Origin: Dehalococcoidia bacterium
GTDB lineage: Bacteria > Chloroflexota > Dehalococcoidia > Tepidiformales > Tepidiformaceae
Direction of reading: 5' to 3'
Assembly (NCBI GenBank): GCA_020850615.1
Contig: JADZEI010000012.1
Span: forward strand, 1-64,000
Length of the DNA stretch: 64,000 bases
The notes under the pieces are model-generated. The model ran no database searches. It was not told the origin of the DNA and saw only the letters and a list, made by a program, of their open reading frames with translations. Positions within the stretch are counted from its first letter, which is position 1. Every line of letters starts with the position of its first letter. This document shows, piece after piece, positions 1 to 64,000 of the stretch. The position numbers and the translations under genes were made by a program.

Positions 1-1
1 C

Positions 2-1651
2 CAGGGCTGGAGCCTCACGCAGGGCGTGGTGGAGTGCCCCGCTGAGCCGGCCAACACCGGCGAGATCAGCGTCACCATCGACTCCAACTGGACGCACATC
101 ATCTGCCTCTACAACGAGTACGAGGCCGTCACCGGCACGGCCAACAACGTCATCGCCAAGTACGTGAACGGCGCGCTGGCGACCGAGGGCACGTTCAACT
201 TCATCGCCACGTACGACGACCACGCCGGGATGCAGGCGATCGACGAGCCCTTCATGCTCGACAGCACGAACGGCTTCATGATCACCGGCTCCGAGCTCCA
301 GGCCGGGTTCGATTACTCGTTCTCGGAAGTCGACATCGACGCCGATTGCTCGGACGAAGGCGATGTCTACCGGCTGCTCGGCTACTCGATGAGCACCGTA
401 AGCCTGGAAGATGCCGCGTCGATGACGCCGGCGATGGTTTCGAGCTGGACAGATGTCCAGCAGGACCAGTACATCGTCGTCCACAATCAGCGGTGCGACT
501 TCCAGGAAGTCCTGGGCTCGATCACCGTTGTGAAGCACGTGGGCGACGCCGACATGACGGACGCCGCGGGCGTCGACTTCGAGTTCACCATGACCGATGA
601 GGACAACTTCTTCCTCGACGTCGACAGTGATGCTGATGCGTACACCAGCAGCCAGACCTTCATGGACCTGGAAGCGGGTCTCTACACCGTGGGCGAGCTC
701 GTCAGCGGTGGCTGGGAGCTGGACCACGTGAGCTGCGACGGCGGCGCGAACCAGCGGCTCGCCCCGGTGGCGAACGCCGATGCGGTCGACATCAACCTCG
801 GCGCTGGTGCGAACGTCACGTGCCACTTCTACAACGTCATGCCGGGCGGCGAAGAAGGCACCGGCACGATCCGCATCGTCAAGGAAGCGGACGGCGCGGA
901 CACCGAGATCTTCGGGTTCAACATCTTCTCCGAGCGGGGGGAGACCGATTTCAGCGAGGACTTCGACCTTGACCTGGATACGGCCAACAGCGATCGCGAA
1001 AGCTTCCGCATGATGACCGATCTCCCGGCCGGGGCGTACGAGGTCACCGAAGACGCCATGGCTGGCTGGGCCGTCGAAAGCGTGACCTGCACGCCGGCTG
1101 GAGTGAGCACGTGGGCGAGCGGTGTCCTGACGATCGAGCTGGAGGCGGATGCTGACGTGGTGTGCACGTTCATCAACCGCACCAGCGTGACCGGCACCGA
1201 GTTCCCGATCTTCGTGCCGCAGCCTTCGGAGAACCTGCCGGATACCGGTAGCGATAACGGGACCGACACCGGCACGGATTCCGGTAGCGACAACGGTTCG
1301 GACACGGGTTCGGATACCGGTACCGACACCGGGACGGACAACGGTTCGGACACCGGCACCGACACCGGGACGGACACGGGTGCCGACAACGGCAATGACA
1401 ACGGCACGGGCGAGACGCCTGTGGCGAACAACGACGCTGTTGCTGGCGTGGAAGCGCCTGAGGGCGCGGGCGGGATGACCGGCAATGGCGCCACCAATAA
1501 CGATGCCGTCGCCGGCGTCCAGGCCCCCGGGGCTCCCGACACCGGTAGCGGTTCGGCCCTGGGCGGGAGCAGGGACGGAATGCCGTTCATCATCGCCGGG
1601 CTCATCGCCATGATGGCCGGCCTGGCGTACTTCGGGGTGCGGCGGGCTTAA
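2..1651 (+). CDS. Cell-surface SpaA/prealbumin-like repeat protein, 5' truncated by the window edge
   Basis: The frame is open to the first base, so the N-terminus and any signal peptide lie outside the window. Two tandem prealbumin-like (SpaA/Cna-B type) beta domains are recognisable, beginning GSITVVKHV (about base 511) and TIRIVKEAD (about base 863), each ending in a Cys-x-F-x-N strand (TCHFYN, VCTFIN). They are followed by LPDTG at 1235-1249, fourteen four-residue D-[TNS]-G-[STAN] units (1241-1408), two copies of a NNDAVAGV-x-AP motif, APDTG at 1532-1546, one hydrophobic helix and a terminal VRRA. This is the plan of a sortase-type or membrane-anchored surface stalk protein. No sortase is in the window. 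A perfect hairpin terminator follows. The specific role is unknown. Confidence 0.8.
   Translation, partial: QGWSLTQGVVECPAEPANTGEISVTIDSNWTHIICLYNEYEAVTGTANNVIAKYVNGALATEGTFNFIATYDDHAGMQAIDEPFMLDSTNGFMITGSELQAGFDYSFSEVDIDADCSDEGDVYRLLGYSMSTVSLEDAASMTPAMVSSWTDVQQDQYIVVHNQRCDFQEVLGSITVVKHVGDADMTDAAGVDFEFTMTDEDNFFLDVDSDADAYTSSQTFMDLEAGLYTVGELVSGGWELDHVSCDGGANQRLAPVANADAVDINLGAGANVTCHFYNVMPGGEEGTGTIRIVKEADGADTEIFGFNIFSERGETDFSEDFDLDLDTANSDRESFRMMTDLPAGAYEVTEDAMAGWAVESVTCTPAGVSTWASGVLTIELEADADVVCTFINRTSVTGTEFPIFVPQPSENLPDTGSDNGTDTGTDSGSDNGSDTGSDTGTDTGTDNGSDTGTDTGTDTGADNGNDNGTGETPVANNDAVAGVEAPEGAGGMTGNGATNNDAVAGVQAPGAPDTGSGSALGGSRDGMPFIIAGLIAMMAGLAYFGVRRA
1241..1408 (+). repeat. In-frame tandem repeat, 14 units of 12 bases
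   Basis: Fourteen contiguous 12-base units encode D-[T/N/S]-G-[S/T/A/N]. The codons vary between units (gat/gac, acc/acg/aac), so the amino-acid pattern is better kept than the DNA, which argues for selection on a flexible acidic wall-spanning linker as well as slippage. Confidence 0.9.
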
Positions 1652-1672
1652 GCCCGGACGCTGCCCACAACT

Positions 1673-1703
1673 GGAAGAGCCCCGGCAATGCCGGGGCTCT
1701 TCC
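1673..1703. terminator. Perfect bidirectional hairpin terminator
   Basis: A 15-bp perfect inverted repeat around one central base (arms GGAAGAGCCCCGGCA and its complement) sits between the end of the surface-protein gene at 1651 and the end of the convergent VWA gene at 1726. There is no long T tract, but its position between two converging genes supports a shared terminator. Confidence 0.75.
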
Positions 1704-1725
1704 GTGTATGGCGACCGTCACCAGC

Positions 1726-2742
1726 TCAGGGGAACCGGTTGAACCAGAGGAGCGAGAGCGCGCCCGCGGCGATGACCAGGAGGACGCCGGCGCCAGCGAA
1801 GGCATAGCTGATGTCGCGTTCTTCGGAGTCGTAGCCGATGCGGGAGCCGAGGTCTTCGTAGACGCTCTCGAGCTCTTCGGCGCTCGGGGCGGAGAAGAAG
1901 CGAGCGCCGGTGCGGTCCGCGATCTCTTCAAGCGTCTCTTCGTCGGGCGGGACGCGGACGGTGCGAGTGCGGCCCTGGCCATCGGTGACCTCGGCGACGC
2001 CGTCTTCGGTGCCGAGGGCGATGGTGAAGACGGGCACCTGGAGCTCGACGGCCTCGTCGGCGGCGTCGAGGGGGTCGGTGGTGCCGGCGGTGTTGTAGCC
2101 ATCGGAGAGAAGGACGACGACGAACGGTGTGTCCTCATCTTCGCGGGAGGGGGATGGCGTGGGTGTGGGGGTGGGGGTGCCGCCGACAGGGTCGAGCGGC
2201 TGGTCGCCGATGAGGGTGATGTCGAGGGCGTGGTCGAGGGCGTCGCCCATGGCGGTGCCGCCGTTGGCCTGGAGCCGTTCGAGCGCGGCACGGACTTCGT
2301 CGCGGTCGGCCGTGGGGAGGACGCGCGTCTGGACGCCGGTGGAGAAGGTGACGAGCGAGACGCGGAAGCCTTCGGGCAGCTCGTCGAGGAGGACGTTCGC
2401 GGCGTCCTGGGCGGCGGCGAGGCGGGTGGGCTCGACGTCCTCGGCGTTCATCGAACCGGAGACGTCCATGACGAGGATGACGGTCGCCTCCTCCTTCGGC
2501 ACCTGGATGGAGGTGTGCGGGCGGGCGACGGCCAGGAGCAGGGTTGCGAGCGCGCCGAGGTAGAGCGCCGCGGGCAGGTGGCGCCGCCAGCCGGGCGTCG
2601 CTTCGACGACGTTGGCGAGGAGGTCCAGGTTCGTGAACCGGGCGGCGTATTTCGGGCGGCGCTGCTGGACGGCGTAGTAGGCGAGCAGGGCGAGCGGCAC
2701 CAGCAGCAATAGCAGGAGCGCGAGGGGCCACGTAAAGCTCAC
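1726..2742 (-). CDS. VWA-domain membrane protein (BatA-like)
   Basis: A 338-residue protein with two N-terminal membrane helices (about 5-24 and 57-73), a von Willebrand A domain with the MIDAS start DVSGS at 93-97 and a later LLSDG strand, and a C-terminal membrane helix. This is the BatA-type arrangement of aerotolerance/MoxR-VWA systems, thought to act as metal-dependent binding partners of MoxR ATPases at the membrane. I chose the GTG at 2740-2742: it overlaps the upstream stop as GTGA and has AAGGAGG nine bases upstream. The in-frame ATG at 2790 would add residues inside the neighbouring gene and lacks this support. It is the last gene of the moxR-DUF58-VWA operon. The actual client is unknown. 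Confidence 0.85.
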   Translation of the reverse strand: MSFTWPLALLLLLLVPLALLAYYAVQQRRPKYAARFTNLDLLANVVEATPGWRRHLPAALYLGALATLLLAVARPHTSIQVPKEEATVILVMDVSGSMNAEDVEPTRLAAAQDAANVLLDELPEGFRVSLVTFSTGVQTRVLPTADRDEVRAALERLQANGGTAMGDALDHALDITLIGDQPLDPVGGTPTPTPTPSPSREDEDTPFVVVLLSDGYNTAGTTDPLDAADEAVELQVPVFTIALGTEDGVAEVTDGQGRTRTVRVPPDEETLEEIADRTGARFFSAPSAEELESVYEDLGSRIGYDSEERDISYAFAGAGVLLVIAAGALSLLWFNRFP

Positions 2743-3674
2743 CGCGACCCTCCTTTCGTGATGAGGAAGCCGGCAAAGGCCTGGAGCCAATCGCCGGCAG
2801 TGGAGAGGACGACGTGCTGCGCGCCGGCATCGCGCAGCCGCGCGGCGACGGCGGCGCGCTCGTCGGCGGCTGCGGCGGCGAACCGCTCGCGCAGGCGCTT
2901 GCGGCTGGTATCGACGCGGAGGCGGCGGCCCGTCTCGGGGTCCATGAGCCAGAGCTCGCCCACGTCGGGGAGCTCCTGTTCGCGCGGATCGCGGATTTCG
3001 ACGGCGACGACGGTGTGCCGGGCGCAGAGCTCCAGGAGCTCGGCGCGGTAGTCGAAGGGACCGCGGAAGTCGGAGACGATGACCACGAGCTTCGAGAGCC
3101 GCGCGAGGCGGTTCACCCGGCCCAGTGCCTCGCCGAGCGAGGTGGCGTTACCGTCGGCGGGCGCGGGCTCTGCGCGGAGGGTGGTGAGCAGGGCGAGCAT
3201 GCCGGCGCGGCCCTGGGCAGGGGGCACGGTCCGGGGCTTCGCGTCGCCGAAGGTGGCGATGCCGAGGTTGTTGCCGCGGCGGGTGGCGATGTGGCCCATC
3301 GCCAGGGCGACGCCTTCGGCCACGTCCCACTTCCGCCGGTCGGCGGTGCCGAAGGTCATCGAGGGCGAGGTATCGAACACGAGCCAGGTGGTGAGCACGC
3401 GCTCGGCGACGTGGACGCGGACGTGGGGTTCGCCGGTGCGCGCGGTAACGTTCCAGTCGATGAGGCGGACGTCGTCGCCGGGGGTGTATTCGCGGATCTG
3501 GGCGAGCTCGGTGCCGCGCCCGAGCGTCGAGGAGCGGTAGTCGCCCTGGAGCAGGGCGTTGACCCGCCGGGCGATGGTCACGTCCATGCGCCGGAGCAGG
3601 CCCTCGGGCATCGGCCCGGGGCCCGGCCGGTCCGGCGTGCGGACCACCGTCAGCGACGGTGCGGGCTGGCTCAC
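2739..3674 (-). CDS. DUF58 domain protein
   Basis: A 311-residue protein matching DUF58: the segment IREYTPGDDVRLIDWNVTAR (about 60-79) is the family hallmark, followed by a VWA-like strand with VFDTSPSM, which retains the D-x-S-x-S type metal site. DUF58 proteins are encoded between MoxR ATPases and VWA proteins and probably scaffold the complex. Translation starts at a GTG overlapping the moxR stop by four bases (GTGA), and its own stop overlaps the start of the VWA gene, indicating coupled translation. No membrane helix is evident, unlike its downstream partner. Confidence 0.88.
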   Translation of the reverse strand: MSQPAPSLTVVRTPDRPGPGPMPEGLLRRMDVTIARRVNALLQGDYRSSTLGRGTELAQIREYTPGDDVRLIDWNVTARTGEPHVRVHVAERVLTTWLVFDTSPSMTFGTADRRKWDVAEGVALAMGHIATRRGNNLGIATFGDAKPRTVPPAQGRAGMLALLTTLRAEPAPADGNATSLGEALGRVNRLARLSKLVVIVSDFRGPFDYRAELLELCARHTVVAVEIRDPREQELPDVGELWLMDPETGRRLRVDTSRKRLRERFAAAAADERAAVAARLRDAGAQHVVLSTAGDWLQAFAGFLITKGGSR

Positions 3675-4681
3675 GCGGTCGCCTCGCGGGCGAGCTCGAG
3701 GTGCGGCAGCGGGATGCGGGCGAGGATCCCGTCGAGGATCGTGTCCGAGGTGACGTTGTCGGCGAGCGCCTGGTAGGTCATCACCATGCGGTGGCGGAGC
3801 ACGTCTTTGGCGAGGTCGTAGACGTCCTGGGGGAGCGCGTAGCGGCGGCCGCGGAGGAGCGCGAGCGCGCGGGCGCCGAGGACGAGGTTGATTGAACCGC
3901 GTGGGCTGGCGCCGAAGGCAATGTGGGCGGCGTGCTCGCGGAGGCCGTAGTTCGCGGGGTGGCGGGTGGCGTCGGTCAGGCGGATGGCGTACTCGGCGAC
4001 GGTGCGGTCGACGTAGACCTCGCTGGTCTGCTTCTGGAAGGCGTGGAGCCGCTCGATCGGCAGCACTTCCTTGACCGCGACGGCCGGCGAGAGGGAGCGC
4101 TGGACGACGGTGAGCTCCTCGGCCATCTGCGGGTAGTCGACGATCACCTTCATCATGAAGCGGTCGACCTGGGCCTCGGGGAGAGCGTAGGTGCCTTCGG
4201 ACTCGATCGGGTTCTGGGTCGCCATCACGAGGAAGGGGTCGGGCACCTTGAAGGTCTGGGCGCCGATGGTGACCTGGTGCTCCTGCATGACTTCGAGGAG
4301 GGCCGACTGCACCTTCGCCGGGGCACGGTTGATCTCGTCGGCGAGGAGGATGTTCGCGAAGACGGGACCGAGCTCGACGTCGAACTGGTGGCGGTCCGGG
4401 CGGTAGATGCGGGTGCCGACGAGGTCGGCGGGGACGAGGTCGGGGGTGAACTGGATGCGGGCGAAGGTGCCGCCGAGGGCCTCGGCCACGGTCTTGACGG
4501 TGAGCGTCTTGGCCAGGCCGGGGACGCCTTCGATGAGGAGGTGGCCGCCGGCGAGCAGCGCGACGAGCACGCGTTCGAGCATGGCTTCCTGCCCGACGAT
4601 GACGCGCTTGATTTCGAACATCGCCGCTTCAAAGACGTGGTTGGCTTCCGTCACATCGAGCGGCGTCTGTCGGTCTTCCAT
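3671..4681 (-). CDS. MoxR-family AAA+ ATPase
   Basis: A 336-residue AAA+ ATPase. The Walker A region reads GVPGLAKT at about 52-59, the usual MoxR form, and Walker B reads LLADEINR. The NPIESEGTYALPEAQ sensor region also matches MoxR. The family provides ATP-driven chaperone or maturation activity for VWA/DUF58 partner proteins, which follow directly here. The ATG at 4679-4681 was chosen because GGAGG lies about 12 bases upstream and the protein then begins just before the MoxR core; the frame stays open for 42 codons further up without family similarity. A TACACT box on this strand at 4795-4800 could be the operon promoter. Confidence 0.9.
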   Translation of the reverse strand: MEDRQTPLDVTEANHVFEAAMFEIKRVIVGQEAMLERVLVALLAGGHLLIEGVPGLAKTLTVKTVAEALGGTFARIQFTPDLVPADLVGTRIYRPDRHQFDVELGPVFANILLADEINRAPAKVQSALLEVMQEHQVTIGAQTFKVPDPFLVMATQNPIESEGTYALPEAQVDRFMMKVIVDYPQMAEELTVVQRSLSPAVAVKEVLPIERLHAFQKQTSEVYVDRTVAEYAIRLTDATRHPANYGLREHAAHIAFGASPRGSINLVLGARALALLRGRRYALPQDVYDLAKDVLRHRMVMTYQALADNVTSDTILDGILARIPLPHLELAREATA

Positions 4682-4794
4682 ACGGGGTGTGGCCTCCGGT
4701 AGTGGGCGTTTCGTGGCCCTGTGGCGCTCACGTTCGCCAACGGGCTGACAAACCACGGTAAAAGGGCGGCGTTCGCCGTGGTCTACGTCGATCG

Positions 4795-4800
4795 AGTGTA
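4795..4800 (-). promoter_or_regulatory. Putative -10 box for the moxR operon
   Basis: TACACT read on the minus strand (agtgta on plus), predicting a start near 4788 and a leader of about 107 bases before moxR. The leader includes an imperfect inverted repeat with CCACGG/CCGTGG ends (about 4753-4781). No convincing -35 is visible. Confidence 0.4.
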
Positions 4801-4838
4801 GCGCCAAATGTGGGTTGCGATGTCGGCCGGGCGGCCGG

Positions 4839-5864
4839 TCAGGGCGCGGGCGCGGACAGCGCGTCGAGGCCGTACTCGGCAGCGAGGAGCTCGTAGCTGC
4901 CCTTCCGGGCGGCGAAGCTATGGGTGATGGTCACGACCATGATCTCGTCGACGGCGTAGGCGGCGGCGATGGCGTCGAGGCGGTCGCGGACGGTGCCCGG
5001 GCTGCCGTAGAGGGAGTTGCGGCGCATGAAGGCGAGGTAATCTAGCTCGGCCTCTGTGTACTCCTGGGCCATGGCCTCTTCGGGCGAGAGGATGCCGCCG
5101 CGGGCGCCGCGTCCGGCGCTGATCCGCCAGGCCCAGCGGCTCCAGGAGTGGTACTCAGCCTCCTCGTCCGTGTCGGCGACGGTGGCGGAGACGGCGACCA
5201 TCGCGAGCGGCGCGTCGAGCACGGGCGAGGGGCGGAAACGCTCGCGGTAGCGCGCGACGATGCGGTCGCCGCCTTCGGGCTGGATGAAGTGGGCGAAGCA
5301 GAACGCCCAGCCGAGGTCCGCGGCGTGCATGGCGCTGGCGGCGCTGGACCCGAGGAGCCAGAGCGCGGGCATGGTGTCGCCATCCGGCATGGCGCGGATG
5401 CCGTGGAACGGGTGCCCCGGCGGGATGTCGCCGCGGAGGAAGCCGTAGAGGTCCATGAGCTGGTCGGGGTACTGTTCGAGGCCGGGCTGGATGGTGCCGT
5501 TGGCGAGGGCGCCGGCCGTCTTCGTGTCCGAACCCGGGGCGCGACCAACGCCGAGGTCGATGCGGCCGGGGTAGAGCGCTTCGAGCATGCGGAACTGCTC
5601 GGCGACCTTGAGCGGCGCGTAGTGCGTGAGCATGACGCCGCCGGAACCGACGCGCATGTGCTCCGTACGCGCGGCGACCTGCCCGATGAGGATCTCCGGG
5701 CTGGCGGAGGCGAGCCCGCCAGAGCTGTGGTGCTCGGCGATCCAGTAGCGGCGGTAGCCGAGCCGATCGCAGAGCTCGGCGAGCTCGATCGATTCGCGCA
5801 GGGCCTGCGCCGCCGTGCCGCCGCTCCGGATTGGCGACTGGTCGAGGACGCTGAGGGCGACCAT
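4839..5864 (-). CDS. LLM-class flavin-dependent oxidoreductase (LuxAB-like alkanal monooxygenase type)
   Basis: A 341-residue TIM-barrel luciferase-like monooxygenase. SVLDQSPI near the N-terminus, WIAEHHSSG around residue 45, GGVMLTHYAPLKVAEQFRML and LGVGRAPGSD are typical of the single-domain LLM oxidoreductases that use reduced FMN (some use F420). The ATG at 5862-5864 overlaps the stop of the upstream CoA-transferase gene (ATGA), so the two are probably co-translated and may act on the same acyl-CoA or carboxylic acid pathway. The substrate cannot be read from the sequence. Confidence 0.85.
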   Translation of the reverse strand: MVALSVLDQSPIRSGGTAAQALRESIELAELCDRLGYRRYWIAEHHSSGGLASASPEILIGQVAARTEHMRVGSGGVMLTHYAPLKVAEQFRMLEALYPGRIDLGVGRAPGSDTKTAGALANGTIQPGLEQYPDQLMDLYGFLRGDIPPGHPFHGIRAMPDGDTMPALWLLGSSAASAMHAADLGWAFCFAHFIQPEGGDRIVARYRERFRPSPVLDAPLAMVAVSATVADTDEEAEYHSWSRWAWRISAGRGARGGILSPEEAMAQEYTEAELDYLAFMRRNSLYGSPGTVRDRLDAIAAAYAVDEIMVVTITHSFAARKGSYELLAAEYGLDALSAPAP

Positions 5865-8338
5865 CAGGTGAGGACGCCCGCCACGGCGTAGTCCACGACC
5901 TCGTCCTCGGTCAGTCCGAGGACCTCGCTGAGGACGCGGTCGGTATCCTGGCCGAGCAGCGGGGCGGCGTTGCGGAGGCGGCCGGGCGTCGCGGAGAAGC
6001 GGGTCACGAGGCCATCGTACGGCGTTGGGCCCATCTCGCCGTGTTCGAGGGTGACGAAGAAGTCGCGGTGGGCGAGCTGGGCGTCGTCGTAGAGGTCCGT
6101 GGGGCGCATGACGGCGTAGGCGGGGACGCCCGCGGCGAGGAGCTGGTCCGCGGCTTCGAACGCGTCGCGGGGGGCGCACCAGGCGCGGAGCTGGTCCTCG
6201 ATGGCCTGTTTGGCTTCGATGCGGGCGCCGAGCGCGTCGAACCGGGCGTCGTCGAAGCCCTGGAGGCCGGCGGCGGCGCGGAGGGCGTGCCACTGGGCCG
6301 GCGTCTCGCAGGCGATGGCGACGTAGCGTTCGAGACCCTCGCAGGCGAAGGCGCCGTGGGGGCAGGCGTAGAGCGAATTGTGCCCCGACGGCGGCGCGGC
6401 GCGCCCGTTGACCGTGTAGTCGAGCACGAGCGGCTCGACGAAATGGATGCCGGCCTCGGTCTGGGAGAGGTCGATGTGCTGGCCCTCGCCGGTCTTCTGC
6501 CGGTGGAGCAGGGCCGACGTGAGCGCGGCGACGCCGAAGCGGGGGTTGATGAAGTCGGTGTAGGCGCCCCAGGGGCCGGTGGTGTGGCGGTCGGGCCAGC
6601 CGGTTATGTGGTGCAGGCCGGCGAGGGCAGCGCCCTGCCCGCCGAACCCGCCGTAGGTGCGCTCGGGGCCGGTCTGGCCGCGGAGGCAGGTGCTGAGCAT
6701 GACGAGCGAGGGGTTCACGTCGCGGAGGTGGGCGTAGTCGAGATCCCACTTCGCCATCGTGCCCGGCGTGAAGCTTTCGACCGCGACATCGGCCCACGCG
6801 ACGAGCCGGCGGGCGAGCTCCTGGCCCTTCTCCTGCGAGAGGTCGAGCGCCATGCCGAGCTTCGAGCTGTTGAAGTTGGCCATGAACTGGGAGCGGTTGA
6901 CGCCAGGGAGCGTGTCCTTAAAGGGAGGCAGCAGGCGGAGCACGTCCGGGCGCGTCATCGATTCGATGTGGACGACCGTGGCGCCGTGGTCGGCGAAGTG
7001 CTTGCTGATGATGGGCCCGACGCCAACCCAGGCGAAGTCGGCGATCTTGAGGCCGTCGAAGCAGGGGCGGCGGTCGCCGGAGCCGTGGAGCTGCGGCGCG
7101 GGGCGGACCAGCGCGGCCGCGTCGCCGGCATCGCCGAGCGCGGGGGCGGGGCGATCCATGACGAGCGGTGTCTTCGAGAGCCGTGCGAAGGGGCCGGGGT
7201 GGGTGCGTCCGCCCACTTCGGTCCAGTAGTCGCGCGCGGCGAGGTGGGGGTCGACCAGCAGGTCGGCGATGTTGTAGATGGCGCCGAGGAGGATGCCGTG
7301 CTCGGCGGAGAACGCCTGGGCCTCGGTCTTCTTGCGGGTCAGGAAGAAGGCGGCGATGGCTTCGAGGCAGGCCTTGAGGTCGGCGACATCGAGGCGGCCC
7401 TCGGTGACCTCGAGGATCCAGTCGGCCCAGTTGCGCCCGGCGAGGGCGGCGGGCATCGCACCTTCGCGTTCGGCCCAGCGGGCGACGGTGTCGAGCGTGC
7501 GCGGGCCGATGCCGGGCAGGGAGATGGTGAAGTTGATCAGCCCGTCCTGGCACTGCCAGAGGCGGGGGAGCTGCAGCCCGGGGAAGAGCTGGGGCGCGGG
7601 CAGGTTGCGCTGTTCGCAGTAGCCGGGCGGGTTGCCGCCGGTGTTCTTCGGGTAGCCGGTCGCGTTCATCAGCGTCCAGACCATGGCCGCCTGCATCGAG
7701 ACATCGAGGTACTGGCCGAGCCCGGAGCTGGAGCGCTCGTGGAGGGCGACGATGGCGTCGGCCGCGGCCTGCGCGCCGGCGTGGAACGACGCCTGGGGGT
7801 AGCCGACGGGCACGGGCGGGCGGTCGCCATCGCCCTGGAGGCTGAGCAACCCGCCCGCCGCTTCGAGTGTGAGGTCGGTCGCGGGGGCGTGGGCACGGGG
7901 GCCGTCCTGTCCGAAGGGCGTGACGCTGACGTAGACGAGCGTGGGATTCAGGGCAGCCACATCTTCGTAGCCAAGGCCGAGGCCGGCCAGGTACCCGGGG
8001 TCGAAGGACTCGACGAAGATGTCGGCGCCGGCGAGGAGCTCGCGGAGCGTGGCGCGGCCGGCTTCCTCCGCGATGTCGAGCACGACGCTGCGCTTGCCCA
8101 TGGCGACGGTCGCCCAGTAGAGCGAGGCTTCTGGGTCGCCTTCGCGGCCGTGTTCGAAGGGCGCCATGGTGCGGGCGGCGGCGCCACCCGGCGGTTCGAC
8201 CTTGACCACATCGGCTCCGAGGTCCGCGAGGACGCGGCCGGCGAGCTCGGCGCGGGGTGTCGCGATATCGATGACCCGGATGCCTTCGAGCGGGCCGCGC
8301 GGGGACATCCCCGGCTGCCAGGTTTTCGCGTCTGCCAT
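5864..8338 (-). CDS. Fused two-domain CaiB/BaiF (class III) CoA transferase
   Basis: An 824-residue protein with two consecutive class III CoA-transferase domains: residues about 10-400 (GPLEGIRVIDIATPRAELAG onward) and about 425-815 (CFDGLKIADFAWVGVGP onward). Single-domain members have about 400 residues, so this is an intramolecular heterodimer. The N half keeps the aspartate expected at the catalytic position (PATDLTLEAAGG), while the equivalent stretch of the C half reads YGGFGGQGAALAGL with no Asp. The ATG at 8336-8338 has GGAGGGG upstream. Its stop overlaps the LLM oxidoreductase start. It probably moves CoA between carboxylic acids; the acids are unknown. Confidence 0.88.
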   Translation of the reverse strand: MADAKTWQPGMSPRGPLEGIRVIDIATPRAELAGRVLADLGADVVKVEPPGGAAARTMAPFEHGREGDPEASLYWATVAMGKRSVVLDIAEEAGRATLRELLAGADIFVESFDPGYLAGLGLGYEDVAALNPTLVYVSVTPFGQDGPRAHAPATDLTLEAAGGLLSLQGDGDRPPVPVGYPQASFHAGAQAAADAIVALHERSSSGLGQYLDVSMQAAMVWTLMNATGYPKNTGGNPPGYCEQRNLPAPQLFPGLQLPRLWQCQDGLINFTISLPGIGPRTLDTVARWAEREGAMPAALAGRNWADWILEVTEGRLDVADLKACLEAIAAFFLTRKKTEAQAFSAEHGILLGAIYNIADLLVDPHLAARDYWTEVGGRTHPGPFARLSKTPLVMDRPAPALGDAGDAAALVRPAPQLHGSGDRRPCFDGLKIADFAWVGVGPIISKHFADHGATVVHIESMTRPDVLRLLPPFKDTLPGVNRSQFMANFNSSKLGMALDLSQEKGQELARRLVAWADVAVESFTPGTMAKWDLDYAHLRDVNPSLVMLSTCLRGQTGPERTYGGFGGQGAALAGLHHITGWPDRHTTGPWGAYTDFINPRFGVAALTSALLHRQKTGEGQHIDLSQTEAGIHFVEPLVLDYTVNGRAAPPSGHNSLYACPHGAFACEGLERYVAIACETPAQWHALRAAAGLQGFDDARFDALGARIEAKQAIEDQLRAWCAPRDAFEAADQLLAAGVPAYAVMRPTDLYDDAQLAHRDFFVTLEHGEMGPTPYDGLVTRFSATPGRLRNAAPLLGQDTDRVLSEVLGLTEDEVVDYAVAGVLT

Positions 8339-8404
8339 GCTTCCCCTCCGTGGGGCGGAAGTCTGGCAGGAATCGGCGCGCGGGGCAAAGGCGGGGCGAG
8401 TCGC

Positions 8405-8410
8405 TACAAT
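8405..8410 (+). promoter_or_regulatory. Putative -10 box in the divergent promoter region
   Basis: TACAAT on the plus strand, 22 bases before the ATG of the downstream LLM oxidoreductase gene, which has its own AGGAGG ribosome-binding site. The 94-base spacer (8339-8432) must also hold the minus-strand promoter of the CoA-transferase gene, which I could not identify. Confidence 0.4.
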
Positions 8411-8432
8411 TCGCGCGACGCAGGAGGCCGGC

Positions 8433-9395
8433 ATGGACATCGGGCTGATGGTCGAAGGGCAAAACGGGCTGACGTGGGAGCGGTGGCGGCACATCCTCCA
8501 GCTGGCGGAGCGGCTCGGGTTCCCGACGGTGTTCCGTTCGGACCACTACTTCATCGGGCAGCAGCAGGACTCGCTGGACGCGTACCTGTCGTTCGTGATG
8601 GCGGCGAGCGAGACGAGCTCCATCCGGTTCGGGCCGCTGGTCTCGCCGGTGACGTTCCGCAGCCCGGTGGACGTGGCGCGGATGGCGGCCCAGGTCGACG
8701 TGCTCAGTGGCGGGCGGTTCGTGATGGGGATGGGCGCCGGGTGGAACGAACCCGAGCACGTGGCGTACGGCATTCCCTTCCCGCCGGTGCGGGAGCGGTT
8801 CGACCGGCTGGAGGAGGCGATCCACGTGGCGAAGGCGCTGTGGGAGCCGGGGCCCGCGACGTACGAGGGGCGGTACTACCGGCTCGACGGCGCGGAATGC
8901 CTGCCGAAGCCGAGCTCGCCCGGGCGGCCGCCGATCCTCATCGGCGGGGGCGGCGAAAAGCGGACGCTGAAGCTGGTGGCGAAGTACGCGGACGAGTGGA
9001 ACTGCGTGAACCTCTCGCCGGATGCGTACGCGGCGAAGGTGGCGGTGCTCGAACGGCACTGCGAGGCGGAGGGCCGCGACCCGGCGACGATCCGGCGGTC
9101 GATGATGGCATTCGGGATCGTCGGACCGACCGAGCGGGACCTGGACCATGCCACGGCGGTGTTGCAGGGCATGTTCGCGCGGCCGGGCGCGGCGGCTGCC
9201 TCGCCGGCCGAGTTCCGCGAGGGCCTGCGCGCGCGCGGCATGCTCGTGGGGACGACGGACCAGGTGGTGGACACGCTCGGGCAGCTGGCCGGGCACGGGC
9301 TCCAGGAGGTGCAGTTCCAGCACTTCAACTTCGACGACGACGCGGTACCGGAGTACCTGGCGGCGGAGGTCGCGCCGCGGGTGCGGGGGGTGTGA
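8433..9395 (+). CDS. LLM-class oxidoreductase, F420-dependent type
   Basis: A 320-residue luciferase-like TIM-barrel protein. MDIGLMVEGQ at the start, RSDHYF near residue 33, FGPLVSPVTFRSP, GRFVMGMGAGWNEPEH and PPILIGGGGEKRTLKL are the signature blocks of F420-dependent LLM oxidoreductases (glucose-6-phosphate dehydrogenase/mer-like branch). The ATG at 8433 is preceded by AGGAGG at about nine bases and gives the normal family N-terminus, although the frame is open upstream. It is divergent from the CoA-transferase/LLM pair, so it may belong to the same catabolic unit. Cofactor choice (F420 versus FMN) is inferred from family resemblance only. Confidence 0.85.
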   Translation: MDIGLMVEGQNGLTWERWRHILQLAERLGFPTVFRSDHYFIGQQQDSLDAYLSFVMAASETSSIRFGPLVSPVTFRSPVDVARMAAQVDVLSGGRFVMGMGAGWNEPEHVAYGIPFPPVRERFDRLEEAIHVAKALWEPGPATYEGRYYRLDGAECLPKPSSPGRPPILIGGGGEKRTLKLVAKYADEWNCVNLSPDAYAAKVAVLERHCEAEGRDPATIRRSMMAFGIVGPTERDLDHATAVLQGMFARPGAAAASPAEFREGLRARGMLVGTTDQVVDTLGQLAGHGLQEVQFQHFNFDDDAVPEYLAAEVAPRVRGV

Positions 9396-9405
9396 GGGGG
9401 ATCAG

Positions 9406-10113
9406 TTATCTCGCCGGGGCCAGTTTCGCTTTAAACGAATCTACGGACAGCCCATTGAGTTCGTGGTGATCCGGGTTTCCCTCGAACGTGCGGATGGTGC
9501 CGTTCGTCACCCAGTACAGTCCGCGAAATGGCAGAATCGAGTATGCGGGGGAATCATCCCGGTCCAGCGCTGGTTCGCGAATGAGGAGGAGGATCACGCG
9601 CTCACCTTGCATTAGAAGCGGCACGGCCTCGGGCTCGACCAACACGAATCGTCCCTCTGCCTCGTGCCACTCCAGACCGCCAGATTGGACGATGCGTATG
9701 GACTTCTGTTCGTCTCCGATAAGCGTCTCGTTCGGCTCGATGGTGGCCTGACTCAGATCGACAACAGAACCTATTGAGACCGATGCCACTGTAGCGTCTA
9801 CTACGAACTCAGCTTCTTTGGCGGCATCTTCCAACGACGGAGAGATGGTCCCGTATGAAACGAGCATTGGGACTCTCTCCAGAGTCGCAAGGTCAGACCC
9901 GCTTGATAGGAACTCCGCTGCTTTGGCCCGTTGCATGGCATCGGACTTCGCGCTGAGCTCTGCGTGCTTCGCCATCCGTTCCGCATCGATCAGACCGGCG
10001 TCGGGGTCCTGGACATCGGCCGAGGATCGATCCATAGCAGCCAGGTAACCAACAACGACCAGACCGACGACGGAAGCGAGCAAAACGAGGTGCCGGATCG
10101 TGATCGCGGGCAT
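9406..10113 (-). CDS. Hypothetical membrane-anchored exported protein
   Basis: A 235-residue protein that I cannot assign. It begins with a membrane anchor or signal (about residues 6-25, HLVLLASVVGLVVVGYL) followed by an acidic, lysine-containing region and a beta-rich C-terminal half. I chose the ATG at 10111-10113 because GAGG lies nine bases upstream; ATGs at 10134 and 10137 are possible. The gene is visibly less GC-rich than its surroundings (two 60-base stretches I counted were about 55% and 62% G+C) and uses codons such as aga, tta and ata that neighbours avoid, which suggests recent acquisition. It has no operon partner. Confidence 0.6.
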   Translation of the reverse strand: MPAITIRHLVLLASVVGLVVVGYLAAMDRSSADVQDPDAGLIDAERMAKHAELSAKSDAMQRAKAAEFLSSGSDLATLERVPMLVSYGTISPSLEDAAKEAEFVVDATVASVSIGSVVDLSQATIEPNETLIGDEQKSIRIVQSGGLEWHEAEGRFVLVEPEAVPLLMQGERVILLLIREPALDRDDSPAYSILPFRGLYWVTNGTIRTFEGNPDHHELNGLSVDSFKAKLAPAR

Positions 10114-10227
10114 CGCATTCGTCCTCGCCGCCATCATGAAACCGGCACCGGCGTTGTCAACACGGGTCTGAGCATGGGCGTAGCCAGACGGCCGGTGCAC
10201 CATCGCGCCGGCCGCCCGGGGGTGTGG

Positions 10228-10488
10228 TTACTGGAGCTTGAAGCGGGAAACGGCGAGGCGGAGGGATTGGGCGTGCTGCTTCATCTGGCCGGCGGTGCCT
10301 GCGAGCTGTTCGGCCTGGGCGGCGAGCTCCTCGGTCGAGGCGGAGACCTCTTCGGCGGAGGCGGAGGTGGTCTCTGAGGTCATCGAGACCTGGCGGATGG
10401 CGTCGTTCACGCGGCTCGTGCCCTGGGCGATCTCGCCGGCGCCGCTGGCTGATTGGACGGCGAAGGCGGCGCTGTTGCCGGCGCCCGA
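10228..10488 (-). pseudogene. C-terminal remnant of a methyl-accepting chemotaxis protein
   Basis: Eighty-six in-frame codons end in a normal TAA (10228-10230) and encode the last two or three heptad stretches of a chemoreceptor signalling domain, including TSETTSASAEEVSASTEELA and a terminal SRFKL. The conserved hairpin tip, HAMP and sensory domains are absent, and an in-frame TAG lies at 10489-10491. The only start inside it is a GTG at 10408-10410, leaving a 60-residue coiled coil. No other chemotaxis gene occurs in the window. This is best read as the tail of a deleted receptor gene; a short expressed coiled-coil peptide is less likely. Confidence 0.7.
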
Positions 10489-10617
10489 CTATGTCGGGGG
10501 AGCGACTCTTTCGGATCTTCACACTGCGGACGGGGGAGCTCGGGAGGGGGTTCCGCGGGGCCATTCGGGGCAGGGCGGCAGCTGGCGGGGGCGCGGGCAT
10601 GCCGGTCGCGCCTGCGG

Positions 10618-10623
10618 TAGACT
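10618..10623 (+). promoter_or_regulatory. Putative -10 box for acetyl-CoA synthetase
   Basis: TAGACT in the context GCGGTAGACT, predicting a leader of about 60 bases before the acs ATG at 10693. The preceding stretch 10489-10617 holds no other gene, only the junction with the chemoreceptor remnant. Confidence 0.35.
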
Positions 10624-10692
10624 CCGCGGCGAAAGCAGAACCCGCCGCGAGCCGGGCGGCGCGCGGCGGCACCACGAGGAGGACAGCGGTCC

Positions 10693-12678
10693 ATGACTGC
10701 TCCGAAGGAAAAAGAGATCGGCCTGCCGGTCCACGAGTCGTACGCGCCGCCGGCGCGGCCGCGGGAAGGCGCGCTCGTGCAGTCGCGCGAGCAGTACCAG
10801 GCGCTCTATGACCGCAGCATCGCCGACCGGGACGGCTTCTGGACGGAGATGGCGAACGAGTTTGTCGACTGGATCGCGCCGTTCGGGACGGTGTGCGAGG
10901 AGGACCTGCCCGCGGGCAACATCAAGTGGTTCCTCGGCGGCAAGCTCAACGTCTCGGCGAACTGCCTGGACCGGCATGTGCGGACGCAGCCGGACAAGGT
11001 GGCGCTCACCTGGGAGGGCGACGAGCCGGGCGAGAACCGCAGCGTGACGTACCGGGAGCTGTACGAGGAGACGTGCCAGCTGGCGAACGAACTGCGGGCG
11101 CGCGGCATCAAGAAGGGCGACCGGATCGCCATCTATATGGGCATGACGCCCGAGCTCGCCGTGGCGATGCTCGCCTGCGCGCGCATCGGCGCGGTGCATT
11201 CGGTCATCTTCGGCGGGTTCAGCCCGCGTTCGATCCGGGACCGGATCGACGACTCGGCGTGCCGGGCGATCATCACGCAGGACGAGGGGCGCCGCGGCGG
11301 TCGCGCGGTCGGGCTGAAGGCGAACGTGGACGAGGCGCTGAGCGCGCCGGGCCACACGATCGAATTCACGATCGTGTACCACCGGCAGGGTGCGGGCGCG
11401 GTGAACATGGTCGAAGGCCGGGACGCGTGGTGGCACGAGGTGGTGCCGAAGCAGCCGGCAAGCTGCGAGCCCGAGGTGATGGACGCGGAGGACCCGCTCT
11501 TCATCCTCTATACGAGCGGTTCGACCGGGAAGCCGAAGGGCGTGCTCCACACGCAGGCAGGCTACCTGCTCTACACGATGGTCACGCACAAGTACGTATT
11601 CGACCTTCGCCCGGACGACATCTACTGCTGCGCGGCGGACGTGGGCTGGATCACGGGGCACAGCTACATCGTCTATGGGCCGCTGGGCAACGGCGCGACG
11701 AGCGTGATGTTCGAATCAATCCCGAGCTACCCGGATTCGGGGCGCTACTGGGACATGGTCGACCGGCTGGGGATCACGCAGCTCTACACCGCGCCGACGG
11801 CGATCCGGGCGATCGCGCGCGACGGCGACGAGCCGGTGAAGCGCTACAAGCGCACGTCGCTGCGCATCCTGGGGTCGGTGGGCGAGCCGATTAACCCAGA
11901 GGCGTGGCGGTGGTACTACCGGGTGGTGGGCGAAGAGCGCTGCGCGGTGGTGGACACGTACTGGCAGACGGAAACGGGCGGGCACATGATCACGGGCCTG
12001 CCGGGCGCTATCGACATGAAGCCCGGGTCGGGTTCGCTGCCGTTCTTCGGCGTGCAGCCGTGCGTGGTCGACGAGGTGGGCGAGGAGTTGCAGGGCAACG
12101 ATGTGACGGGGCGGCTCTGCATGAAGGCGTCGTGGCCGGGGATGATGCGGACGGTGTACGGCGACCACGAGCGGTTCATCCAGACGTACCTGAGCACGTA
12201 CGAAGGCAAGTACTTCACGGGCGACGGCTGCCACCGCGACAAGGACGGGTACTACTGGATCACGGGCCGGGTGGACGACGTGCTAAACGTCGCCGGGCAC
12301 CGCCTGGGCACGGCCGAAATCGAGGGCGCGCTCGTGCAGCACAGCGCGGTCGCGGAGGCGGCGGTGGTGGGCTTCCCGCACGACGTGAAGGGCACGGGCA
12401 TCTACGCGTACGTGCTCCTGAACGCGGGCGAGACGGCCTCGCCGGAGCTGGCGAAGTCGCTCAAGGAGATCGTGCGGCACGAGATCAGCCCGATCGCGAC
12501 GCCGGACCGGATCCAGTTCGTGGAGGGGCTGCCGAAGACGCGGTCCGGGAAGATCATGCGGCGCATCCTGCGGAAGATCGCGGAGGGCGAGCCGGAGAAC
12601 GTGGGCGACGTGACGACGCTTGCGGAGCCGGCGGTGGTGGAGGCGATCATCACGGGGAGCGCGAACGCGCACCAGTAA
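10693..12678 (+). CDS. acs: Acetyl-CoA synthetase (AMP-forming)
   Basis: A 661-residue enzyme of normal Acs length that converts acetate, ATP and CoA to acetyl-CoA, AMP and pyrophosphate. The P-loop YTSGSTGKPKG lies at about 272-282, the acetate/CoA region includes DVGWITGHSYIVYGPL and YWQTETGGHM, and the C-terminal hinge and lysine motif PKTRSGKIMRR is at about 614-624; the Lys after SG is the one acetylated by Pat-type enzymes in other bacteria. AGGAGG sits 11 bases before the ATG. It is a monocistronic unit between a candidate -10 box and a hairpin. It can feed acetyl-CoA to the biotin-dependent carboxylase encoded at 49.8 kb. Confidence 0.95.
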   Translation: MTAPKEKEIGLPVHESYAPPARPREGALVQSREQYQALYDRSIADRDGFWTEMANEFVDWIAPFGTVCEEDLPAGNIKWFLGGKLNVSANCLDRHVRTQPDKVALTWEGDEPGENRSVTYRELYEETCQLANELRARGIKKGDRIAIYMGMTPELAVAMLACARIGAVHSVIFGGFSPRSIRDRIDDSACRAIITQDEGRRGGRAVGLKANVDEALSAPGHTIEFTIVYHRQGAGAVNMVEGRDAWWHEVVPKQPASCEPEVMDAEDPLFILYTSGSTGKPKGVLHTQAGYLLYTMVTHKYVFDLRPDDIYCCAADVGWITGHSYIVYGPLGNGATSVMFESIPSYPDSGRYWDMVDRLGITQLYTAPTAIRAIARDGDEPVKRYKRTSLRILGSVGEPINPEAWRWYYRVVGEERCAVVDTYWQTETGGHMITGLPGAIDMKPGSGSLPFFGVQPCVVDEVGEELQGNDVTGRLCMKASWPGMMRTVYGDHERFIQTYLSTYEGKYFTGDGCHRDKDGYYWITGRVDDVLNVAGHRLGTAEIEGALVQHSAVAEAAVVGFPHDVKGTGIYAYVLLNAGETASPELAKSLKEIVRHEISPIATPDRIQFVEGLPKTRSGKIMRRILRKIAEGEPENVGDVTTLAEPAVVEAIITGSANAHQ

Positions 12679-12685
12679 CGGGGGG

Positions 12686-12713
12686 CAGGGGACGGCCATC
12701 CGACCGTCCCCTG
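12686..12713 (+). terminator. Hairpin after acs
   Basis: A 10-bp perfect inverted repeat (CAGGGGACGG/CCGTCCCCTG) with an 8-base loop begins eight bases after the acs stop. There is no U tract, so termination efficiency is uncertain. Confidence 0.5.
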
Positions 12714-12720
12714 TGAGGTG

Positions 12721-12726
12721 TACACT
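12721..12726 (+). promoter_or_regulatory. -10 box giving a leaderless mRNA
   Basis: TACACT followed by seven bases and then the ATG of the small gene at 12734. With a normal -10 to start-site distance, transcription would begin at or next to the A of the ATG; no Shine-Dalgarno sequence fits in the gap. Confidence 0.55.
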
Positions 12727-12733
12727 GACTCAC

Positions 12734-12955
12734 ATGACTACCGCCCATCAGCTCGATGCCGGGAACGACGGCATCCGCGAGTACACCTGCGACGAGGGCG
12801 AGGCGCTCCTCGATGCCCGCGCGCGGCAGCTGCTGGGCATCTCGGGCCCGGAGTTCAGGCGCCGCTGGGCAGCCGGCGAGTACGACGGGCAGGAGGAGCG
12901 CGACGAGGTCTGGCAGGTGGCGTTCCTGCTCGGCGGGGCGTTCAAGCGGACGTGA
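12734..12955 (+). CDS. Small protein, putative antitoxin-like partner
   Basis: A 73-residue acidic protein (MTTAHQLDAG...) with a helical core containing GISGPEFRRRWAAGEYDG. I recognise the pattern (F-x-R-R-W-x-x-G-E-Y) from small uncharacterised proteins encoded immediately upstream of a second short gene, as here, where the stop overlaps the GTG start of the next gene by four bases. It lacks a Shine-Dalgarno sequence and appears to be expressed from a leaderless transcript. An antitoxin role is inference from size and arrangement only; a DNA-binding motif is not obvious. Confidence 0.6.
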   Translation: MTTAHQLDAGNDGIREYTCDEGEALLDARARQLLGISGPEFRRRWAAGEYDGQEERDEVWQVAFLLGGAFKRT

Positions 12956-13425
12956 ACCAGGGCGAGCTGCGAGCGGCCGCGCGGAGGAGGGCTGCGCAAG
13001 TCCACCGTGTCCTGTCGCTGGTCACCGACGAGTGGGTGCGCTGGCAGGCGACATCCGACCCGGGCGGCGCCTGGCTCGAACTGCCCGGAGAGCGGCGCAT
13101 CGGGACATCGGGCCGTCCGATTGCGTTGTCGGTCCAGGAGACCCTGTCTCCCTCCAGCGGCGCGCTCGTGGTCTTCGCGGCGCGCTACACGATCGTGGAC
13201 TTCGAGACGAGACGCGAGATCTTCGCCTACCACAGACACCCTCCGCGCCTCGACCGGATGCACTTGCACGTCGGCTCCGGGGCAGGGCAGCTAATCGCGG
13301 CACTGCACCGTGCACATCTACCGGCGGGCGATGTGTCGTTGCCGGACATCATCGAGGTACTGGTGGAGGACTTCGGTGTGCGGCCGCTGCGCGCGGACTG
13401 GCAGGCGGTGCTTCGCAGGCCATAG
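12952..13425 (+). CDS. Uncharacterised HxHP...HLHV protein, putative TumE/DUF6516-like toxin partner
   Basis: A 157-residue protein starting at a GTG that overlaps the previous stop (GTGA). It has an N-terminal basic helix, a beta-rich middle and a histidine-rich pair, YHRHPP and MHLHVG (about residues 93-108), then DIIEVLVEDFGVRPLRADW. The H-x-H-P and H-L-H arrangement resembles TumE/DUF6516-type proteins, some of which are toxins of two-gene modules. The chain ends soon after the conserved DW, slightly shorter than relatives I recall. Function is a hypothesis. The paired small upstream gene and the translational overlap are what support a toxin-antitoxin reading. Confidence 0.6.
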   Translation: MNQGELRAAARRRAAQVHRVLSLVTDEWVRWQATSDPGGAWLELPGERRIGTSGRPIALSVQETLSPSSGALVVFAARYTIVDFETRREIFAYHRHPPRLDRMHLHVGSGAGQLIAALHRAHLPAGDVSLPDIIEVLVEDFGVRPLRADWQAVLRRP

Positions 13426-13463
13426 CGGCCGGGTGGCCGTCCCCGGGGGCGGGCGCGAGCGGC

Positions 13464-13469
13464 TACGAT
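13464..13469 (+). promoter_or_regulatory. Putative -10 box for the MBL-rhodanese gene
   Basis: TACGAT in GCGGCTACGAT, 33 bases upstream of the GTG at 13503. It fits the recurring G-x-TANNNT pattern of this window; no -35 was recognised. Confidence 0.35.
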
Positions 13470-13502
13470 GATCTCGGGGCGTGTGCGCCCGGGGGTGTCG
13501 CC

Positions 13503-14834
13503 GTGAAGGTCGTGCAGTTCGTAGCTGAGTCGTTGGGAGATGCGTCGTACCTGGTGATCGATGGGCCGGTGGCGGCGGCGATCGACCCGCAGCGCGATGT
13601 GCGGCCGTTCCTGCGCGCGGCGGAGGAGCACGGCGCGGCGATCCAATACGTCTTCGAGACACACGTGCACAACGACTACCTGTCCGGGGGCCGGGAGCTG
13701 GCGGAACGGGGCGCGCAGGTGGTCGTGCCCGCGAAGTCGGGGATCGCGTTCCCGCACATCGAGCTGGCGGACGGCGGGGTCATCGAGGTTGGCGGCGCAC
13801 GGATCGGGGCGGTGGCGGCGCCGGGCCACACCTACGAGCACACGGCCTACCTGCTGCGGGACGCGGGCGGAGCGGCGACGGCGGCGTTCACGGGCGGGTC
13901 GCTACTGATGGCCGCGGCGGGGCGGAGCGACCTGCTGGGGCCCGCCGACACGGAGGAGCTGACGCGGCTGCAGTGGGAGACGGCGCACCGGCTGGCGGCG
14001 CTGCTGCCGCCCGCGGCCCAGGTGTACCCGACGCACGGCGCAGGGTCCTTCTGCAGCAGCACGGGCATCGGCGGGGACCGCTGCGGGCCGCTCGCGACGG
14101 AGCTGGGGCGGAACCCGGCGCTGGCGAGTGATTCGTTCGAGACGTTCCGACGGCTGCACCTCGCGGAGCGGGCGCCCATCCCGGGCTACTACCAGTACAT
14201 GGCGCCGATCAACCGTTCGGGGCCGAAGGTGTATGGCGAGCCGCCGCGACCCGCGCACCTTTCGCCCGGCGATATGGCCGGACTGCTCCGCGACGGCGTG
14301 CACGTGGTGGACGTGCGGTCGCGCAAGGACTTCGCGGCCGGGTTCATCCCGGGGAGCCTCGACATCGAGGAATCGAACTCATTGCTGGCGTACGTGGGCT
14401 GGCTGGTGCCGTTCAACGCGCCGGTTGCGCTCATCGCCTACGACGCGGCCCAGGCGGAGCGGGTGACGGCGGACCTCTTCCGCATCGGCTACGAGGACGT
14501 GCGCGGCTACCTGGCGTTCGCCGATTGGGGGCGCGAAACGGAGCAGCTGCCGGTCGTGGGCGTGCAGCAGGCGATCTCGCTCTGGCGGTCGGGGGACATG
14601 GCGACGGTCGACGTGCGCTTCGCCTACGAGCAGGAGGCGCGGCCACTCCCCGGCGCGCTGCAGCGGCCGGTCGACCAGCTCCCGGAATGGGAAGCCACGG
14701 TGCCGGCGGGGCCGCTGCTGGTGGTGTGCGCGTCCGGCCAGCGGGCGACGATGGCAGCGAGCGTGCTCCGCCGCGCGGGCCACGAGGCGATCGCGCTGGC
14801 GGAAGGGGGCGCGGAGGACCTGCTGGGCGCGTAG
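13503..14834 (+). CDS. MBL-fold hydrolase with two rhodanese domains (persulfide dioxygenase/CstB-like)
   Basis: A 443-residue protein with an N-terminal metallo-beta-lactamase domain (about 1-245) and two rhodanese-like domains (about 255-345 and 355-443). The metal motif THVHNDYLSGG near residue 54 has the H-x-H-x-D form of the persulfide dioxygenase/glyoxalase II-like branch, with later metal ligands in APGHTYEHTAY and PTHGAG. The second rhodanese domain has a catalytic-type cysteine (VCASGQR), while the first has AYDAAQ at that position and is probably inactive. The likely role is oxidation of low-molecular-weight persulfides and sulfur transfer during sulfide detoxification. A GTG start was chosen because it begins the domain directly; the Shine-Dalgarno is weak. 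Confidence 0.85.
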   Translation: MKVVQFVAESLGDASYLVIDGPVAAAIDPQRDVRPFLRAAEEHGAAIQYVFETHVHNDYLSGGRELAERGAQVVVPAKSGIAFPHIELADGGVIEVGGARIGAVAAPGHTYEHTAYLLRDAGGAATAAFTGGSLLMAAAGRSDLLGPADTEELTRLQWETAHRLAALLPPAAQVYPTHGAGSFCSSTGIGGDRCGPLATELGRNPALASDSFETFRRLHLAERAPIPGYYQYMAPINRSGPKVYGEPPRPAHLSPGDMAGLLRDGVHVVDVRSRKDFAAGFIPGSLDIEESNSLLAYVGWLVPFNAPVALIAYDAAQAERVTADLFRIGYEDVRGYLAFADWGRETEQLPVVGVQQAISLWRSGDMATVDVRFAYEQEARPLPGALQRPVDQLPEWEATVPAGPLLVVCASGQRATMAASVLRRAGHEAIALAEGGAEDLLGA

Positions 14835-14850
14835 GCGGCCGGGCGCGCAC

Positions 14851-14890
14851 CCTCACCCATCTCCCCTCTCCCGGAGGGAGAGGGGAGATG
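14851..14890. repeat. REP-like intergenic palindrome, copy 1
   Basis: CCTCACC precedes a 15-bp perfect inverted repeat (14858-14872 with 14876-14890) around a three-base loop, rich in CCCCTCTCCC/GGGAGAGGGG. A related, less perfect copy lies at 29871-29911. The position just after a gene end and the recurrence suggest a dispersed repeated palindrome; it could also act as the terminator of the MBL-rhodanese gene. Confidence 0.75.
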
Positions 14891-14994
14891 AGGCGTGCCC
14901 CGGTGTGTAACGAATCATCCACCGGAGGGCGATGCCGAGCGGTTGTGCGGCGGCCGTTTGTGCAGGTGAGGCCTGCTGGCCCCGGGGGCGGAAC

Positions 14995-16887
14995 ATGCGC
15001 TCGACGAAGCGGTTCCCTGGTTTCCTGCTGACCCTGGTTGTGACGATGTGGCTGACCACCGGCTGCGATGCTGCCGCGCCTCCTGCGGCGGCCGCGATCG
15101 AAGCAGCTGCCGGGAACGCGGAGGACGCGAAATCGGCCCGCGTCGAGGTAGTGAGCAGGGTGATGCTCGAAGGCGAGGTCGAATGGGAGGACCGGGTTTC
15201 CGGCGTGATCGACTTCGACGCTCAAACGTCCCATGTATTCGTGGACGGCGGGAGCTACGAGTGGGAACAAATCACGGTCGCCGGGAAGACGTACACCCGC
15301 GACGCGGGCCAGACTACCTGGTACGTCGACGAGTACGACAGCGATACTCCATTCGGAGGCGCGAGTTGGGACGCTGACCCGGAAGAACTGCTCGCGGCCT
15401 GGCTCGATGTCGACGCCGACGAGTTCGAGCAAGTCGGCACCGAGACAGTGCGCGGTGTGGAAGCGACGCGGTACCAGGCGACCGTGGAGGGCGATGACGA
15501 CGAACCGGAAAGCACCTTCGAGGCGTGGATCGACGCAGAAGGCCGGCCCGTCAAGCTCACTCAAGCGGGAACCATGACCCTGGACGGCGAGAAGCTGGAG
15601 ATCTTCTTTTCCATGGAGCTCTTCGATTACGGGACCGAGGTAGACATCGAAGCGCCGCCGGATGACGAGGTGGTCGAGGCGCCGGAGGTGGAACTGGACC
15701 CCGACGACTTCGACCTGGATGACCCGTTCGGGGACGCGGAATGCTGGGGCGAGCGGATCGAGGCGTGCGTCGAGCCGAACCCGGAGCTCGCTGCGCTGGC
15801 GCAGGACCCCGCGCTCTGCCAGGGCGAAACCGCGCGGGTGTGCCTCGTCCCGGTGGGCAACGTGCGGAAGGACGTGGTCGAAGCCATCGTCGCGTTTCAC
15901 CGGGATACGGCCGGCATCGAGGTAGTGGTGCTGCCGTCGCTGCCGGTGCCCTCGGCCGGGATCCGGACCGAGACCTCCCAGGTGACCGAGAACTCCATCT
16001 ACAACTCGGTGCGGATGGCGTACGGCGTGATGGACGACACCCCGAGCACGTACATCGCGATCACGCCGATCGACATTGTCCCGGAGGACGACCAGTACTT
16101 CTGGATGTTCGGGGCGCGCATGGGTGCCGGGCCGTTCGGGAACAACCACGGCGTCTTCTCGTACTTCCGGATGGCGAACGTGGAACCATACAGCCGGGCG
16201 CCGCTCACGGACGAGCTGCTGTACGAGCGGGTGGCAAAGTACGCGGCCCGGTATACGGCCATCCTGCACCTGGACTACCCGTATACGGAGGACAACTCCT
16301 ACCTCAACTACTTCGAGATGTACGGGTTCAGCGACCTCGACAGCATGGGCACGACGTGGCCGTCCGGGCCGGTCCCGTGCCGTGGCGAAGGCCCGATTAT
16401 CTGCATCGTGCCCGACAATGACTGGGACAATCCGCGGTTCCAATCCGACTTCGAGGCGGTGGTCGCGCGCATCGATGCCGAGCTGTCCGTCCGCGTCGAG
16501 GTCCGCACGTCGACGTCGTACTACCCGAGCAAGGACTCCTGGAGCATCGAATTCCACTCCGACCTGTCGCGAATGATGCGCGGGTACCTCCAGCAGCCGG
16601 GCGTCACGGTCATCGGGGTCACCGACGACGCGTTCTCGCAGGACCGGTCGGTGCCGCCGCACATCGATGCTGCCTGGCCCGAGGAGCGCATCGGCGTGGT
16701 ATCGGCGCACGGCGCGGGCAAGCCCGGCACGGAGGAGCACCGGGAGCGGCTGTACCGGCTGATCATCCGCGGGATCACCCGGACGCACTACGGGATATCG
16801 CTCTCGCAGAACGGGAGCAGCATCCTCTCGGACGCCATTACGACGCCGGCGGAGCTCGACGGGCGGGGGATGCCCGAGCTGCCCTGA
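14995..16887 (+). CDS. Lipoprotein with LppX/LolA-like N-terminal domain and archaemetzincin-like repeats lacking the zinc motif
   Basis: A 630-residue exported lipoprotein: the signal peptide ends in the lipobox LTTGC with the acylated Cys at 24. Residues about 45-215 resemble LolA/LppX-type lipid-binding beta folds. After an acidic linker (about 218-245) come two similar segments: one from CLVPVGNVRKDVVEAIV (about 282) and one from CIVPDNDWDNPRFQS (about 467). Each has the strand-helix-strand opening of archaemetzincins and later an arginine-rich helix where HExxHxxGxxH would be, but neither carries that motif. I therefore infer two inactive archaemetzincin-like domains. The ATG at 14995 was preferred because it gives a normal signal peptide. 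There is no obvious operon partner. Confidence 0.65.
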   Translation: MRSTKRFPGFLLTLVVTMWLTTGCDAAAPPAAAAIEAAAGNAEDAKSARVEVVSRVMLEGEVEWEDRVSGVIDFDAQTSHVFVDGGSYEWEQITVAGKTYTRDAGQTTWYVDEYDSDTPFGGASWDADPEELLAAWLDVDADEFEQVGTETVRGVEATRYQATVEGDDDEPESTFEAWIDAEGRPVKLTQAGTMTLDGEKLEIFFSMELFDYGTEVDIEAPPDDEVVEAPEVELDPDDFDLDDPFGDAECWGERIEACVEPNPELAALAQDPALCQGETARVCLVPVGNVRKDVVEAIVAFHRDTAGIEVVVLPSLPVPSAGIRTETSQVTENSIYNSVRMAYGVMDDTPSTYIAITPIDIVPEDDQYFWMFGARMGAGPFGNNHGVFSYFRMANVEPYSRAPLTDELLYERVAKYAARYTAILHLDYPYTEDNSYLNYFEMYGFSDLDSMGTTWPSGPVPCRGEGPIICIVPDNDWDNPRFQSDFEAVVARIDAELSVRVEVRTSTSYYPSKDSWSIEFHSDLSRMMRGYLQQPGVTVIGVTDDAFSQDRSVPPHIDAAWPEERIGVVSAHGAGKPGTEEHRERLYRLIIRGITRTHYGISLSQNGSSILSDAITTPAELDGRGMPELP

Positions 16888-16897
16888 GCGGGCGGGG

Positions 16898-17788
16898 CTA
16901 GGCGCGGCGGAATTCGAGGAGGGACCAGTCGCGTTCGTAGCGGAGGGCTTCGAGCGCGAAGCCGCCGGGTTCGATGGCGGCGCGGACGCGGGGGACGTCG
17001 ACCGCGAGGATGCCGCTGAGGATGAGCGCACCGCCGGGGCGGACGACTCCCGGGAAGACGCCGGCGAGCCCGATGTTCGCGTCGGTACTGATGTTCGCGA
17101 CGGTGACGTCGTAGGCGCCGGTGGTGCCGGGTTCGAGGCGGCCGGCGCGCACGGAGATGCGGTCGAGGGCGCCGTTGTCGCGGCAGTTCGCCGTAGCTAC
17201 CTCGGCGGCGATGGGATCGATGTCGATGGCTTCGACGTGGGCGGCGCCGAGGAGGACGGCGCCGATCGCCAGCACGCCGGAGCCGGTTCCGACATCGAGC
17301 ACCGTGTTGCCGGGGCGGATGTGCGATTCGAGCGCGGCCAGGCAGAGGCGGGTGGTCTCGTGGTGACCGGTGCCGAAGGCTTGCCCGGGGTCGAGGCGGA
17401 TGGCGAGTTGCCCCGCGGCGGGCTGGTGATCGATCCAGGAGGGCACGATGATCAGGTGCCCGCCGGTGTCGACGACGCCGAAGAACTCGCGCCAGCTCAC
17501 GGCCCAGTCCTGCTCGTAGATCGGCTTCGCGATGAGCTCGACGGCGGGGAACGACTCCTGCATGGCGCGGCGGAGGTCCTCGGTGAGGACGGCGCCGAGC
17601 TCGCTGCTGGGGAGGTAGGCGCGGACGAGGACCGGGTCGCCTTCGCGCACGCGGAAGCCGCGCTCGGGGCCGAGGATGTCGACCGGCTCCTCGACCGTGA
17701 CGCCGCCGGGCGCGACGTCGCGCATGATCGCGGCGACCGCATCGGCGTCGGCGGGTGCGACGCGGGCGGTGATTTCGAACCAGAGCAT
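16898..17788 (-). CDS. prmA: Ribosomal protein L11 methyltransferase
   Basis: A 296-residue class I SAM-dependent methyltransferase matching PrmA in length and order: an N-terminal L11-recognition domain, then IRLDPGQAFGTGHHETT, the SAM motif LDVGTGSGVLAIGA, AIDIDP and the active-site loop VANIST (NxL/I-type in the family). It trimethylates amino groups of ribosomal protein L11. No Shine-Dalgarno precedes the ATG, but TACCCT lies six bases upstream of it, so the mRNA is probably leaderless. It is convergent with the lipoprotein gene with only ten bases between. Confidence 0.92.
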   Translation of the reverse strand: MLWFEITARVAPADADAVAAIMRDVAPGGVTVEEPVDILGPERGFRVREGDPVLVRAYLPSSELGAVLTEDLRRAMQESFPAVELIAKPIYEQDWAVSWREFFGVVDTGGHLIIVPSWIDHQPAAGQLAIRLDPGQAFGTGHHETTRLCLAALESHIRPGNTVLDVGTGSGVLAIGAVLLGAAHVEAIDIDPIAAEVATANCRDNGALDRISVRAGRLEPGTTGAYDVTVANISTDANIGLAGVFPGVVRPGGALILSGILAVDVPRVRAAIEPGGFALEALRYERDWSLLEFRRA

Positions 17789-17794
17789 GGAGGG

Positions 17795-17800
17795 AGGGTA
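17795..17800 (-). promoter_or_regulatory. -10 box giving leaderless prmA mRNA
   Basis: TACCCT on the minus strand, separated by exactly six bases from the prmA ATG. The rest of the 281-base region up to 18069 holds no gene that I can support; it must include the promoter of the response-regulator operon on the other strand. Confidence 0.45.
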
Positions 17801-18069
17801 GCAGGGGCGTGCGATACGGTCGGGACGGGGCGCGATCGCTCGTGTCTACGTTTTACACACCATTTGCAGGGCGGGGGTGGGGGCCTTACGGGGGCTGGGC
17901 ATACTCACGGCACGGCAAGCGGACGACGGCCCCGCTTGCCCGACACCCCCGTAGCAGGGAAGCCGGGGCCCTGGCGGCACCAACCCCGACCCGGGCGACC
18001 GGGTGGCGCCGCCGGGGCCTCCGGCGCATACTGGACATTCCGGCCACCCCGGGGGTAGCTCGCAAACGC

Positions 18070-18750
18070 ATGGCGCAAAAGATCCTCCTCGTCGACGACG
18101 AACAGAACATCCGGGACCTCGCGTCCCTCTACCTGCAGAAGGAAGGCTTCGCTGTGGAGTCGGCCTCGAACGGGGTGGAGGCGATCGAACGGTTCAAGGA
18201 TGTGCAGCCGGCGATGGTCGTGCTGGACGTGATGATGCCCGGCATGGATGGCTTCGAGGTGTGCCGCGAACTGCGGCGGGAGCACGATGTCCCGATCCTG
18301 ATGCTGACGGCGCGGAACGACGACATCGACAAGATCGTCGGGCTGGAGCTGGGCGCGGACGACTACATGACGAAGCCGTTCAACCCGCGGGAGCTGGTGG
18401 CGCGGGTAAAGGCGATCCTGCGCCGGGCGGAGGGCGGGCGGCGCCCTCAGAACGTGATCACGGTGGCGAACCTGAGCGTGGACAAGGCGCGTCGCGAAGC
18501 GCGCGTGGGCGAAGAGCTGCTGACGTTGCGGACCAAGGAGTTCGACCTCCTGATCGCGTTCGTGGAGAATCCGGGTATCGCGCTCACACGGGACCAGTTG
18601 CTGGAAGGCGTGTGGGGGTACGATTACGCTGGGGAGACGCGCACCGTTGACGTCCATGTGCAGCACCTCCGCGCCAAGCTCCAGGATGCGCACGTGGCGA
18701 TCGAGACGCTGCGGGGCGTGGGGTACAAGCTCGTCGAAGCCCGCCCCTGA
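18070..18750 (+). CDS. OmpR/PhoB-family response regulator
   Basis: A 226-residue two-domain regulator. The receiver domain has the acidic pair in LLVDDEQN, the phospho-acceptor Asp at 53 (VVLDVMMPGMDG), the Thr in MLTARND and the Lys in MTKPFNP. The C-terminal winged-helix domain ends with RTVDVHVQHLRAKL and GVGYKL, the OmpR/PhoB recognition-helix and wing signature. It is followed 15 bases later by its probable cognate histidine kinase. The ATG at 18070 starts the receiver domain directly; the frame is open upstream, but that part has no similarity. No strong Shine-Dalgarno is seen. The signal sensed cannot be inferred. Confidence 0.92.
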   Translation: MAQKILLVDDEQNIRDLASLYLQKEGFAVESASNGVEAIERFKDVQPAMVVLDVMMPGMDGFEVCRELRREHDVPILMLTARNDDIDKIVGLELGADDYMTKPFNPRELVARVKAILRRAEGGRRPQNVITVANLSVDKARREARVGEELLTLRTKEFDLLIAFVENPGIALTRDQLLEGVWGYDYAGETRTVDVHVQHLRAKLQDAHVAIETLRGVGYKLVEARP

Positions 18751-18765
18751 GCGAGGGGGGCGATA

Positions 18766-20304
18766 GTGGGCACGCTCCAATCTCGGCTGTTCCTGACGTA
18801 CTTCGTGATCATCGGCGTCACGCTGGGGCTCACGGCGCTGAGCCTCTTCCTGCTGCTCGGCGGGTACCGTGAGGCGATTTCGTACGGCAACCTCGAGGAC
18901 CTGGCGACGCTGATCAACCAGCAGGCGCTGGCCGAAGTCGACCCGGAGGCGGCGGACGGGCAGGCGGGGAGCCAGGACGAGCTGCTGACGCGGCTCAGCG
19001 GCTTCCTGAACCAGCGCGACGCGACGGCGGGGGCGACCGACATCGCGGTGGCGGTGACGAACGCGACGGGCACGGTGGTCGCGCGCGCCGGGATCTACGA
19101 CATCGAAGGCGTGGTCATTGATGAGCTGACGGAGACCGCGAGCGAGAGCGGCCCGCAGCGCTGCCGGATGGGCATCAACGGCGGCGGGGAGCTGCTCTGC
19201 GTGAGCATCCCGATTTCGCCGCAGGTGGTGGACCAGTACGAGGGCACGGAGGCCGCGGCGATCGTCGTGGCGCAGCCGGCGGCGGGGCTCGGGGAGGTGT
19301 TCGGCGACCTGATGCCGCGGCTGCTCTTCTCCGGGATCATCGGGGTGGTTGCGGCGCTGGTGCTCGGGTTCCTGCTCTCGCAGAGCGTGGCGGCGCCGCT
19401 TCGGAACATCGCCCGGGCGGCACGGAGCGTGGCGCGCGGGAACTACCGGCAGCGCGTACCGGCGACGGGCCCGCGCGAGGTGCGCGACCTGGCGACGAAC
19501 TTCAACCGGATGACGGAAGAGGTCCAGCGGTCGCAGCAGACGCTGCGGGACTTCCTCGCGAACATCTCGCACGAGCTGAAGACGCCGCTGACCTCGATCC
19601 GGGGCTTCGGTACGGCGATCGCGGACGGGACCATCGACGACCCGGCGGGGATCACGCGGTCGGCGACGATCATCTGCGACGAGTCGAACCGGGTCCTGCG
19701 GCTGGTGGAGGAACTGCTCGACCTCTCGCGCATCGAAAGCGGCCAGGTTTCGATGCGGCAGGAGGACGTGGACCTGACGGAGCTGCTGGAGCACGTGCAT
19801 GAGGTATTCGCCCTTCGCAGCGAGGAGAACGGCGTGGCGGTCGAGGTGGAGAGCGTCGGGAACACGCGCATCCGGGGGGACTACGACCGGCTCGAGCAGG
19901 TGCTGAACAACCTGCTGGACAACGCGCTGCGGCACACGCCGCGCGGCGGCACGGTGCGCGTGCAGTCGCGGGAGGTGCAACAGGGGCTGGTGCAGGTGGC
20001 GGTGACGGACAACGGCCCGGGCATCCCCCAGGACGACATCCCGCACCTGTTCGAGCGGTTCTATCGCGCCAACGGGACGGGCACGAAGCCCGCGAAGGGC
20101 TACGGGCTGGGCCTCGCCATCACCCGGGAGATCGTGCGCGCGCACGGCGGCGACATCTGGGTGACGAGCGAGTCGGGCCGGGGCACGTCGTTCGTGTTCA
20201 CGCTGCCGGACAGCGGGCTGCCCGCGCGGACAGCCGGCGGCTCGACAACCAGACGCCGAAGGGCCCGGCAGCGAGCCGGGCGCCTGCGGCGGAACGGGAG
20301 CTGA
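18766..20304 (+). CDS. Membrane-bound sensor histidine kinase
   Basis: A 512-residue HisKA kinase. Membrane helices lie at about 8-32 and 184-206 and bracket an extracytoplasmic sensor region of about 150 residues that has no clear family. HAMP follows (PLRNIARAARSVARGNY). The H-box is FLANISHELKTPL with His at 269, the N-box NLLDNALRHT, G1 DNGPGIP and G2 GYGLGLAI. The C-terminus carries an unusual Arg-rich tail of about 30 residues (TTRRRRARQRAGRLRRNG). A GTG start at 18766 was chosen, with GCGAGGGGGG upstream. It forms an operon with the preceding response regulator. Confidence 0.92.
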   Translation: MGTLQSRLFLTYFVIIGVTLGLTALSLFLLLGGYREAISYGNLEDLATLINQQALAEVDPEAADGQAGSQDELLTRLSGFLNQRDATAGATDIAVAVTNATGTVVARAGIYDIEGVVIDELTETASESGPQRCRMGINGGGELLCVSIPISPQVVDQYEGTEAAAIVVAQPAAGLGEVFGDLMPRLLFSGIIGVVAALVLGFLLSQSVAAPLRNIARAARSVARGNYRQRVPATGPREVRDLATNFNRMTEEVQRSQQTLRDFLANISHELKTPLTSIRGFGTAIADGTIDDPAGITRSATIICDESNRVLRLVEELLDLSRIESGQVSMRQEDVDLTELLEHVHEVFALRSEENGVAVEVESVGNTRIRGDYDRLEQVLNNLLDNALRHTPRGGTVRVQSREVQQGLVQVAVTDNGPGIPQDDIPHLFERFYRANGTGTKPAKGYGLGLAITREIVRAHGGDIWVTSESGRGTSFVFTLPDSGLPARTAGGSTTRRRRARQRAGRLRRNGS

Positions 20305-20319
20305 GGGCCGCGGGGGAGA

Positions 20320-22527
20320 TTACGCGGCACAGGCCAGCTCGATGGCGGCCGCATCTTCGGCGGCGGGGCGGTGGTGCACCTCGGCGGCGCGGGTGACGAA
20401 GGCGATGAGCATCGCGATGCCGGCGACGAGCCGCGTGGCGGCGAGCGGTGCGCCGTCGACACCGGCGAGCGTGGCCGCGGCGAGGGTGGCGCCGGCGGCG
20501 AGTGCCACGGCGAGGAAGGTCGCGCTGGCGCGGCTCGCGAGGAGCTCGTGGCGGAAGCCGCCCGCGAGGGCGACGGCCATGCCGGCGTACGTCATCGTGA
20601 CCAGGTGCTCGGAGGGGTCGGTGAGCATCGGGAAGACGTTGGCGTGGGTGGCGGTGAACTCGAACACCGCTGCGTGGACGCCGAAGCCGTAGTCGATGCC
20701 CATGCCGAGGAGTAGCAGCGCGCCGCCGCCCCAGAGAAACATGCCGGCCGCCTGGTCGAGGTCGGCGCCGCCGTCGCGGCGCCAGAAGCCGCGGAAGGCG
20801 AGGAGCCCGGCCGCGCCGGCGCCCGCCGCGGCAAGGGCGAGGCCACGCGTGGCGGTCATGCCCGGGACTTCGAGCCAGGCGGCGGTGGCGATGGCCGTGG
20901 ACGCCGCTGCAACGACGGCCACGGTGGCGGGGAGCCCGGCGCGCAGGGCCCCGAGCCGCTGGGGGACTGCGGCCGCGATGCGGCGGCGGCGCGGGAAGCG
21001 GGCGATGGTGTTCGCCGGGCGCGCCATCCAGAGGGTGAGCGCGTCGAAGTGGAGCGTCCGGTAGCCACCCCTGGTCACGTGCCGGAGGGCTTCGTCGAGG
21101 GCGATAGCGCCGATGGCGCGCTGCTTGCGCAGCGGCTTCGCGAGGGCGTAGGCGAACGCGCCGGCACCGGGGACGAGCGCCGCGAGGGCGACGGGCAGGG
21201 TGTGGACCTCGCGGGCGGAGCCGGCCCCGCGGCCGCGAAGGGCGTTCCATTCGCCGCGGGCGCGCATCACGAGCGTCCAGCCGGCGCGGGCGATGCTACC
21301 GAGCGGGAAGCGCAGGGGGACGGTCATCGCCATGTGGGCGCCGAGGTTCGCGGTCGCGGCGGACACCTCGGGGAGGGCGAGCGAGTCGCGGAGGCGGTCC
21401 GCTTCGGTGCTGGTCAGGCGGCCCTCCGCCTCCCAGGCGGCGATGCCGTTGCGGGTGAACGAATCGGCGAGCTGCTCGCTGCCCTGGGTGAGGCGGCGGG
21501 CGCCGCGCACCCACGAGGGCACGTCGACCAGCCGGAAGGCGAAGCGCAGCAGCTTGCTGGCGATGCGGGGTTCGCTGGCGTGCCATTCGGCCTGGGCCGC
21601 GGCGTAGGCGCTAGCGGCGGCAAAGAGCTCGGCGGCGCCTTCGTCCCCGAGAGTGGCGACGATGCTGTCGCGCTCGGCCGACAGGTAGGCATCGAGGCGG
21701 CGCACGTCGATTTCGTCGAACGAGGGGTAGAGGCCGGCGCGGACGGCGCGGGCGAGCTGGCGCGGCGGCAGGATCGGCGTCACGAGATTCGATTCGAGGT
21801 CGATGATGCGGAAGGCACCGTCCTCGCGCTCGATGAGGTTGCCGACGGAGCGGGGGTTGTAGGAACCGACCTGCCAGGTGGGCAGCCCGGATTCGGCGAA
21901 GCGGGTGGTGAGCTCAGCGAGGAGCGCCTTTGCGGCGGGGATGTTGCGGGGGGCGGTGCCGCGGACGAGCTCGGTGACGAAGACGGCGCGGCCGTCCGCG
22001 GTGGTGCGCACTTCGAGGGCGGGCGCGACGAGGTTCTCGCCGAACCAGTACCCGGTCAGGCGGCCGGCGACTTCGCGGCGGAGGGCGGCGGCGCGGACGG
22101 CGGCCATGTTCGACCGGTAGGGGAACGGCGCCTGGAACGAGAGCCGGTAGAGTGCGCGCACGGCGCGGGTGGGCTCATAGCTCTTTTCGGCGGTGCCGGC
22201 GTCGTAATCGAGGCGGACGGTGCTGGAGATGGAGCCCGTCATGACGATGCCGCTGGCGGGCGGCAGCGCGGCGGCGGCATCGGCGGGGGTATCGTGGGTG
22301 AGGCGGCGCCAGGCGAGGGCCAGGCCGAGGTCGCCGACGGCGAGCGCGACCCAGGCGGCGGACCACCACGCGACCGATTCGTTGTTGGCGGTGTAGACCG
22401 CGGCCACCGCGAAGGCGACGGCGAGGTGGAGCGCGGCGCGGCGCGGGTCGAAGACCAGCGAGCGGACGGCCAGGCGGCCCGTGATGCCGAGCTGTTCTGC
22501 GGTGTGGCGGTGTGTCCAGGTTGTCAT
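20320..22527 (-). CDS. Membrane protein with a kinase-like domain
   Basis: A 735-residue protein I cannot name. Two hydrophobic helices occur near residues 30-65 and about six more in the C-terminal third. Between them, residues about 140-330 look like a degenerate protein-kinase/phosphotransferase fold: VFVTELVRGTAP could be the hinge, YNPRSVGNLI a catalytic loop with Asn, and FRIIDLESN a DFG-like metal-binding Asp. The usual HxD is replaced by YNP. The ATG at 22525-22527 has GGAGGG upstream, but that sequence lies in a strong leader hairpin. Neighbours (a two-component system on one side, a PAP2 phosphatase on the other) do not define its function. A lipid- or sugar-linked kinase is possible. 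Confidence 0.6.
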   Translation of the reverse strand: MTTWTHRHTAEQLGITGRLAVRSLVFDPRRAALHLAVAFAVAAVYTANNESVAWWSAAWVALAVGDLGLALAWRRLTHDTPADAAAALPPASGIVMTGSISSTVRLDYDAGTAEKSYEPTRAVRALYRLSFQAPFPYRSNMAAVRAAALRREVAGRLTGYWFGENLVAPALEVRTTADGRAVFVTELVRGTAPRNIPAAKALLAELTTRFAESGLPTWQVGSYNPRSVGNLIEREDGAFRIIDLESNLVTPILPPRQLARAVRAGLYPSFDEIDVRRLDAYLSAERDSIVATLGDEGAAELFAAASAYAAAQAEWHASEPRIASKLLRFAFRLVDVPSWVRGARRLTQGSEQLADSFTRNGIAAWEAEGRLTSTEADRLRDSLALPEVSAATANLGAHMAMTVPLRFPLGSIARAGWTLVMRARGEWNALRGRGAGSAREVHTLPVALAALVPGAGAFAYALAKPLRKQRAIGAIALDEALRHVTRGGYRTLHFDALTLWMARPANTIARFPRRRRIAAAVPQRLGALRAGLPATVAVVAAASTAIATAAWLEVPGMTATRGLALAAAGAGAAGLLAFRGFWRRDGGADLDQAAGMFLWGGGALLLLGMGIDYGFGVHAAVFEFTATHANVFPMLTDPSEHLVTMTYAGMAVALAGGFRHELLASRASATFLAVALAAGATLAAATLAGVDGAPLAATRLVAGIAMLIAFVTRAAEVHHRPAAEDAAAIELACAA

Positions 22528-22581
22528 GGTGGTTCCCTCCCCGGCCGGTGCCCAGCACCGGCGCTCCACGAGGAAACCACC
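22528..22581 (-). promoter_or_regulatory. Leader hairpin sequestering the ribosome-binding site
   Basis: Read on the minus strand, GGUGGUUUCCUC (22581-22570) pairs over 12 bp with GAGGGAACCACC (22539-22528), the segment holding the Shine-Dalgarno and ending directly at the ATG; the only non-Watson-Crick pair is one U-G. Inside is a second 8-bp hairpin (22562-22555 with 22551-22544) with a three-base loop. The structure would block initiation when folded. Confidence 0.65.
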
Positions 22582-22710
22582 ATGAAACGACCGCTTCTGT
22601 GGCGCGGATCGCGTATCGGGAATGACGGAACGCAGGGATGACCGCGGGCTCCGCCGAACGGCTGAGCCGGGCTCGGCCATCGGCGGGCGGCGAGGCCGCG
22701 AGGGGGCGGA

Positions 22711-23433
22711 TTAGCGGCGGAGCGGGGTGCGCGCGGTGGTCAGCGCGACGAGCGGGCGAGTGCTCCAGAGGAGGACCAGGAAGACCGCTCCCCAGACGAG
22801 CCCGCCGGCGACGTCGGTGGGCCAGTGGGCGCCGGCCCAGACGCGAGAGACGGCCGTGAGCAGCACGGTCGCGGCGGCGAGGACGCGAACGGGGATGGCG
22901 ACGGCGCGGGGGAGGAGCTCGGCGGCGATGATGAACCAGAGCCCGAAGAACGCCATCGCGGTCATCACGTGGCCGGAGGGGAACGAGGGGTCGGAGGGGA
23001 ACTCGAGGATGTTGAAGGTGCCCGCCGGCCGCGGCCTATCGATGAGCTGCTTCAGCATGCTGGTGAAAGGGCCAACGGCAATGGCGATGGTGAACAGCAG
23101 CGCGTGCTCGTGGCGCTTCACCAGGACGAGGCCGAGGATCGTCGCCGCCCAGAGCAGCGGGATGCCCTGGTGGCGGAGGAAATCGTTGAACACCCAGGCG
23201 AGCCGCTCGTAGGAGCCGGGGAGGAGCTGGACGGACTGGAGGAGGGGGCGGTCCAGGTGGAGCGTCTCGTGGTTCGAACCCAGGACGGCGAAGGTGAAGC
23301 CGGCGACGAGCAGGGCGACGAACGCGCCCACCTGCCGCGACCGGTCCCAGGAGGCGGGGGAGAAGAACGGGGCGTAGGCGGGCAGGGATGCGGCTTCCGT
23401 CTGCGGCGCTGGTGCGCCGTGCGAGTCCATCAT
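22711..23433 (-). CDS. PAP2-family membrane phosphatase
   Basis: A 240-residue integral membrane protein with about six helices and the three PAP2 phosphatase motifs in order: KQLIDRPRP, SFPSGH and SRVWAGAHWPTD. The family dephosphorylates lipid phosphates such as phosphatidic acid or undecaprenyl pyrophosphate, with the active site on the outer face. I chose the first of two adjacent ATGs (23431-23433), with GGAG about 12 bases upstream; the frame continues upstream without similarity. The 183 bases between it and the next minus-strand gene (22528-22710) contain that gene's leader hairpin and no other gene. Confidence 0.88.
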   Translation of the reverse strand: MMDSHGAPAPQTEAASLPAYAPFFSPASWDRSRQVGAFVALLVAGFTFAVLGSNHETLHLDRPLLQSVQLLPGSYERLAWVFNDFLRHQGIPLLWAATILGLVLVKRHEHALLFTIAIAVGPFTSMLKQLIDRPRPAGTFNILEFPSDPSFPSGHVMTAMAFFGLWFIIAAELLPRAVAIPVRVLAAATVLLTAVSRVWAGAHWPTDVAGGLVWGAVFLVLLWSTRPLVALTTARTPLRR

Positions 23434-23635
23434 GCGCGGTGGATCTCCAGAGTGCGCCCGGCTCGTGGCCGGGGTTCGCACCACCGCAACCATTTTGTCC
23501 GCCAAAAGTCGGAGTTGCCAATAGGCTTTCGTACCAAAACACGCGCGGAAGGCCGGTGCGATCGCCAATTCACAGACGGGCGGTAACGGCGGGTTAACGA
23601 TGGATAGGTCCGCATCTGGCGGGCCGGGGGACGCC

Positions 23636-24397
23636 ATGGCGATCATCCACATCACGCGGCCACACGCATCACAGCTCGGGGTGCGCGGCGAGCGGCCCGG
23701 CGACCGGCTGCGGCGCTATGCGACCGCCGAGGCGGCGCGCGGCAACGTCGCGGTGCGGGCGGCGCTGTTCGGGACGGCGTTCAGCGCGGTGAGCGCGCTG
23801 GTTGGCGTGGCGATCTTCGGGTTCGATGGCGCGCACCAGCTCTTCCGGGACATCGGGCCGGTGACGGCGCTGTCGGTGGTGGGGATCCTCGCGGTGGGAT
23901 ACCTGGGACTTTTGATCGCGGCGGCGGAAGCGCCCGCGGGGGGCATCCGCCGGCTGACCAACTTCTGGGCGCTCGCGGGCGCGGGCTTCCTGGTGCTCTC
24001 GCTGGATGCGCCGCTGGACCTGCACGGGCGCCTCGGCGGGGCGATCCAGTCGCAGACGGCGCTGGCGCAGGACCTCGGGTTCCACCAGACGAGCGACGCG
24101 GTCCTGGCGGTGTACATGCTCGCCGGGCTGGCGGTGGCGGCCGTGTACTGGCGCGAGGTGCTGCGGTACCCGGTGGTGCTGGCGCATCTCATCGCGGGCG
24201 TGTTCCTCATGGGCGGGACGGTCGCGATCGACGGGTTCGGGGCGCACAGCTCGCTGACGTGGGTGCTCGAAGAGACGGTCGAGCTCTGGGCGATCGCGGC
24301 GTTCGTGGGCGGGTTCGCGGTGCGGCTCGGTATCGCGAACGAGCGGGCGGGTGTGGCGCTTCCGCTGTTGGTGGCGCGGCGGCGGGCGGCGGCATGA
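23636..24397 (+). CDS. Multi-pass membrane protein, unknown function
   Basis: A 253-residue protein with about six to seven hydrophobic helices, starting with an N-terminal cytoplasmic stretch of about 35 residues. I do not recognise a family. Charged residues within the helices (LSLDAPLDLHGR, VAIDGFGAH, LEETVELW) hint at a binding or transport role. The ATG at 23636 is preceded by GGGGGAC at a suitable distance; an upstream in-frame ATG at 23600 would add 12 residues. It is divergent from the PAP2 gene, and the 202-base spacer 23434-23635 holds the two promoters in a noticeably AT-richer stretch (about 23490-23560). Confidence 0.65.
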   Translation: MAIIHITRPHASQLGVRGERPGDRLRRYATAEAARGNVAVRAALFGTAFSAVSALVGVAIFGFDGAHQLFRDIGPVTALSVVGILAVGYLGLLIAAAEAPAGGIRRLTNFWALAGAGFLVLSLDAPLDLHGRLGGAIQSQTALAQDLGFHQTSDAVLAVYMLAGLAVAAVYWREVLRYPVVLAHLIAGVFLMGGTVAIDGFGAHSSLTWVLEETVELWAIAAFVGGFAVRLGIANERAGVALPLLVARRRAAA

Positions 24398-24413
24398 ATC
24401 CACCGGTTTCGCG

Positions 24414-24443
24414 TTGACAGGGCACGGCGGGCGGGCCTACTCT
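24414..24443 (+). promoter_or_regulatory. Promoter of the T-box/trp operon
   Basis: A consensus TTGACA (24414-24419) and TACTCT (24438-24443) are separated by 18 bases, predicting transcription from about 24450. It is the clearest two-element promoter in the window apart from the one for SRP RNA. Confidence 0.7.
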
Positions 24444-24449
24444 TCGATG

Positions 24450-24735
24450 GCACAACTGAATACGTGGCGTTGAACGGGAAGAGTAGCCCGTCTGGCGAGC
24501 CTTCAGAGAACCGGGGCAAGGTGTGAGCCCGGTGGCGGCGCGACAGGTGAATGGACCCGGGAGCTCCGGCGGCGAACGGCGAACAGCCCAGTAGCTGCCG
24601 GCGGAGAGGGCACCGATATCACGGCCCGGGCGATCGCCGCGCTGCGTGGCCGTCGCTACAGAAGTGCCCCGGCAACGGGGAACAAAGGTGGCACCGCGAG
24701 CAACCCCTCGTCCTTTGCGATGGAGGGGTTTTCTG
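24450..24735 (+). promoter_or_regulatory. T-box leader with a tryptophan specifier
   Basis: All elements of a transcription-terminating T-box occur in order. The 5' GGGAAGAGTAG block is at 24478-24488, followed by the stem I AGAGA and GGTGTGA motifs, then GTGAATGGACC with specifier codon TGG (Trp) at 24552-24554 and GTAGCTGCCGGC. The T-box sequence AAAGGTGGCACCGCG is at 24684-24698. Its UGGC bulge (24689-24692) would pair with a tRNA end GCCA, matching the G discriminator of bacterial tRNA-Trp. Downstream CCTTT can pair with AAAGG as the antiterminator. Uncharged tRNA-Trp should favour readthrough into the trp genes. Confidence 0.9.
24702..24734 (+). terminator. T-box-controlled intrinsic terminator
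   Basis: AACCCCTC (24702-24709) pairs with GAGGGGTT (24723-24730) and is followed by TTCTGTTGTT. It is mutually exclusive with the antiterminator formed by the T-box sequence and CCTTT at 24712-24716. Confidence 0.85.
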
Positions 24736-24767
24736 TTGTTCGCGACCAGAAGATGAGGGGACACGTT

Positions 24768-26126
24768 ATGGCTACCAAGAAGTTCTTCCTGCCGGAGTCG
24801 GAGATCCCGACGCACTGGTACAACATCGCGGCGGACCTGCCGACGCCGCCCCCGCCGCCGCTGCACCCGGCGACGCACGAGCCGATCGGGCCAGAGGCGC
24901 TTGCGCCGCTCTTCCCGATGGAGCTGATCAAGCAGGAAGTGAGCAGCGAGCGGTACATCGAGATCCCGGACGAGGTCCGGGAGATCTACCGGATCTGGCG
25001 CCCATCCCCCCTCGTGCGCGCCACCGGCCTGGAGAAGGCGCTCGATACGCCGGCCCGCATCTACTACAAGTACGAAGGCGTCTCGCCGGCCGGTTCGCAC
25101 AAGCCGAACACGGCGGTCGCGCAGGCGTATTACAACAAGCAGGAAGGCGTCCGCCGGATCGCGACGGAGACGGGCGCGGGCCAGTGGGGCTCGTCGCTGG
25201 CGTTCGCCTGCAGCCAGTTCGACATCGAGTGCAAGGTCTACATGGTGCGGATCTCGTACGAGCAGAAGCCGTACCGCCGCTCGCTGATGCAGCTCTGGGG
25301 CAGCAGCGTGGTCGCCAGCCCGAGCGAGGACACGAATGCCGGCCGCACGATCCGCGAGAAGGACCCGGAGAGCAACGGCTCGCTGGGCATCGCGATCAGC
25401 GAGGCGGTCGAGGATGCGGCGATGCGCGAGGACACGAAGTACTCGCTCGGTAGCGTGCTGAACCATGTGCTCCTGCACCAGACGGTCATCGGCCAGGAGG
25501 CGATCAAGCAGTTCGAGATGGCGGGCGACTACCCGGACGTGGTGGTCGGCTGCGCGGGCGGTGGTTCGAACGCGGCGGGCCTGATGTTCCCGTTCCTGAA
25601 GGCGAAGATCGAGGGGAAGCGGGACACGCGGTTCCTCGCGGTGGAGCCGGCTTCGTGCCCGAGCCTGACCAAGGGCGAGTACCGGTACGACTTCGGCGAT
25701 GTGGCGGGACTGACGCCGCTGATGAAGATGTACACGCTGGGCCACGGCTTCATGCCGCCGGGCATCCATGCGGGCGGCCTGCGCTACCACGCGATGGCGC
25801 CGCTGCTCTGCCACCTCTATAGCGAAGGCTTCATCGAGGCAGTTGCGCACCCGCAGAACCCGTGCTTCGAAGCGGCAACGCTGTTCGCGCGGACGGAAGG
25901 CATCGTCCCGGCGCCGGAGAGCTCGCACGCGATCAAGGGTGCGATCGACGAGGCGATGGCGGCGAAGGAAGCGGGCCAGTCGCGGGTCATCGTCTTCAAC
26001 CTGAGCGGCCACGGGTTCCTGGACCTGGCGGCATACGACGACTACCTCGCCGGCCGGCTGGTCGACGACCACTATCCCGAAGAGAAGGTGCGGGAGGCGA
26101 TGAAGGACCTCCCTGTCATCGCCTGA
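24768..26126 (+). CDS. trpB2: TrpB-like PLP enzyme (TrpB2 type)
   Basis: A 452-residue tryptophan synthase beta-like protein of the TrpB2 branch, longer than classic TrpB and with the typical N-terminus [13 protein letters not shown]. The PLP lysine is K112 in GSHKPNTA and the phosphate-binding loop is [10 protein letters not shown]. TrpB2 enzymes condense indole with serine, usually without a stable TrpA partner, and can rescue escaped indole. GAGGGG sits nine bases before the ATG at 24768. As first gene behind the Trp T-box it should be induced by uncharged tRNA-Trp. A second, classic trpB lies at 35.4 kb. Confidence 0.93.
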
Positions 26127-26149
26127 GCCCCCAAAGGAGATCTACCCCC

Positions 26150-26809
26150 ATGTCGAATCTCGCAACCCGCCTGCGCGCCGTGCTCACCGAGCAGTCGATG
26201 CTCGACCACCCGTTCTACCGCGCCTGGACTCAAGGCACGCTGGAAGTGGAGCGGCTGCGCGAATATGCGAAGCAGTACTACCACTTCGAGGCGGCATTCC
26301 CGCGGCTGCTGAGCGCGATCCACACGCGGACGGAATCGCCCGCGATCCGCCAGGCGCTGCTGGACAACCTCTGGGACGAGGAGCACGGCGAGCGGAACCA
26401 CCCGGCGCTCTGGCTGGAGTTCGCGGCGGCGCTGGGCCTTTCCGCGGAGGAAGTAGTGAACAGCACGCCCAACGCGGAGACGCAGGCGCTGCTGGACCAC
26501 TACCGCGCGGCGGCAGCTGAGGCGCCGGTCGCGGAGGCCCTCGTCACGCTCTTCGCCTATGAAGGACAGGTTCCGGAGATCGCCTGGCAGAAGATCAAGG
26601 GGCTGAGCGACCACTACGGCTTCAAGCCAGACCAGTTCGAGTTCTGGTCGGTCCACCTGGTGGCCGACATCGCGCATTCGGGCCACGAGATGGCAGCGAT
26701 CGAAGAGGCGTGCAGCGACGAGGACGGCACCGTGCGCGCGGCCCAGGCCGCGTGCACGAAGCTGCTTGGCTTCCTCGACGGGTGTTACGCCACCGCCGGC
26801 GTGCGCTGA
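26150..26809 (+). CDS. CADD/TenA-like diiron protein, candidate self-sacrificing 4-aminobenzoate synthase
   Basis: A 219-residue heme-oxygenase-like diiron oxidase (TenA/PqqC/CADD superfamily). Candidate iron ligands are E77, H84, E138, H169, D173 and H176, in the motifs DEEHGERNH, FAYEGQ and SVHLVADIAHSGH. Compared with Chlamydia CADD as I remember it (Y27, E81, H88, E142, K152, H174, D178, H181), this protein has Y23, E77, H84, E138, K148, H169, D173 and H176: constant offsets of four, then five. CADD makes 4-aminobenzoate using its own Tyr as scaffold and a Lys as amino donor. The gene lies between trpB2 and trpS, with AAAGGAG ten bases before the ATG. Activity is inferred; other TenA-like oxidases share the iron site. 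Confidence 0.8.
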   Translation: MSNLATRLRAVLTEQSMLDHPFYRAWTQGTLEVERLREYAKQYYHFEAAFPRLLSAIHTRTESPAIRQALLDNLWDEEHGERNHPALWLEFAAALGLSAEEVVNSTPNAETQALLDHYRAAAAEAPVAEALVTLFAYEGQVPEIAWQKIKGLSDHYGFKPDQFEFWSVHLVADIAHSGHEMAAIEEACSDEDGTVRAAQAACTKLLGFLDGCYATAGVR

Positions 26810-27258
26810 TGGCCGAGTTCGAGAACGTCGAGGCCTGGAACACGGCGGTCCGCCTGGCGGCGGGCGTTGGGCGGCTGAAGGTGGCTTCGAACCTGAAGGC
26901 TTCTGCCGACGCCCAGGCCAACGCGTTCGAACAGGCCGGCATCGCGGCCGGCCTGATCGCCGAGGGCGCGGGGCGCGAAGGCCCGGCCCAGGCGGGGCTC
27001 TACCGGGATGCGCGCGGGGCGCTGGCGCAGTGCAGCTCATGGCTGCACGTGCTGGCGAGCGTGACCAACCAGCAGCCGGAGGTGTTCGGGCAGGAGCTCG
27101 AGCTGGCGGAGCTGGCTTCGAAACAAGTAAGCGGCGTGCTGCGCACGCTCGACCGTGGCCCCCGCCCGGGTGGCCCGCCGGCCCCGCAGCCACAACGTGC
27201 GGGCGGGCCGCCGCAACGCCCGGGTGGCCGGCCAGGAGGTGGTGGAGGACCACGATGA
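26809..27258 (+). CDS. Four-helix-bundle protein (S23/IVP-like)
   Basis: A 149-residue protein whose start overlaps the preceding stop (TGATG). Residues 1-110 resemble four-helix-bundle proteins of the 23S-rRNA intervening-sequence type: FENVEAWNTAVRLAAG at the start, then AAGLIAEGAGREGPAQ in place of the usual S-x-x-x-NIAEG, then helices 3 and 4. The last 40 residues are a Pro/Gly/Arg-rich tail. The role of this family is unknown in general. Its location, translationally coupled between the CADD-like gene and trpS, is unusual. The trpS start overlaps its stop by four bases. Confidence 0.7.
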   Translation: MAEFENVEAWNTAVRLAAGVGRLKVASNLKASADAQANAFEQAGIAAGLIAEGAGREGPAQAGLYRDARGALAQCSSWLHVLASVTNQQPEVFGQELELAELASKQVSGVLRTLDRGPRPGGPPAPQPQRAGGPPQRPGGRPGGGGGPR

Positions 27259-28301
27259 CCGAGGCAGACCTCTCCCCGGGCGGGAAGAAGCGCATCCTGA
27301 CCGGGATCCGGCCGACCGGTGCCCTGCACCTCGGCCACTACGCCGGTGCGCTCGAAAACTGGGTGAAGCTCCAGCACGAGTACGATGCCTACTTCCTCAT
27401 CGCCGATTACCAGGTGTCGGACTATGCCGACGACATCGCGCGTGTCCGGGAGAGCGTCTGGGAAGTCGCGCTGGACTTCCTCGCGGTGGGGCTGGACCCG
27501 GAGGGGAGCTCCTACGTCATCGAGAGCCTGGTGCCGGAGCACGCCGAGCTGACGACGCTGCTCGGGTGGTTCCTGCCGGTCTCGATGCTCGAACGCAACC
27601 CGACGCTGAAGGCGGAGATGGAGGCGATCGAGCACCCGGAGGACGGGCAGAAGGAAGGCAAGTCGGTCCCGGTCGCGTTCTACACGTACCCGGTGATGCA
27701 GGTGGCGAACATCCTCATGCCGCGGGCGCACCTGGTGCCCGTGGGCGAGGACCAGCTACCGCACATCGAGCTCACCCGGGAGACGGCGCGGCGGTTCAAC
27801 CGGCGGTTCAAGCCGGTGTTCCCGGAACCGGAGGCGCTGGTGGGCCGCGTGGCCCGGCTGGTCGGCACGGACGGCAACGCGAAGATGAGCAAGTCCCGCA
27901 ACAACGCGATCTACCTGAAGGACGACGCGGCGACGGTCGCGAAGAAGATCAAGGGGATGTACGCGGGGCCACCGCGGGGGATGAACGAACCCGGCAAGGT
28001 CGACGAGAACCCGATCTTCCTCTACCTGGAGGCGTTCCACACAAACCAGGCGGAGGTGCAGGACCTGAAGGCGCGGTACGAGTCCACCGGGGTGGGCAAC
28101 GCCGAGCTGAAAGCAAAGCTGACAGAGGCGCTGAACGGGCTGCTCGAGCCGATCCGGGAGCGGCGGCAGCAGTACGCGCAGAACATGACGCGCGTGAAGG
28201 AAGCCCTCGAAGCGGGGACGAAGCGGGAACGGGCCATCGCCTGCGAGACGATGGCGCAGGTCCGCGACGCCCTCGACCTGAACTACCTGGCGAAGTACTG
28301 A
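27255..28301 (+). CDS. trpS: Tryptophanyl-tRNA synthetase
   Basis: A 348-residue class I aminoacyl-tRNA synthetase that charges tRNA-Trp. The HIGH-type motif is LHLGHYAGA near the N-terminus (after TGIRPTGA) and KMSKS is present in DGNAKMSKSRNN. Length and FTYPVMQ-like block (YTYPVMQVANIL) match bacterial TrpRS. GGAGG lies seven bases before the ATG, which overlaps the previous stop as ATGA. Placing trpS behind a Trp-specific T-box gives direct feedback, because the riboswitch senses the uncharged substrate of this enzyme. Its stop overlaps the trpE start by one base. Confidence 0.95.
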   Translation: MTEADLSPGGKKRILTGIRPTGALHLGHYAGALENWVKLQHEYDAYFLIADYQVSDYADDIARVRESVWEVALDFLAVGLDPEGSSYVIESLVPEHAELTTLLGWFLPVSMLERNPTLKAEMEAIEHPEDGQKEGKSVPVAFYTYPVMQVANILMPRAHLVPVGEDQLPHIELTRETARRFNRRFKPVFPEPEALVGRVARLVGTDGNAKMSKSRNNAIYLKDDAATVAKKIKGMYAGPPRGMNEPGKVDENPIFLYLEAFHTNQAEVQDLKARYESTGVGNAELKAKLTEALNGLLEPIRERRQQYAQNMTRVKEALEAGTKRERAIACETMAQVRDALDLNYLAKY

Positions 28302-29791
28302 TGCTGCACCCAACGCTCGAAGAAGTCCGCGAAATCGCGAAACGGGGCGACGGCAACATCGTCCCGATCTACCGGGAGGTGGCGGCCGACCTGGAGACGC
28401 CAGTCTCGGCGTTCCTGAAGGTGCGGCAGTCACCCTATGCGTTCCTGCTGGAGTCAGTGGAGGGCGGGGAGCGGCTGGCGCGCTACTCGTTCATCGGCAC
28501 GTCGCCCTACCGGGTGATCCGGACCGGCCCGGGGCAGGAGTACGAAGGCGACCCGCTCGTGCCGGTGCAGGAGGAGCTCGACCGGTACCGGGAGGTGCGC
28601 CTGCCGGGACTTCCGCAGCTCACCGGCGGAGCGATCGGCTACGTGGCCTACGACGCGGTGAGGCACTTCGAACCGCGGATGGCGCGCGAGCAGGATGATC
28701 CGCTCGGCATCCCGGAGTCGATGTTCCTGTTCAGCGACACGATGGTGGTGTTCGACCACCTTCGCCACAGCATCAAGGTGATGGCGCACTGCCGGCTGGA
28801 CGGGGACATCGACGCCGCCTACCGGCAGGCGGCATTCCAGATCGACAGCATCCGCGAGCGGCTGGCCAACCCGACGGTGCCGCTGCCGCCCGAGGAGGTG
28901 GCGGACGTGGTGCGGGGTTCGAACGGCAGCGGCGCTTCGAACCAGGGCCGGGAAGGCTACGAGATGATGGTCGAGAAGATCCGCGAGTACATCATCGCGG
29001 GCGACTGCATCCAGGTCGTACCGTCGCACCGGATCACGCGGAAGACGGCGGTGCACCCGTTCAACATCTACCGGCAGATGCGGATGGTGAATCCGTCGCC
29101 GTACATGTTCTACCTGGAGCTGGGCGACTTTCAGATCATCGGGGCGTCGCCGGAGCTGCTGGTGCGGGTGGAGGACGGCGTCGTGACCACGCACCCGATC
29201 GCGGGCACGCGGCCGCGGGGGGCGAACGACGACGAGGACGCCGCCATCGCGGAGGAGCTCCTCGCGGACGAAAAGGAGCGGGCCGAGCACATCATGCTCG
29301 TGGACCTGGGCCGGAACGACATCGGACGGGTGGCGAAGCCGGGGACGGTGCAGGTGGATTCGCTCATGCACATCGAGCGGTTCAGCCACGTGATGCACAT
29401 CGTCAGCCACGTGTCCGGGCAGCTCGACGAGGGGAAGACGCCGTTCGATGCGTTCCGGTCGGTGTTCCCGGCGGGCACGCTTTCGGGGGCGCCGAAGGTG
29501 CGGGCGATGGAGATCATCGCGGAGCTGGAGCGCGAAAAGCGCGGCATCTACGGCGGCGCCGTGGGCTACGCGAGCTTCGCGGGCAGCCTGGACACGTGCA
29601 TCGGCATCCGCAGCATCCTGTTCAAGGACGGGACGGCGTACCTCCAGGCGGGCGGCGGGATCGTGTACGACTCGGACCCGTACAAGGAGTACGTGGAGAC
29701 GGTGAACAAGCTCCGGGCGCCGATGCGGGCGATCGACCAGGCGGAGATCGCGGCGGCGGAGATGCGGCAGGGGAGCATTGGGTATGGGTAG
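28301..29791 (+). CDS. trpE: Anthranilate synthase component I
   Basis: A 496-residue chorismate-utilising enzyme. The N-terminal region has FLLESVEGGERLARYSFIG, with the LLES segment that forms the Trp feedback site in characterised TrpE. The catalytic domain has IQVVPSHRI, HPIAGTRPRG, LVDLGRNDIGRV and PAGTLSGAPKVRAMEII. It makes anthranilate from chorismate with ammonia supplied by TrpG, whose gene is displaced 2.4 kb downstream. PabB is the main alternative, but LLES, the Trp T-box and the flanking trp genes favour TrpE. The 209 bases after the stop hold only repeats. Confidence 0.92.
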   Translation: MLHPTLEEVREIAKRGDGNIVPIYREVAADLETPVSAFLKVRQSPYAFLLESVEGGERLARYSFIGTSPYRVIRTGPGQEYEGDPLVPVQEELDRYREVRLPGLPQLTGGAIGYVAYDAVRHFEPRMAREQDDPLGIPESMFLFSDTMVVFDHLRHSIKVMAHCRLDGDIDAAYRQAAFQIDSIRERLANPTVPLPPEEVADVVRGSNGSGASNQGREGYEMMVEKIREYIIAGDCIQVVPSHRITRKTAVHPFNIYRQMRMVNPSPYMFYLELGDFQIIGASPELLVRVEDGVVTTHPIAGTRPRGANDDEDAAIAEELLADEKERAEHIMLVDLGRNDIGRVAKPGTVQVDSLMHIERFSHVMHIVSHVSGQLDEGKTPFDAFRSVFPAGTLSGAPKVRAMEIIAELEREKRGIYGGAVGYASFAGSLDTCIGIRSILFKDGTAYLQAGGGIVYDSDPYKEYVETVNKLRAPMRAIDQAEIAAAEMRQGSIGYG

Positions 29792-29840
29792 GGGATTGGG
29801 GATTGCCGATCGACTGGGGGGTGAGACCGATCCGCAATTG

Positions 29841-29868
29841 TCGATTGACGATTGTCGATTGCCGATTG
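29841..29868 (+). repeat. Heptamer tandem repeat NCGATTG x4
   Basis: Four contiguous 7-base units (tcgattg, acgattg, tcgattg, ccgattg), with looser matches just upstream, in the trpE to 30001 gap. The stretch is AT-rich against its surroundings. Confidence 0.8.
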
Positions 29869-29870
29869 AG

Positions 29871-29911
29871 CCCTCACCCCCCGGCCCCCTCTCCCCTGCG
29901 GGGGCGAGGGG
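29871..29911. repeat. REP-like intergenic palindrome, copy 2
   Basis: CCCTCACCCC followed by an imperfect hairpin (CCCCTC-T-CCCC, loop, GGGG-GC-GAGGGG). It shares the CCTCACCC and CCCCTCTCCC core with the copy at 14851-14890. It lies in the 209-base gap 29792-30000 inside the trp cluster, which contains no gene. Confidence 0.65.
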
Positions 29912-29950
29912 GAGTTGGCTTCGCATCGAAGGCGGCCCGGGTGACCGGCG

Positions 29951-29971
29951 GAAATCGAAAATCGAAAATCG
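29951..29971 (+). repeat. Heptamer tandem repeat AAAATCG
   Basis: Two exact AAAATCG units (29958-29971) preceded by a GAAATCG variant. This is the reverse complement of the CGATTTT repeat found at 32805-32832 in another gap of the same cluster. Confidence 0.75.
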
Positions 29972-30000
29972 GAAATGGGCGGGGTGGTGGGAGGAGGGGC

Positions 30001-30393
30001 GTGACTGACCGGCGGCCGGACCGCGTGTACGGGATCCTGGTGAGGGACCGGCGCGCGTTCGTGGCTGCGTATCCGGCGGGGATGGGGCTGCCGGGCGGGG
30101 TGTTCCCGCCGCTGGCCGACCACCGGAAGAACGAACTGACGACGCTCCTGTACGACCAGCTGGGCGTGTGGGCGCGGTCCATCTGGGCGCAGGGAGCGTT
30201 CGAGTATCAACACCCGGCCGAGGACCAACCCTGGTTCTCGGGGTTCTACACGGTGTGGGAGTGGGAAGGGGAGCCGCGACCCGGCACAGGGCAGTGGCTC
30301 GACGAAGCGGCGGTCCTGGAGAGCGGGTTGCCGGCGCCGCTCCGCATCCTGCTCCTCAGCGTGCTCAACACGCAGGTCATGAGGACGACATGA
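30001..30393 (+). CDS. Hypothetical protein with degenerate Nudix-like fold
   Basis: A 130-residue protein. RVYGILVRDRRAFVAA followed by LPGGVFPP looks like the opening strand and GG turn of a Nudix domain, but the following helix (KNELTTLLYDQLGV) lacks the REXXEE residues that bind metal, so hydrolase activity is unlikely. A GTG start with GGGAGGAGGGGC immediately upstream is well supported. Its stop overlaps the ATG of a second Nudix-like protein by four bases. It is the first of four non-trp genes between trpE and trpG. Function unknown. Confidence 0.65.
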   Translation: MTDRRPDRVYGILVRDRRAFVAAYPAGMGLPGGVFPPLADHRKNELTTLLYDQLGVWARSIWAQGAFEYQHPAEDQPWFSGFYTVWEWEGEPRPGTGQWLDEAAVLESGLPAPLRILLLSVLNTQVMRTT

Positions 30394-31250
30394 GTCAGCG
30401 CATCCGCCTCTCCGCAATCGTCGCGCGCGACGGCTTGCTCTATCTGCTCCGGCCGGAGGCGGGCGGGCACTGGGACCTGCCCGGCGGCGCGCTGGGCGAG
30501 GGCGCCGACGTCGACGAGGCGATGGACGCCTACCTGGTGGCGCACGGCGTGCAGGCGCCCGCGATCGAGGAGGACTTCGTGCGCACGGTGTACGTGGGCA
30601 CGCCGCCCGCGGGCATGGTGCTGAACCTGTATGCGCCCACGGAGTGGACCGGCGAGCCGGTGGCCGGGGCGGGCCACGAGGGCGGCTGGTTCGACCTGGT
30701 GGAGATCGAGACGCTGGACATGGACGGCAACGTGCGCCAGGCGCTGCTCGACACGTTCGGCGAGGAGCCGGACGACGGGTTCGCTGCGCTGCAGGAGCTC
30801 CAGGAGCGGCTGCCGGCAGAGCTGCGGCAAGACGCCGCGCCCGTGGCGAGCCCGGAGCCGTTCGTGGACCGGCGGGCGGCGGGTTATGACGTGCTGCGGA
30901 CACTGAACAACATGCCCGGCGAGCAGGCGGCGCGGCAGATGTCGGACATGTACGGGCCGCTGGCCGAGGACGTGTTCGACTACGCCCTGGGGACAGTCTG
31001 GGCGCTGCCGCACATCGACCGGAAGACCAAGAGCCTGCAGGTGGTGGCGATGATCGCGGCGCAGGGCCACGCGGGGCCGCTGCGGTCGCACGTCAACGGC
31101 GCGCTGAACCACGGCGTGACGCCGGAGCAGCTGGCCGAGACGATCCGGCTGGTAGCGGCGTACGCGGGCTTCCCGGCGGCGCTGGAGGCGTGGCGGGTGA
31201 TGGAAAAGGTGGTCGAGGCGCGCGGCCTGAAGATCGAGCGGCCGCTATGA
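30390..31250 (+). CDS. Nudix-like domain fused to a carboxymuconolactone decarboxylase-type domain
   Basis: A 286-residue two-domain protein. Residues 1-125 follow a Nudix pattern (IVARDGLLYLLRP, HWDLPGGALGEG) but have DEAMDAYLVAHGV where REXXEEXG is required, so the domain is probably a binding module. Residues about 155-280 match the carboxymuconolactone decarboxylase/AhpD fold (LPHIDRKTKSLQVVAMIAAQ, HVNGALNHGVTPEQL) without the CxxC of peroxidase-type members. GAGG lies seven bases before the ATG, which overlaps the previous stop, and the end overlaps the HAD gene. Substrate unknown; a small carboxylated or lactone metabolite would fit the second domain. Confidence 0.7.
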   Translation: MSQRIRLSAIVARDGLLYLLRPEAGGHWDLPGGALGEGADVDEAMDAYLVAHGVQAPAIEEDFVRTVYVGTPPAGMVLNLYAPTEWTGEPVAGAGHEGGWFDLVEIETLDMDGNVRQALLDTFGEEPDDGFAALQELQERLPAELRQDAAPVASPEPFVDRRAAGYDVLRTLNNMPGEQAARQMSDMYGPLAEDVFDYALGTVWALPHIDRKTKSLQVVAMIAAQGHAGPLRSHVNGALNHGVTPEQLAETIRLVAAYAGFPAALEAWRVMEKVVEARGLKIERPL

Positions 31251-31903
31251 AAGCGCTGCTCTGGGACCTGGACGACACGCTGCTGAACACGGCACCGGCG
31301 CGGATGAAGGCGCTGGGCCACGCGCACGAAGTGTGCCTCGGGACGCGCACCGACCCGTGGGCGCTGTGGGTATCGCACCGCGGGGGCTCGCTGGAGGCGC
31401 TGGCGCAGCGGCTCATGGGCGCGGAGGGGCCGCGGTTCGTGAAGGCTTACCGGGAGTACTACTACGGGCTGCCCGGCCGGGCGCCGGCCTTCGACGGCAT
31501 CGGGGAAGTGCTGGCGGCGTGCCACGATGGGGGGATCAAGATGGCGGTGGTCACGCAAAAGATCTCGTGGGGGGCGACGGACGAGCTGGAGGCGGCGGGG
31601 CTGCTGCGCTACTTCGCGGCGATTGTCGGCGTCGACGACGTGGAGCACCACAAGCCGGACCCGGAGCCCGTGTTCGCCGCGATGGACCGGCTGCTCGTGA
31701 CCGAGCCGGCGGACGTGGCGCTGGTGGGCGATAGCCCGGCCGACATCTTCGCGGCGCGGAACGCCGGCTGCACGTCGATCGCGGCGCTGTGGGGCATGCT
31801 CGACATGGAGCTCACCCTTGACGCGGCGCCCGACTACACCGCGCGCACACCCGGCGACATCCTGGACGTGCTGGAAGTGCGGCTCAGCGGGGCCGGGCGA
31901 TGA
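31247..31903 (+). CDS. HAD-superfamily phosphatase
   Basis: A 218-residue HAD hydrolase with motif I LLWDLDDTLL (nucleophile Asp and general acid Asp), motif II Thr in AVVTQK, motif III Lys in HHKPDPEP and motif IV VGDSPADI. The cap inserted after motif I is alpha-helical, as in phosphoglycolate phosphatase and PpaX-like enzymes. The start overlaps the preceding stop (ATGA), as does its own end with the next gene. It might dephosphorylate a pathway by-product in this cluster, for example a phosphoribosyl or glycolate derivative, but the substrate is not readable. Confidence 0.85.
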   Translation: MKALLWDLDDTLLNTAPARMKALGHAHEVCLGTRTDPWALWVSHRGGSLEALAQRLMGAEGPRFVKAYREYYYGLPGRAPAFDGIGEVLAACHDGGIKMAVVTQKISWGATDELEAAGLLRYFAAIVGVDDVEHHKPDPEPVFAAMDRLLVTEPADVALVGDSPADIFAARNAGCTSIAALWGMLDMELTLDAAPDYTARTPGDILDVLEVRLSGAGR

Positions 31904-32223
31904 CGGTCGAGAAGCAGGTGACGCACCTGGCGGTGCGGTTCTACCGGGTCGCCGGCGTGGAGCTGGTGCTGGTGCCGCTGCTCCAGGAGGTGGCGTCGTT
32001 CACGCGGTCGGCGGGCGACGGGTACTTCCTGGTAGCGCTGACCGGCGAGCCGGGGACGGCCTACCCGGTGAACCTGCGGATGGCGTCGTCGCTGGAGCCT
32101 TCGTACCTGGAGAAGAAGTTCCGCCTTGACCGGCGGGGCTACAGTTATTCGCCCGAGGAGCTTTCGGCGGCGCTGCGGCAGGTCGCCGAGGACCTGTTCG
32201 CCGAGGAGGGACTGGACGCGTGA
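31900..32223 (+). CDS. Hypothetical protein
   Basis: A 107-residue protein, [20 protein letters not shown]..., with alternating beta strands and a C-terminal acidic helix ([20 protein letters not shown]). I do not recognise it. It overlaps both neighbours by four bases (ATGA at the start, GTGA into trpG), so it is translated together with the HAD phosphatase and TrpG. That tight coupling suggests a genuine gene in the trp operon rather than a chance frame. Confidence 0.65.
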
Positions 32224-32801
32224 CGACACTGCTCATCGATAACTACGACAGCTTCACCTACAACCTGTACCAGGACCTCGCCGAGCGCGGCGCCGACGTG
32301 AAGGTGTTCCGGAACGACAAGGTGACGCTCGCGGAGTGCATCGCGCTGAAGCCGGATCACGTCGTGATCTCCCCGGGGCCGGGCGACCCGGACGACGCGG
32401 GCATTTCGCGCGAGGTGATCCGCCACTTCGCGGGGAAGGTGCCGGTGCTGGGCGTGTGCCTGGGTCACCAGTGCATTTATGACGTGTACGGCGGGCACGT
32501 GACCGGGGCGGGCGAGATCATGCACGGCAAGACCTCGCCGATCAGCCACGACGGCAAGGGCGTGTTCAAGGACATCCCGGAGGGGTTCACGGCGGTGCGC
32601 TACCACTCGCTGGCCGGCACGCCCGAGACGCAGCCGGCGGAGCTCGACGTGACGGCGCATTCGGACAGCGGCGTGATCATGGGCGTGCGGCACAAGACAC
32701 TGACGGTGGAGGGCGTCCAGTTCCACCCCGAGTCCATCGCGACCGAGCACGGGAAGGAGCTGCTGCGGAACTTCCTGGAGATGGAGGGAGGGGAGTGGTG
32801 A
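32220..32801 (+). CDS. trpG: Anthranilate synthase component II (glutamine amidotransferase)
   Basis: A 193-residue class I glutamine amidotransferase that supplies ammonia to Trp[14 protein letters not shown] is the N-terminal hallmark, GVCLGHQ contains the catalytic Cys, and VQFHPES holds the His and Glu of the triad. [12 protein letters not shown] forms the oxyanion region. The GTG start overlaps the previous stop. PabA is equally possible by sequence, and in many bacteria one protein serves both complexes; the position beside trpD supports TrpG. It is followed by an 82-base gap carrying a heptamer repeat. Confidence 0.92.
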
Positions 32802-32804
32802 TCG

Positions 32805-32832
32805 CGATTTTCGATTTTCGATTTTCGATTTT
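32805..32832 (+). repeat. Heptamer tandem repeat CGATTTT x4
   Basis: Four exact copies of CGATTTT in the trpG-trpD gap (32802-32883), an AT-rich island in otherwise GC-rich DNA. The same heptamer occurs inverted at 29951-29971. The rest of the gap holds only the trpD ribosome-binding region. Confidence 0.92.
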
Positions 32833-32883
32833 CGCCACGTCGCCCTTGTCGCACGAAGTCGAAGGCAGGACCGGGGGTGGACG

Positions 32884-33897
32884 ATGATCCAGGAGGCGAT
32901 CCGGGCGCTGGTTGATGGGCGGGCGATTGGCGCGGAACAGGCGGCGGGCGCGATCGAGGAGATCATGGGCGGCGAGGCGACGCCGGCGCAGATCGGCGCG
33001 TTCCTTGCGGCGCTGCGCCTGCACGGCGAGACGCCCGAGATCATCGCGGCGTGCCTCGGCGTGCTGGAGCGGCATGCGATCGCGGTCCCGGCGGACAACG
33101 TGATCGATGTCGTTGGGACGGGCGGGGACCTGGCGGACACGTTCAACGTCTCGACGGCGGCGGCGATCGTCGTGGCCGGCGCGGGCGTGCGGGTGGCGAA
33201 GCACGGGAACCGCGCGGCGTCTTCGAAGTGCGGCAGCGCGGACGTGCTGGAGGCGCTGGGAGGCAAGCTCGAGCTCGACGGCGCCGCGGCCGCGAAGGTG
33301 GTCGATGGCGCGGGATTCTGCTTCCTGTTCGCGCAGCGGTTCCACCCGGCGATGCGGCATGCGGGCGGCCCCCGGCGGGAGATCGCGGTGCGGACGATCT
33401 TCAATGTGCTCGGGCCGCTGGCGAACCCGGCGCGGCCGCAGGCGATGCTGGTGGGCGTCGGCGCGAAGGCGTTCGGGCCGCTGATGGCCGAGACGTTTCG
33501 GCTGCGCGGCATGGAACGGGCGATGGTGATCCATTCGGAGGACGGGCTCGACGAGATCAGCCCGGCGGCGCCGAGCCACGCCTGGGTGCTGGAAAACGGC
33601 AGGCTGAGCGAACGGACGATCTCGCCGGCGGACTTCGGGCTGCCGGGCCACGCGCTCGATGCGGTGGTCGGCGGCGATGCGATGCACAACTCGGGGCAGA
33701 TGAACGCCGTGCTCGACGGCGCGGAGGGCCCGGTGACGGACTTCGTGCTGATGAGTGCGAGTGCGGCACTGTACGTGGCTGGGAAGACCAGCGACTTCCG
33801 CGAGGGCGTGGCCATCGCGCGGGAGTCGATCGCGTCGGGCCGGGCGCGAGAGGTGCTCGACCGGTACGTGGCGCTCTCGCAGGAGCTGGGCCAGTGA
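32884..33897 (+). CDS. trpD: Anthranilate phosphoribosyltransferase
   Basis: A 337-residue enzyme that joins anthranilate to phosphoribosyl pyrophosphate. The glycine-rich PRPP motif DVVGTGGD is followed by NVSTAAA, and KHGNRAASSKCGSADVLEALG is the family signature. RTIFNVLGPLANPA and MVIHSEDGLDEIS match TrpD. The start ATG lies after GGGGGTGG. The end overlaps trpC by four bases. From here trpD-C-F-B are tightly packed. Confidence 0.95.
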   Translation: MIQEAIRALVDGRAIGAEQAAGAIEEIMGGEATPAQIGAFLAALRLHGETPEIIAACLGVLERHAIAVPADNVIDVVGTGGDLADTFNVSTAAAIVVAGAGVRVAKHGNRAASSKCGSADVLEALGGKLELDGAAAAKVVDGAGFCFLFAQRFHPAMRHAGGPRREIAVRTIFNVLGPLANPARPQAMLVGVGAKAFGPLMAETFRLRGMERAMVIHSEDGLDEISPAAPSHAWVLENGRLSERTISPADFGLPGHALDAVVGGDAMHNSGQMNAVLDGAEGPVTDFVLMSASAALYVAGKTSDFREGVAIARESIASGRAREVLDRYVALSQELGQ

Positions 33898-34703
33898 GCG
33901 AACCGACGATCCTCGACCGGATCGTCGCGCGGCGGCGCGAAGACGTGCGGGCGGCGAAGGAAGCCGTGCCGTTCGTGGAGCTGCAGGCGAAGGCGCGCCA
34001 GGCGCCGCCGCTCATCGACTTCGCGGCACGGCTGCGGGCGGCAGGGCCGGTGGCGCTGATGGCTGAGGTGAAGCGGGCGTCGCCGAGCAAGGGCGGCATC
34101 GCGCCAGGGATGAACGCGGCGCGGCAGGCGATGAAATACGCGCGCGCCGGTGCGGCCGCGATCTCGGTGCTCACGGAACCGACGTGGTTCAAGGGCACGC
34201 TGGAGGACATGGAGCAGGTGCGCGCGGCGGTGGGGCAGCTCGACGGGCGCCCGGCGGTGCTGCGGAAGGACTTCATCATCGATGCGTACCAGGTGCTGGA
34301 GGCGCGGGCGTACGGGGCGGACGCGCTCCTGCTCATCGTCGCGAGCCTGGCGGACGCGGAGCTGCGGGGGCTGCTGGAGCTGACGCGCGAGATGGGCATG
34401 GAAGCGCTCGTGGAGGTGGACAACGCGGCCGGGATGGAGCGCGCGATCGCCGCCGGGGCAACCGTCATCGGCGTGAACAACCGCGACCTGCGCAGCTTCA
34501 CGGTGGACCTCGGGACGACGGACCGGCTGGCGGGGATGGTGCCGGAGGGCGTGATCCTCGCCGCGCTGAGCGGGATCTCGGCGCGCGCGGACGTGGAACG
34601 ATTCGCGGCGGCGGGAGCCCAGGCCGTGCTCGTCGGCGAGGCGCTGATGGTGGCGGACGACCCGGCGGAGAAGATCCGCGAGCTGGTCGGGGTGCCCGCG
34701 TGA
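33894..34703 (+). CDS. trpC: Indole-3-glycerol phosphate synthase
   Basis: A 269-residue TIM-barrel enzyme catalysing ring closure of carboxyphenylamino-deoxyribulose phosphate to indole-glycerol phosphate. The conserved blocks are MAEVKRASPSKGGI (catalytic Lys), ISVLTEPTWFKG, VLRKDFIIDAYQVLEAR, GVNNRDLRSF and LSGIS, with VLVGEALM as the phosphate-binding end. It starts at a GTG overlapping the trpD stop (GTGA), with AGGAG ten bases upstream. The next gene overlaps its stop in the same way, implying coupled translation. Confidence 0.95.
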   Translation: MSEPTILDRIVARRREDVRAAKEAVPFVELQAKARQAPPLIDFAARLRAAGPVALMAEVKRASPSKGGIAPGMNAARQAMKYARAGAAAISVLTEPTWFKGTLEDMEQVRAAVGQLDGRPAVLRKDFIIDAYQVLEARAYGADALLLIVASLADAELRGLLELTREMGMEALVEVDNAAGMERAIAAGATVIGVNNRDLRSFTVDLGTTDRLAGMVPEGVILAALSGISARADVERFAAAGAQAVLVGEALMVADDPAEKIRELVGVPA

Positions 34704-35432
34704 CGTACGTGAAGATCTGCGGGCTGCGCGACCCGGAGACGGCGGTCGAGACAGTGAAGGCGGGCGCCGACATGATCGGCATCGTCTTCGCGCAGTCCAA
34801 GCGGCGGGTGACGCCGCAGGAGGCGTACGACATCCTCGAAGCGGTGCGCGGGGTGCGGCGGACGCCACCGCCGGCGACGTTCGAGGCGCCGGAGCGTGGC
34901 GACGTGCGCGGGCTGAGCTGGTTCGGGGCGTGGAGCGAGGCGCTGGAGCAGGCGGTGTTCCGCTGGCGGCCGCTCATCGTCGGGCTCTTCGCGGACCAGT
35001 CGGTGGCCGAGGTCAACGACATCGCGGACGCGGCAGGCGTGGACCTCGTGCAGCTTTCGGGCGACGAGGACGCCGACTTCGTACGGCAGGTGGAGCGGCC
35101 GGTGCTGAAGGCGGTCCACATCGGCGAACAGACGGCCGCGGAGGACGTATTCGACCGGGTGAACGGGCTGCCGGCCGCGGGGCTGCTCCTGGATACGAAG
35201 TCGGCGGCAGCGCGCGGCGGCACGGGGCGCACGTTCGACTGGGAGGTGGCGACGGAGGTGGCGCGGCGGGTGCCGTTCCTGCTCGCGGGGGGCCTATCGC
35301 CGGAGACCGTGGCCGGGGCCATCGCGCAGGTCGCGCCGTGGGGCGTCGATGTCTCGACGGGGGTCGAGACGGATGGGAAGAAGGACATCGAGAAGATCCG
35401 CGCGTTCATCCGCGCGGCGAAGGGAGTCACGA

Positions 35433-35443
<11 letters not shown>
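34700..35443 (+). CDS. trpF: Phosphoribosylanthranilate isomerase with an internal insertion
   Basis: A 247-residue TIM-barrel isomerase. [12 protein letters not shown] with the catalytic Cys at about 7 opens the protein, [17 protein letters not shown] follows, and LLLDT holds the catalytic Asp; [11 protein letters not shown] and [10 protein letters not shown] end it. Typical TrpF has about 205 residues; the excess is mainly at residues 51-90, between the SKRRVTP helix and the [10 protein letters not shown] strand, in a Pro-rich segment with several Trp and Phe. The GTG start overlaps trpC. Its end overlaps the TTG start of trpB by 11 bases. Confidence 0.92.
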
Positions 35444-36623
<1,180 letters not shown>

Positions 36624-36676
36624 ACGGCGCGCCCGCCGTCAGCGCGGCGCGCGGCGAGGCGTGGGGCCCGAAGGGC

Positions 36677-37453
36677 GTGGCGGCGGGGATCGGGATCGCG
36701 ATCCTGTCGTACGTCCTCACGTTCACGCTCATCGGGGTGACAGCGGCTGCGCTGGACCGCGACCTCGACTTCGAGGACACGCCGCTGTTCGACGCGGCGG
36801 GCGACCTCGCGCGGTATACGGACGAGCGGCTGAAGGCGGCGGCGGAAGGCACGGAGCTCCCGGCACCGCCGACCTTCGCCGGCGACCTGGTGACGGCGCG
36901 GATCGCGTACCTGCTCGGGGCGGTGAACGCGGTTGGCATTACGGTGGCCGCGTTCGTGGGCATGGGCCGCTGGCGGAAACAGTTCGAGCAGGCCCTGGGG
37001 CTCGGCGCCTACAGCTTTGACCGGCTGTGGAAGCCCGGGCTGGTGACGATTGCCGCGTACGTCATCGTCATCCTCTACAGCGTGACTGCGGACGCGCTCG
37101 ACCTGGGCATCCTGGAGCCGGAGCAATCGGTGCCGGGGACGATCATGCGGGACGACTGGGGCATGGCGATCTTCGCCGTGCTGGCGATCGTGTTCGCGCC
37201 CCTGAGCGAGGAGATCTTCTTCCGGGGGCTGGTCTTCGGCGGGTTCGCGCGGTGGGGCTTCGCCATCGCGGGGCCGCTCTCGGCGGTGATCTTCGCCGCA
37301 TCTCACGTCGACCCCGGGACGCTGATCCCGTTCACCATCGTGGGGCTGATGTTCGCGTGGCTGTACCGCTCGTCGGGGAGCCTGTGGGACAGCATCGCCG
37401 CGCACGCTATGTTCAACAGCATCAGCACGTTCCTGCTGCTGTTCACGAGGTAG
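36677..37453 (+). CDS. CPBP-family intramembrane protease
   Basis: A 258-residue (or longer) multi-pass protein with the CPBP/Abi motifs: [12 protein letters not shown] (EExxxR), a His in ASHVDPG and HAMFN (HxxxN), which form the putative glutamic intramembrane protease site. The GTG at 36677 is the first conventional start, but the open frame continues to 36620 and includes AWGPKG, resembling the PWGP segment common before the first CPBP helix. A CTG at 36620 overlapping the trpB stop as CTGA may be the true start. Its placement between trpB and trpA, with trpA six bases after its stop, is unusual, and no link to tryptophan synthesis is apparent. Confidence 0.8.
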
Positions 37454-37458
37454 GAAGC

Positions 37459-38250
37459 ATGTCCAGCCGCCTTCGGGAGCTCTTCGCCACATCCCACGCC
37501 GAAGGGCGCGCGCTCTTCGTCGCCTACACCACCGCGGGGTACCCCTCGCGGGAACAGACGGTGCCGGTGCTGCTCGCGCTGGAGGCCGGCGGCGCCGACG
37601 TGATCGAACTCGGCATGCCGTTCACGGACCCGATGGCCGACGGCGCGACGATCCAGCACGCGAACCAGGTGGCGGTCGAGCAGGGCGTCAGCCTGCGGGA
37701 GTGCTTCAGCCTGGTGCGGGCAGCGCGGGCGCAGGGGCTCAAGGTGCCGGTGCTGTTCATGGGCTACTACAACCCGATCCTCAGCCTCGGCGACGAGGCG
37801 ACCGCGGCGGAGGCGCAGGCGAGCGGCGTGGACGGCTTCATCGTGGTCGACCTGCCGCCGGAAGAGGCGGGGGACTTCCTCGCGGCGTGCCGGGCGCACG
37901 ACCAGAGCTTCGTACCGCTGGTGGCGCCGACGACCGCGGACGCGCGGATCAAGAAGCTGGCGGCAGTGGCGGACGCCTTCCTGTACTGCGTGAGCGTGAC
38001 CGGGACAACGGGGAGCCGGGCGGTGGCGACGGACACGCTGCCGGCGTTCCTGGCGCGGATCCGGGCGCAGACGGAGCTGCCGCTGGCGGTGGGCTTCGGG
38101 ATCAGCACGCGGGAGCACGTGGAGCGGGTTTCGAAGCTGGCGGATGCGGCTGTCGTGGGCAGTGCTATAATCGCGGCCATCGACGCCGCAGGCCCCGAGG
38201 GAGCCGCGCAGGGCGTCCGGGAGTATGTGGAGGATGTCTCCGGCCGGTAA
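37459..38250 (+). CDS. trpA: Tryptophan synthase alpha chain
   Basis: A 263-residue TIM barrel that cleaves indole-glycerol phosphate and channels indole to TrpB. The catalytic Glu and Asp lie in [14 protein letters not shown] and [31 protein letters not shown] and GFGIST match the family. The ATG at 37459 follows AGGTAGGAAGC. The last part of the coding region contains a perfect TATAAT, which may serve the aroH-aroF genes. Confidence 0.95.
38166..38171 (+). promoter_or_regulatory. Internal -10 box (TATAAT) near the end of trpA
   Basis: A perfect TATAAT inside trpA, about 250 bases before the chorismate mutase start. The 170-base gap 38251-38420 that follows contains a small palindrome (GCCATGTATATGGC) and a GC-rich stem with a bulge, but no convincing gene. 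No good -35 is present. Confidence 0.4.
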
Positions 38251-38420
38251 GAAGCAGGTGGAAATGGCCCGACGTGGGTTGGCGTGTGGTGTTGCCGCGC
38301 GGCGATCCTGCCCGGGCCATGTATATGGCGCCCGCTTCCTGGCCGGGGTGTTTGGGCCCCGCCTGGGCTAGCTACCCCACCCAGACCCGTCCCCAACCCC
38401 TGGAGGAGGAACTGCGCCTC

Positions 38421-38804
38421 ATGCCGGTACGTGGCGTCCGCGGTGCGACCACCGTGAACAAGAACACCCGCGAAGAGATCATCGACGCGGCTCGCGAACT
38501 GATTTCGGCGATGGTCGCCGCCAACGACATCGTCACCGACGACATTGCGTCGGCGATTTTCACTACCACGCCCGACCTGAACGCGGAATTCCCGGCGGTG
38601 GCGGCGCGGCAGCTCGGCTGGACGTCGGTGCCGCTGTTGTGCGGGCACGAAATGGGCGTCCCCGGGTCGCTGCCCCTCTGTCTGCGCATCCTGCTCCACC
38701 TGAACACCGACAAGGCAGCGCATGACATCCACCATGTCTACATCCGTGGCGCCTCTGTGCTGCGCCCGGACCTCAGTAGCAGCACGCATTCAACCGCGCG
38801 CTAG
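38421..38804 (+). CDS. aroH: Chorismate mutase, AroH type
   Basis: A 127-residue monofunctional chorismate mutase of the AroH (trimeric, Bacillus-type) fold, converting chorismate to prephenate. [16 protein letters not shown] at the start, [20 protein letters not shown] in the middle, and [22 protein letters not shown] then [13 protein letters not shown] cover the active-site Arg and Glu regions. GGAGGAGGA ends ten bases before the ATG. The next gene encodes DAHP synthase. AroH sends chorismate to phenylalanine and tyrosine, competing with TrpE. Confidence 0.93.
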
Positions 38805-38817
38805 CACGGGAGAACCC

Positions 38818-39864
38818 ATGATCATTGTGCTTTCCCCGGAGGCGACTCCGGATGACATCCACCGGATCGTCGCCCGCATCGAAGAGAGCGGGCGGCAGGC
38901 TCACATCTCGACCGGCACGGAGCGATCCATCATCGGAGTGATCGGGCCCGACCTGCCCGCGCTCCAGGATATGTTCGAGACGCTGCCCCACGTCGAATCC
39001 GTTCATAGGGTGACCAAGCCCTACAAGCTGGTGAGCCGGGAGTTCCGGCCGCAGGACTCCGTGATCGATGTTGGCCGCGGCGTGACCGTCGGCGGCACGG
39101 AGCTGGCCGTGATGGCGGGCCCGTGCTCGATCGAGAACGAGGACCACATCGTCGAAACGGCGCGCGCGGTGAAGGCTGCGGGCGCGAACATCCTGCGCGG
39201 AGGCGCGTTCAAGCCGCGCACTTCGCCCTACAACTTCCGGGGACTCGGCGAGGAAGGGCTTCGCCACCTGGAGGTCGCGGGGCAGGTGACAAACATGCCG
39301 ATCGTCACGGAGCTCATGAGCGTCCGGGACATCGACGCGGTCGCCCGGCACGCGGACATCATCCAGATCGGCGCGCGGAACATGCAGAACTTCATCCTCC
39401 TCGATGAGGTGGGCAAGCTGCGCAAGCCGGTGCTGCTAAAGCGCGGCCTGAGCGGGTTCATCGAGGAGTGGCTGCTGGCGGCGGAGTACATCCTCGCGCA
39501 GGGGAACCCGAACGTGATCCTCTGCGAGCGCGGCATCCGGACGTTCGAAAACGCCTATCGGAACACGATGGACGTGAACGCGATCCCGCTGGTAAAGCAG
39601 CTCAGCCACCTGCCGGTCGTCGCGGACCCGAGCCACGGCACGGGGAAGTGGAAGCTGGTGAAGCCGGTGTCGATGGCGTCGATCGCGGCGGGGGCGGACG
39701 GGCTCATGATCGAGGTGCACCCGAACCCGGACCACGCCCTGAGCGACGGAGCGCAGTCGTTGACGTTCGAATCTTTTACGTCGATGATGCGGGCTGTCGC
39801 CGGTATCGCGTCTGCGGTCGAGCGGACGCTTTCAGGAGTGGAAGCGCCTGCAGCGGCGGGATAG
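38818..39864 (+). CDS. aroF: 3-deoxy-7-phosphoheptulonate synthase (DAHP synthase, type I-beta)
   Basis: A 348-residue first enzyme of the shikimate pathway. Residues 1-70 form the ferredoxin-like regulatory domain of the I-beta class (MIIVLSPEATPDDIHRIV, RSIIGVIG). The barrel follows with MAGPCSIEN, RGGAFKPRTSPY, QIGARNMQNF, LLKRGLSG, CERGIRTFE and DPSHGTGK, matching phosphoenolpyruvate, erythrose-4-phosphate and metal sites. The N-terminal domain is the usual site of aromatic amino-acid feedback, alone or with an attached chorismate mutase; here the mutase is a separate adjacent gene. Confidence 0.95.
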   Translation: MIIVLSPEATPDDIHRIVARIEESGRQAHISTGTERSIIGVIGPDLPALQDMFETLPHVESVHRVTKPYKLVSREFRPQDSVIDVGRGVTVGGTELAVMAGPCSIENEDHIVETARAVKAAGANILRGGAFKPRTSPYNFRGLGEEGLRHLEVAGQVTNMPIVTELMSVRDIDAVARHADIIQIGARNMQNFILLDEVGKLRKPVLLKRGLSGFIEEWLLAAEYILAQGNPNVILCERGIRTFENAYRNTMDVNAIPLVKQLSHLPVVADPSHGTGKWKLVKPVSMASIAAGADGLMIEVHPNPDHALSDGAQSLTFESFTSMMRAVAGIASAVERTLSGVEAPAAAG

Positions 39865-39928
39865 CGGCGGAGGCCGAAAGGCCAGGGCAGGTACGCTCTT
39901 GCGGGGGAGCTGGGACCTGCATGGAGTC

Positions 39929-40654
39929 ATGCCCGAAATTTCGCTGCCCGTCTTCAAGGGTCCGCTGGACCTGTTGCTCCACCTCATCGAGCGAGACGAC
40001 CTGGACATCACGGCCGTCTCGCTCGTTGCTGTCACCGACCAGTACCTTGCGGCGATCCGCACAGGGCAGGGGTTCAACGCCCAGGCCCTGGCGGATTTCG
40101 TCGCGATCGGGGCGCGGCTGATCTACATCAAGTCGCGGGCGCTGTTGCCGCGCCAGTCGCTGGTCAACGACGTGCCGGACGACAGCGAGGACGTCGGCCA
40201 GGAGCTGGTCGAGCTGCTCATCGAATACCGGAAGTTCAGCGAGGCCGCGAACGTGCTCGAAGAGCGGCAGGACGCAGGGCTGCGCGTGTTCACGCGGCTG
40301 GCGCCGGCGCCCGAACGGCCGGAGGGGTCCGGGCTCGAAGGGGTGACCGCGGAAGCGCTGCGGAAGATCATGCTCCAGGTGCTGGCGCGGACGCCGGTCG
40401 AGCGGCCGCAGGGCGTCATCCAGCGCGATACGACGGTCACGCTCAGCCAGCGGGTGGTGCAGCTGCGGGAACGGCTGCTCTCGAGCGGGCGGTTCTCGTT
40501 CCGCGCGGCAATCAGCGAATGCACGACGCGGCTGGAGGTCGTGGTCTCGTTCCTGGCGGTGCTGGAGCTGCTGAAGCGCGGGGAGTGCGACGCGCGCCAA
40601 TCGGGTGCGTGGGACGACATCGAGGTGGTGGCGCTGCAGCCCGTGGCCGCGTAG
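39929..40654 (+). CDS. scpA: Segregation and condensation protein A
   Basis: A 241-residue kleisin, the bridging subunit of the SMC-ScpAB condensin that compacts and segregates the chromosome. The N-terminal FKGPLDLLLHLIERDDLDI binds the SMC neck, ADFVAIGARLIYIKSRALLP is characteristic, and the C-terminal winged helix includes FLAVLELLKRGECDARQ. The ATG at 39929 begins directly before this motif; a longer frame from 39899 is possible. Unusually, scpB is not next to it. TACGCT near 39892 is a possible -10 box. Confidence 0.93.
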   Translation: MPEISLPVFKGPLDLLLHLIERDDLDITAVSLVAVTDQYLAAIRTGQGFNAQALADFVAIGARLIYIKSRALLPRQSLVNDVPDDSEDVGQELVELLIEYRKFSEAANVLEERQDAGLRVFTRLAPAPERPEGSGLEGVTAEALRKIMLQVLARTPVERPQGVIQRDTTVTLSQRVVQLRERLLSSGRFSFRAAISECTTRLEVVVSFLAVLELLKRGECDARQSGAWDDIEVVALQPVAA

Positions 40655-40696
40655 CCAATCGGCGATGCCGGGTTCGCCCGTCCCGCGGGGGGCCGG

Positions 40697-40702
40697 TACA
40701 CT
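40697..40702 (+). promoter_or_regulatory. Putative -10 box for the MFS gene
   Basis: TACACT in GCCGGTACACT, 37 bases before the GTG start at 40740, matching the G-x-TANNNT pattern seen before many genes in this window. Confidence 0.4.
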
Positions 40703-40739
40703 CGGGACACCGCCCCTCTTTCGGGCACAAGGATGCGAT

Positions 40740-42062
40740 GTGGCCGACGCCACCCCGCTGGCCGCTGCCGTAACCGAACAACCGCGCCGGAAGACGTTCT
40801 ACGGCTGGTGGATCGTCGGTGCGGGCGCGGGCATCCAGCTCCTCCAGTCGGCGCTGCTGGGCCAGGCGTACGGGTCGTACGTGGTGCTGCTGCGCGAGGA
40901 GTTCGGCTGGAGCAAGACGGCGCTCGCGGCGGCCAGCTCGCTCCGGGAGATGGAAACAGGCATCACGGGGCCGTTCCAGGGCTGGCTGCTCGACCGGCTG
41001 GGGCCGCGGGTCGTGGCGCGGGCGGGCGTATTGCTCTTCGCGCTCGGGCTGATGCTGTTCAGCCAGGTGCAGTCGCTCCTGACCTTCTACCTGACGTTCG
41101 TAGTGATGGCACTGGGCATGAGCCTGATGGGCTACCTGACGATCACGTTCGCGGTGGTCCAGTGGTTCGAACGGAAGCGTGCGACGGCGATCAGCCTCTC
41201 GAGCGCGGGGTTCGCCATCGGCGGGATGGTCATACCGGGGGTGGTGTTCCTGCTGGAGTCGTTCGGCTGGCGCTGGACGGCGTTCGCGTCCGGGGTCGCG
41301 GTGCTGGTCATCGGGCTGCCGCTGACACAGGTGCTGCGCCACCGGCCGTCGGACTACGGGCTCCTGCCGGACGGCGACCCGCCAGCTCCGCGGGGCGCGG
41401 GAGTCACGCGGCAGGGGCTCGGCGGGGCAAACGCGGGGACGCGGGACCACACGCTCGCGGAGGCCATGCGCACGCGGGCGTTCTGGTTCATCGCGATGGG
41501 GCACGGGTCGGCGCTGTTCGTGGTCTCGGCGATGAACGTGCACCTGGTGTCGCACCTCAAGGAGAGCCTGGATTACTCGCTCGGGGAGGCGTCGACCATC
41601 GTGTTCCTGATGACCTTGCTGTTCCTCACGGGGACGGTGAGCGGCGGCCTGTTGGGCGACCGCGTGAACAAGCGGCTACTGGTGGTGGCGTGCATGGGCA
41701 TGCACGCGGCCGGGCTGGTGCTGCTTTCGCACGCGACGGGGCTGGCGATGGTGATCGCGTTCGCGCTGCTGCACGGGCTGGCGTGGGGCTGGCGCGGACC
41801 GCAGATGGCGGCGATCCGGGCGGACTACTTCGGGCCGAGCTCGTTCGGGAAGATCCTTGGCGTCTCGAACATCGTCATCATCGTCGGGACCATCTCCGGG
41901 CCGATCATCGCGGGCCAGGTGTACGACCAGACGGGCAACTACCGGATCGGGTTCGACATCCTGGCAGCGATCGCGGCGCTGGGGTCGATCTTTTTCATCC
42001 TGGCGCGGCGGCCGGCGCGGCCGGCGGCGAACGCACCGCAGGTCATCCCGGCAGGGGGCTGA
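40740..42062 (+). CDS. Major facilitator superfamily transporter
   Basis: A 440-residue permease with about 12 membrane helices. FYGWWIVGAGAGIQLL opens the first helix, and the loop after helix 2 reads GWLLDRLGPR, the usual MFS G-x-x-x-D-R-x-G-x-R/K form; the second half repeats it as GGLLGDRVNKR. The layout resembles the monocarboxylate/oxalate-formate (OFA-like) branch. A GTG start with AAGGA eight bases upstream gives a short cytoplasmic N-terminus. It is convergent with the esterase gene, eight bases apart. The substrate is unknown; an organic anion is plausible. Confidence 0.88.
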   Translation: MADATPLAAAVTEQPRRKTFYGWWIVGAGAGIQLLQSALLGQAYGSYVVLLREEFGWSKTALAAASSLREMETGITGPFQGWLLDRLGPRVVARAGVLLFALGLMLFSQVQSLLTFYLTFVVMALGMSLMGYLTITFAVVQWFERKRATAISLSSAGFAIGGMVIPGVVFLLESFGWRWTAFASGVAVLVIGLPLTQVLRHRPSDYGLLPDGDPPAPRGAGVTRQGLGGANAGTRDHTLAEAMRTRAFWFIAMGHGSALFVVSAMNVHLVSHLKESLDYSLGEASTIVFLMTLLFLTGTVSGGLLGDRVNKRLLVVACMGMHAAGLVLLSHATGLAMVIAFALLHGLAWGWRGPQMAAIRADYFGPSSFGKILGVSNIVIIVGTISGPIIAGQVYDQTGNYRIGFDILAAIAALGSIFFILARRPARPAANAPQVIPAGG

Positions 42063-42069
42063 GGCGGGT

Positions 42070-43167
42070 CTAGCGGGGCTTCGCGATGCCGCGGAAGAAC
42101 TCCCAGGCCGCGGCGGAGGCATCGAGCACCTGGGACGGCTCGCCGGCGCGGTCGTTCGGGCTGGGCGAGCTGCCCGGCCAGGGGTGGTCGGCGCCGGCGA
42201 TGACGAGCATCCGCGTCACAGCGCCGCCAGGGCAGCCGCTCCACTCCCAGGTGGTCACGGCGCCGCTCGCCGATGTCGATGGGCCGGCGGTGCACCGGGC
42301 GCCCGCGGCCCAGAGTGCGAGGGAGTCGGGCATGGGACGGAAGGCGACGCCGGCGATCGAGCGCGGGCCTTCGCCGCCCTCGAACGGGTGGCTGAGGTCG
42401 GCATCGCCGTGGATGGCGAGGACCGCCACGGGTGACGACGGCGCGCAGGTGTCCACTTCGAGCGAGCCCGCGACCGGGACGATGGCCGCGACGAGGTCCG
42501 CGCGCTCGCAGGCGAGGCGGAAGGCCATGATGCCACCGTTGGAGTGGCCTGTGACGTAGACACGGCCGGGATCGACGGTCGGGGAGGCGGTGAGCTGCTC
42601 GATCAGGGCGGCGAGAAAGCCAACGTCGTCGATGTCGTGGGCGGCAGCCTGACCGCAGCAGGCGCCGCCGTTCCAGGTCCGCTCGAAGCCGGCCGGGTAG
42701 ACGGCGACGAAGCCCTCGCTGAGCGCGAGGCGGGTGAGCTCGCTGTTGGCGGCGAACTGGGCTGGGCCGCCGAGCCCGCCGTGGAGCCCAACGACGAGCG
42801 GCAGGGCGTCCTGGCGCGCGGCGATGGGCGGGACGAAAAGGATGTACTCGCGGGCCAGGTCGTCGTGCTGGATGGTCCCGCCGGTGGTGCCGGGGGTTAG
42901 CCGCGCTGCGGGTGGCGGCGCCGTGGCGGTGGGGATCGGCGTGGCGGGCACGGAGGTAGTGGCGGAGGCGGTCGCGGGTGGGAAGGACGGCGTGGCGGTG
43001 GAGGGCGAGCTCGTGGCACCCGTGGTGGCGGCCGGGGGCGTGGTGTCGGGCGGTGCGTCGTCGCCGCGGCGGTCGCGGCAGCCTGCGGCGGCGACCGCGA
43101 GGAGGCAGAGAACGAGCACGGCCGCCACGCGAATCACTCGCTGCGGCGGCCGTGCGGGATATGCCAT
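42070..43167 (-). CDS. Lipoprotein esterase of the CE1/poly(3-hydroxybutyrate) depolymerase (LpqC) type
   Basis: A 365-residue exported alpha/beta hydrolase. The signal peptide ends in a lipobox with Cys at about 30 (AVAAAGC), then a Ser/Thr/Pro/Ala-rich linker to about residue 95. The catalytic domain has the oxyanion region VVGLHGGLGG, the nucleophile in GHSNGG, the acid in AIHGDAD and the His in GADHPWPG. ACCGQA and several other Cys may form disulfides. Substrates could be polyhydroxyalkanoate, feruloyl or acetyl esters. It lies 11 bases downstream of sucD on the same strand. Confidence 0.85.
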   Translation of the reverse strand: MAYPARPPQRVIRVAAVLVLCLLAVAAAGCRDRRGDDAPPDTTPPAATTGATSSPSTATPSFPPATASATTSVPATPIPTATAPPPAARLTPGTTGGTIQHDDLAREYILFVPPIAARQDALPLVVGLHGGLGGPAQFAANSELTRLALSEGFVAVYPAGFERTWNGGACCGQAAAHDIDDVGFLAALIEQLTASPTVDPGRVYVTGHSNGGIMAFRLACERADLVAAIVPVAGSLEVDTCAPSSPVAVLAIHGDADLSHPFEGGEGPRSIAGVAFRPMPDSLALWAAGARCTAGPSTSASGAVTTWEWSGCPGGAVTRMLVIAGADHPWPGSSPSPNDRAGEPSQVLDASAAAWEFFRGIAKPR

Positions 43168-43178
43168 GGGGCGAGGGG

Positions 43179-44063
43179 TCAGGCCAGCCCGCGCTCCTTG
43201 AGGGCGCGCTGCATGGTGGTCCCGATCTCGGCAGGCGAATCGCTGACGTAGGCACCGGCGGCGCGGAGAGCGGCCTTCTTGTTCTCGGCCTTGCCGTCCT
43301 CGCCGCTGATGATGGCGCCGGCGTGGCCCATGCGGCGGCCCTCCGGCGCGGTGGCGCCGGCGATGAAGGCGACGACGGGCTTCTTCACGTTTTCCTTGAT
43401 GTAGGCGGCCGCTTCCTGCTCGGCGGAGCCGCCGATTTCGCCGACCATCACGATCGCCTTCGTGTCCGGGTCTTCGTTGAGCTTGCGGACGGCGTCGATC
43501 TGGCGGGTGCCGATGATCGGGTCGCCGCCGACGCCGATGCAGGTGCTCTGGCCGATGCCGAGGCCGGTGAGCTGGGCGACGACTTCGTAGACGAGGGTGC
43601 CGGAGCGGCTGACGACGCCGACGTTGCCGGGGAGGAAGACATCGCCGGGCATGATGCCGACGCGGGTCTTGGTGCCGGGGGTGATGACGCCGGGGCAGTT
43701 CGGGCCGATGAGGGTGGTGCCGGTGCCGCGCAGGGTCGCCTTTACCTTGACCATGTCGAGCACGGGGATGCCTTCGGTGATGCAGACGATGAGCGGGACG
43801 CCGGCGGCGTGCGCTTCGAGGATCGCATCGGCGGCGCCGGGTGCGGGCACGAAGATGATGCTGACGTTGGCGCCGGTGTCGCGCACGGCCTGGTCGACCG
43901 TGGTGAAGATGGGCACGCCATCCTGCTGCTCACCGCCGCGGCGGGGGTGGATGGCGGCGACGACGTTCGTGCCGTAGGCGATGGAGCGGCGCATGTGGTT
44001 CGCGCCTTCGGTGCCGATGCCCTGCACCAGCAGGCGAGTGTTCTGATCGACCAGGACCGTCAT
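43179..44063 (-). CDS. sucD: Succinyl-CoA ligase alpha subunit
   Basis: A 294-residue CoA-binding subunit of succinyl-CoA synthetase (citric acid cycle). [20 protein letters not shown] is the CoA-binding start, [13 protein letters not shown] and [10 protein letters not shown] follow, and [11 protein letters not shown] carries the phosphohistidine. The beta subunit gene sucC, normally immediately upstream, is not in the window: upstream is a 143-base divergent region (44064-44206) and a PAAR-like gene. Other acyl-CoA synthetases share this fold, but length and motifs fit SucD well. Confidence 0.92.
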
Positions 44064-44194
44064 GCTGACTTCCGTTTGTGCTTCGCGATTTCCGGTTCGG
44101 GCCGAAGCCTCCGGGTGGATGACCCGGCGACCAACGATACAGCGAAGAGGCGTTACTGTCCGGTGAGCGGGCTGGAAAAGCGTCGTGGGGCCGC

Positions 44195-44200
44195 TACAAT
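44195..44200 (+). promoter_or_regulatory. -10 box giving a leaderless mRNA for the PAAR-like gene
   Basis: TACAAT, then exactly six bases (GCCGGG), then ATG at 44207. A ribosome-binding site cannot fit, so the transcript should begin at the start codon. Confidence 0.6.
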
Positions 44201-44206
44201 GCCGGG

Positions 44207-44599
44207 ATGGCGCTTCCTGTTGCGATGACGGCGAACCTGCAGTGCTCCTTTGGGGCTGCCCCTTCGACCCTGCTTGTGGTCCCGCAGGGCCAGCCGGTCA
44301 TGAGCGAGAACAAGCCCCAGGCCAACATCATGGCGAACGTGCCGATGGCGAACATCCTGCCGTTCGGGCTGTGTAGCTGCCCGGCGAACCCGGTAGTGGC
44401 GGCGGCGACGGCAGCTGCGATGGGCGCACTGACGCCGATGCCGTGCGTCCCGAATACGGCTGCGCCGTGGGTCCCGGGTGCGCCGACGGTGCTGGTGAAC
44501 AACCAGCCGATGCTGAACAACTCGAGCAAGCTGACGTGCCTGTGGGGCGGGGTGATCCAGGTGACGAACCCTGGGACGACGAAGGAGCAGTGCCCGTAG
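44207..44599 (+). CDS. PAAR-like (DUF4280) protein
   Basis: A 130-residue protein with the DUF4280 pattern: [70 protein letters not shown]. These proteins are PAAR-like cone tips that sharpen the spike of contractile injection systems and carry effectors. Conserved Cys and Asn-Met pairs are intact and length is normal. No baseplate, spike, sheath or effector gene lies in the window, so this is an orphan. It is transcribed alone from an apparently leaderless promoter and ends four bases before a convergent regulator gene. Confidence 0.85.
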
Positions 44600-44603
44600 G
44601 GGG

Positions 44604-45566
44604 TCAGCACCAGCCGTCGTAGTGAGTGACGCCCGCGGCGGCGCGCTCGGCCTGCCGTTGCGCGCAGAACCCGGCCATCCGTGGCGGGGGTAACGACGCC
44701 GAGATGAGCGGAGGCTGGCCGGGAATCGAGCAGTTCGTAGATGCCCCGGAGGTGCATTCGCCGGCGATGAACGTGTCGAGCGAGACGACGAGATCGTCGC
44801 CGTCGATGCGTACCGGGAACCCGTCGAGGCCCCGGTCCGCCGCCCCGAAGACCTTCTCGCCGGCGCGGGTAAACACCCAGCCGGTACAATAGGCCTTGAA
44901 TGCGCCGGTGAACGCCGGGAGCTCGACCGCCGGGATCGGCTGCGGTTCGCCATTGCCGGAGAACGAGGGGATGACGGTGGTGGGCGTCTGCCAGGGCGCC
45001 GCCTCGGTCATGCCACCGGAGAACACGTAGTCAGCCTGCCAGGGCACGAGGCAGCCGCTGTGCGGGTCGCGGCCGACGTAGGCGCGGTACTCGCCCGTAT
45101 CTAGCCGGACGGCCCACACGAGATAGTCCTGCCCAAGCTGATCCTGCCCGAGGACACCAACGTCGTAGCTGTGGGGCCGGCCGTCCGCGAGGTCCGCGAG
45201 CGGGATGACCAGTTCGTTGGGGTTGGCGGCGTCGCCGGGGCGAAGCAGGACGAAGGCGACGGCCGCCACGAGCACCACCGCAGCTGCTGCGACTCCCCCG
45301 GCGGCGAGGAACTTCCAGCCCAGGAGCGACGCGACGCCGGCCCGCAGCCGTGCCGGGGCCGCATGCTCCGCCCTCCAGGCGGCGACCGCTTCCTCGCGCG
45401 TGGTCACGCCGAGCCGGCCGATGATGTCGCTGACGTGGGTCTTGGCCGTGGCGAAGCTGATGCCGAGCTCCCCGGCGATGCGGCTATTCGTGTAGCCGCG
45501 GGCCATGAGCCGGATGACCTCGACCTCGCGCGCGGTGAGCCGCCCTTCGATGCTCTCCTGTTTCAT
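44604..45566 (-). CDS. Membrane-tethered LuxR-type regulator with a degenerate Rieske-like ectodomain
   Basis: A 320-residue protein in three parts: an N-terminal LuxR/GerE helix-turn-helix (about 8-66; LTAREVEVIRLMARGYTNSR, AKTHVSDIIGRLGV), one membrane helix (about 87-108) and an extracytoplasmic domain. The ectodomain has GEYRAYVGRDPHSGCLVPW, AYCTGW, EKVFG and RGLDGFPVRIDGDDLVVSL, the order found in Rieske iron-sulfur proteins, but the cluster motifs are altered: DPHSGC at 167-172 has lost the first Cys and CTG at 227-229 has lost the His. I infer a sensor built on a dead Rieske fold. The start ATG has TACGCT nine bases upstream. Its targets are unknown. Confidence 0.75.
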   Translation of the reverse strand: MKQESIEGRLTAREVEVIRLMARGYTNSRIAGELGISFATAKTHVSDIIGRLGVTTREEAVAAWRAEHAAPARLRAGVASLLGWKFLAAGGVAAAAVVLVAAVAFVLLRPGDAANPNELVIPLADLADGRPHSYDVGVLGQDQLGQDYLVWAVRLDTGEYRAYVGRDPHSGCLVPWQADYVFSGGMTEAAPWQTPTTVIPSFSGNGEPQPIPAVELPAFTGAFKAYCTGWVFTRAGEKVFGAADRGLDGFPVRIDGDDLVVSLDTFIAGECTSGASTNCSIPGQPPLISASLPPPRMAGFCAQRQAERAAAGVTHYDGWC

Positions 45567-45640
45567 CGCACGACGAGCGTACGCCCGGCGAGAAGGCGTG
45601 GCATCGGCCTATGCCGGGAATTGCCGGGCGAGATGGCAGC

Positions 45641-47275
45641 TTAGCGGTGCTGGGGGGCCATGCGGGCGGGCGGGCGGCGGATGGGGATGGGGACGGCTTC
45701 GACGCGCTGGGATTCGATGAGCTTCCGGAGGCGCTTCCACTCCTGCCCGCCGAGGGGTTTGTACACGGGCGGGAACTGGCGGCGGAGCTCTTCGGCGTGG
45801 ACGCGGTAGCGCTCGGAGATGGCGCCCATGGCGAGCAGGGAGGCGGGCGGCAGGCGGCGCCAGTTGGCCGCGGCCATCTCGGCGAGGGCGGTGATGGCGA
45901 CTTCGGCGTCCTGGTGGAGCCCGAGCACGTCCTGGAGCGCGGTGACGCGCTGGCTGAACTCGACCGCGGGGCGCCCGTAGATCGGCCCGACGAATTCGAG
46001 CGCGTAGCGCAGCTTCTTCCCGTCGATGCGGAGCTCGTGGTAGAGCTCGGCCGGCGAGGCAGGGGTGATGCGGTCGCCAAGCTTGCGCAGGCGGCGGTAG
46101 CGCTTCTCCAGGAGGTCCGGGGCGACCGCGAGGATCGGCAGGCGGCCGGCGGCGAAGGCGTTGGGCGCGCCGCGCTGGAGGACGGTGGAGAAGCGCTCGA
46201 CGAGGAGGTCGTAGCGGCGGGAATCGAGCGCGATGAGCATGCGGCGGCGAGCGGCCTGGCGGCGGGCTTCGAACAGCGCCTCGATGCTATCGAGCGCGGC
46301 CGCCTCGGATTCGCTGAACCCGGCGCGCCACTCGGCCATGCGCTCGACCTGGACGTCAAGGTCGCGGACTTCGCCGAGGGCGGCGGCGACCCAGCCGAGT
46401 TCCTGGCGGAAGCGCTCGATTCTGGGCGGGAGGAACGGGCGGAAGGCCTGCATGGCCGCGCGGAGGCGGCGGGCGGCGACGCGCATGTCGTGGAGGAACT
46501 CGATGTCGTCGCCGAGGCGGGTGCCGGGCTCGTTCGCGAGGAAGACGCCGAAGTGCTTCCGCATCACGGCGAAGGCGACCTCGCCGGCGGTCATCGAGGC
46601 CGAGACATCGGCCGAGCCGAGGTTCTTCTCGGGGCGGCCGGGCTTCATGCCGGTCGCGAGGAGGGCGGCTTCGAACTTGGCGGTGCCAGCGGGCGTGAGG
46701 CCACAGGTCACGACCAGGAGGTCGACGAAGCGCTTCGAACGCTCGACGGCATCGGGGTGCACCTCGACTTCGACGCGGGCGAGGCGCACGGGCGCGTCTT
46801 CGGCGCCAACCGGGATGACGGTGTCGTCGACGGCGATCTCGCCGATTTCGCCCTGCGCATCGGCGAGGACGAAGGGGCGGCGGACCTGTTCGAGCGTGAA
46901 GAGCGGGCGGAGCTCGCGGCGGCCGGTGAGGGCGCGCAGGGCCTTGCCGCAGGGGCCGTCGGCGGCGAGGGGCGTGGTGTCGAGGTCGACGGGCTCGGTG
47001 AGCTCGCGGCGGGAGCGCATGCCATCGGTGGCTTCGGCCATGGCCTTCATGGTCAGCTCGGCCGATTCGCCCTTGCGGCGGAGGCGGCCGGTGTACTTCG
47101 CGCGGTGGACGCGCCAGTCGGGCGTGTCGTAGTAGGTGTCGGCGAATTCGCGAACTTTGGCCGGCGTGATGGTGTAGCCGGGGACGTTCGCGCTTTCGAG
47201 CCAGCGTAGCACGGGCCGCACATCGAGCGCCGCGAATTGCCATTCGACTTCGAGGATGTCGGTTGCCTGCGCCAT
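45641..47275 (-). CDS. CYTH-CHAD domain protein
   Basis: A 544-residue protein with an N-terminal CYTH (triphosphate tunnel) domain, about residues 5-205, and a C-terminal CHAD domain, about 235-500. ILEVEWQF replaces the usual ExExK start, so the classic acidic pair is altered; RLRRKGESAELTMK and RVEVEVHPD fit tunnel strands. CHAD is a helical polyphosphate-binding module: VHDMR-like FLHDMRVAARRLRAAM and LYHELRIDGKKLRYALEF are its basic hallmarks. Such fusions bind or hydrolyse polyphosphate. The ATG at 47275 lacks a Shine-Dalgarno, but TACACT lies six bases upstream, suggesting a leaderless mRNA. Confidence 0.85.
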   Translation of the reverse strand: MAQATDILEVEWQFAALDVRPVLRWLESANVPGYTITPAKVREFADTYYDTPDWRVHRAKYTGRLRRKGESAELTMKAMAEATDGMRSRRELTEPVDLDTTPLAADGPCGKALRALTGRRELRPLFTLEQVRRPFVLADAQGEIGEIAVDDTVIPVGAEDAPVRLARVEVEVHPDAVERSKRFVDLLVVTCGLTPAGTAKFEAALLATGMKPGRPEKNLGSADVSASMTAGEVAFAVMRKHFGVFLANEPGTRLGDDIEFLHDMRVAARRLRAAMQAFRPFLPPRIERFRQELGWVAAALGEVRDLDVQVERMAEWRAGFSESEAAALDSIEALFEARRQAARRRMLIALDSRRYDLLVERFSTVLQRGAPNAFAAGRLPILAVAPDLLEKRYRRLRKLGDRITPASPAELYHELRIDGKKLRYALEFVGPIYGRPAVEFSQRVTALQDVLGLHQDAEVAITALAEMAAANWRRLPPASLLAMGAISERYRVHAEELRRQFPPVYKPLGGQEWKRLRKLIESQRVEAVPIPIRRPPARMAPQHR

Positions 47276-47281
47276 CGCCGC

Positions 47282-47287
47282 AGTGTA
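47282..47287 (-). promoter_or_regulatory. -10 box giving leaderless CYTH-CHAD mRNA
   Basis: TACACT on the minus strand (agtgta on plus), six bases from the ATG at 47275. It lies between that gene and the end of mutS2. Confidence 0.55.
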
Positions 47288-47312
47288 CCCGCGTCGGCTG
47301 GTAGGGGCGTGA

Positions 47313-49673
47313 TCAGCCGGCGAGGACGGCGACGGTGACGCCATCGCCGCCCTGCTCGGGCGGGGCGGACTCGTAGCGCCGGACGAGCGGGTGCCCGTGC
47401 AGGGATTCGCGAATGGCGGCGCGCAGGGCGCCCGTGCCCTTGCCGTGGATGATGCGGACGAAGGGCAGGCCGGCGCGGAAGGCGTCGTCCAGATAGGACT
47501 CGAAGTTGCCGAGCGCCTCCTCCGCGCGCTGGCCTCGGAGGTCGAGCTCCATGGGGACGTGCGGGCGGGGGGCCGCGGGCAGGGCCACGGGCGCGGTGCC
47601 GGGCGCGGGCTCGATCCGGTCGATGCGGTCGACGCTGACCTTCATGCGGATGGAGCCGAACTGGACCTCGACGCGGCCGTCTTCGCCGATACCGGTGAGT
47701 GCTTCGCCGACCTGGGGGATGTCGCGCACGTGGACGTGGTCGCCGGCGTCGAGCGAGCGGACCGTGACCGGCGGCGGCGCGGTGCGGCGGGCCGGTTTGG
47801 CGCGTGCGCCGAGCTTGGCGAGGTCGGCGTCGAGGCGCTTGAGGGTGGCCTCGGCCGCGCGGGGGTCGAAGTCGCGGGTGGCGGCGCGGCGGCGGAGGTG
47901 CTCGATCTCGCGGCGGACCTCGGCGACTGCGTCTTCGGCCTCGCGGTGGGCGTCATCGAGGATGCCAGCGCGCTCCTGCTCGATGGTGTCGCGGCGCTCG
48001 GCGAGGGTGACGCGGAGCTCCTCGGATTCCTGGCGGGCGAGCTCCTCGCGGCGGCGGGCCTCGGCGGCGGATGCGCGCTCGTCGCGGATCTCGCCGAGGA
48101 GCTGTTCGAGCTCGAAGTGCTCCGGGGAGAGCTGCCCTTCGGCGCGTTGCAGCACTTCCTCTTCGAGCCCAAGGCGGCGGGCGATGGCGATGGCGTTGGA
48201 CTGGCCGGGGAGGCCGATCGTGAGGTGGTAGGTCGGGCTCAGGGTCTCGAGGTTGAATTCGACCGAGGCGTTGCGGAGGCGTGAGTCGTTGTGGGCGAAT
48301 GCCTTGAGCTCGCCGTGGTGCGTGGTGGCGACAAGCGTGCAGCCGCGTTCGAGCAGCGTCTCGAGCACAGCGCGGGCAAGGGCGGCGCCCTCCGTGGGGT
48401 CGGTGCCGGCGCCGAGCTCATCGAGCAGGACGAGCGTGCCGGGGGCGGCCTTGCCGAGGATGTCGGTGATGTTCCGCATGTGCGACGAAAAGGTCGAGAG
48501 CGACTGCTCGATGGACTGCTCGTCGCCGATGTCAGCGTAGATGCGCTCGTAGACGGCGATGCGGCTGGTGTCGGCGCAGGGCACCATCATCCCGGCCTGG
48601 GCCATGAGCGTGAGGAGGCCGAGGGTCTTGAGCGCGACGGTCTTGCCGCCGGTGTTCGGGCCCGTGATGAGGACGCCCTGGTAGGCGCCGCCGACTTCGA
48701 AATCGGTGGGGACGACATCGCCGCGGAGGAGCGGGTGGCGGCCTTTGACGAGGAGGCTGGCACCCGACTCGCGCAGCCAGCTGGTGCCATCCCCGGGCGG
48801 GGGGAGCTCGGCCTTCTGGCGGCGGCCAAGGCGGACCTTCGCGTTCAGGACGTCGAGCCGGCCGAGCGTGGTGACGGTGTCAATGGCTTCCTGCTCGCGG
48901 TCGCCGAGGAGGGCGGTCAGGCGCTGGAGGACGCGGCGGATTTCGCGCTCTTCGGCGAGCTGCAGCTCGCGCACCTGGTTGCCGGCATCGACGACGCCCA
49001 TGGGTTCGATGAAGACGGTGGCGCCACTCGAGGAGACGTCGTGGACGATGCCGGCGAGCATGCCGCGGTTCTCGGCCTTGATCGGGATCACCTTGCGGCC
49101 GTTGCGCTCGGTGAGGAGCCCCTCCTGGGCGATGTTGCGGCGGATCGCGTCGGCGAGGGCGGACTGGGCGCTCCGTTCGAGGCGGTCCTGGGCGGTGCGG
49201 AGCTCGCGGCGGGTGGTGGCGAGCTGCTCGCTGGCGCTGTCGGCGACCTCGCCGCGCGGCGTGATGGCCTCGTCGACAGCGTCGGTGAAGCGACGGAAGT
49301 CCGAGACCCAGTCGGCGATCTCGCCGAGGTGGGGTATGCGGTCGCGGACGCGCTCGATGACCTGCTTCGCGCGCCAGGCCGTGCGCAAGGTCTGGGCGGC
49401 ATCGAGGAGCTCGGAGGGGTCGAGGGCCTGGCCGATGCCGGCGGCGTGGACGAGCGGGCGCACGTCCTTCGCGCCGGCAAAGGGGATGTCGATGCCGAGC
49501 TGGTCGAGGAGGCGGACCTCGGCGGTCTGCTGCTGAAGGAGGACGATGTCGCCGAAGTCCGTGGCGGGGCGGACCTGGAGCGCAAGCTCGCGGCCGATGC
49601 TGAAGGCGGTCTCGGCGGCGAGGAGGCCGAGCACCTTTTCGAATTCGAGCACGCGGATCGTGTGGGCGTCCAT
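47313..49673 (-). CDS. mutS2: MutS2 family protein
   Basis: A 786-residue MutS2. The core ATPase has Walker A ITGPNTGGKTVALKTLG and Walker B LVLLDELGAGTDP; a long coiled-coil (about 500-620) follows; and the C-terminal Smr nuclease domain starts at LDLRGQRAEEAL with HGKGTGAL. MutS2 suppresses homologous recombination and rescues collided ribosomes in some bacteria; it is not the mismatch-recognition MutS. The ATG at 49673 gives the family N-terminus (TIRVLEFEKVL). A longer start at 49706 is possible. TACGCT eight bases upstream may be its -10 box. It is divergent from the biotin carboxylase gene. Confidence 0.93.
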   Translation of the reverse strand: MDAHTIRVLEFEKVLGLLAAETAFSIGRELALQVRPATDFGDIVLLQQQTAEVRLLDQLGIDIPFAGAKDVRPLVHAAGIGQALDPSELLDAAQTLRTAWRAKQVIERVRDRIPHLGEIADWVSDFRRFTDAVDEAITPRGEVADSASEQLATTRRELRTAQDRLERSAQSALADAIRRNIAQEGLLTERNGRKVIPIKAENRGMLAGIVHDVSSSGATVFIEPMGVVDAGNQVRELQLAEEREIRRVLQRLTALLGDREQEAIDTVTTLGRLDVLNAKVRLGRRQKAELPPPGDGTSWLRESGASLLVKGRHPLLRGDVVPTDFEVGGAYQGVLITGPNTGGKTVALKTLGLLTLMAQAGMMVPCADTSRIAVYERIYADIGDEQSIEQSLSTFSSHMRNITDILGKAAPGTLVLLDELGAGTDPTEGAALARAVLETLLERGCTLVATTHHGELKAFAHNDSRLRNASVEFNLETLSPTYHLTIGLPGQSNAIAIARRLGLEEEVLQRAEGQLSPEHFELEQLLGEIRDERASAAEARRREELARQESEELRVTLAERRDTIEQERAGILDDAHREAEDAVAEVRREIEHLRRRAATRDFDPRAAEATLKRLDADLAKLGARAKPARRTAPPPVTVRSLDAGDHVHVRDIPQVGEALTGIGEDGRVEVQFGSIRMKVSVDRIDRIEPAPGTAPVALPAAPRPHVPMELDLRGQRAEEALGNFESYLDDAFRAGLPFVRIIHGKGTGALRAAIRESLHGHPLVRRYESAPPEQGGDGVTVAVLAG

Positions 49674-49751
49674 CGGAAACAAGCGTATGACTCCCGGGAC
49701 GGGCATACCAGCGATTCGCCAAATCCATTACCCGATGGGGGTTCGACCACG

Positions 49752-49757
49752 TATGCT
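49752..49757 (+). promoter_or_regulatory. Putative -10 box for accC
   Basis: TATGCT in the 113-base region (49674-49786) divergent from mutS2, 29 bases before the accC ATG, which is preceded by a weak GACAGGGG ribosome-binding sequence. Confidence 0.35.
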
Positions 49758-49786
49758 GTCGGGTCGACGACCGACAGGGGCAGCCC

Positions 49787-51358
49787 ATGTTCAAGAAAGT
49801 GCTGGTAGCCAATCGCGGGGAGATTGCCCTGCGGATTGTGCGTGCCTTACGTGACCTCGACATCACGAGCGTCGCGGTCTATTCCGAGATCGACCGGATG
49901 TCGCAGCACGTGCGGTATGCGGATGAGGCGCACCTCATCGGGCCGGCGAGCGCGCGGGAGAGCTACCTCAATGGGGACCGGATCATCGAGGTGGCGAAGG
50001 CGTGCGGGGCGGAGGCGATCCACCCAGGCTACGGCTTCCTCGCCGAGAACGCGGACTTCGCGGAGGCGGTGGAGGCGGCCGGGCTGACGTTCATCGGGCC
50101 GTCGCCGGATTCGATGCGGAAGCTGGGCGACAAGATCGCCGCGCGCGAAATCGCGATCGCCGCAGGGCTCCCGGTGGTTCCGGGCAGCCCGGAGGTGCAC
50201 TCGATCGAGGAAGCGGAGGAGCTGGCGGCGAAGATCGGTTTCCCGATCATGATCAAGGCGGCGGCGGGCGGCGGCGGCCGTGGCATCCGGCTGGTCGATG
50301 CGCGGGAGAAGCTGCGCGACGCAGCCGAACGGGCGATGCAGGAAGCGCAGACGGCGTTCGGGAACCCGACGATCTATGTCGAAAAGAACCTCTCGCCGGT
50401 GCGGCACATCGAAGTGCAGGTCATCGCCGACAAGCACGGGAACATCGTGCCGATCGGCGAGCGCGAGTGCTCGATCCAGCGGCGGCACCAGAAGATCATC
50501 GAGGAGTGCCCCAGCGTGGCGGTGACGCCGGACCTGCGGCGGGCGCTGGGCCGCGCGGCGGTGCGGCTGGCGCGGGCGGCGAACTACCACAACGTCGGGA
50601 CGGTGGAGTTCCTGCTGACGGAGCAGGGCGACTACTACTTCCTGGAGATGAACACCCGCCTCCAGGTGGAGCACCCGGTGACCGAGCTCGTGAGCGGCAC
50701 GGACCTGGTGAAGGACCAGATCCTCGTGGCGGCGGGCGAGGAGCTGGCGTACGACGAGTACGAGCTGCTCACCCGCGGCTGGGCGATCGAGTGCCGGATC
50801 GTGGCGGAAGACCCGTTCAACAACTTCCTGCCGTCCGTCGGCAAGGTGGTGTTCGCGCGCGAGCCCGCCGGCCCGGGCATCCGGGTCGAATCGGCGCTGT
50901 ACGACGGGTTCGAAGTGAGCCCGTACTACGACTCGCTACTGGCGAAGGTGACGGCGTGGGGCCGCACGCGCGAAGGCGCGCGGACGCGCATGAAGCGCGC
51001 GCTGGCGGAGTTCCGCGTGGTGGGCGTGGCGACGAACATCCCGTACCTCCAGGAGATCCTGGACCTGCCGGACTTCATCCACGGCAAGATGGACACCGGG
51101 TTCCTGGACAAGCACGTGGTGACGGCGCACGAGCCGCTGACGGAGCAGCAGGAAGCAGCGGAGCTGGCGGCGTTGCTCCTGGTCACGGGCTCGGTGCACC
51201 ACACGGACAGCAGCTCGAGCGCGGGCGTAACGACTGCCGAGGCTGGCAACGCGAATGGCAACGGCAACGGGAAGTACGCCGGGGTTTCGCCCTGGCGGCG
51301 GCAGATGTCGGCGATCCCGGCCGGGAGGGGTATGGGGCGATGGCCGAAAAGTATCTGA
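49787..51358 (+). CDS. accC: Biotin carboxylase
   Basis: A 523-residue ATP-grasp biotin carboxylase. KKVLVANRGEIALRIVRA and GYGFLAENADFAEA form the N-terminal domain; MIKAAAGGGGRGIR is the ATP-grasp glycine loop; RECSIQRRHQKIIEE and FLEMNTRLQVEHPVTE are active-site blocks. Residues after about 470 form a low-complexity Asn/Gly/Ser tail absent from standard AccC (about 450 residues). The next gene, a biotin carrier, overlaps its last 19 bases. No carboxyltransferase gene is in the window, so acetyl-CoA versus propionyl-CoA or another substrate is undecided. Confidence 0.93.
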   Translation: MFKKVLVANRGEIALRIVRALRDLDITSVAVYSEIDRMSQHVRYADEAHLIGPASARESYLNGDRIIEVAKACGAEAIHPGYGFLAENADFAEAVEAAGLTFIGPSPDSMRKLGDKIAAREIAIAAGLPVVPGSPEVHSIEEAEELAAKIGFPIMIKAAAGGGGRGIRLVDAREKLRDAAERAMQEAQTAFGNPTIYVEKNLSPVRHIEVQVIADKHGNIVPIGERECSIQRRHQKIIEECPSVAVTPDLRRALGRAAVRLARAANYHNVGTVEFLLTEQGDYYFLEMNTRLQVEHPVTELVSGTDLVKDQILVAAGEELAYDEYELLTRGWAIECRIVAEDPFNNFLPSVGKVVFAREPAGPGIRVESALYDGFEVSPYYDSLLAKVTAWGRTREGARTRMKRALAEFRVVGVATNIPYLQEILDLPDFIHGKMDTGFLDKHVVTAHEPLTEQQEAAELAALLLVTGSVHHTDSSSSAGVTTAEAGNANGNGNGKYAGVSPWRRQMSAIPAGRGMGRWPKSI

Positions 51359-51879
51359 TCCACCTCGAAGACCAGGACGTGACCTTCGAAATCAAGCGCG
51401 AGCAGGGCGAGACGTACGTCCGCCGCGAAGGCTGGGACCACTGGAAGTGCGTCGAGCTCGACCGCATCGGCGACTCGGGGCTCTACCTGCTGATGGTGGA
51501 CAACCGCCCGATCGAGGTGTATCTGGAGCGGCGGCGGGGCGGCGCGATCGTGAACATCGGCCGCCACAACTGGGACATGGACGTGAGCCCCTGGCGGCCC
51601 GGCGCGACGCGGAAGCGGACCTCGGCGCAGGCGAAGGGCGTGGTGCGCGTGGTCGCGCCGATGACCGGCTCGATCGTGGAGGTGCGCTGCGAAGCGGGCC
51701 AGGCGGTCAAGCAGGGCGACGTGCTGCTCGTGATCGAGTCGATGAAGATGAACAACGAGCTGCGCGCGCCTGCGGAGGGCATCGTCGAAGGCGTGGAAGT
51801 GGACGCCGGGCAGAAGGTGAAGGCGAACGACCTGCTGGTGGCGATCCGGACCGGCGAGCCGGAAGCCATTGCGTCATAA
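51340..51879 (+). CDS. Biotin carboxyl carrier protein domain
   Basis: A 179-residue protein whose C-terminal 75 residues form a biotinyl domain with IESMKMNNEL, the Lys between the two Met being the biotin site, and VVAPMTGSIVEV as its first strand. The N-terminal 100 residues (MAEKYLIHLEDQDVTF...) resemble the short beta linker seen before the biotinyl domain in acyl-CoA carboxylase alpha chains. GGGAGGGG lies 11 bases before the ATG. Overlap with accC indicates coupled production. In many relatives the two are one fused alpha subunit; here they are split in different frames. Confidence 0.9.
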   Translation: MAEKYLIHLEDQDVTFEIKREQGETYVRREGWDHWKCVELDRIGDSGLYLLMVDNRPIEVYLERRRGGAIVNIGRHNWDMDVSPWRPGATRKRTSAQAKGVVRVVAPMTGSIVEVRCEAGQAVKQGDVLLVIESMKMNNELRAPAEGIVEGVEVDAGQKVKANDLLVAIRTGEPEAIAS

Positions 51880-51903
51880 TTTTGCATAACAGGCTCGTGT
51901 GTC

Positions 51904-51933
51904 TTGACCACCCGTAAGGGCGGGCGGTAGCGT
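51904..51933 (+). promoter_or_regulatory. Promoter of SRP RNA
   Basis: TTGACC (51904-51909) and TAGCGT (51928-51933), 18 bases apart, place transcription at about 51941, agreeing with the predicted 5' end of the RNA. Confidence 0.65.
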
Positions 51934-51941
51934 AGATGATG

Positions 51942-52207
51942 GCCGTGCTAGACGGGGAGCTAGCGGTGCCCTGAACCCGCAATCCGCTACAGCGGGGTTG
52001 AATCCCTGCCCGAGGGCTGCTTTTTCGGGGACTGTCCTTGTCAAGCGGCGTTGACGATCTGGTCCTGCGCGGCGAGGCGCCATGAACCTGGTCAGGTCCG
52101 GAAGGAAGCAGCCATAAGTGGAATGCTTCGGGTGCCGCAGGTACGCCGGGTCCGAGCTGGCTGGCGTAGAGCAAGCCCGGGGATCAGTTCGAAGGCAGGT
52201 GCACGGC
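51942..52207 (+). ncRNA. ffs: Large bacterial signal recognition particle RNA with Alu domain
   Basis: The S-domain signature GGTCAGGTCCGGAAGGAAGC (52089-52108) is the Ffh-binding region. The 5' part, TGCTAGACGGGGAGCTAGCG then CCCTGAACCCGCAATCCGCT, matches the Alu domain of the Bacillus-type RNA, and the ends GCCGTGC (51942-51948) and GCACGGC (52201-52207) pair. The total of 266 bases is the large form rather than the short 4.5S RNA of Escherichia coli. With Ffh it targets membrane and secreted proteins during translation. No U-rich terminator is evident in the 59 bases before the next gene. Confidence 0.95.
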
Positions 52208-52266
52208 TAATACTCTTGCCGCCTCGCAGCCAGCGGGGAGCGAAACCAGCCACCGAGGAGTGACTT

Positions 52267-53781
52267 TTGGCCCAGGCACTACGGCCGCCCAGCGCAAGCG
52301 GGCGTCCGGAAGCCGCCAGACAGCACAACACCCGGTCCGACCTCTTCCATCACCCCCGCCACTTCCGAGGTCGGCATCACGCAGCAACCATCTTTGTGGT
52401 GCTGCTGCTTGCTGTCGTCGGGTTCCGGCTCTTTCCGGAAAAGGACGTGACCGTCCTCAATGGCGGTCAGTCGGTCCGCGTGTCCGCGACCTTCGATGCC
52501 GAGCGGCAGGCACTCGAAGCGGCGGACGTGTCGCTTGGCCCTGGCGACCGCATCTTCGAAGGCAGCGGCGGCAAGTACGTGAGCCTCGCGGTCCAGCGGG
52601 CCCGCCCCGTCCGCGTCGATGTCGACGGCGAGGCCCTGGAAGTGCGCACCCAGGCGACGACGATCGCGGGCGCACTCGCGGAGGGGGGCATCGAGCTCCG
52701 TCCCGGCGACCGCGTCTACCTCGATGGCACGCTCGCGACCGCGCGGGGGCCACTCTTCGCGACGACGAACCGCTCCGTTTCGCTCACCCCCAGCAGCCTG
52801 CGGGATTCGGCCGCTGAGCCCATTGCCGTGCGCATCGAACGGGCGCGTCCGCTGGTGGTCTACATCGACACGTTCCGGCTGGAGGTGGCGTCTGCCGCGA
52901 CCACGGTCGAAGGCGTGCTCGGCGACCTTGGCATGACCGTGCGCGAGGGCGACCTGGTCCGGCCGGGGCTGGCCGCGCCGGTGAACGCCGGGATGACGGT
53001 CCGGCTGGCGAAGGCGCGGTCGATCACGGTGCGCATCGACGGCAAGGAGCAGTCGCTCTACACGCAGGCGCAGACGGTCGGCGACGTGCTGGCGCTGCTG
53101 GGGGTGGACCCGCGGCCGGACGAGCTACTCGAACCCGCGCGAGAGACGCCGGTGACGCCGGGCATGACCGTGACGGTGGGCCTGACGCGGACGGACATCG
53201 AATCGGTGACCGACCCGATCCCGCCGGGCGTGGCGTATGAGAACGACCCGACGATGCCGGCCGGGCAGGTCCGGATCATCGAGGGCACGCCGGGAACGCG
53301 CGTGACCAACTTCGAAGTGACGTACAAGAACGGCGAAGAGGTGTCGCGGGTACTGGCACCGGGCGGCGGCGTGACCGTGCAGCCGGTGGCGACGCGCCAC
53401 ATCACGGGCACGAAGGGCACGACGAGCGGCCCTGCGGCCGCCAGCCGGCCAACGCTCAACGCGGCCGGGTACACCGGCACGTACAGCCGCACGGTGAACG
53501 TCTACGCCACCTGGTATAACGCCAGCCACGGCGCCTGGGCACCCGACGACCCCAACTACGGGCGCACGTGGACCGGCGTGATCGTGGACTACGGCATCTG
53601 CGCGACCGACCGGAGCGTCTTCCCAATGGGGACGCGGTTCTTCATCCCGGGGTACGGGGTCTGCGTCGCGGCGGACATCGGCGGCGGCGTGAGGGGCAAC
53701 CACATCGACCTCGGGTTCCCGGAATCCGCCGGAGGCAACCCGTGGGCGACACAGTATCTCGACGTCTACGTCCTCGACTGA
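52267..53781 (+). CDS. Cell-wall protein with DUF348 repeats, G5 domain and C-terminal 3D domain (YabE/Rpf-like)
   Basis: A 504-residue protein with an N-terminal basic stretch and one membrane helix (about 41-56). Four DUF348 ubiquitin-like repeats follow, beginning at KDVTVLNGGQ, RPVRVDVDGE, RPLVVYIDTF and RSITVRIDGK. A G5-like region (about 310-375) and a double-psi barrel 3D domain end the protein (VYATWYNASH, MGTRFFIPGYG, VRGNHIDLGF). Such proteins bind peptidoglycan and can be lytic (Bacillus YabE, mycobacterial RpfB). The TTG start at 52267 has GAGGAG eight bases upstream. Being followed by rsmA and ispE matches the conserved yabE/rpfB-ksgA-ispE order of Gram-positive bacteria. Confidence 0.88.
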   Translation: MAQALRPPSASGRPEAARQHNTRSDLFHHPRHFRGRHHAATIFVVLLLAVVGFRLFPEKDVTVLNGGQSVRVSATFDAERQALEAADVSLGPGDRIFEGSGGKYVSLAVQRARPVRVDVDGEALEVRTQATTIAGALAEGGIELRPGDRVYLDGTLATARGPLFATTNRSVSLTPSSLRDSAAEPIAVRIERARPLVVYIDTFRLEVASAATTVEGVLGDLGMTVREGDLVRPGLAAPVNAGMTVRLAKARSITVRIDGKEQSLYTQAQTVGDVLALLGVDPRPDELLEPARETPVTPGMTVTVGLTRTDIESVTDPIPPGVAYENDPTMPAGQVRIIEGTPGTRVTNFEVTYKNGEEVSRVLAPGGGVTVQPVATRHITGTKGTTSGPAAASRPTLNAAGYTGTYSRTVNVYATWYNASHGAWAPDDPNYGRTWTGVIVDYGICATDRSVFPMGTRFFIPGYGVCVAADIGGGVRGNHIDLGFPESAGGNPWATQYLDVYVLD

Positions 53782-53808
53782 GGCGCACCGGCGCGCCTAC
53801 CATCAGGT

Positions 53809-54642
53809 GTGCCCCCTTCCCGGAACCGCTCGTCCGGCCCGCGGCCCCGCAAGGCGCTCGGGCAGCACTTCCTGCGCGATAGCGGCGTGCTCGCGGACAT
53901 CGCGGGCGCGATGCGCGTGCCCGAAGGCGGGTTCGTGCTCGAAATCGGCGCGGGGACGGGCCAGCTGACGGCGGCGCTGCTCGCGGCCGGCCACGAGGTC
54001 GTGGCGCTCGAAGTCGAGGAGCGCCTCATCCCCCACCTGCAGCGGCGCTTCGCGGGCGAGACGCGGCTGCGGATCGAGCTCGCGGACGCGCGGACGATCG
54101 ACCTGCGCGAGGTGCTGCCGGAGGGGCGGCCGTTCTCGGTCGCCGGCAACCTGCCGTACTTCGCCGCAAACCCGATTATCCGGCACTTCCTCGAGGGCGA
54201 GCCGAAGCCGGCCGAGCTCGTGGTCATGGTCCAGCGAGAAGTGGCGCGAGAGCTGGCCGCGAAGCCGGGCGAGATGTCGCTGCTGGGCATCTCGGTGCAG
54301 CTCTACGCGGAGGCCGAGCACCTGTTCGACGTGAAGCCGGAGGCGTTCGACCCGCCGCCGAACGTCTGGTCGTCGGTCGTGCGGCTGACGCTGCGGGCGG
54401 AGCCGCTGGTGCCCGCGGAGCGGATCGAGGCGTTCTTCACGCTGGTCTCGAAGACGTTCCGGAACCCGCGGAAGCAGATCCACAACGCGCTGGGGCGGGC
54501 GACGTGGCTGCCGCCGGACGGTGCGGGCGAGGCGCTCGCGGCGGCGGGGATCGACCCGATGCGGCGCCCGGAGACGCTCTCCATCGGGGAGTGGCTGGAG
54601 CTGCTCGACGCCTGCGAGGCGGTGCGTGCCCGTGCCTCCTGA
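53809..54642 (+). CDS. rsmA: 16S rRNA dimethyladenosine transferase (KsgA)
   Basis: A 277-residue methyltransferase that dimethylates two adjacent adenosines near the 3' end of 16S rRNA. KALGQHFLRDSGVL is the N-terminal hallmark, LEIGAGTGQLTAALL is the SAM motif, and VAGNLPYF contains the NLPY catalytic motif; FDPPPNVWSSVVRL is typical. It starts at a GTG (MPPSRN). TACCAT at 53798-53803 lies five bases upstream and no Shine-Dalgarno is obvious, so the message may be leaderless or read through from the upstream gene. It overlaps ispE by 17 bases. Confidence 0.93.
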   Translation: MPPSRNRSSGPRPRKALGQHFLRDSGVLADIAGAMRVPEGGFVLEIGAGTGQLTAALLAAGHEVVALEVEERLIPHLQRRFAGETRLRIELADARTIDLREVLPEGRPFSVAGNLPYFAANPIIRHFLEGEPKPAELVVMVQREVARELAAKPGEMSLLGISVQLYAEAEHLFDVKPEAFDPPPNVWSSVVRLTLRAEPLVPAERIEAFFTLVSKTFRNPRKQIHNALGRATWLPPDGAGEALAAAGIDPMRRPETLSIGEWLELLDACEAVRARAS

Positions 54643-55495
54643 TTCGCTGAGCGGGCCAGCGCCAGCCAAGGTGAACCTCGTGCTGGAGGTGACCGGGCGC
54701 CGGGCAGACGGCTACCACGAGATCGACACCGTGCTGCAGACGCTCGAGCTCGCTGGCCGGGTGACCGTGCGCTTCGATGGGCCGGGAGGCGTCACCGCGA
54801 GCGGGCCATTCGCCGCGGGGACGCCGTGCGACGAGACGAACCTGGCGTGGCGCGCGGCCGAGGTGCTAGCGGGGCTGACTGGCAACGCTATCGAGGGGCT
54901 CACGATCGAGCTGGAGAAGCAGGTGCCGCCCGCGGGGGGGCTCGGGGGCGGCGCCTCCGATGCGGCGACGACGCTGCGGCTGCTGCGACCGCGGTGGCGC
55001 GCGAGCGACGCGCAGCTCCGGGAAGCGGCCGCCGCGGTCGGCAGCGACGAGGCGTTCTTCCTCGTGGGCGGGACCGCGCGGGCGACGGGGCGGGGCGAGG
55101 TGGTGCGCCGGCTGCCGCTGCTGCCGCCGCACGGCGTTGTGCTGTTCGTCCCGCCGTGGACGATCGAGCGCAAGACGGCGCGGATGTTCGCGGCGCTGGC
55201 GGAGCTGCCGTTCGACGACGGGGCGGTCGCGCGGGCGTTCGTGGCGCGCCCGCCGGAGCGGTTCGGCAGCGGCGACGTGTTCAACGCCTTCGAACGCGTG
55301 GCCTACGACGTGTTCCCGCAGCTGGCCGGGCTCGCGGAGGAGCTGGAGGCGCGGATCGGCGCGCCGGTGCGGCTGGCCGGCGCAGGGCCCACGCTCTTCT
55401 GGATCGGTGACGTGCAGGCGGCGGCGGGCGTGGCCGGCCGCGCCCAGGGCGCGCGCTGCCTGGTCATCGAGACGCGCACGGCGGGCCCGCTGTGA
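54626..55495 (+). CDS. ispE: 4-diphosphocytidyl-2-C-methyl-D-erythritol kinase
   Basis: A 289-residue GHMP kinase of the MEP isoprenoid pathway. APAKVNLVLEVTGRRADGYHEIDTV is the diagnostic N-terminus (given here by its parts APAKVNLVL and DGYHEIDTV), PPAGGLGGGASDAATTL is the ATP-binding loop, and LAGAGPTLFW is the C-terminal GHMP motif. The GTG at 54626 was chosen with GAGG seven bases upstream; a second GTG six bases later is possible. It follows rsmA, as in Bacillus and Mycobacterium. Its stop overlaps the next membrane-protein gene. Confidence 0.93.
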   Translation: MPVPPDSLSGPAPAKVNLVLEVTGRRADGYHEIDTVLQTLELAGRVTVRFDGPGGVTASGPFAAGTPCDETNLAWRAAEVLAGLTGNAIEGLTIELEKQVPPAGGLGGGASDAATTLRLLRPRWRASDAQLREAAAAVGSDEAFFLVGGTARATGRGEVVRRLPLLPPHGVVLFVPPWTIERKTARMFAALAELPFDDGAVARAFVARPPERFGSGDVFNAFERVAYDVFPQLAGLAEELEARIGAPVRLAGAGPTLFWIGDVQAAAGVAGRAQGARCLVIETRTAGPL

Positions 55496-55908
55496 ACGAT
55501 GTCCTCGCGGGGTTCACGGCCGGCTACGCGCTCTCGATCATCGCGACGGTGCTGTCGGTGTACCTGGTCATGCAGTTCACGGAGAGCCGGTTCGTGAAAC
55601 GGTGGACGGAGGGCGGCGTGAACCCGCTGCTGCTTTCGGTGCCGCTTTCGATGGGGCAGTTCTTCGGGTGGACGATGGTCGGGCTGCTGCTGGGGTCGGT
55701 GTACCACGTGGCAGGGCTGGAGGACGAGCCGGGGGCACTGGGGAGCCCGAGCGCGCCGTGGCTCATCGCAATGGTGGCGGTGGCGGCGATGCCGGTGCCG
55801 CTGCTGATGATCTTCTGGGCACGGCACTGGTGGGTCTGGGTGGGGTTCGCAGCTGCGTTCGTGGGCCTGTTCGGGTGGACGATGCCGCTGATGGCGGAGC
55901 GCCTCTAG
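55492..55908 (+). CDS. Small membrane protein, unknown function
   Basis: A 138-residue protein with four predicted membrane helices (about 7-28, 47-70, 88-106, 110-130). The second and fourth helices include polar or aromatic stretches (MGQFFGWTMVG, HWWVWVGF). I do not recognise a family. The GTG start overlaps the ispE stop by four bases, so it is translated from the same transcript. No function can be proposed beyond a small integral membrane protein. Confidence 0.65.
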   Translation: MNDVLAGFTAGYALSIIATVLSVYLVMQFTESRFVKRWTEGGVNPLLLSVPLSMGQFFGWTMVGLLLGSVYHVAGLEDEPGALGSPSAPWLIAMVAVAAMPVPLLMIFWARHWWVWVGFAAAFVGLFGWTMPLMAERL

Positions 55909-55962
55909 CGGAATGCCACGCGCGCAGTCTTTCCCGCGGGATTACCGAAACGGACCGGCTGG

Positions 55963-55968
55963 TATACT
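55963..55968 (+). promoter_or_regulatory. Putative -10 box for the PHP gene
   Basis: TATACT in GCTGGTATACT, 44 bases before the GTG start at 56013, within the 104-base gap after the small membrane protein gene. No -35 was recognised. Confidence 0.45.
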
Positions 55969-56012
55969 GCGAAGGTTCGTGACGCACGAACAAATGACAT
56001 TGGAGGCAAGGC

Positions 56013-56726
56013 GTGCCGGGCACCATCATCGATATGCACCTGCACACCACCAAAGGCGCCTCCGACTCGATGCTCAATCCGGACGACCTCATCGCCGAAG
56101 CCACGCGCGTCGGCCTAACGGGCGTGAACATCACGGAACACGACCGGATGTGGGAGTCCTGGGACCTCGGCCCTTTCCGTAAGAAGCACGACCACATCTT
56201 CGTTTCCAATGGGATGGAAGTGTCCACCGACATGGGGCACATCCTTGCCATCGGGCTCAAGGGGTATGCACCCGGCATCCGCCGGCTGGAGAAGCTGCGC
56301 GAGGTTGCCGACGAGCAAGGCGCCTTCCTGGTGGTGGCCCACCCGTTCCGACATTTCTTCGACCCTGTGCACTTCAAGCGCGAGGGCAAGGAGCCGTTCC
56401 GGCTTATGCCGGAAGAGGCGGCGAAGCTGCCGGTGTTCCAGCTCATCCATGGGATCGAAGTGCTGAACGGCTGCAACACGCCGCGCGAGAACTACTTCGC
56501 CCTGCAGGTGGCGAAGATCCTCGGCAAGCCGGGCACTGGCGGCTCGGACGCGCATTCGACGCAGGGCATCGGCTACTTCTGCGCGGTGTTCGACGAGGAG
56601 CTCACGAGCCAGGAGCACATGGTCGAACAGATGCACAAGGGCCGTTTCCACCCCGGGCGAGGCCTGGCCGACGGGCGCCTCGAGAACTACTGGGAGACCG
56701 CGGAACCGATCCCGTTCTATGAATAG
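56013..56726 (+). CDS. PHP-domain metal-dependent phosphoesterase
   Basis: A 237-residue PHP protein with the four metal-binding motifs in order: DMHLHT, TEHDRM, NGMEVS with VAHPFRH, and GGSDAHS. Single-domain PHP proteins act as phosphoesterases on nucleotides (for example 3',5'-bisnucleotides) or other phosphates. The GTG start has GGAGG eight bases upstream. The C-terminal tail (GRLENYWETAEPIPFYE) is typical of a subgroup whose substrate is not established. It ends 50 bases before the exchanger-like gene. Confidence 0.85.
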   Translation: MPGTIIDMHLHTTKGASDSMLNPDDLIAEATRVGLTGVNITEHDRMWESWDLGPFRKKHDHIFVSNGMEVSTDMGHILAIGLKGYAPGIRRLEKLREVADEQGAFLVVAHPFRHFFDPVHFKREGKEPFRLMPEEAAKLPVFQLIHGIEVLNGCNTPRENYFALQVAKILGKPGTGGSDAHSTQGIGYFCAVFDEELTSQEHMVEQMHKGRFHPGRGLADGRLENYWETAEPIPFYE

Positions 56727-56776
56727 CCACCGGGGCGAGTCCCGGAGCCCCCACCGGGAGAAAGCGGCGATGACCT

Positions 56777-58012
56777 GTGCGTAACCACTGGATCTTCATC
56801 GGTGTGATGGTCTTGCTCGGGTTGCCGGGCGTGGTGCTCCGGCTTGGGGACATCCACCCGGCGCCAGAGCTCGCGGCGGCGACGTTCGGCATCTCGATCC
56901 TGGCGGCGGCGTTCCTGCTGAGCTGGGGCGCAGAGACCGCAGAGATGGACATCTCGCAGGGCCTCGCGCTGGCGATCATCGCACTCATCGCCGTGCTGCC
57001 CGAATACGCAGTCGACTTCGTGCTGGCCTGGGAGGCAGGCAGCGACCCGGAGGAGGCAGCGAAGGGGCTCGCCATCGCGAACATGACCGGCGGGAACCGG
57101 CTGCTCATCGGCGTCGGCTGGGTCACGGTGTTCGCAATCTTCTTCTACCGCACACGGCTCAAGGAGCTGGTGGTGGACCGGCAGCGGTCGCTGGAGCTGG
57201 TGTTCCTCGCGGTCGCGACGATCTACGTCATCCTGATCCCGCTGCGGCACGCGGTCACACTGATCGACACGATCGTGCTGGTGTCACTGTTCGTCATCTA
57301 CCTGATCTTCACATCGAGACAGGAGACGGACCACGTCGAGCTCGTGGGGCCGGCCCAGGCGATCGGTTCGTTGCCGAACGCGCGGCGGCGCACGCTCATC
57401 GTCATCATCCTGATCTACAGCGCGACGGTGATCTTCACCTCGGCAGAGCCGTTCGCCCACAACCTGGAAGAGATCGGCCGCGAGTTCGGGATCTCGGAGT
57501 TCTTCCTGATCCAGTGGCTGGCGCCGCTCGCTTCGGAATCGCCGGAGGTGCTGGTGGCGGGCCTGCTGGCGTGGCGCGGGCGCGCTGCGGTCGGCATGGG
57601 CGCGCTGATCTCGTCGAAGGTGAACCAGTGGACGCTGCTCATCGGCACGCTGCCGCTGGCGTTCATGGCGTCGTCGGGGGACTGGGGGTTCACGCAGGGG
57701 CTCCCGCTGGATGACCGGCAGCGCGAGGAGATCTTCCTGACGGCTGCACAGTCGGCGTTCGCGATCGCGGTGTTCATGAACCTGAGGATGGGGGTGCGGG
57801 AAGCGGTCGCGCTGTTCGTGCTGTTCGCGACGCAGCTCTTCATCACCAACGAACAGGCGCGCGTGTACTACGCGTTCGCATATGCGGCGCTGTGCATCGG
57901 GCTGCTAGTGCTGCACCGGAAGGACCTGCCGCACACCGTGCAGAGCGCGTGGGACATCATCCGCGGGCGGCCCGACCAGGACGAACCGGCGAAACAGGCT
58001 CACCATGCCTGA
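56777..58012 (+). CDS. Sodium/calcium exchanger-family membrane protein
   Basis: A 411-residue protein with about ten to eleven helices and two inverted alpha-repeats of the cation/Ca2+ exchanger fold: AVLPEYAVDFVLAWEAG with ANMTGGNRLLIG, and APLASESPEVLVAGLLAW with ALISSKVNQWTLLIG. Acidic residues at the repeat centres (PEY and SPE) could coordinate ions; the first repeat has NMTGGN where canonical members have G-N-x-x-G-S. A GTG start at 56777 was used; just before it a four-codon frame (ATG at 56770, stop TAA) with a better Shine-Dalgarno overlaps it and may affect initiation. The ion is unknown. Confidence 0.8.
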   Translation: MRNHWIFIGVMVLLGLPGVVLRLGDIHPAPELAAATFGISILAAAFLLSWGAETAEMDISQGLALAIIALIAVLPEYAVDFVLAWEAGSDPEEAAKGLAIANMTGGNRLLIGVGWVTVFAIFFYRTRLKELVVDRQRSLELVFLAVATIYVILIPLRHAVTLIDTIVLVSLFVIYLIFTSRQETDHVELVGPAQAIGSLPNARRRTLIVIILIYSATVIFTSAEPFAHNLEEIGREFGISEFFLIQWLAPLASESPEVLVAGLLAWRGRAAVGMGALISSKVNQWTLLIGTLPLAFMASSGDWGFTQGLPLDDRQREEIFLTAAQSAFAIAVFMNLRMGVREAVALFVLFATQLFITNEQARVYYAFAYAALCIGLLVLHRKDLPHTVQSAWDIIRGRPDQDEPAKQAHHA

Positions 58013-58018
58013 GCCGGC

Positions 58019-59341
58019 TCAGGGGACGAGCCGGTAGATTCGACCATCGAAGGCGAGCCCATAGAGCTCGCCTTCGGCGTCTTCGGCGAAGGACGCGATG
58101 GGCGGGCCCTCGGGCTGGATCTCGGTCGCCTGCGGGTCCCGGCCGGCCGCGGCCTCGCCGGCGAGCAGGCCCAAGAGCATGCCGGAGCAGAAGTCGGCGT
58201 AGAAGTAGACGCCGCGGAGGGCCGGGAACTCCTGGCCGCGGTACACGTAGCCGCCGGTCACGGAGCAGCTGCCGCCGTCACGGGCATAGTCGGCCGCGGG
58301 CTCGATGAGCCCCTCGCGGTCGCAGCCGGAGGCCGGGCGGTAGCAGCGGGTGCCCTCGGTGATGTTCCAGCCGTAGTTCCCTCCGGCGACGACGAGGTCG
58401 ACCTCTTCGCGGGCGGACTGGCCCACATCGCCGGTCCAGAAGGCGCCGGTTTCGCGGTCCATGCTCATGCGCCAGGGATTGCGGAAGCCGTAGGCCCAGG
58501 TTTCGGGGCGGGCGCCGGAGTCGTCCACGAAGGGGTTGTCCGCCGGGATGCTGTAGGGGACGCCGGCGCTCACGTCGCGGACGTCAATGCGGATGACGCT
58601 GCCGAGCAGGTTGCGGCCGAGGTCCTGGCCGTTGCCGTTGGGGTCGCCGCCACTCCCACCGTCGCCGAGCGAGAGGTAGAGCATGCCGTCCTGCCCGAAG
58701 ACGATGGTGCCGCCGTTGTGGTTCGAAAACGGCTGCGGGACGGTGAGGATGACCAGCTCCGTGGCCGGGTCGGCGCGGAGGGCGGTGCCCTCGCCACTGG
58801 TGGTGATGCGAGAGAGGACGGTGCGGCGCTCGCCGGGCTCGGCGCTGTAGTAGAGCCAGAGGTAGCCGTTCTCGTCGAAGCCGGGATCGAGGGCGATGCT
58901 GAGGAGGCCCTCCTCGTTGCCGGAGCGGGAGGTCTTCGCGACCTGGTCCAGCACGGTGGCGACATCGGCGGCGCCGGGATCCTTCGGGAACGCGATGATG
59001 CGGCCCTCCTGGAGCGCGACGAGCATCGTGTCCTGCCCGGGGAGCTCGACCATGGCGATCGGCCGCTCCAGGTCCGGGAGGTCCGGGAACGCGTCCTCGA
59101 AGTGGGCGGTGGAGGGCACGCTGGTGGCCGCGGCGCCGGGCGATCCGGTCGCGGTGGCGGACGGGGTGCGCGAGGCGCCGGCGGTGGCCGTGCCCGTTCC
59201 CGTGCCAGTTGCCGTGGCCGTCGCGGTTGGCGTGGCCGGGTCGGCGTCATCGCCATCGCGGGCAACGAACGGGATGGCGACGACCACGCCGAGGGCGACG
59301 ACGGCGGCGAAAGCGGAACCGATCAGAGCAGGACGAGGCAC
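58019..59341 (-). CDS. PQQ-dependent sugar dehydrogenase-like (sorbosone/glucose dehydrogenase) protein
   Basis: A 440-residue exported six-bladed beta-propeller. An N-terminal signal or anchor (about 5-26) is followed by an Ala/Thr-rich linker (about 35-75). Propeller signatures include EEGLLSIALDPGF, NHNGGTIVFGQDGMLYLSLGDGG, GSVIRIDV, WAYGFRNPWRMSMD and GDVGQSAREEVDLVVAGGNYG (given in parts here). The family oxidises sugars with bound PQQ in the envelope. Several Cys pairs (TRCYRPASGCD, GGSC, DFCSG) suggest disulfides. A GTG start with GGAG seven bases upstream was used. No PQQ biosynthesis gene is in the window. Confidence 0.85.
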   Translation of the reverse strand: MPRPALIGSAFAAVVALGVVVAIPFVARDGDDADPATPTATATATGTGTGTATAGASRTPSATATGSPGAAATSVPSTAHFEDAFPDLPDLERPIAMVELPGQDTMLVALQEGRIIAFPKDPGAADVATVLDQVAKTSRSGNEEGLLSIALDPGFDENGYLWLYYSAEPGERRTVLSRITTSGEGTALRADPATELVILTVPQPFSNHNGGTIVFGQDGMLYLSLGDGGSGGDPNGNGQDLGRNLLGSVIRIDVRDVSAGVPYSIPADNPFVDDSGARPETWAYGFRNPWRMSMDRETGAFWTGDVGQSAREEVDLVVAGGNYGWNITEGTRCYRPASGCDREGLIEPAADYARDGGSCSVTGGYVYRGQEFPALRGVYFYADFCSGMLLGLLAGEAAAGRDPQATEIQPEGPPIASFAEDAEGELYGLAFDGRIYRLVP

Positions 59342-59393
59342 ACGCGCTCCACCGGGACGAGCTCCCGTGAGGGGAGCCTAGCGCCGCGGGGCG

Positions 59394-60578
<1,185 letters not shown>

Positions 60579-60585
60579 GCGGGGT

Positions 60586-60591
60586 ATCGTA
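60586..60591 (-). promoter_or_regulatory. -10 box giving leaderless aminotransferase mRNA
   Basis: TACGAT on the minus strand, seven bases before the ATG at 60578. It lies in the divergent region 60579-60717 shared with the GNAT gene. Confidence 0.5.
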
Positions 60592-60667
60592 CGGACTCGC
60601 GGGGCAAGGCACGACCGGTGGGAGCGAGGGGACGGCGCCGGAACGAGGGGGCGGTTGCGTCCCGGCG

Positions 60668-60673
60668 TAGAAT
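60668..60673 (+). promoter_or_regulatory. Putative -10 box for the GNAT gene
   Basis: TAGAAT in GGCGTAGAAT on the plus strand, 44 bases before the ATG at 60718, which also has GTGAGG as a ribosome-binding site. Confidence 0.45.
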
Positions 60674-60717
60674 GGGATTCGCGACCGGCTCCCCCCATTC
60701 CCGTGAGGTTGTACACG

Positions 60718-61365
60718 ATGCCCGATGTCCCGGAATCACCCGTCCTCACCGGCGACCGGACGCCAATGGAGGTCGTGGTCCGCAAGGCGACTGCGGCCGA
60801 CCTGCCGCCGATCTCGGCCATGCTCGCACGCGCATTCGACGATGACCCCTTCGCGAACTGGGTCTGTGCCCGGGACGCCCGGCGGGCGCGGCGGATCTAC
60901 GACTCGATGGCATTCGCGGCCGAGCGGCTGACCTTCCCGCACGGCCACGTGTACACCACGGACGACCACACCGGCGCGGCCCTGTGGACACCGCCGGGGA
61001 AGTGGAAGATGGGCCTGGTCTCGCAGCTCACCAGCCTGCCGGCGCTCGCCCGGTGCACAACGTGGCGGCGGATCCCGCAGGTGATGGCCGGGCTGAATAC
61101 GGTCGAGAAGAAGCACCCGCACGCGCCGCACTACTACCTGATCGCGCTGGGAGTGGAGCCCGAGCTGCAGGGCCGGAGCATCGGCACGCAGTTGATGGCC
61201 CCCGTGCTGGCGACCTGCGACCGGGACGGCCTGGGCGCCTACCTGGAGACGTCGTTAGAGCGCAACGTGCCGCTCTTCGAGCGGAACGGGTTCCGGGTGC
61301 GGGAGGAGCTCGTAATCCCGAAGGGCGGGCCGAGGACGTGGCTGATGTGGCGCGAGCCGCAGTAG
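60718..61365 (+). CDS. GNAT-family N-acetyltransferase
   Basis: A 215-residue GNAT protein. VRKATAADLPPISAMLARAF is the first strand and helix, YYLIALGVEPELQGRSIGTQLM (in parts: LIALGVEP, GRSIGTQLM) is the acetyl-CoA pyrophosphate-binding motif, and LETSLERNVPLFERNGFRV is the conserved C-terminal turn. The substrate amine is not identifiable. It ends four bases before the convergent dcd gene. A start 16 residues further in (ATGGAGGTC) is possible, but the Shine-Dalgarno supports 60718. Confidence 0.85.
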   Translation: MPDVPESPVLTGDRTPMEVVVRKATAADLPPISAMLARAFDDDPFANWVCARDARRARRIYDSMAFAAERLTFPHGHVYTTDDHTGAALWTPPGKWKMGLVSQLTSLPALARCTTWRRIPQVMAGLNTVEKKHPHAPHYYLIALGVEPELQGRSIGTQLMAPVLATCDRDGLGAYLETSLERNVPLFERNGFRVREELVIPKGGPRTWLMWREPQ

Positions 61366-61369
61366 CCTG

Positions 61370-61942
61370 CTACTCGGCGGCGTCGAAATTGAGGTAGTAC
61401 TTGCTCGGGGTGGGGCCTTCCTGGCCCTGGTACTTGCTGCCCGCTTCCTTCGAACCGTAGGGGAACTCCGCGGGCTCGCTCAGGCGGAGGAACGAGAGCT
61501 GCGAGACCTTCATCCGGTGGTAGAGGGCGATGGGCAGGTTCGCGACGTTCGAGAGCTCCAGGGTGAGGGCGCCGTCCCAGCCCGGGTCGACGTAGCCGGC
61601 GGTGGAGTGAACCAGCAGGCCGAGGCGGCCGAGCGATGACTTGCCTTCGAGGCGGCCAACGATGTCGGCGGGGAGGCGGATACGCTCGTACGTGACGGCG
61701 AGGGCGAACTCGCCGGGGTGGAGGACGAACGGCTGGTCGTCATCGATCTCGACGAGCTCGGTGAGGTCAGGGTACTCGCGCTTGACGTCGATGTAGGGAA
61801 TGCGGGAGTTGCGGAAGACGCGGAACTGCCGGCCGAGGCGGAGGTCGACGCTGGCGGGCTGGATCGCGGTCGGGCCGAGGGGTTCGACGACGATGTTGCC
61901 GGCTTCGATCTCGCGCCGGATGGTGCGGTCGCTGAGTACCAT
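61370..61942 (-). CDS. dcd: dCTP deaminase, possibly bifunctional
   Basis: A 190-residue trimeric-fold nucleotide enzyme. MVLSDRTIRREIEAG starts it, QPASVDLRLG follows, and the catalytic region reads EGKSSLGRLGLLVHSTAGYVDPGWDG; LHPGEFALAVTYERI and QLSFLRL fit the family. It deaminates dCTP to dUTP; the length and HSTAGYVDPGW region also resemble the bifunctional dCTP deaminase/dUTPase of mycobacteria, so dUMP may be the product. No Shine-Dalgarno is present, and TACAGT lies exactly six bases before the ATG. Confidence 0.93.
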   Translation of the reverse strand: MVLSDRTIRREIEAGNIVVEPLGPTAIQPASVDLRLGRQFRVFRNSRIPYIDVKREYPDLTELVEIDDDQPFVLHPGEFALAVTYERIRLPADIVGRLEGKSSLGRLGLLVHSTAGYVDPGWDGALTLELSNVANLPIALYHRMKVSQLSFLRLSEPAEFPYGSKEAGSKYQGQEGPTPSKYYLNFDAAE

Positions 61943-61948
61943 CGGGGC

Positions 61949-61954
61949 ACTGTA
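61949..61954 (-). promoter_or_regulatory. -10 box giving leaderless dcd mRNA
   Basis: TACAGT on the minus strand with a six-base gap (GCCCCG) before the dcd ATG. Confidence 0.55.
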
Positions 61955-61993
61955 CGGCGCGAGGGCGAAACGCTGAAGGGCGGCGCCACGCGG

Positions 61994-61999
61994 TAGAAT
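61994..61999 (+). promoter_or_regulatory. Putative -10 box for the CaiB/GyrI-like operon
   Basis: TAGAAT in GCGGTAGAAT, 31 bases before the ATG at 62031, which has GGGAGGGG upstream. It is divergent from the dcd box 40 bases away. Confidence 0.45.
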
Positions 62000-62030
62000 G
62001 CGCGGCCGGAGCACACACGGGAGGGGAAGC

Positions 62031-63227
62031 ATGGCAGGACCGCTGGAGGGGATCCGCGTCGTCGAGATGGGGGTATGGGTGGCGGGGCCGTCGTGCGGCG
62101 GCGTGCTCGCGGACTGGGGCGCGAGCGTTATCAAGGTCGAGCCGCCGGACGGGGACCCGTTCCGGGGTCTGTTCGCGGGCCTGCTGGACGTGCCGGCGAA
62201 TCCGCCGTTCGAGCTGGACAACCGGGGCAAGCGGAGCATCGTGCTCGACCTCGAGACCGAGCAGGGCCGCGATCTGATGTGCCAGTTGCTCGACCGGACG
62301 GACGTGTTCGTTTCGAACATGCGGCCGCGGGTGCTGGAGAAGTACGGGATCACCTACGACGCGTGCGCGGTGCGGAACCCGCGGCTGATCTACTGCCAGG
62401 TCTCCGGGTATGGGCCGGAGACGGACGACGCGAACCGAGCGGCCTACGACGTGGGTGCGTTCTGGTCGCGCGCGGGGGTGACGGCGAGCCTGGTGCCGCC
62501 GGGGGTGGACCTGCCGCTGCAGCGCGGCGGCATGGGCGACCACATGACCGGTGCGAACGCCGCGGGCGCGATTTCGGCGGCGCTGTATAACCGCGAGAAG
62601 ACCGGCAAAGGGCAGCGGGTCGCGTTGTCGTTGTTCCGGATCGGCGCGTACATGATGGGCTGGGACTGGAACACGGCGCTGCGGTTCGGGACGCTCGCGC
62701 CGCCGTATGACCGGTACCACGCCGTGAATCCGCTGATCAACCTGTTCAAGGACCGCGACGGGCGGTGGTTCCACCTACTCCTGCTGCAGGCGGACCGGCA
62801 CTGGCCGGACCTGTTGCGGGCGCTGGAGCGTCCGGAGCTCGGGACGGACCCGCGCTTCGCCGACATCCCCTCGCGGCTGGCGAACTCGGTGGAGCTGGTC
62901 AACGAGATGGACGCGATCTTCCAGAAGCGCACGCTCGCCGAGTGGGGGCCGATCTTCGACCGCGAGAACGTGTGGTGGGCGCCGGTGAACACCGTGATGG
63001 AAGCGGTCGCCGACCCGCTGGCGGTGCAGTCCGGCGCGCTCGTGCAGGTGGAGAGCCCCGAGGGGCCGGTCACGCAGGTGGCGACGCCGGCGGACTTCTA
63101 CGGGACGCCCGCAGGGCCATCCGGGTGGGCGCCGGAACTGGGTCAGCACACGGAGGAGGTGCTGCTCGAATTGGGGTACGACTGGGACCGGATCATCGCC
63201 TTCAAAGAGGCGGGCGCGATCCCGTGA
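62031..63227 (+). CDS. CaiB/BaiF CoA transferase, single domain
   Basis: A 398-residue class III CoA transferase of normal length. GPLEGIRVVEMGVWVAGP starts it, KVEPPDGDPFR and NRGKRSIVLDLETEQG follow, and the catalytic Asp is in AAYDVGAFWSRAGV. NREKTGKGQRVALSLF and GRWFHLLLLQ are typical family blocks. It transfers CoA between short or aromatic acids; the substrates are unknown. It differs from the fused transferase at 5.9-8.3 kb in having one intact domain. Its stop overlaps the next gene by four bases. Confidence 0.9.
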   Translation: MAGPLEGIRVVEMGVWVAGPSCGGVLADWGASVIKVEPPDGDPFRGLFAGLLDVPANPPFELDNRGKRSIVLDLETEQGRDLMCQLLDRTDVFVSNMRPRVLEKYGITYDACAVRNPRLIYCQVSGYGPETDDANRAAYDVGAFWSRAGVTASLVPPGVDLPLQRGGMGDHMTGANAAGAISAALYNREKTGKGQRVALSLFRIGAYMMGWDWNTALRFGTLAPPYDRYHAVNPLINLFKDRDGRWFHLLLLQADRHWPDLLRALERPELGTDPRFADIPSRLANSVELVNEMDAIFQKRTLAEWGPIFDRENVWWAPVNTVMEAVADPLAVQSGALVQVESPEGPVTQVATPADFYGTPAGPSGWAPELGQHTEEVLLELGYDWDRIIAFKEAGAIP

Positions 63228-63751
63228 CGTTCGACCGGCGGGTCTACATGGCGACGCTCCCCGAAATGCGGCTGGTGTACTTCGAACGCAGCGGCAGCTA
63301 CGGCGAAGTGCAGGCGGCGTGGGACGAAGTGAACGAGTGGCGGGTGCAGCACCGCCCGGCGCTCGGCCGGATCGATATCGCCGCGGTGGGCTGGTACATG
63401 CAGTCGGAGCCGGGCGACGAAGTGGGCGAGGTGATCCTGCGGGCGGGGGTGCCGGTGCGGTCGGACTACCAGGTGCAGTCGCCGGCGCAGGTGGCGTTCT
63501 TCCCGGCGCGGCGGTTCGCGTATTGCTCGGCGGACGACCCCGAGGAGTACGGCGAGGCATTCCTGCGCGTGGGGGAGCACCTGGACGCGCAGGGGCTGCT
63601 CGCGGGGATGGACTGGCCGGAGGCGGTGGAGGTGCACCACTACCACTTCAACCTCGATCAGCACCCGGCGGACTGCGGCTACCTGCTGCCCGGGGAGGTG
63701 GAGCCGGGCGGGGGGCACGACCGGCCGCTGCCGATTGCACCACGCGGATGA
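63224..63751 (+). CDS. GyrI-like small-molecule-binding protein
   Basis: A 175-residue protein of the GyrI-like/AraC effector-binding fold: YMATLPEMRLVYFERSGSYGEV at the start (in parts LPEMRLVYFERSGSYGEV), AAVGWYMQSEPG, and PARRFAYCSADDPEEYGEAF in the second half, the repeated beta-alpha-beta pattern of this fold. There is no DNA-binding domain, so it is a free-standing ligand-binding or hydrolase-like member. A GTG start overlaps the CoA-transferase stop (GTGA), which suggests a ligand or acyl-CoA connected with that enzyme. Confidence 0.8.
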   Translation: MTFDRRVYMATLPEMRLVYFERSGSYGEVQAAWDEVNEWRVQHRPALGRIDIAAVGWYMQSEPGDEVGEVILRAGVPVRSDYQVQSPAQVAFFPARRFAYCSADDPEEYGEAFLRVGEHLDAQGLLAGMDWPEAVEVHHYHFNLDQHPADCGYLLPGEVEPGGGHDRPLPIAPRG

Positions 63752-63821
63752 CCATTTTGCGGACTGTTTACGCCTGTCACAGACCGGCATGACATTGACG
63801 TGCCAAGCTGGTTATGGAAGG

Positions 63822-63885
63822 CCGGGATGACCGCAGACAACATCCCGCCACTGCTGCTCCCCGGCAGCTGCTGCGGTCATCCCGG
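63822..63885. other. Long inverted repeat, possible structured RNA
   Basis: A 15-bp perfect inverted repeat (CCGGGATGACCGCAG at 63822-63836 and its complement at 63871-63885) encloses 34 bases that can form a second small stem (GCTGC/GCAGC). It lies in the 249-base region 63752-64000, where I see no gene. I cannot match it to a known RNA family. Confidence 0.5.
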
Positions 63886-63969
63886 GCTACCCACTCCGCT
63901 GGTCCCGGAGTCGCGAGTTCAGCAAGGCTTCCAGCTCCTCCTACCTCTCTCCAGTCTCGAAGCCTGAAA

Positions 63970-63991
63970 AAGCCCCCGGAAACGGGGGCTT
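63970..63991 (-). terminator. Intrinsic terminator for a minus-strand gene beyond the window
   Basis: A 9-bp stem AAGCCCCCG/CGGGGGCTT with a four-base loop. The A run at 63967-63971 becomes a U tract on the minus strand, so it should end transcription entering from the right edge. Confidence 0.75.
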
Positions 63992-64000
63992 CGCTGCGTC

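Follow-up and report, generated by a model that had tools for sequence, protein, structure and literature searches.

The closest described systems are CADD (CT610) of Chlamydia trachomatis and NePabS (NE1434) of Nitrosomonas europaea, self-sacrificing 4-aminobenzoate (pABA) synthases whose sacrificial residues are Tyr27 and Lys152 in the former and Tyr25 and Lys159 in the latter. In NePabS, Y41 is essential and mutation of Y45 lowers the activity (PMC11965152). Two aromatic residues govern the metal preference in CADD and NePabS, and the F148Y variant of NePabS is cambialistic, functioning about equally with Fe/Fe and Mn/Fe (PMC11965152). Enzymes of the CADD type have already been recorded in Chloroflexi (PMC11965152). 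In Dehalococcoides, Trp T-boxes are known to precede trpE and trpB-like genes, as described in a paper whose main text makes no mention of folate or aminobenzoate (PMC2494555).

Here we analyzed a CADD-type gene in a stretch of 64,000 nucleotides (the window) from a Tepidiformaceae genome, in which the gene stands in a tryptophan operon behind a T-box leader. The enzyme family is already known, including in Chloroflexi. The parts that appear to be undescribed are the control of CADD by a Trp T-box and the existence of lysine-less relatives; a literature search of mainly open-access papers turned up no account of CADD being controlled by a T-box.

CADD-Type Gene and trp Operon

The gene starts with ATG at 26150 and ends with the stop at 26807-26809 (26150-26809, 219 codons), and a ribosome-binding site, AAAGGAG, is located at 26133. 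The 219-aa product, a predicted CADD-type self-sacrificing 4-aminobenzoate synthase by its sequence and modelled fold, scored 219.1 bits against the NCBIfam model TIGR04305 (CADD), above the cut-off of 200, and HMMER alignment to solved structures matched it to the 4-aminobenzoate synthases in PDB with E values of 6e-48 to 6e-43. These results agreed with the initial annotation, which had proposed a CADD-like protein here and had named a place among thiaminase-type TenA as what would refute it. Thiaminase II TenA (TIGR04306) and PqqC (TIGR02111) were rejected, with 20.5 bits (cut-off 130) and 46.2 bits (cut-off 240), respectively. No plasmid relative reached 80% query coverage, and the best were about 30-32% identical.

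The operon has the order trpB2-CADD-HB-trpS-trpE with CADD as the second gene, so the proposed tryptophan operon setting was confirmed. The genes of this operon and of the cluster that follows it, as well as the leader described below, are on the + strand. The first gene encodes a trpB2-type tryptophan synthase beta-like protein (24768-26126, with the start taken at 24768; PF00291 PALP, 137.8 bits), which is 80-89% identical in relatives and is followed by CADD after 23 bases. The start of HB (26809-27258, 149 aa) overlaps the stop of CADD (TGATG), its end overlaps trpS (ATGA), and trpS overlaps trpE. HB had no Pfam or NCBIfam match, and it occupies the same place in most Tepidiformaceae operons with trpB2, including those without CADD. 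The ORF of trpS (27255-28301) encodes tryptophanyl-tRNA synthetase (its homologue in locus L115 matches PF00579), and trpE (28301-29791) encodes anthranilate synthase component I (PF00425, 319 bits, and PF04715).

After trpE, a gap of 598 bases precedes the rest of the cluster (30390-39864), which was delimited from ORFs and distances and whose order is conserved in relatives. It contains genes for a Nudix-like/CMD protein (30390-31250), HAD (31247-31903) and a 107-aa protein without family match that is kept in most of Tepidiformaceae (31900-32223), followed by trpG (32220-32801). The names of the remaining genes come from sequence reading: trpD (32884-33897), trpC (33894-34703), trpF (34700-35443), trpB1 (35433-36623), CPBP-like (36677-37453), trpA (37459-38250), aroH (38421-38804) and DAHP synthase (38818-39864). 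This cluster and trpB2-trpE may form a single transcript, which is uncertain because of the 598-base gap. The product of 30390-31250 has a C-terminal carboxymuconolactone-decarboxylase (CMD) domain and an N-terminal part that is weakly Nudix-like. Elsewhere in the window, a bacterial large SRP RNA was found at 51943-52206 (RF01854, 204 bits).

Active-Site Residues and Fold

Y23, E77, H84, E138, K148, H169, D173 and H176 had been listed as the counterparts of CADD residues at constant offsets. In the HMMER alignment they stood opposite Y27, E81, H88, E142, K152, H174, D178 and H181 of C. trachomatis CADD. The positions and the correspondence were thus correct, while the offset proved slightly inexact, being 4 up to K148 and 5 thereafter owing to a one-residue gap at about 159. 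Six of these residues are the metal ligands, three His and three carboxylates (E77, H84, E138, H169, D173 and H176), and they, like both sacrificial residues, have aligned counterparts in Chlamydia CADD and Nitrosomonas PabS. The codon of Y23 (26216-26218), the equivalent of the sacrificial tyrosine, specifies a residue that is invariant in the alignments. The codon of K148, the equivalent of the sacrificial lysine, lies at 26591-26593. In the alignment with NePabS, Y41, Y45 and W99 correspond to Y39, Y43 and W88, respectively. The aromatic positions for metal preference are occupied by Y137, as in CADD, and F165, as in NePabS, a combination also found in the F148Y variant of NePabS. By analogy, the window protein may be able to use both Fe/Fe and Mn/Fe.

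The AlphaFold model of the protein had a pLDDT of 96.8, and its best PDB match was CADD (1rcw), with a Z score of 33.5 and 1.1 Å over 212 residues, compared to a Z score of 27.6 for PqqC. Y23 and K148 were paired with Y27 and K152 by sequence, so the superposition that had been proposed as a check turned out favorably. A different HDO enzyme (a thiaminase, a PqqC-like protein or an AetD-related Trp-oxidising diiron enzyme) with a role in tryptophan or indole would have the common superfamily fold and would suit the place in a trp operon. However, the TenA and PqqC scores given above are far below their cut-offs, the CADD signature is complete including K148, no other pABA route was seen in the genome, and K148 has been lost mainly where pabBC is present, so we regard such an enzyme as highly improbable.

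pABA Supply in the Host Genome

The host genome (Tepidiformaceae, Dehalococcoidia) comprises 4.17 Mb and is 95% complete. Neither pabB over the cut-off nor a second aminotransferase that could serve as pabC was found in it, and folP was present beside folK, which answers the question of a complete pabABC elsewhere raised in the initial annotation. The only class-IV aminotransferase (Aminotran_4) is IlvE-like by sequence, and the two chorismate-binding proteins are TrpE and one whose gene overlaps a menD-like gene. Since folP-folK is present and pabB and pabC were not seen, no pABA source other than CADD is visible, although at 95% completeness a pabB may have been missed. Among 197 genomes of the class, pabB exceeded the TIGR00553 cut-off in 2 of the 28 strong-CADD genomes compared with 64 of the 169 others (Fisher p 0.0009, a statistic that ignores relatedness), and K148 was lost in both of these strong-CADD genomes.

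Judged from sequence and model, the window protein very probably belongs with CADD and NePabS as a self-sacrificing pABA synthase with a single turnover, and no other pABA source is visible in the organism. We infer its chemistry by analogy with the characterised orthologues. The di-metal site would start the reaction with O2 and a reductant, and the oxidising equivalent would reach Y23 by way of the Y43/Y39/W88 region. Cleavage of the Y23 side chain would convert the tyrosine to glycine, and oxidation of the released side chain with O2 would give the carboxylate, while K148 would donate the amine of pABA. Because no protein molecule can yield more than one pABA, the supply of pABA would be set by how fast CADD is synthesised.

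Trp T-Box Leader and Conservation of the Linkage

A Trp-specific T-box leader was located at 24461-24745 with Rfam RF00230 and by sequence search for the motif positions. RF00230 matched 24461-24718 with 97.3 bits (gathering threshold 93), the specifier region GAA-TGG-ACC has TGG at 24552-24554 and GAATGG at 24549, and the T-box sequence TGGCACCGCG lies at 24689-24698. The T-box terminator AACCCCTC...GAGGGGTTTT was found at 24702-24732 and has a long loop. The RF00230 score and the TGG specifier place the CADD operon behind a Trp T-box. A promoter/terminator scan of 24300-28400 returned no hits: no terminator-like site was detected, and even the T-box terminator went unnoticed. When the leader was folded freely, its signal did not exceed that of shuffled sequences. 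At the Rfam gathering threshold, a T-box was found in only some relatives, whereas the motif search recovered a Trp T-box at almost all loci of the family. Where the leader was complete, GAATGG preceded the T-box by 128-165 nt at nearly every Tepidiformaceae locus.

When uncharged tRNA-Trp accumulates, the T-box would let transcription through, and CADD would be made along with the other products of the trp operon. Since CADD lies behind the Trp T-box, the pABA supply would rise with tryptophan shortage. For a single-turnover enzyme gene expression equals flux, so the T-box would couple folate supply to tryptophan status, and the control may be of physiological importance.

CADD was present in 30 of the 38 Tepidiformaceae genomes. 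The order was trpB2-CADD-HB-trpS-trpE, or CADD-trpS-trpE in genus g5, in all CADD-bearing genomes of the family whose neighbourhood was read. In a set of 80 named CADD loci spanning many phyla, trp neighbours within the fetched flanks were restricted to these lineages and that of the distant G055 described below, and in most of the remaining class CADD is not trp-linked. Because of this, the linkage may be a historical one. On a passenger reading, the protein would be a pABA synthase kept at a constant sufficient level in an aromatic operon that was co-expressed already, its position behind the T-box would have no regulatory meaning, and it may have replaced older pab genes. This explanation also fits the Dehalococcoides precedent: Trp T-boxes there precede trpE and trpB-like genes, and the trp genes alone may thus account for the T-box (PMC2494555). 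However, the trp linkage is kept throughout the family, and CADD is the first gene after the T-box in the g5 genomes and in a distant Dehalococcoidia genome (G055, locus L053; 49% identical), where a Trp T-box and terminator directly precede it. Moreover, transcription of a one-turnover enzyme should directly affect the amount of product. We consider an unregulated passenger quite possible, but somewhat short of an even chance.

The trpB2-HB-trpS junction without CADD was found in three genomes, G203 (L196, 97% complete), G208 (L197) and G204 (L198). CADD has been lost from, or was never in, the trp operon of these genomes. No pabB was seen in any of the three, which counts against the reading of CADD as the pABA synthase. 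Since these genomes lack CADD and show no pabB, another pABA supply perhaps exists in the family, or a pabB was missed. In the single-contig genome G184 (L050), CADD and trpB2 are seemingly frameshifted, and a sequencing error is possible there.

Lysine-Less Relatives and pabB

Five Tepidiformaceae genomes had pabB over the cut-off, and all of them also had an adjacent or fused pabC-like domain: G077 and G220 of genus g4, with separate genes, and G173, G199 and G201 of genus g8, with fused genes. K148 was missing from the CADD of all five, being replaced by T in g4 and V in g8. Six CADDs of the family were without K148, five of them in these pabB+pabC genomes. The exception was G107 (K148T), a contig-edge fragment from a genome with no pabB seen, which speaks against the pABA-synthase reading. 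On the other side, pabB was found with none of the 23 readable family CADDs that have K148, and within g8 itself, G198 and G200 are without pabB and have kept K148. Across phyla, Y23, Y39, Y43 and K148 were kept in 77 of the 80 named CADD loci, and the other three, in which K148 is missing, were all Tepidiformaceae.

Because K148 was lost mainly where pabB and pabC are held, these results support the view that the K148 forms serve to make pABA, on an association that represents two or three independent events in draft genomes. The simplest account would be that the window protein produces pABA out of its own Y23 and K148 and that this role lapses wherever pabB+pabC is present. The repeated loss of K148 in lineages with pabB+pabC is a natural experiment on which residues serve nothing but pABA synthesis.

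In the CADD tree, the lysine-less forms were joined weakly (46/85), and the g4 branch was fast-evolving, with a length of 0.86. The trpS+trpE+trpB2 tree needed three changes and rejected a clade uniting g4 with g8 (AU p 1.2e-6), and a single origin of the lysine-less forms was rejected accordingly. A first, larger concatenation had been set aside because partial genes misplaced rows. The trees are compatible with gain of pabB as well as with its retention, and over their shared domain the g4 and g8 pabB types have only 43-46% identity.

The lysine-less CADDs of both genera carry Y43F and Y137F, and those of g8 carry Y39F too. They retain the six ligands, Y23, W88, the operon position and the Trp T-box leader, and only at positions 27, 43 and 148 do both lineages carry residues that no K148 protein shows. 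Pairwise dN/dS of the lysine-less genes was 0.06-0.07 in g8 and 0.155 in g4, indicating purifying selection, compared to 0.06-0.11 for TrpS of the same pairs. The fold of one modelled lysine-less protein was unchanged (Z score of 33.1 to CADD). The altered protein may be retained for a second di-metal role, or it may be decaying slowly under folding constraint.

The conserved ligands and operon position, the purifying selection, the unchanged fold and the few positions abandoned by both lineages would all suit a protein with two jobs, in which the di-metal site of the trp-operon CADD also oxidises another substrate or senses O2 or metal. This second role would preserve the gene in the presence of pabB+pabC while the pABA pocket decays. 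We put this forward tentatively, as possible but rather unlikely. A bifunctional CADD with a second, Trp-linked di-metal function, whose pABA pocket (K148, Y43 and position 27) was separately dismantled in the pabB+pabC lineages while the oxidase was kept, is about as doubtful. If true, there would be a conserved class of lysine-less CADDs, possibly with multi-turnover chemistry, that is still annotated as the CADD family. On the other hand, the absence of CADD from the operons of G203, G204 and G208 means that a second role would be dispensable there, the g4 branch is fast, and the retained residues may only mirror folding and metal binding.

Since Y23 was present in all five complete lysine-less sequences, these proteins could also still release the Y23 ring without an amine from lysine, so that the product would resemble 4-hydroxybenzoate or the amine would come from a different donor. 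However, Y43 (NePabS Y45) is changed to F in both lineages and Y39 (the essential NePabS Y41) to F in g8 (PMC11965152), so the path to Y23 looks broken, and we consider such release improbable.

The lysine-less forms are predicted to be intact di-metal proteins and are candidates for a function search. Their TIGR04305 scores of 201-208 bits were all above the cut-off of 200. Because lysine-less forms pass as well, a TIGR04305 score alone is no proof of pABA synthesis, and annotations based on this model, which does not separate the two kinds, should be read with caution.

Comparison With Known Systems

The window protein, read as a probable pABA synthase, shares the fold, the six metal ligands and the Tyr27 and Lys152 equivalents with CADD of C. 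trachomatis (1rcw, 8va9, 8vag), and it also has the equivalents of Tyr43 and Tyr141. It is 38% identical to CADD and differs in having F165 where CADD has Tyr170, and its gene belongs to a T-box trp operon rather than a folate cluster. With NePabS (9pj4), it has in common both sacrificial residues, the equivalents of Y41, Y45 and W99, and F at the second aromatic site, while Y137 stands where NePabS has F148 and the gene neighbourhood is different. The PabB-PabC route (aminodeoxychorismate synthase and lyase) leads to the same product. It was not found in the window genome and is present in g4, as separate adjacent genes, and in g8, in fused form, where CADD is without K148. Finally, the T-box riboswitches of the Dehalococcoides trp genes (PMC2494555) are likewise a case from Chloroflexota in which a T-box precedes a trpB-like gene, whereas the operon regulated here includes a putative pABA synthase.
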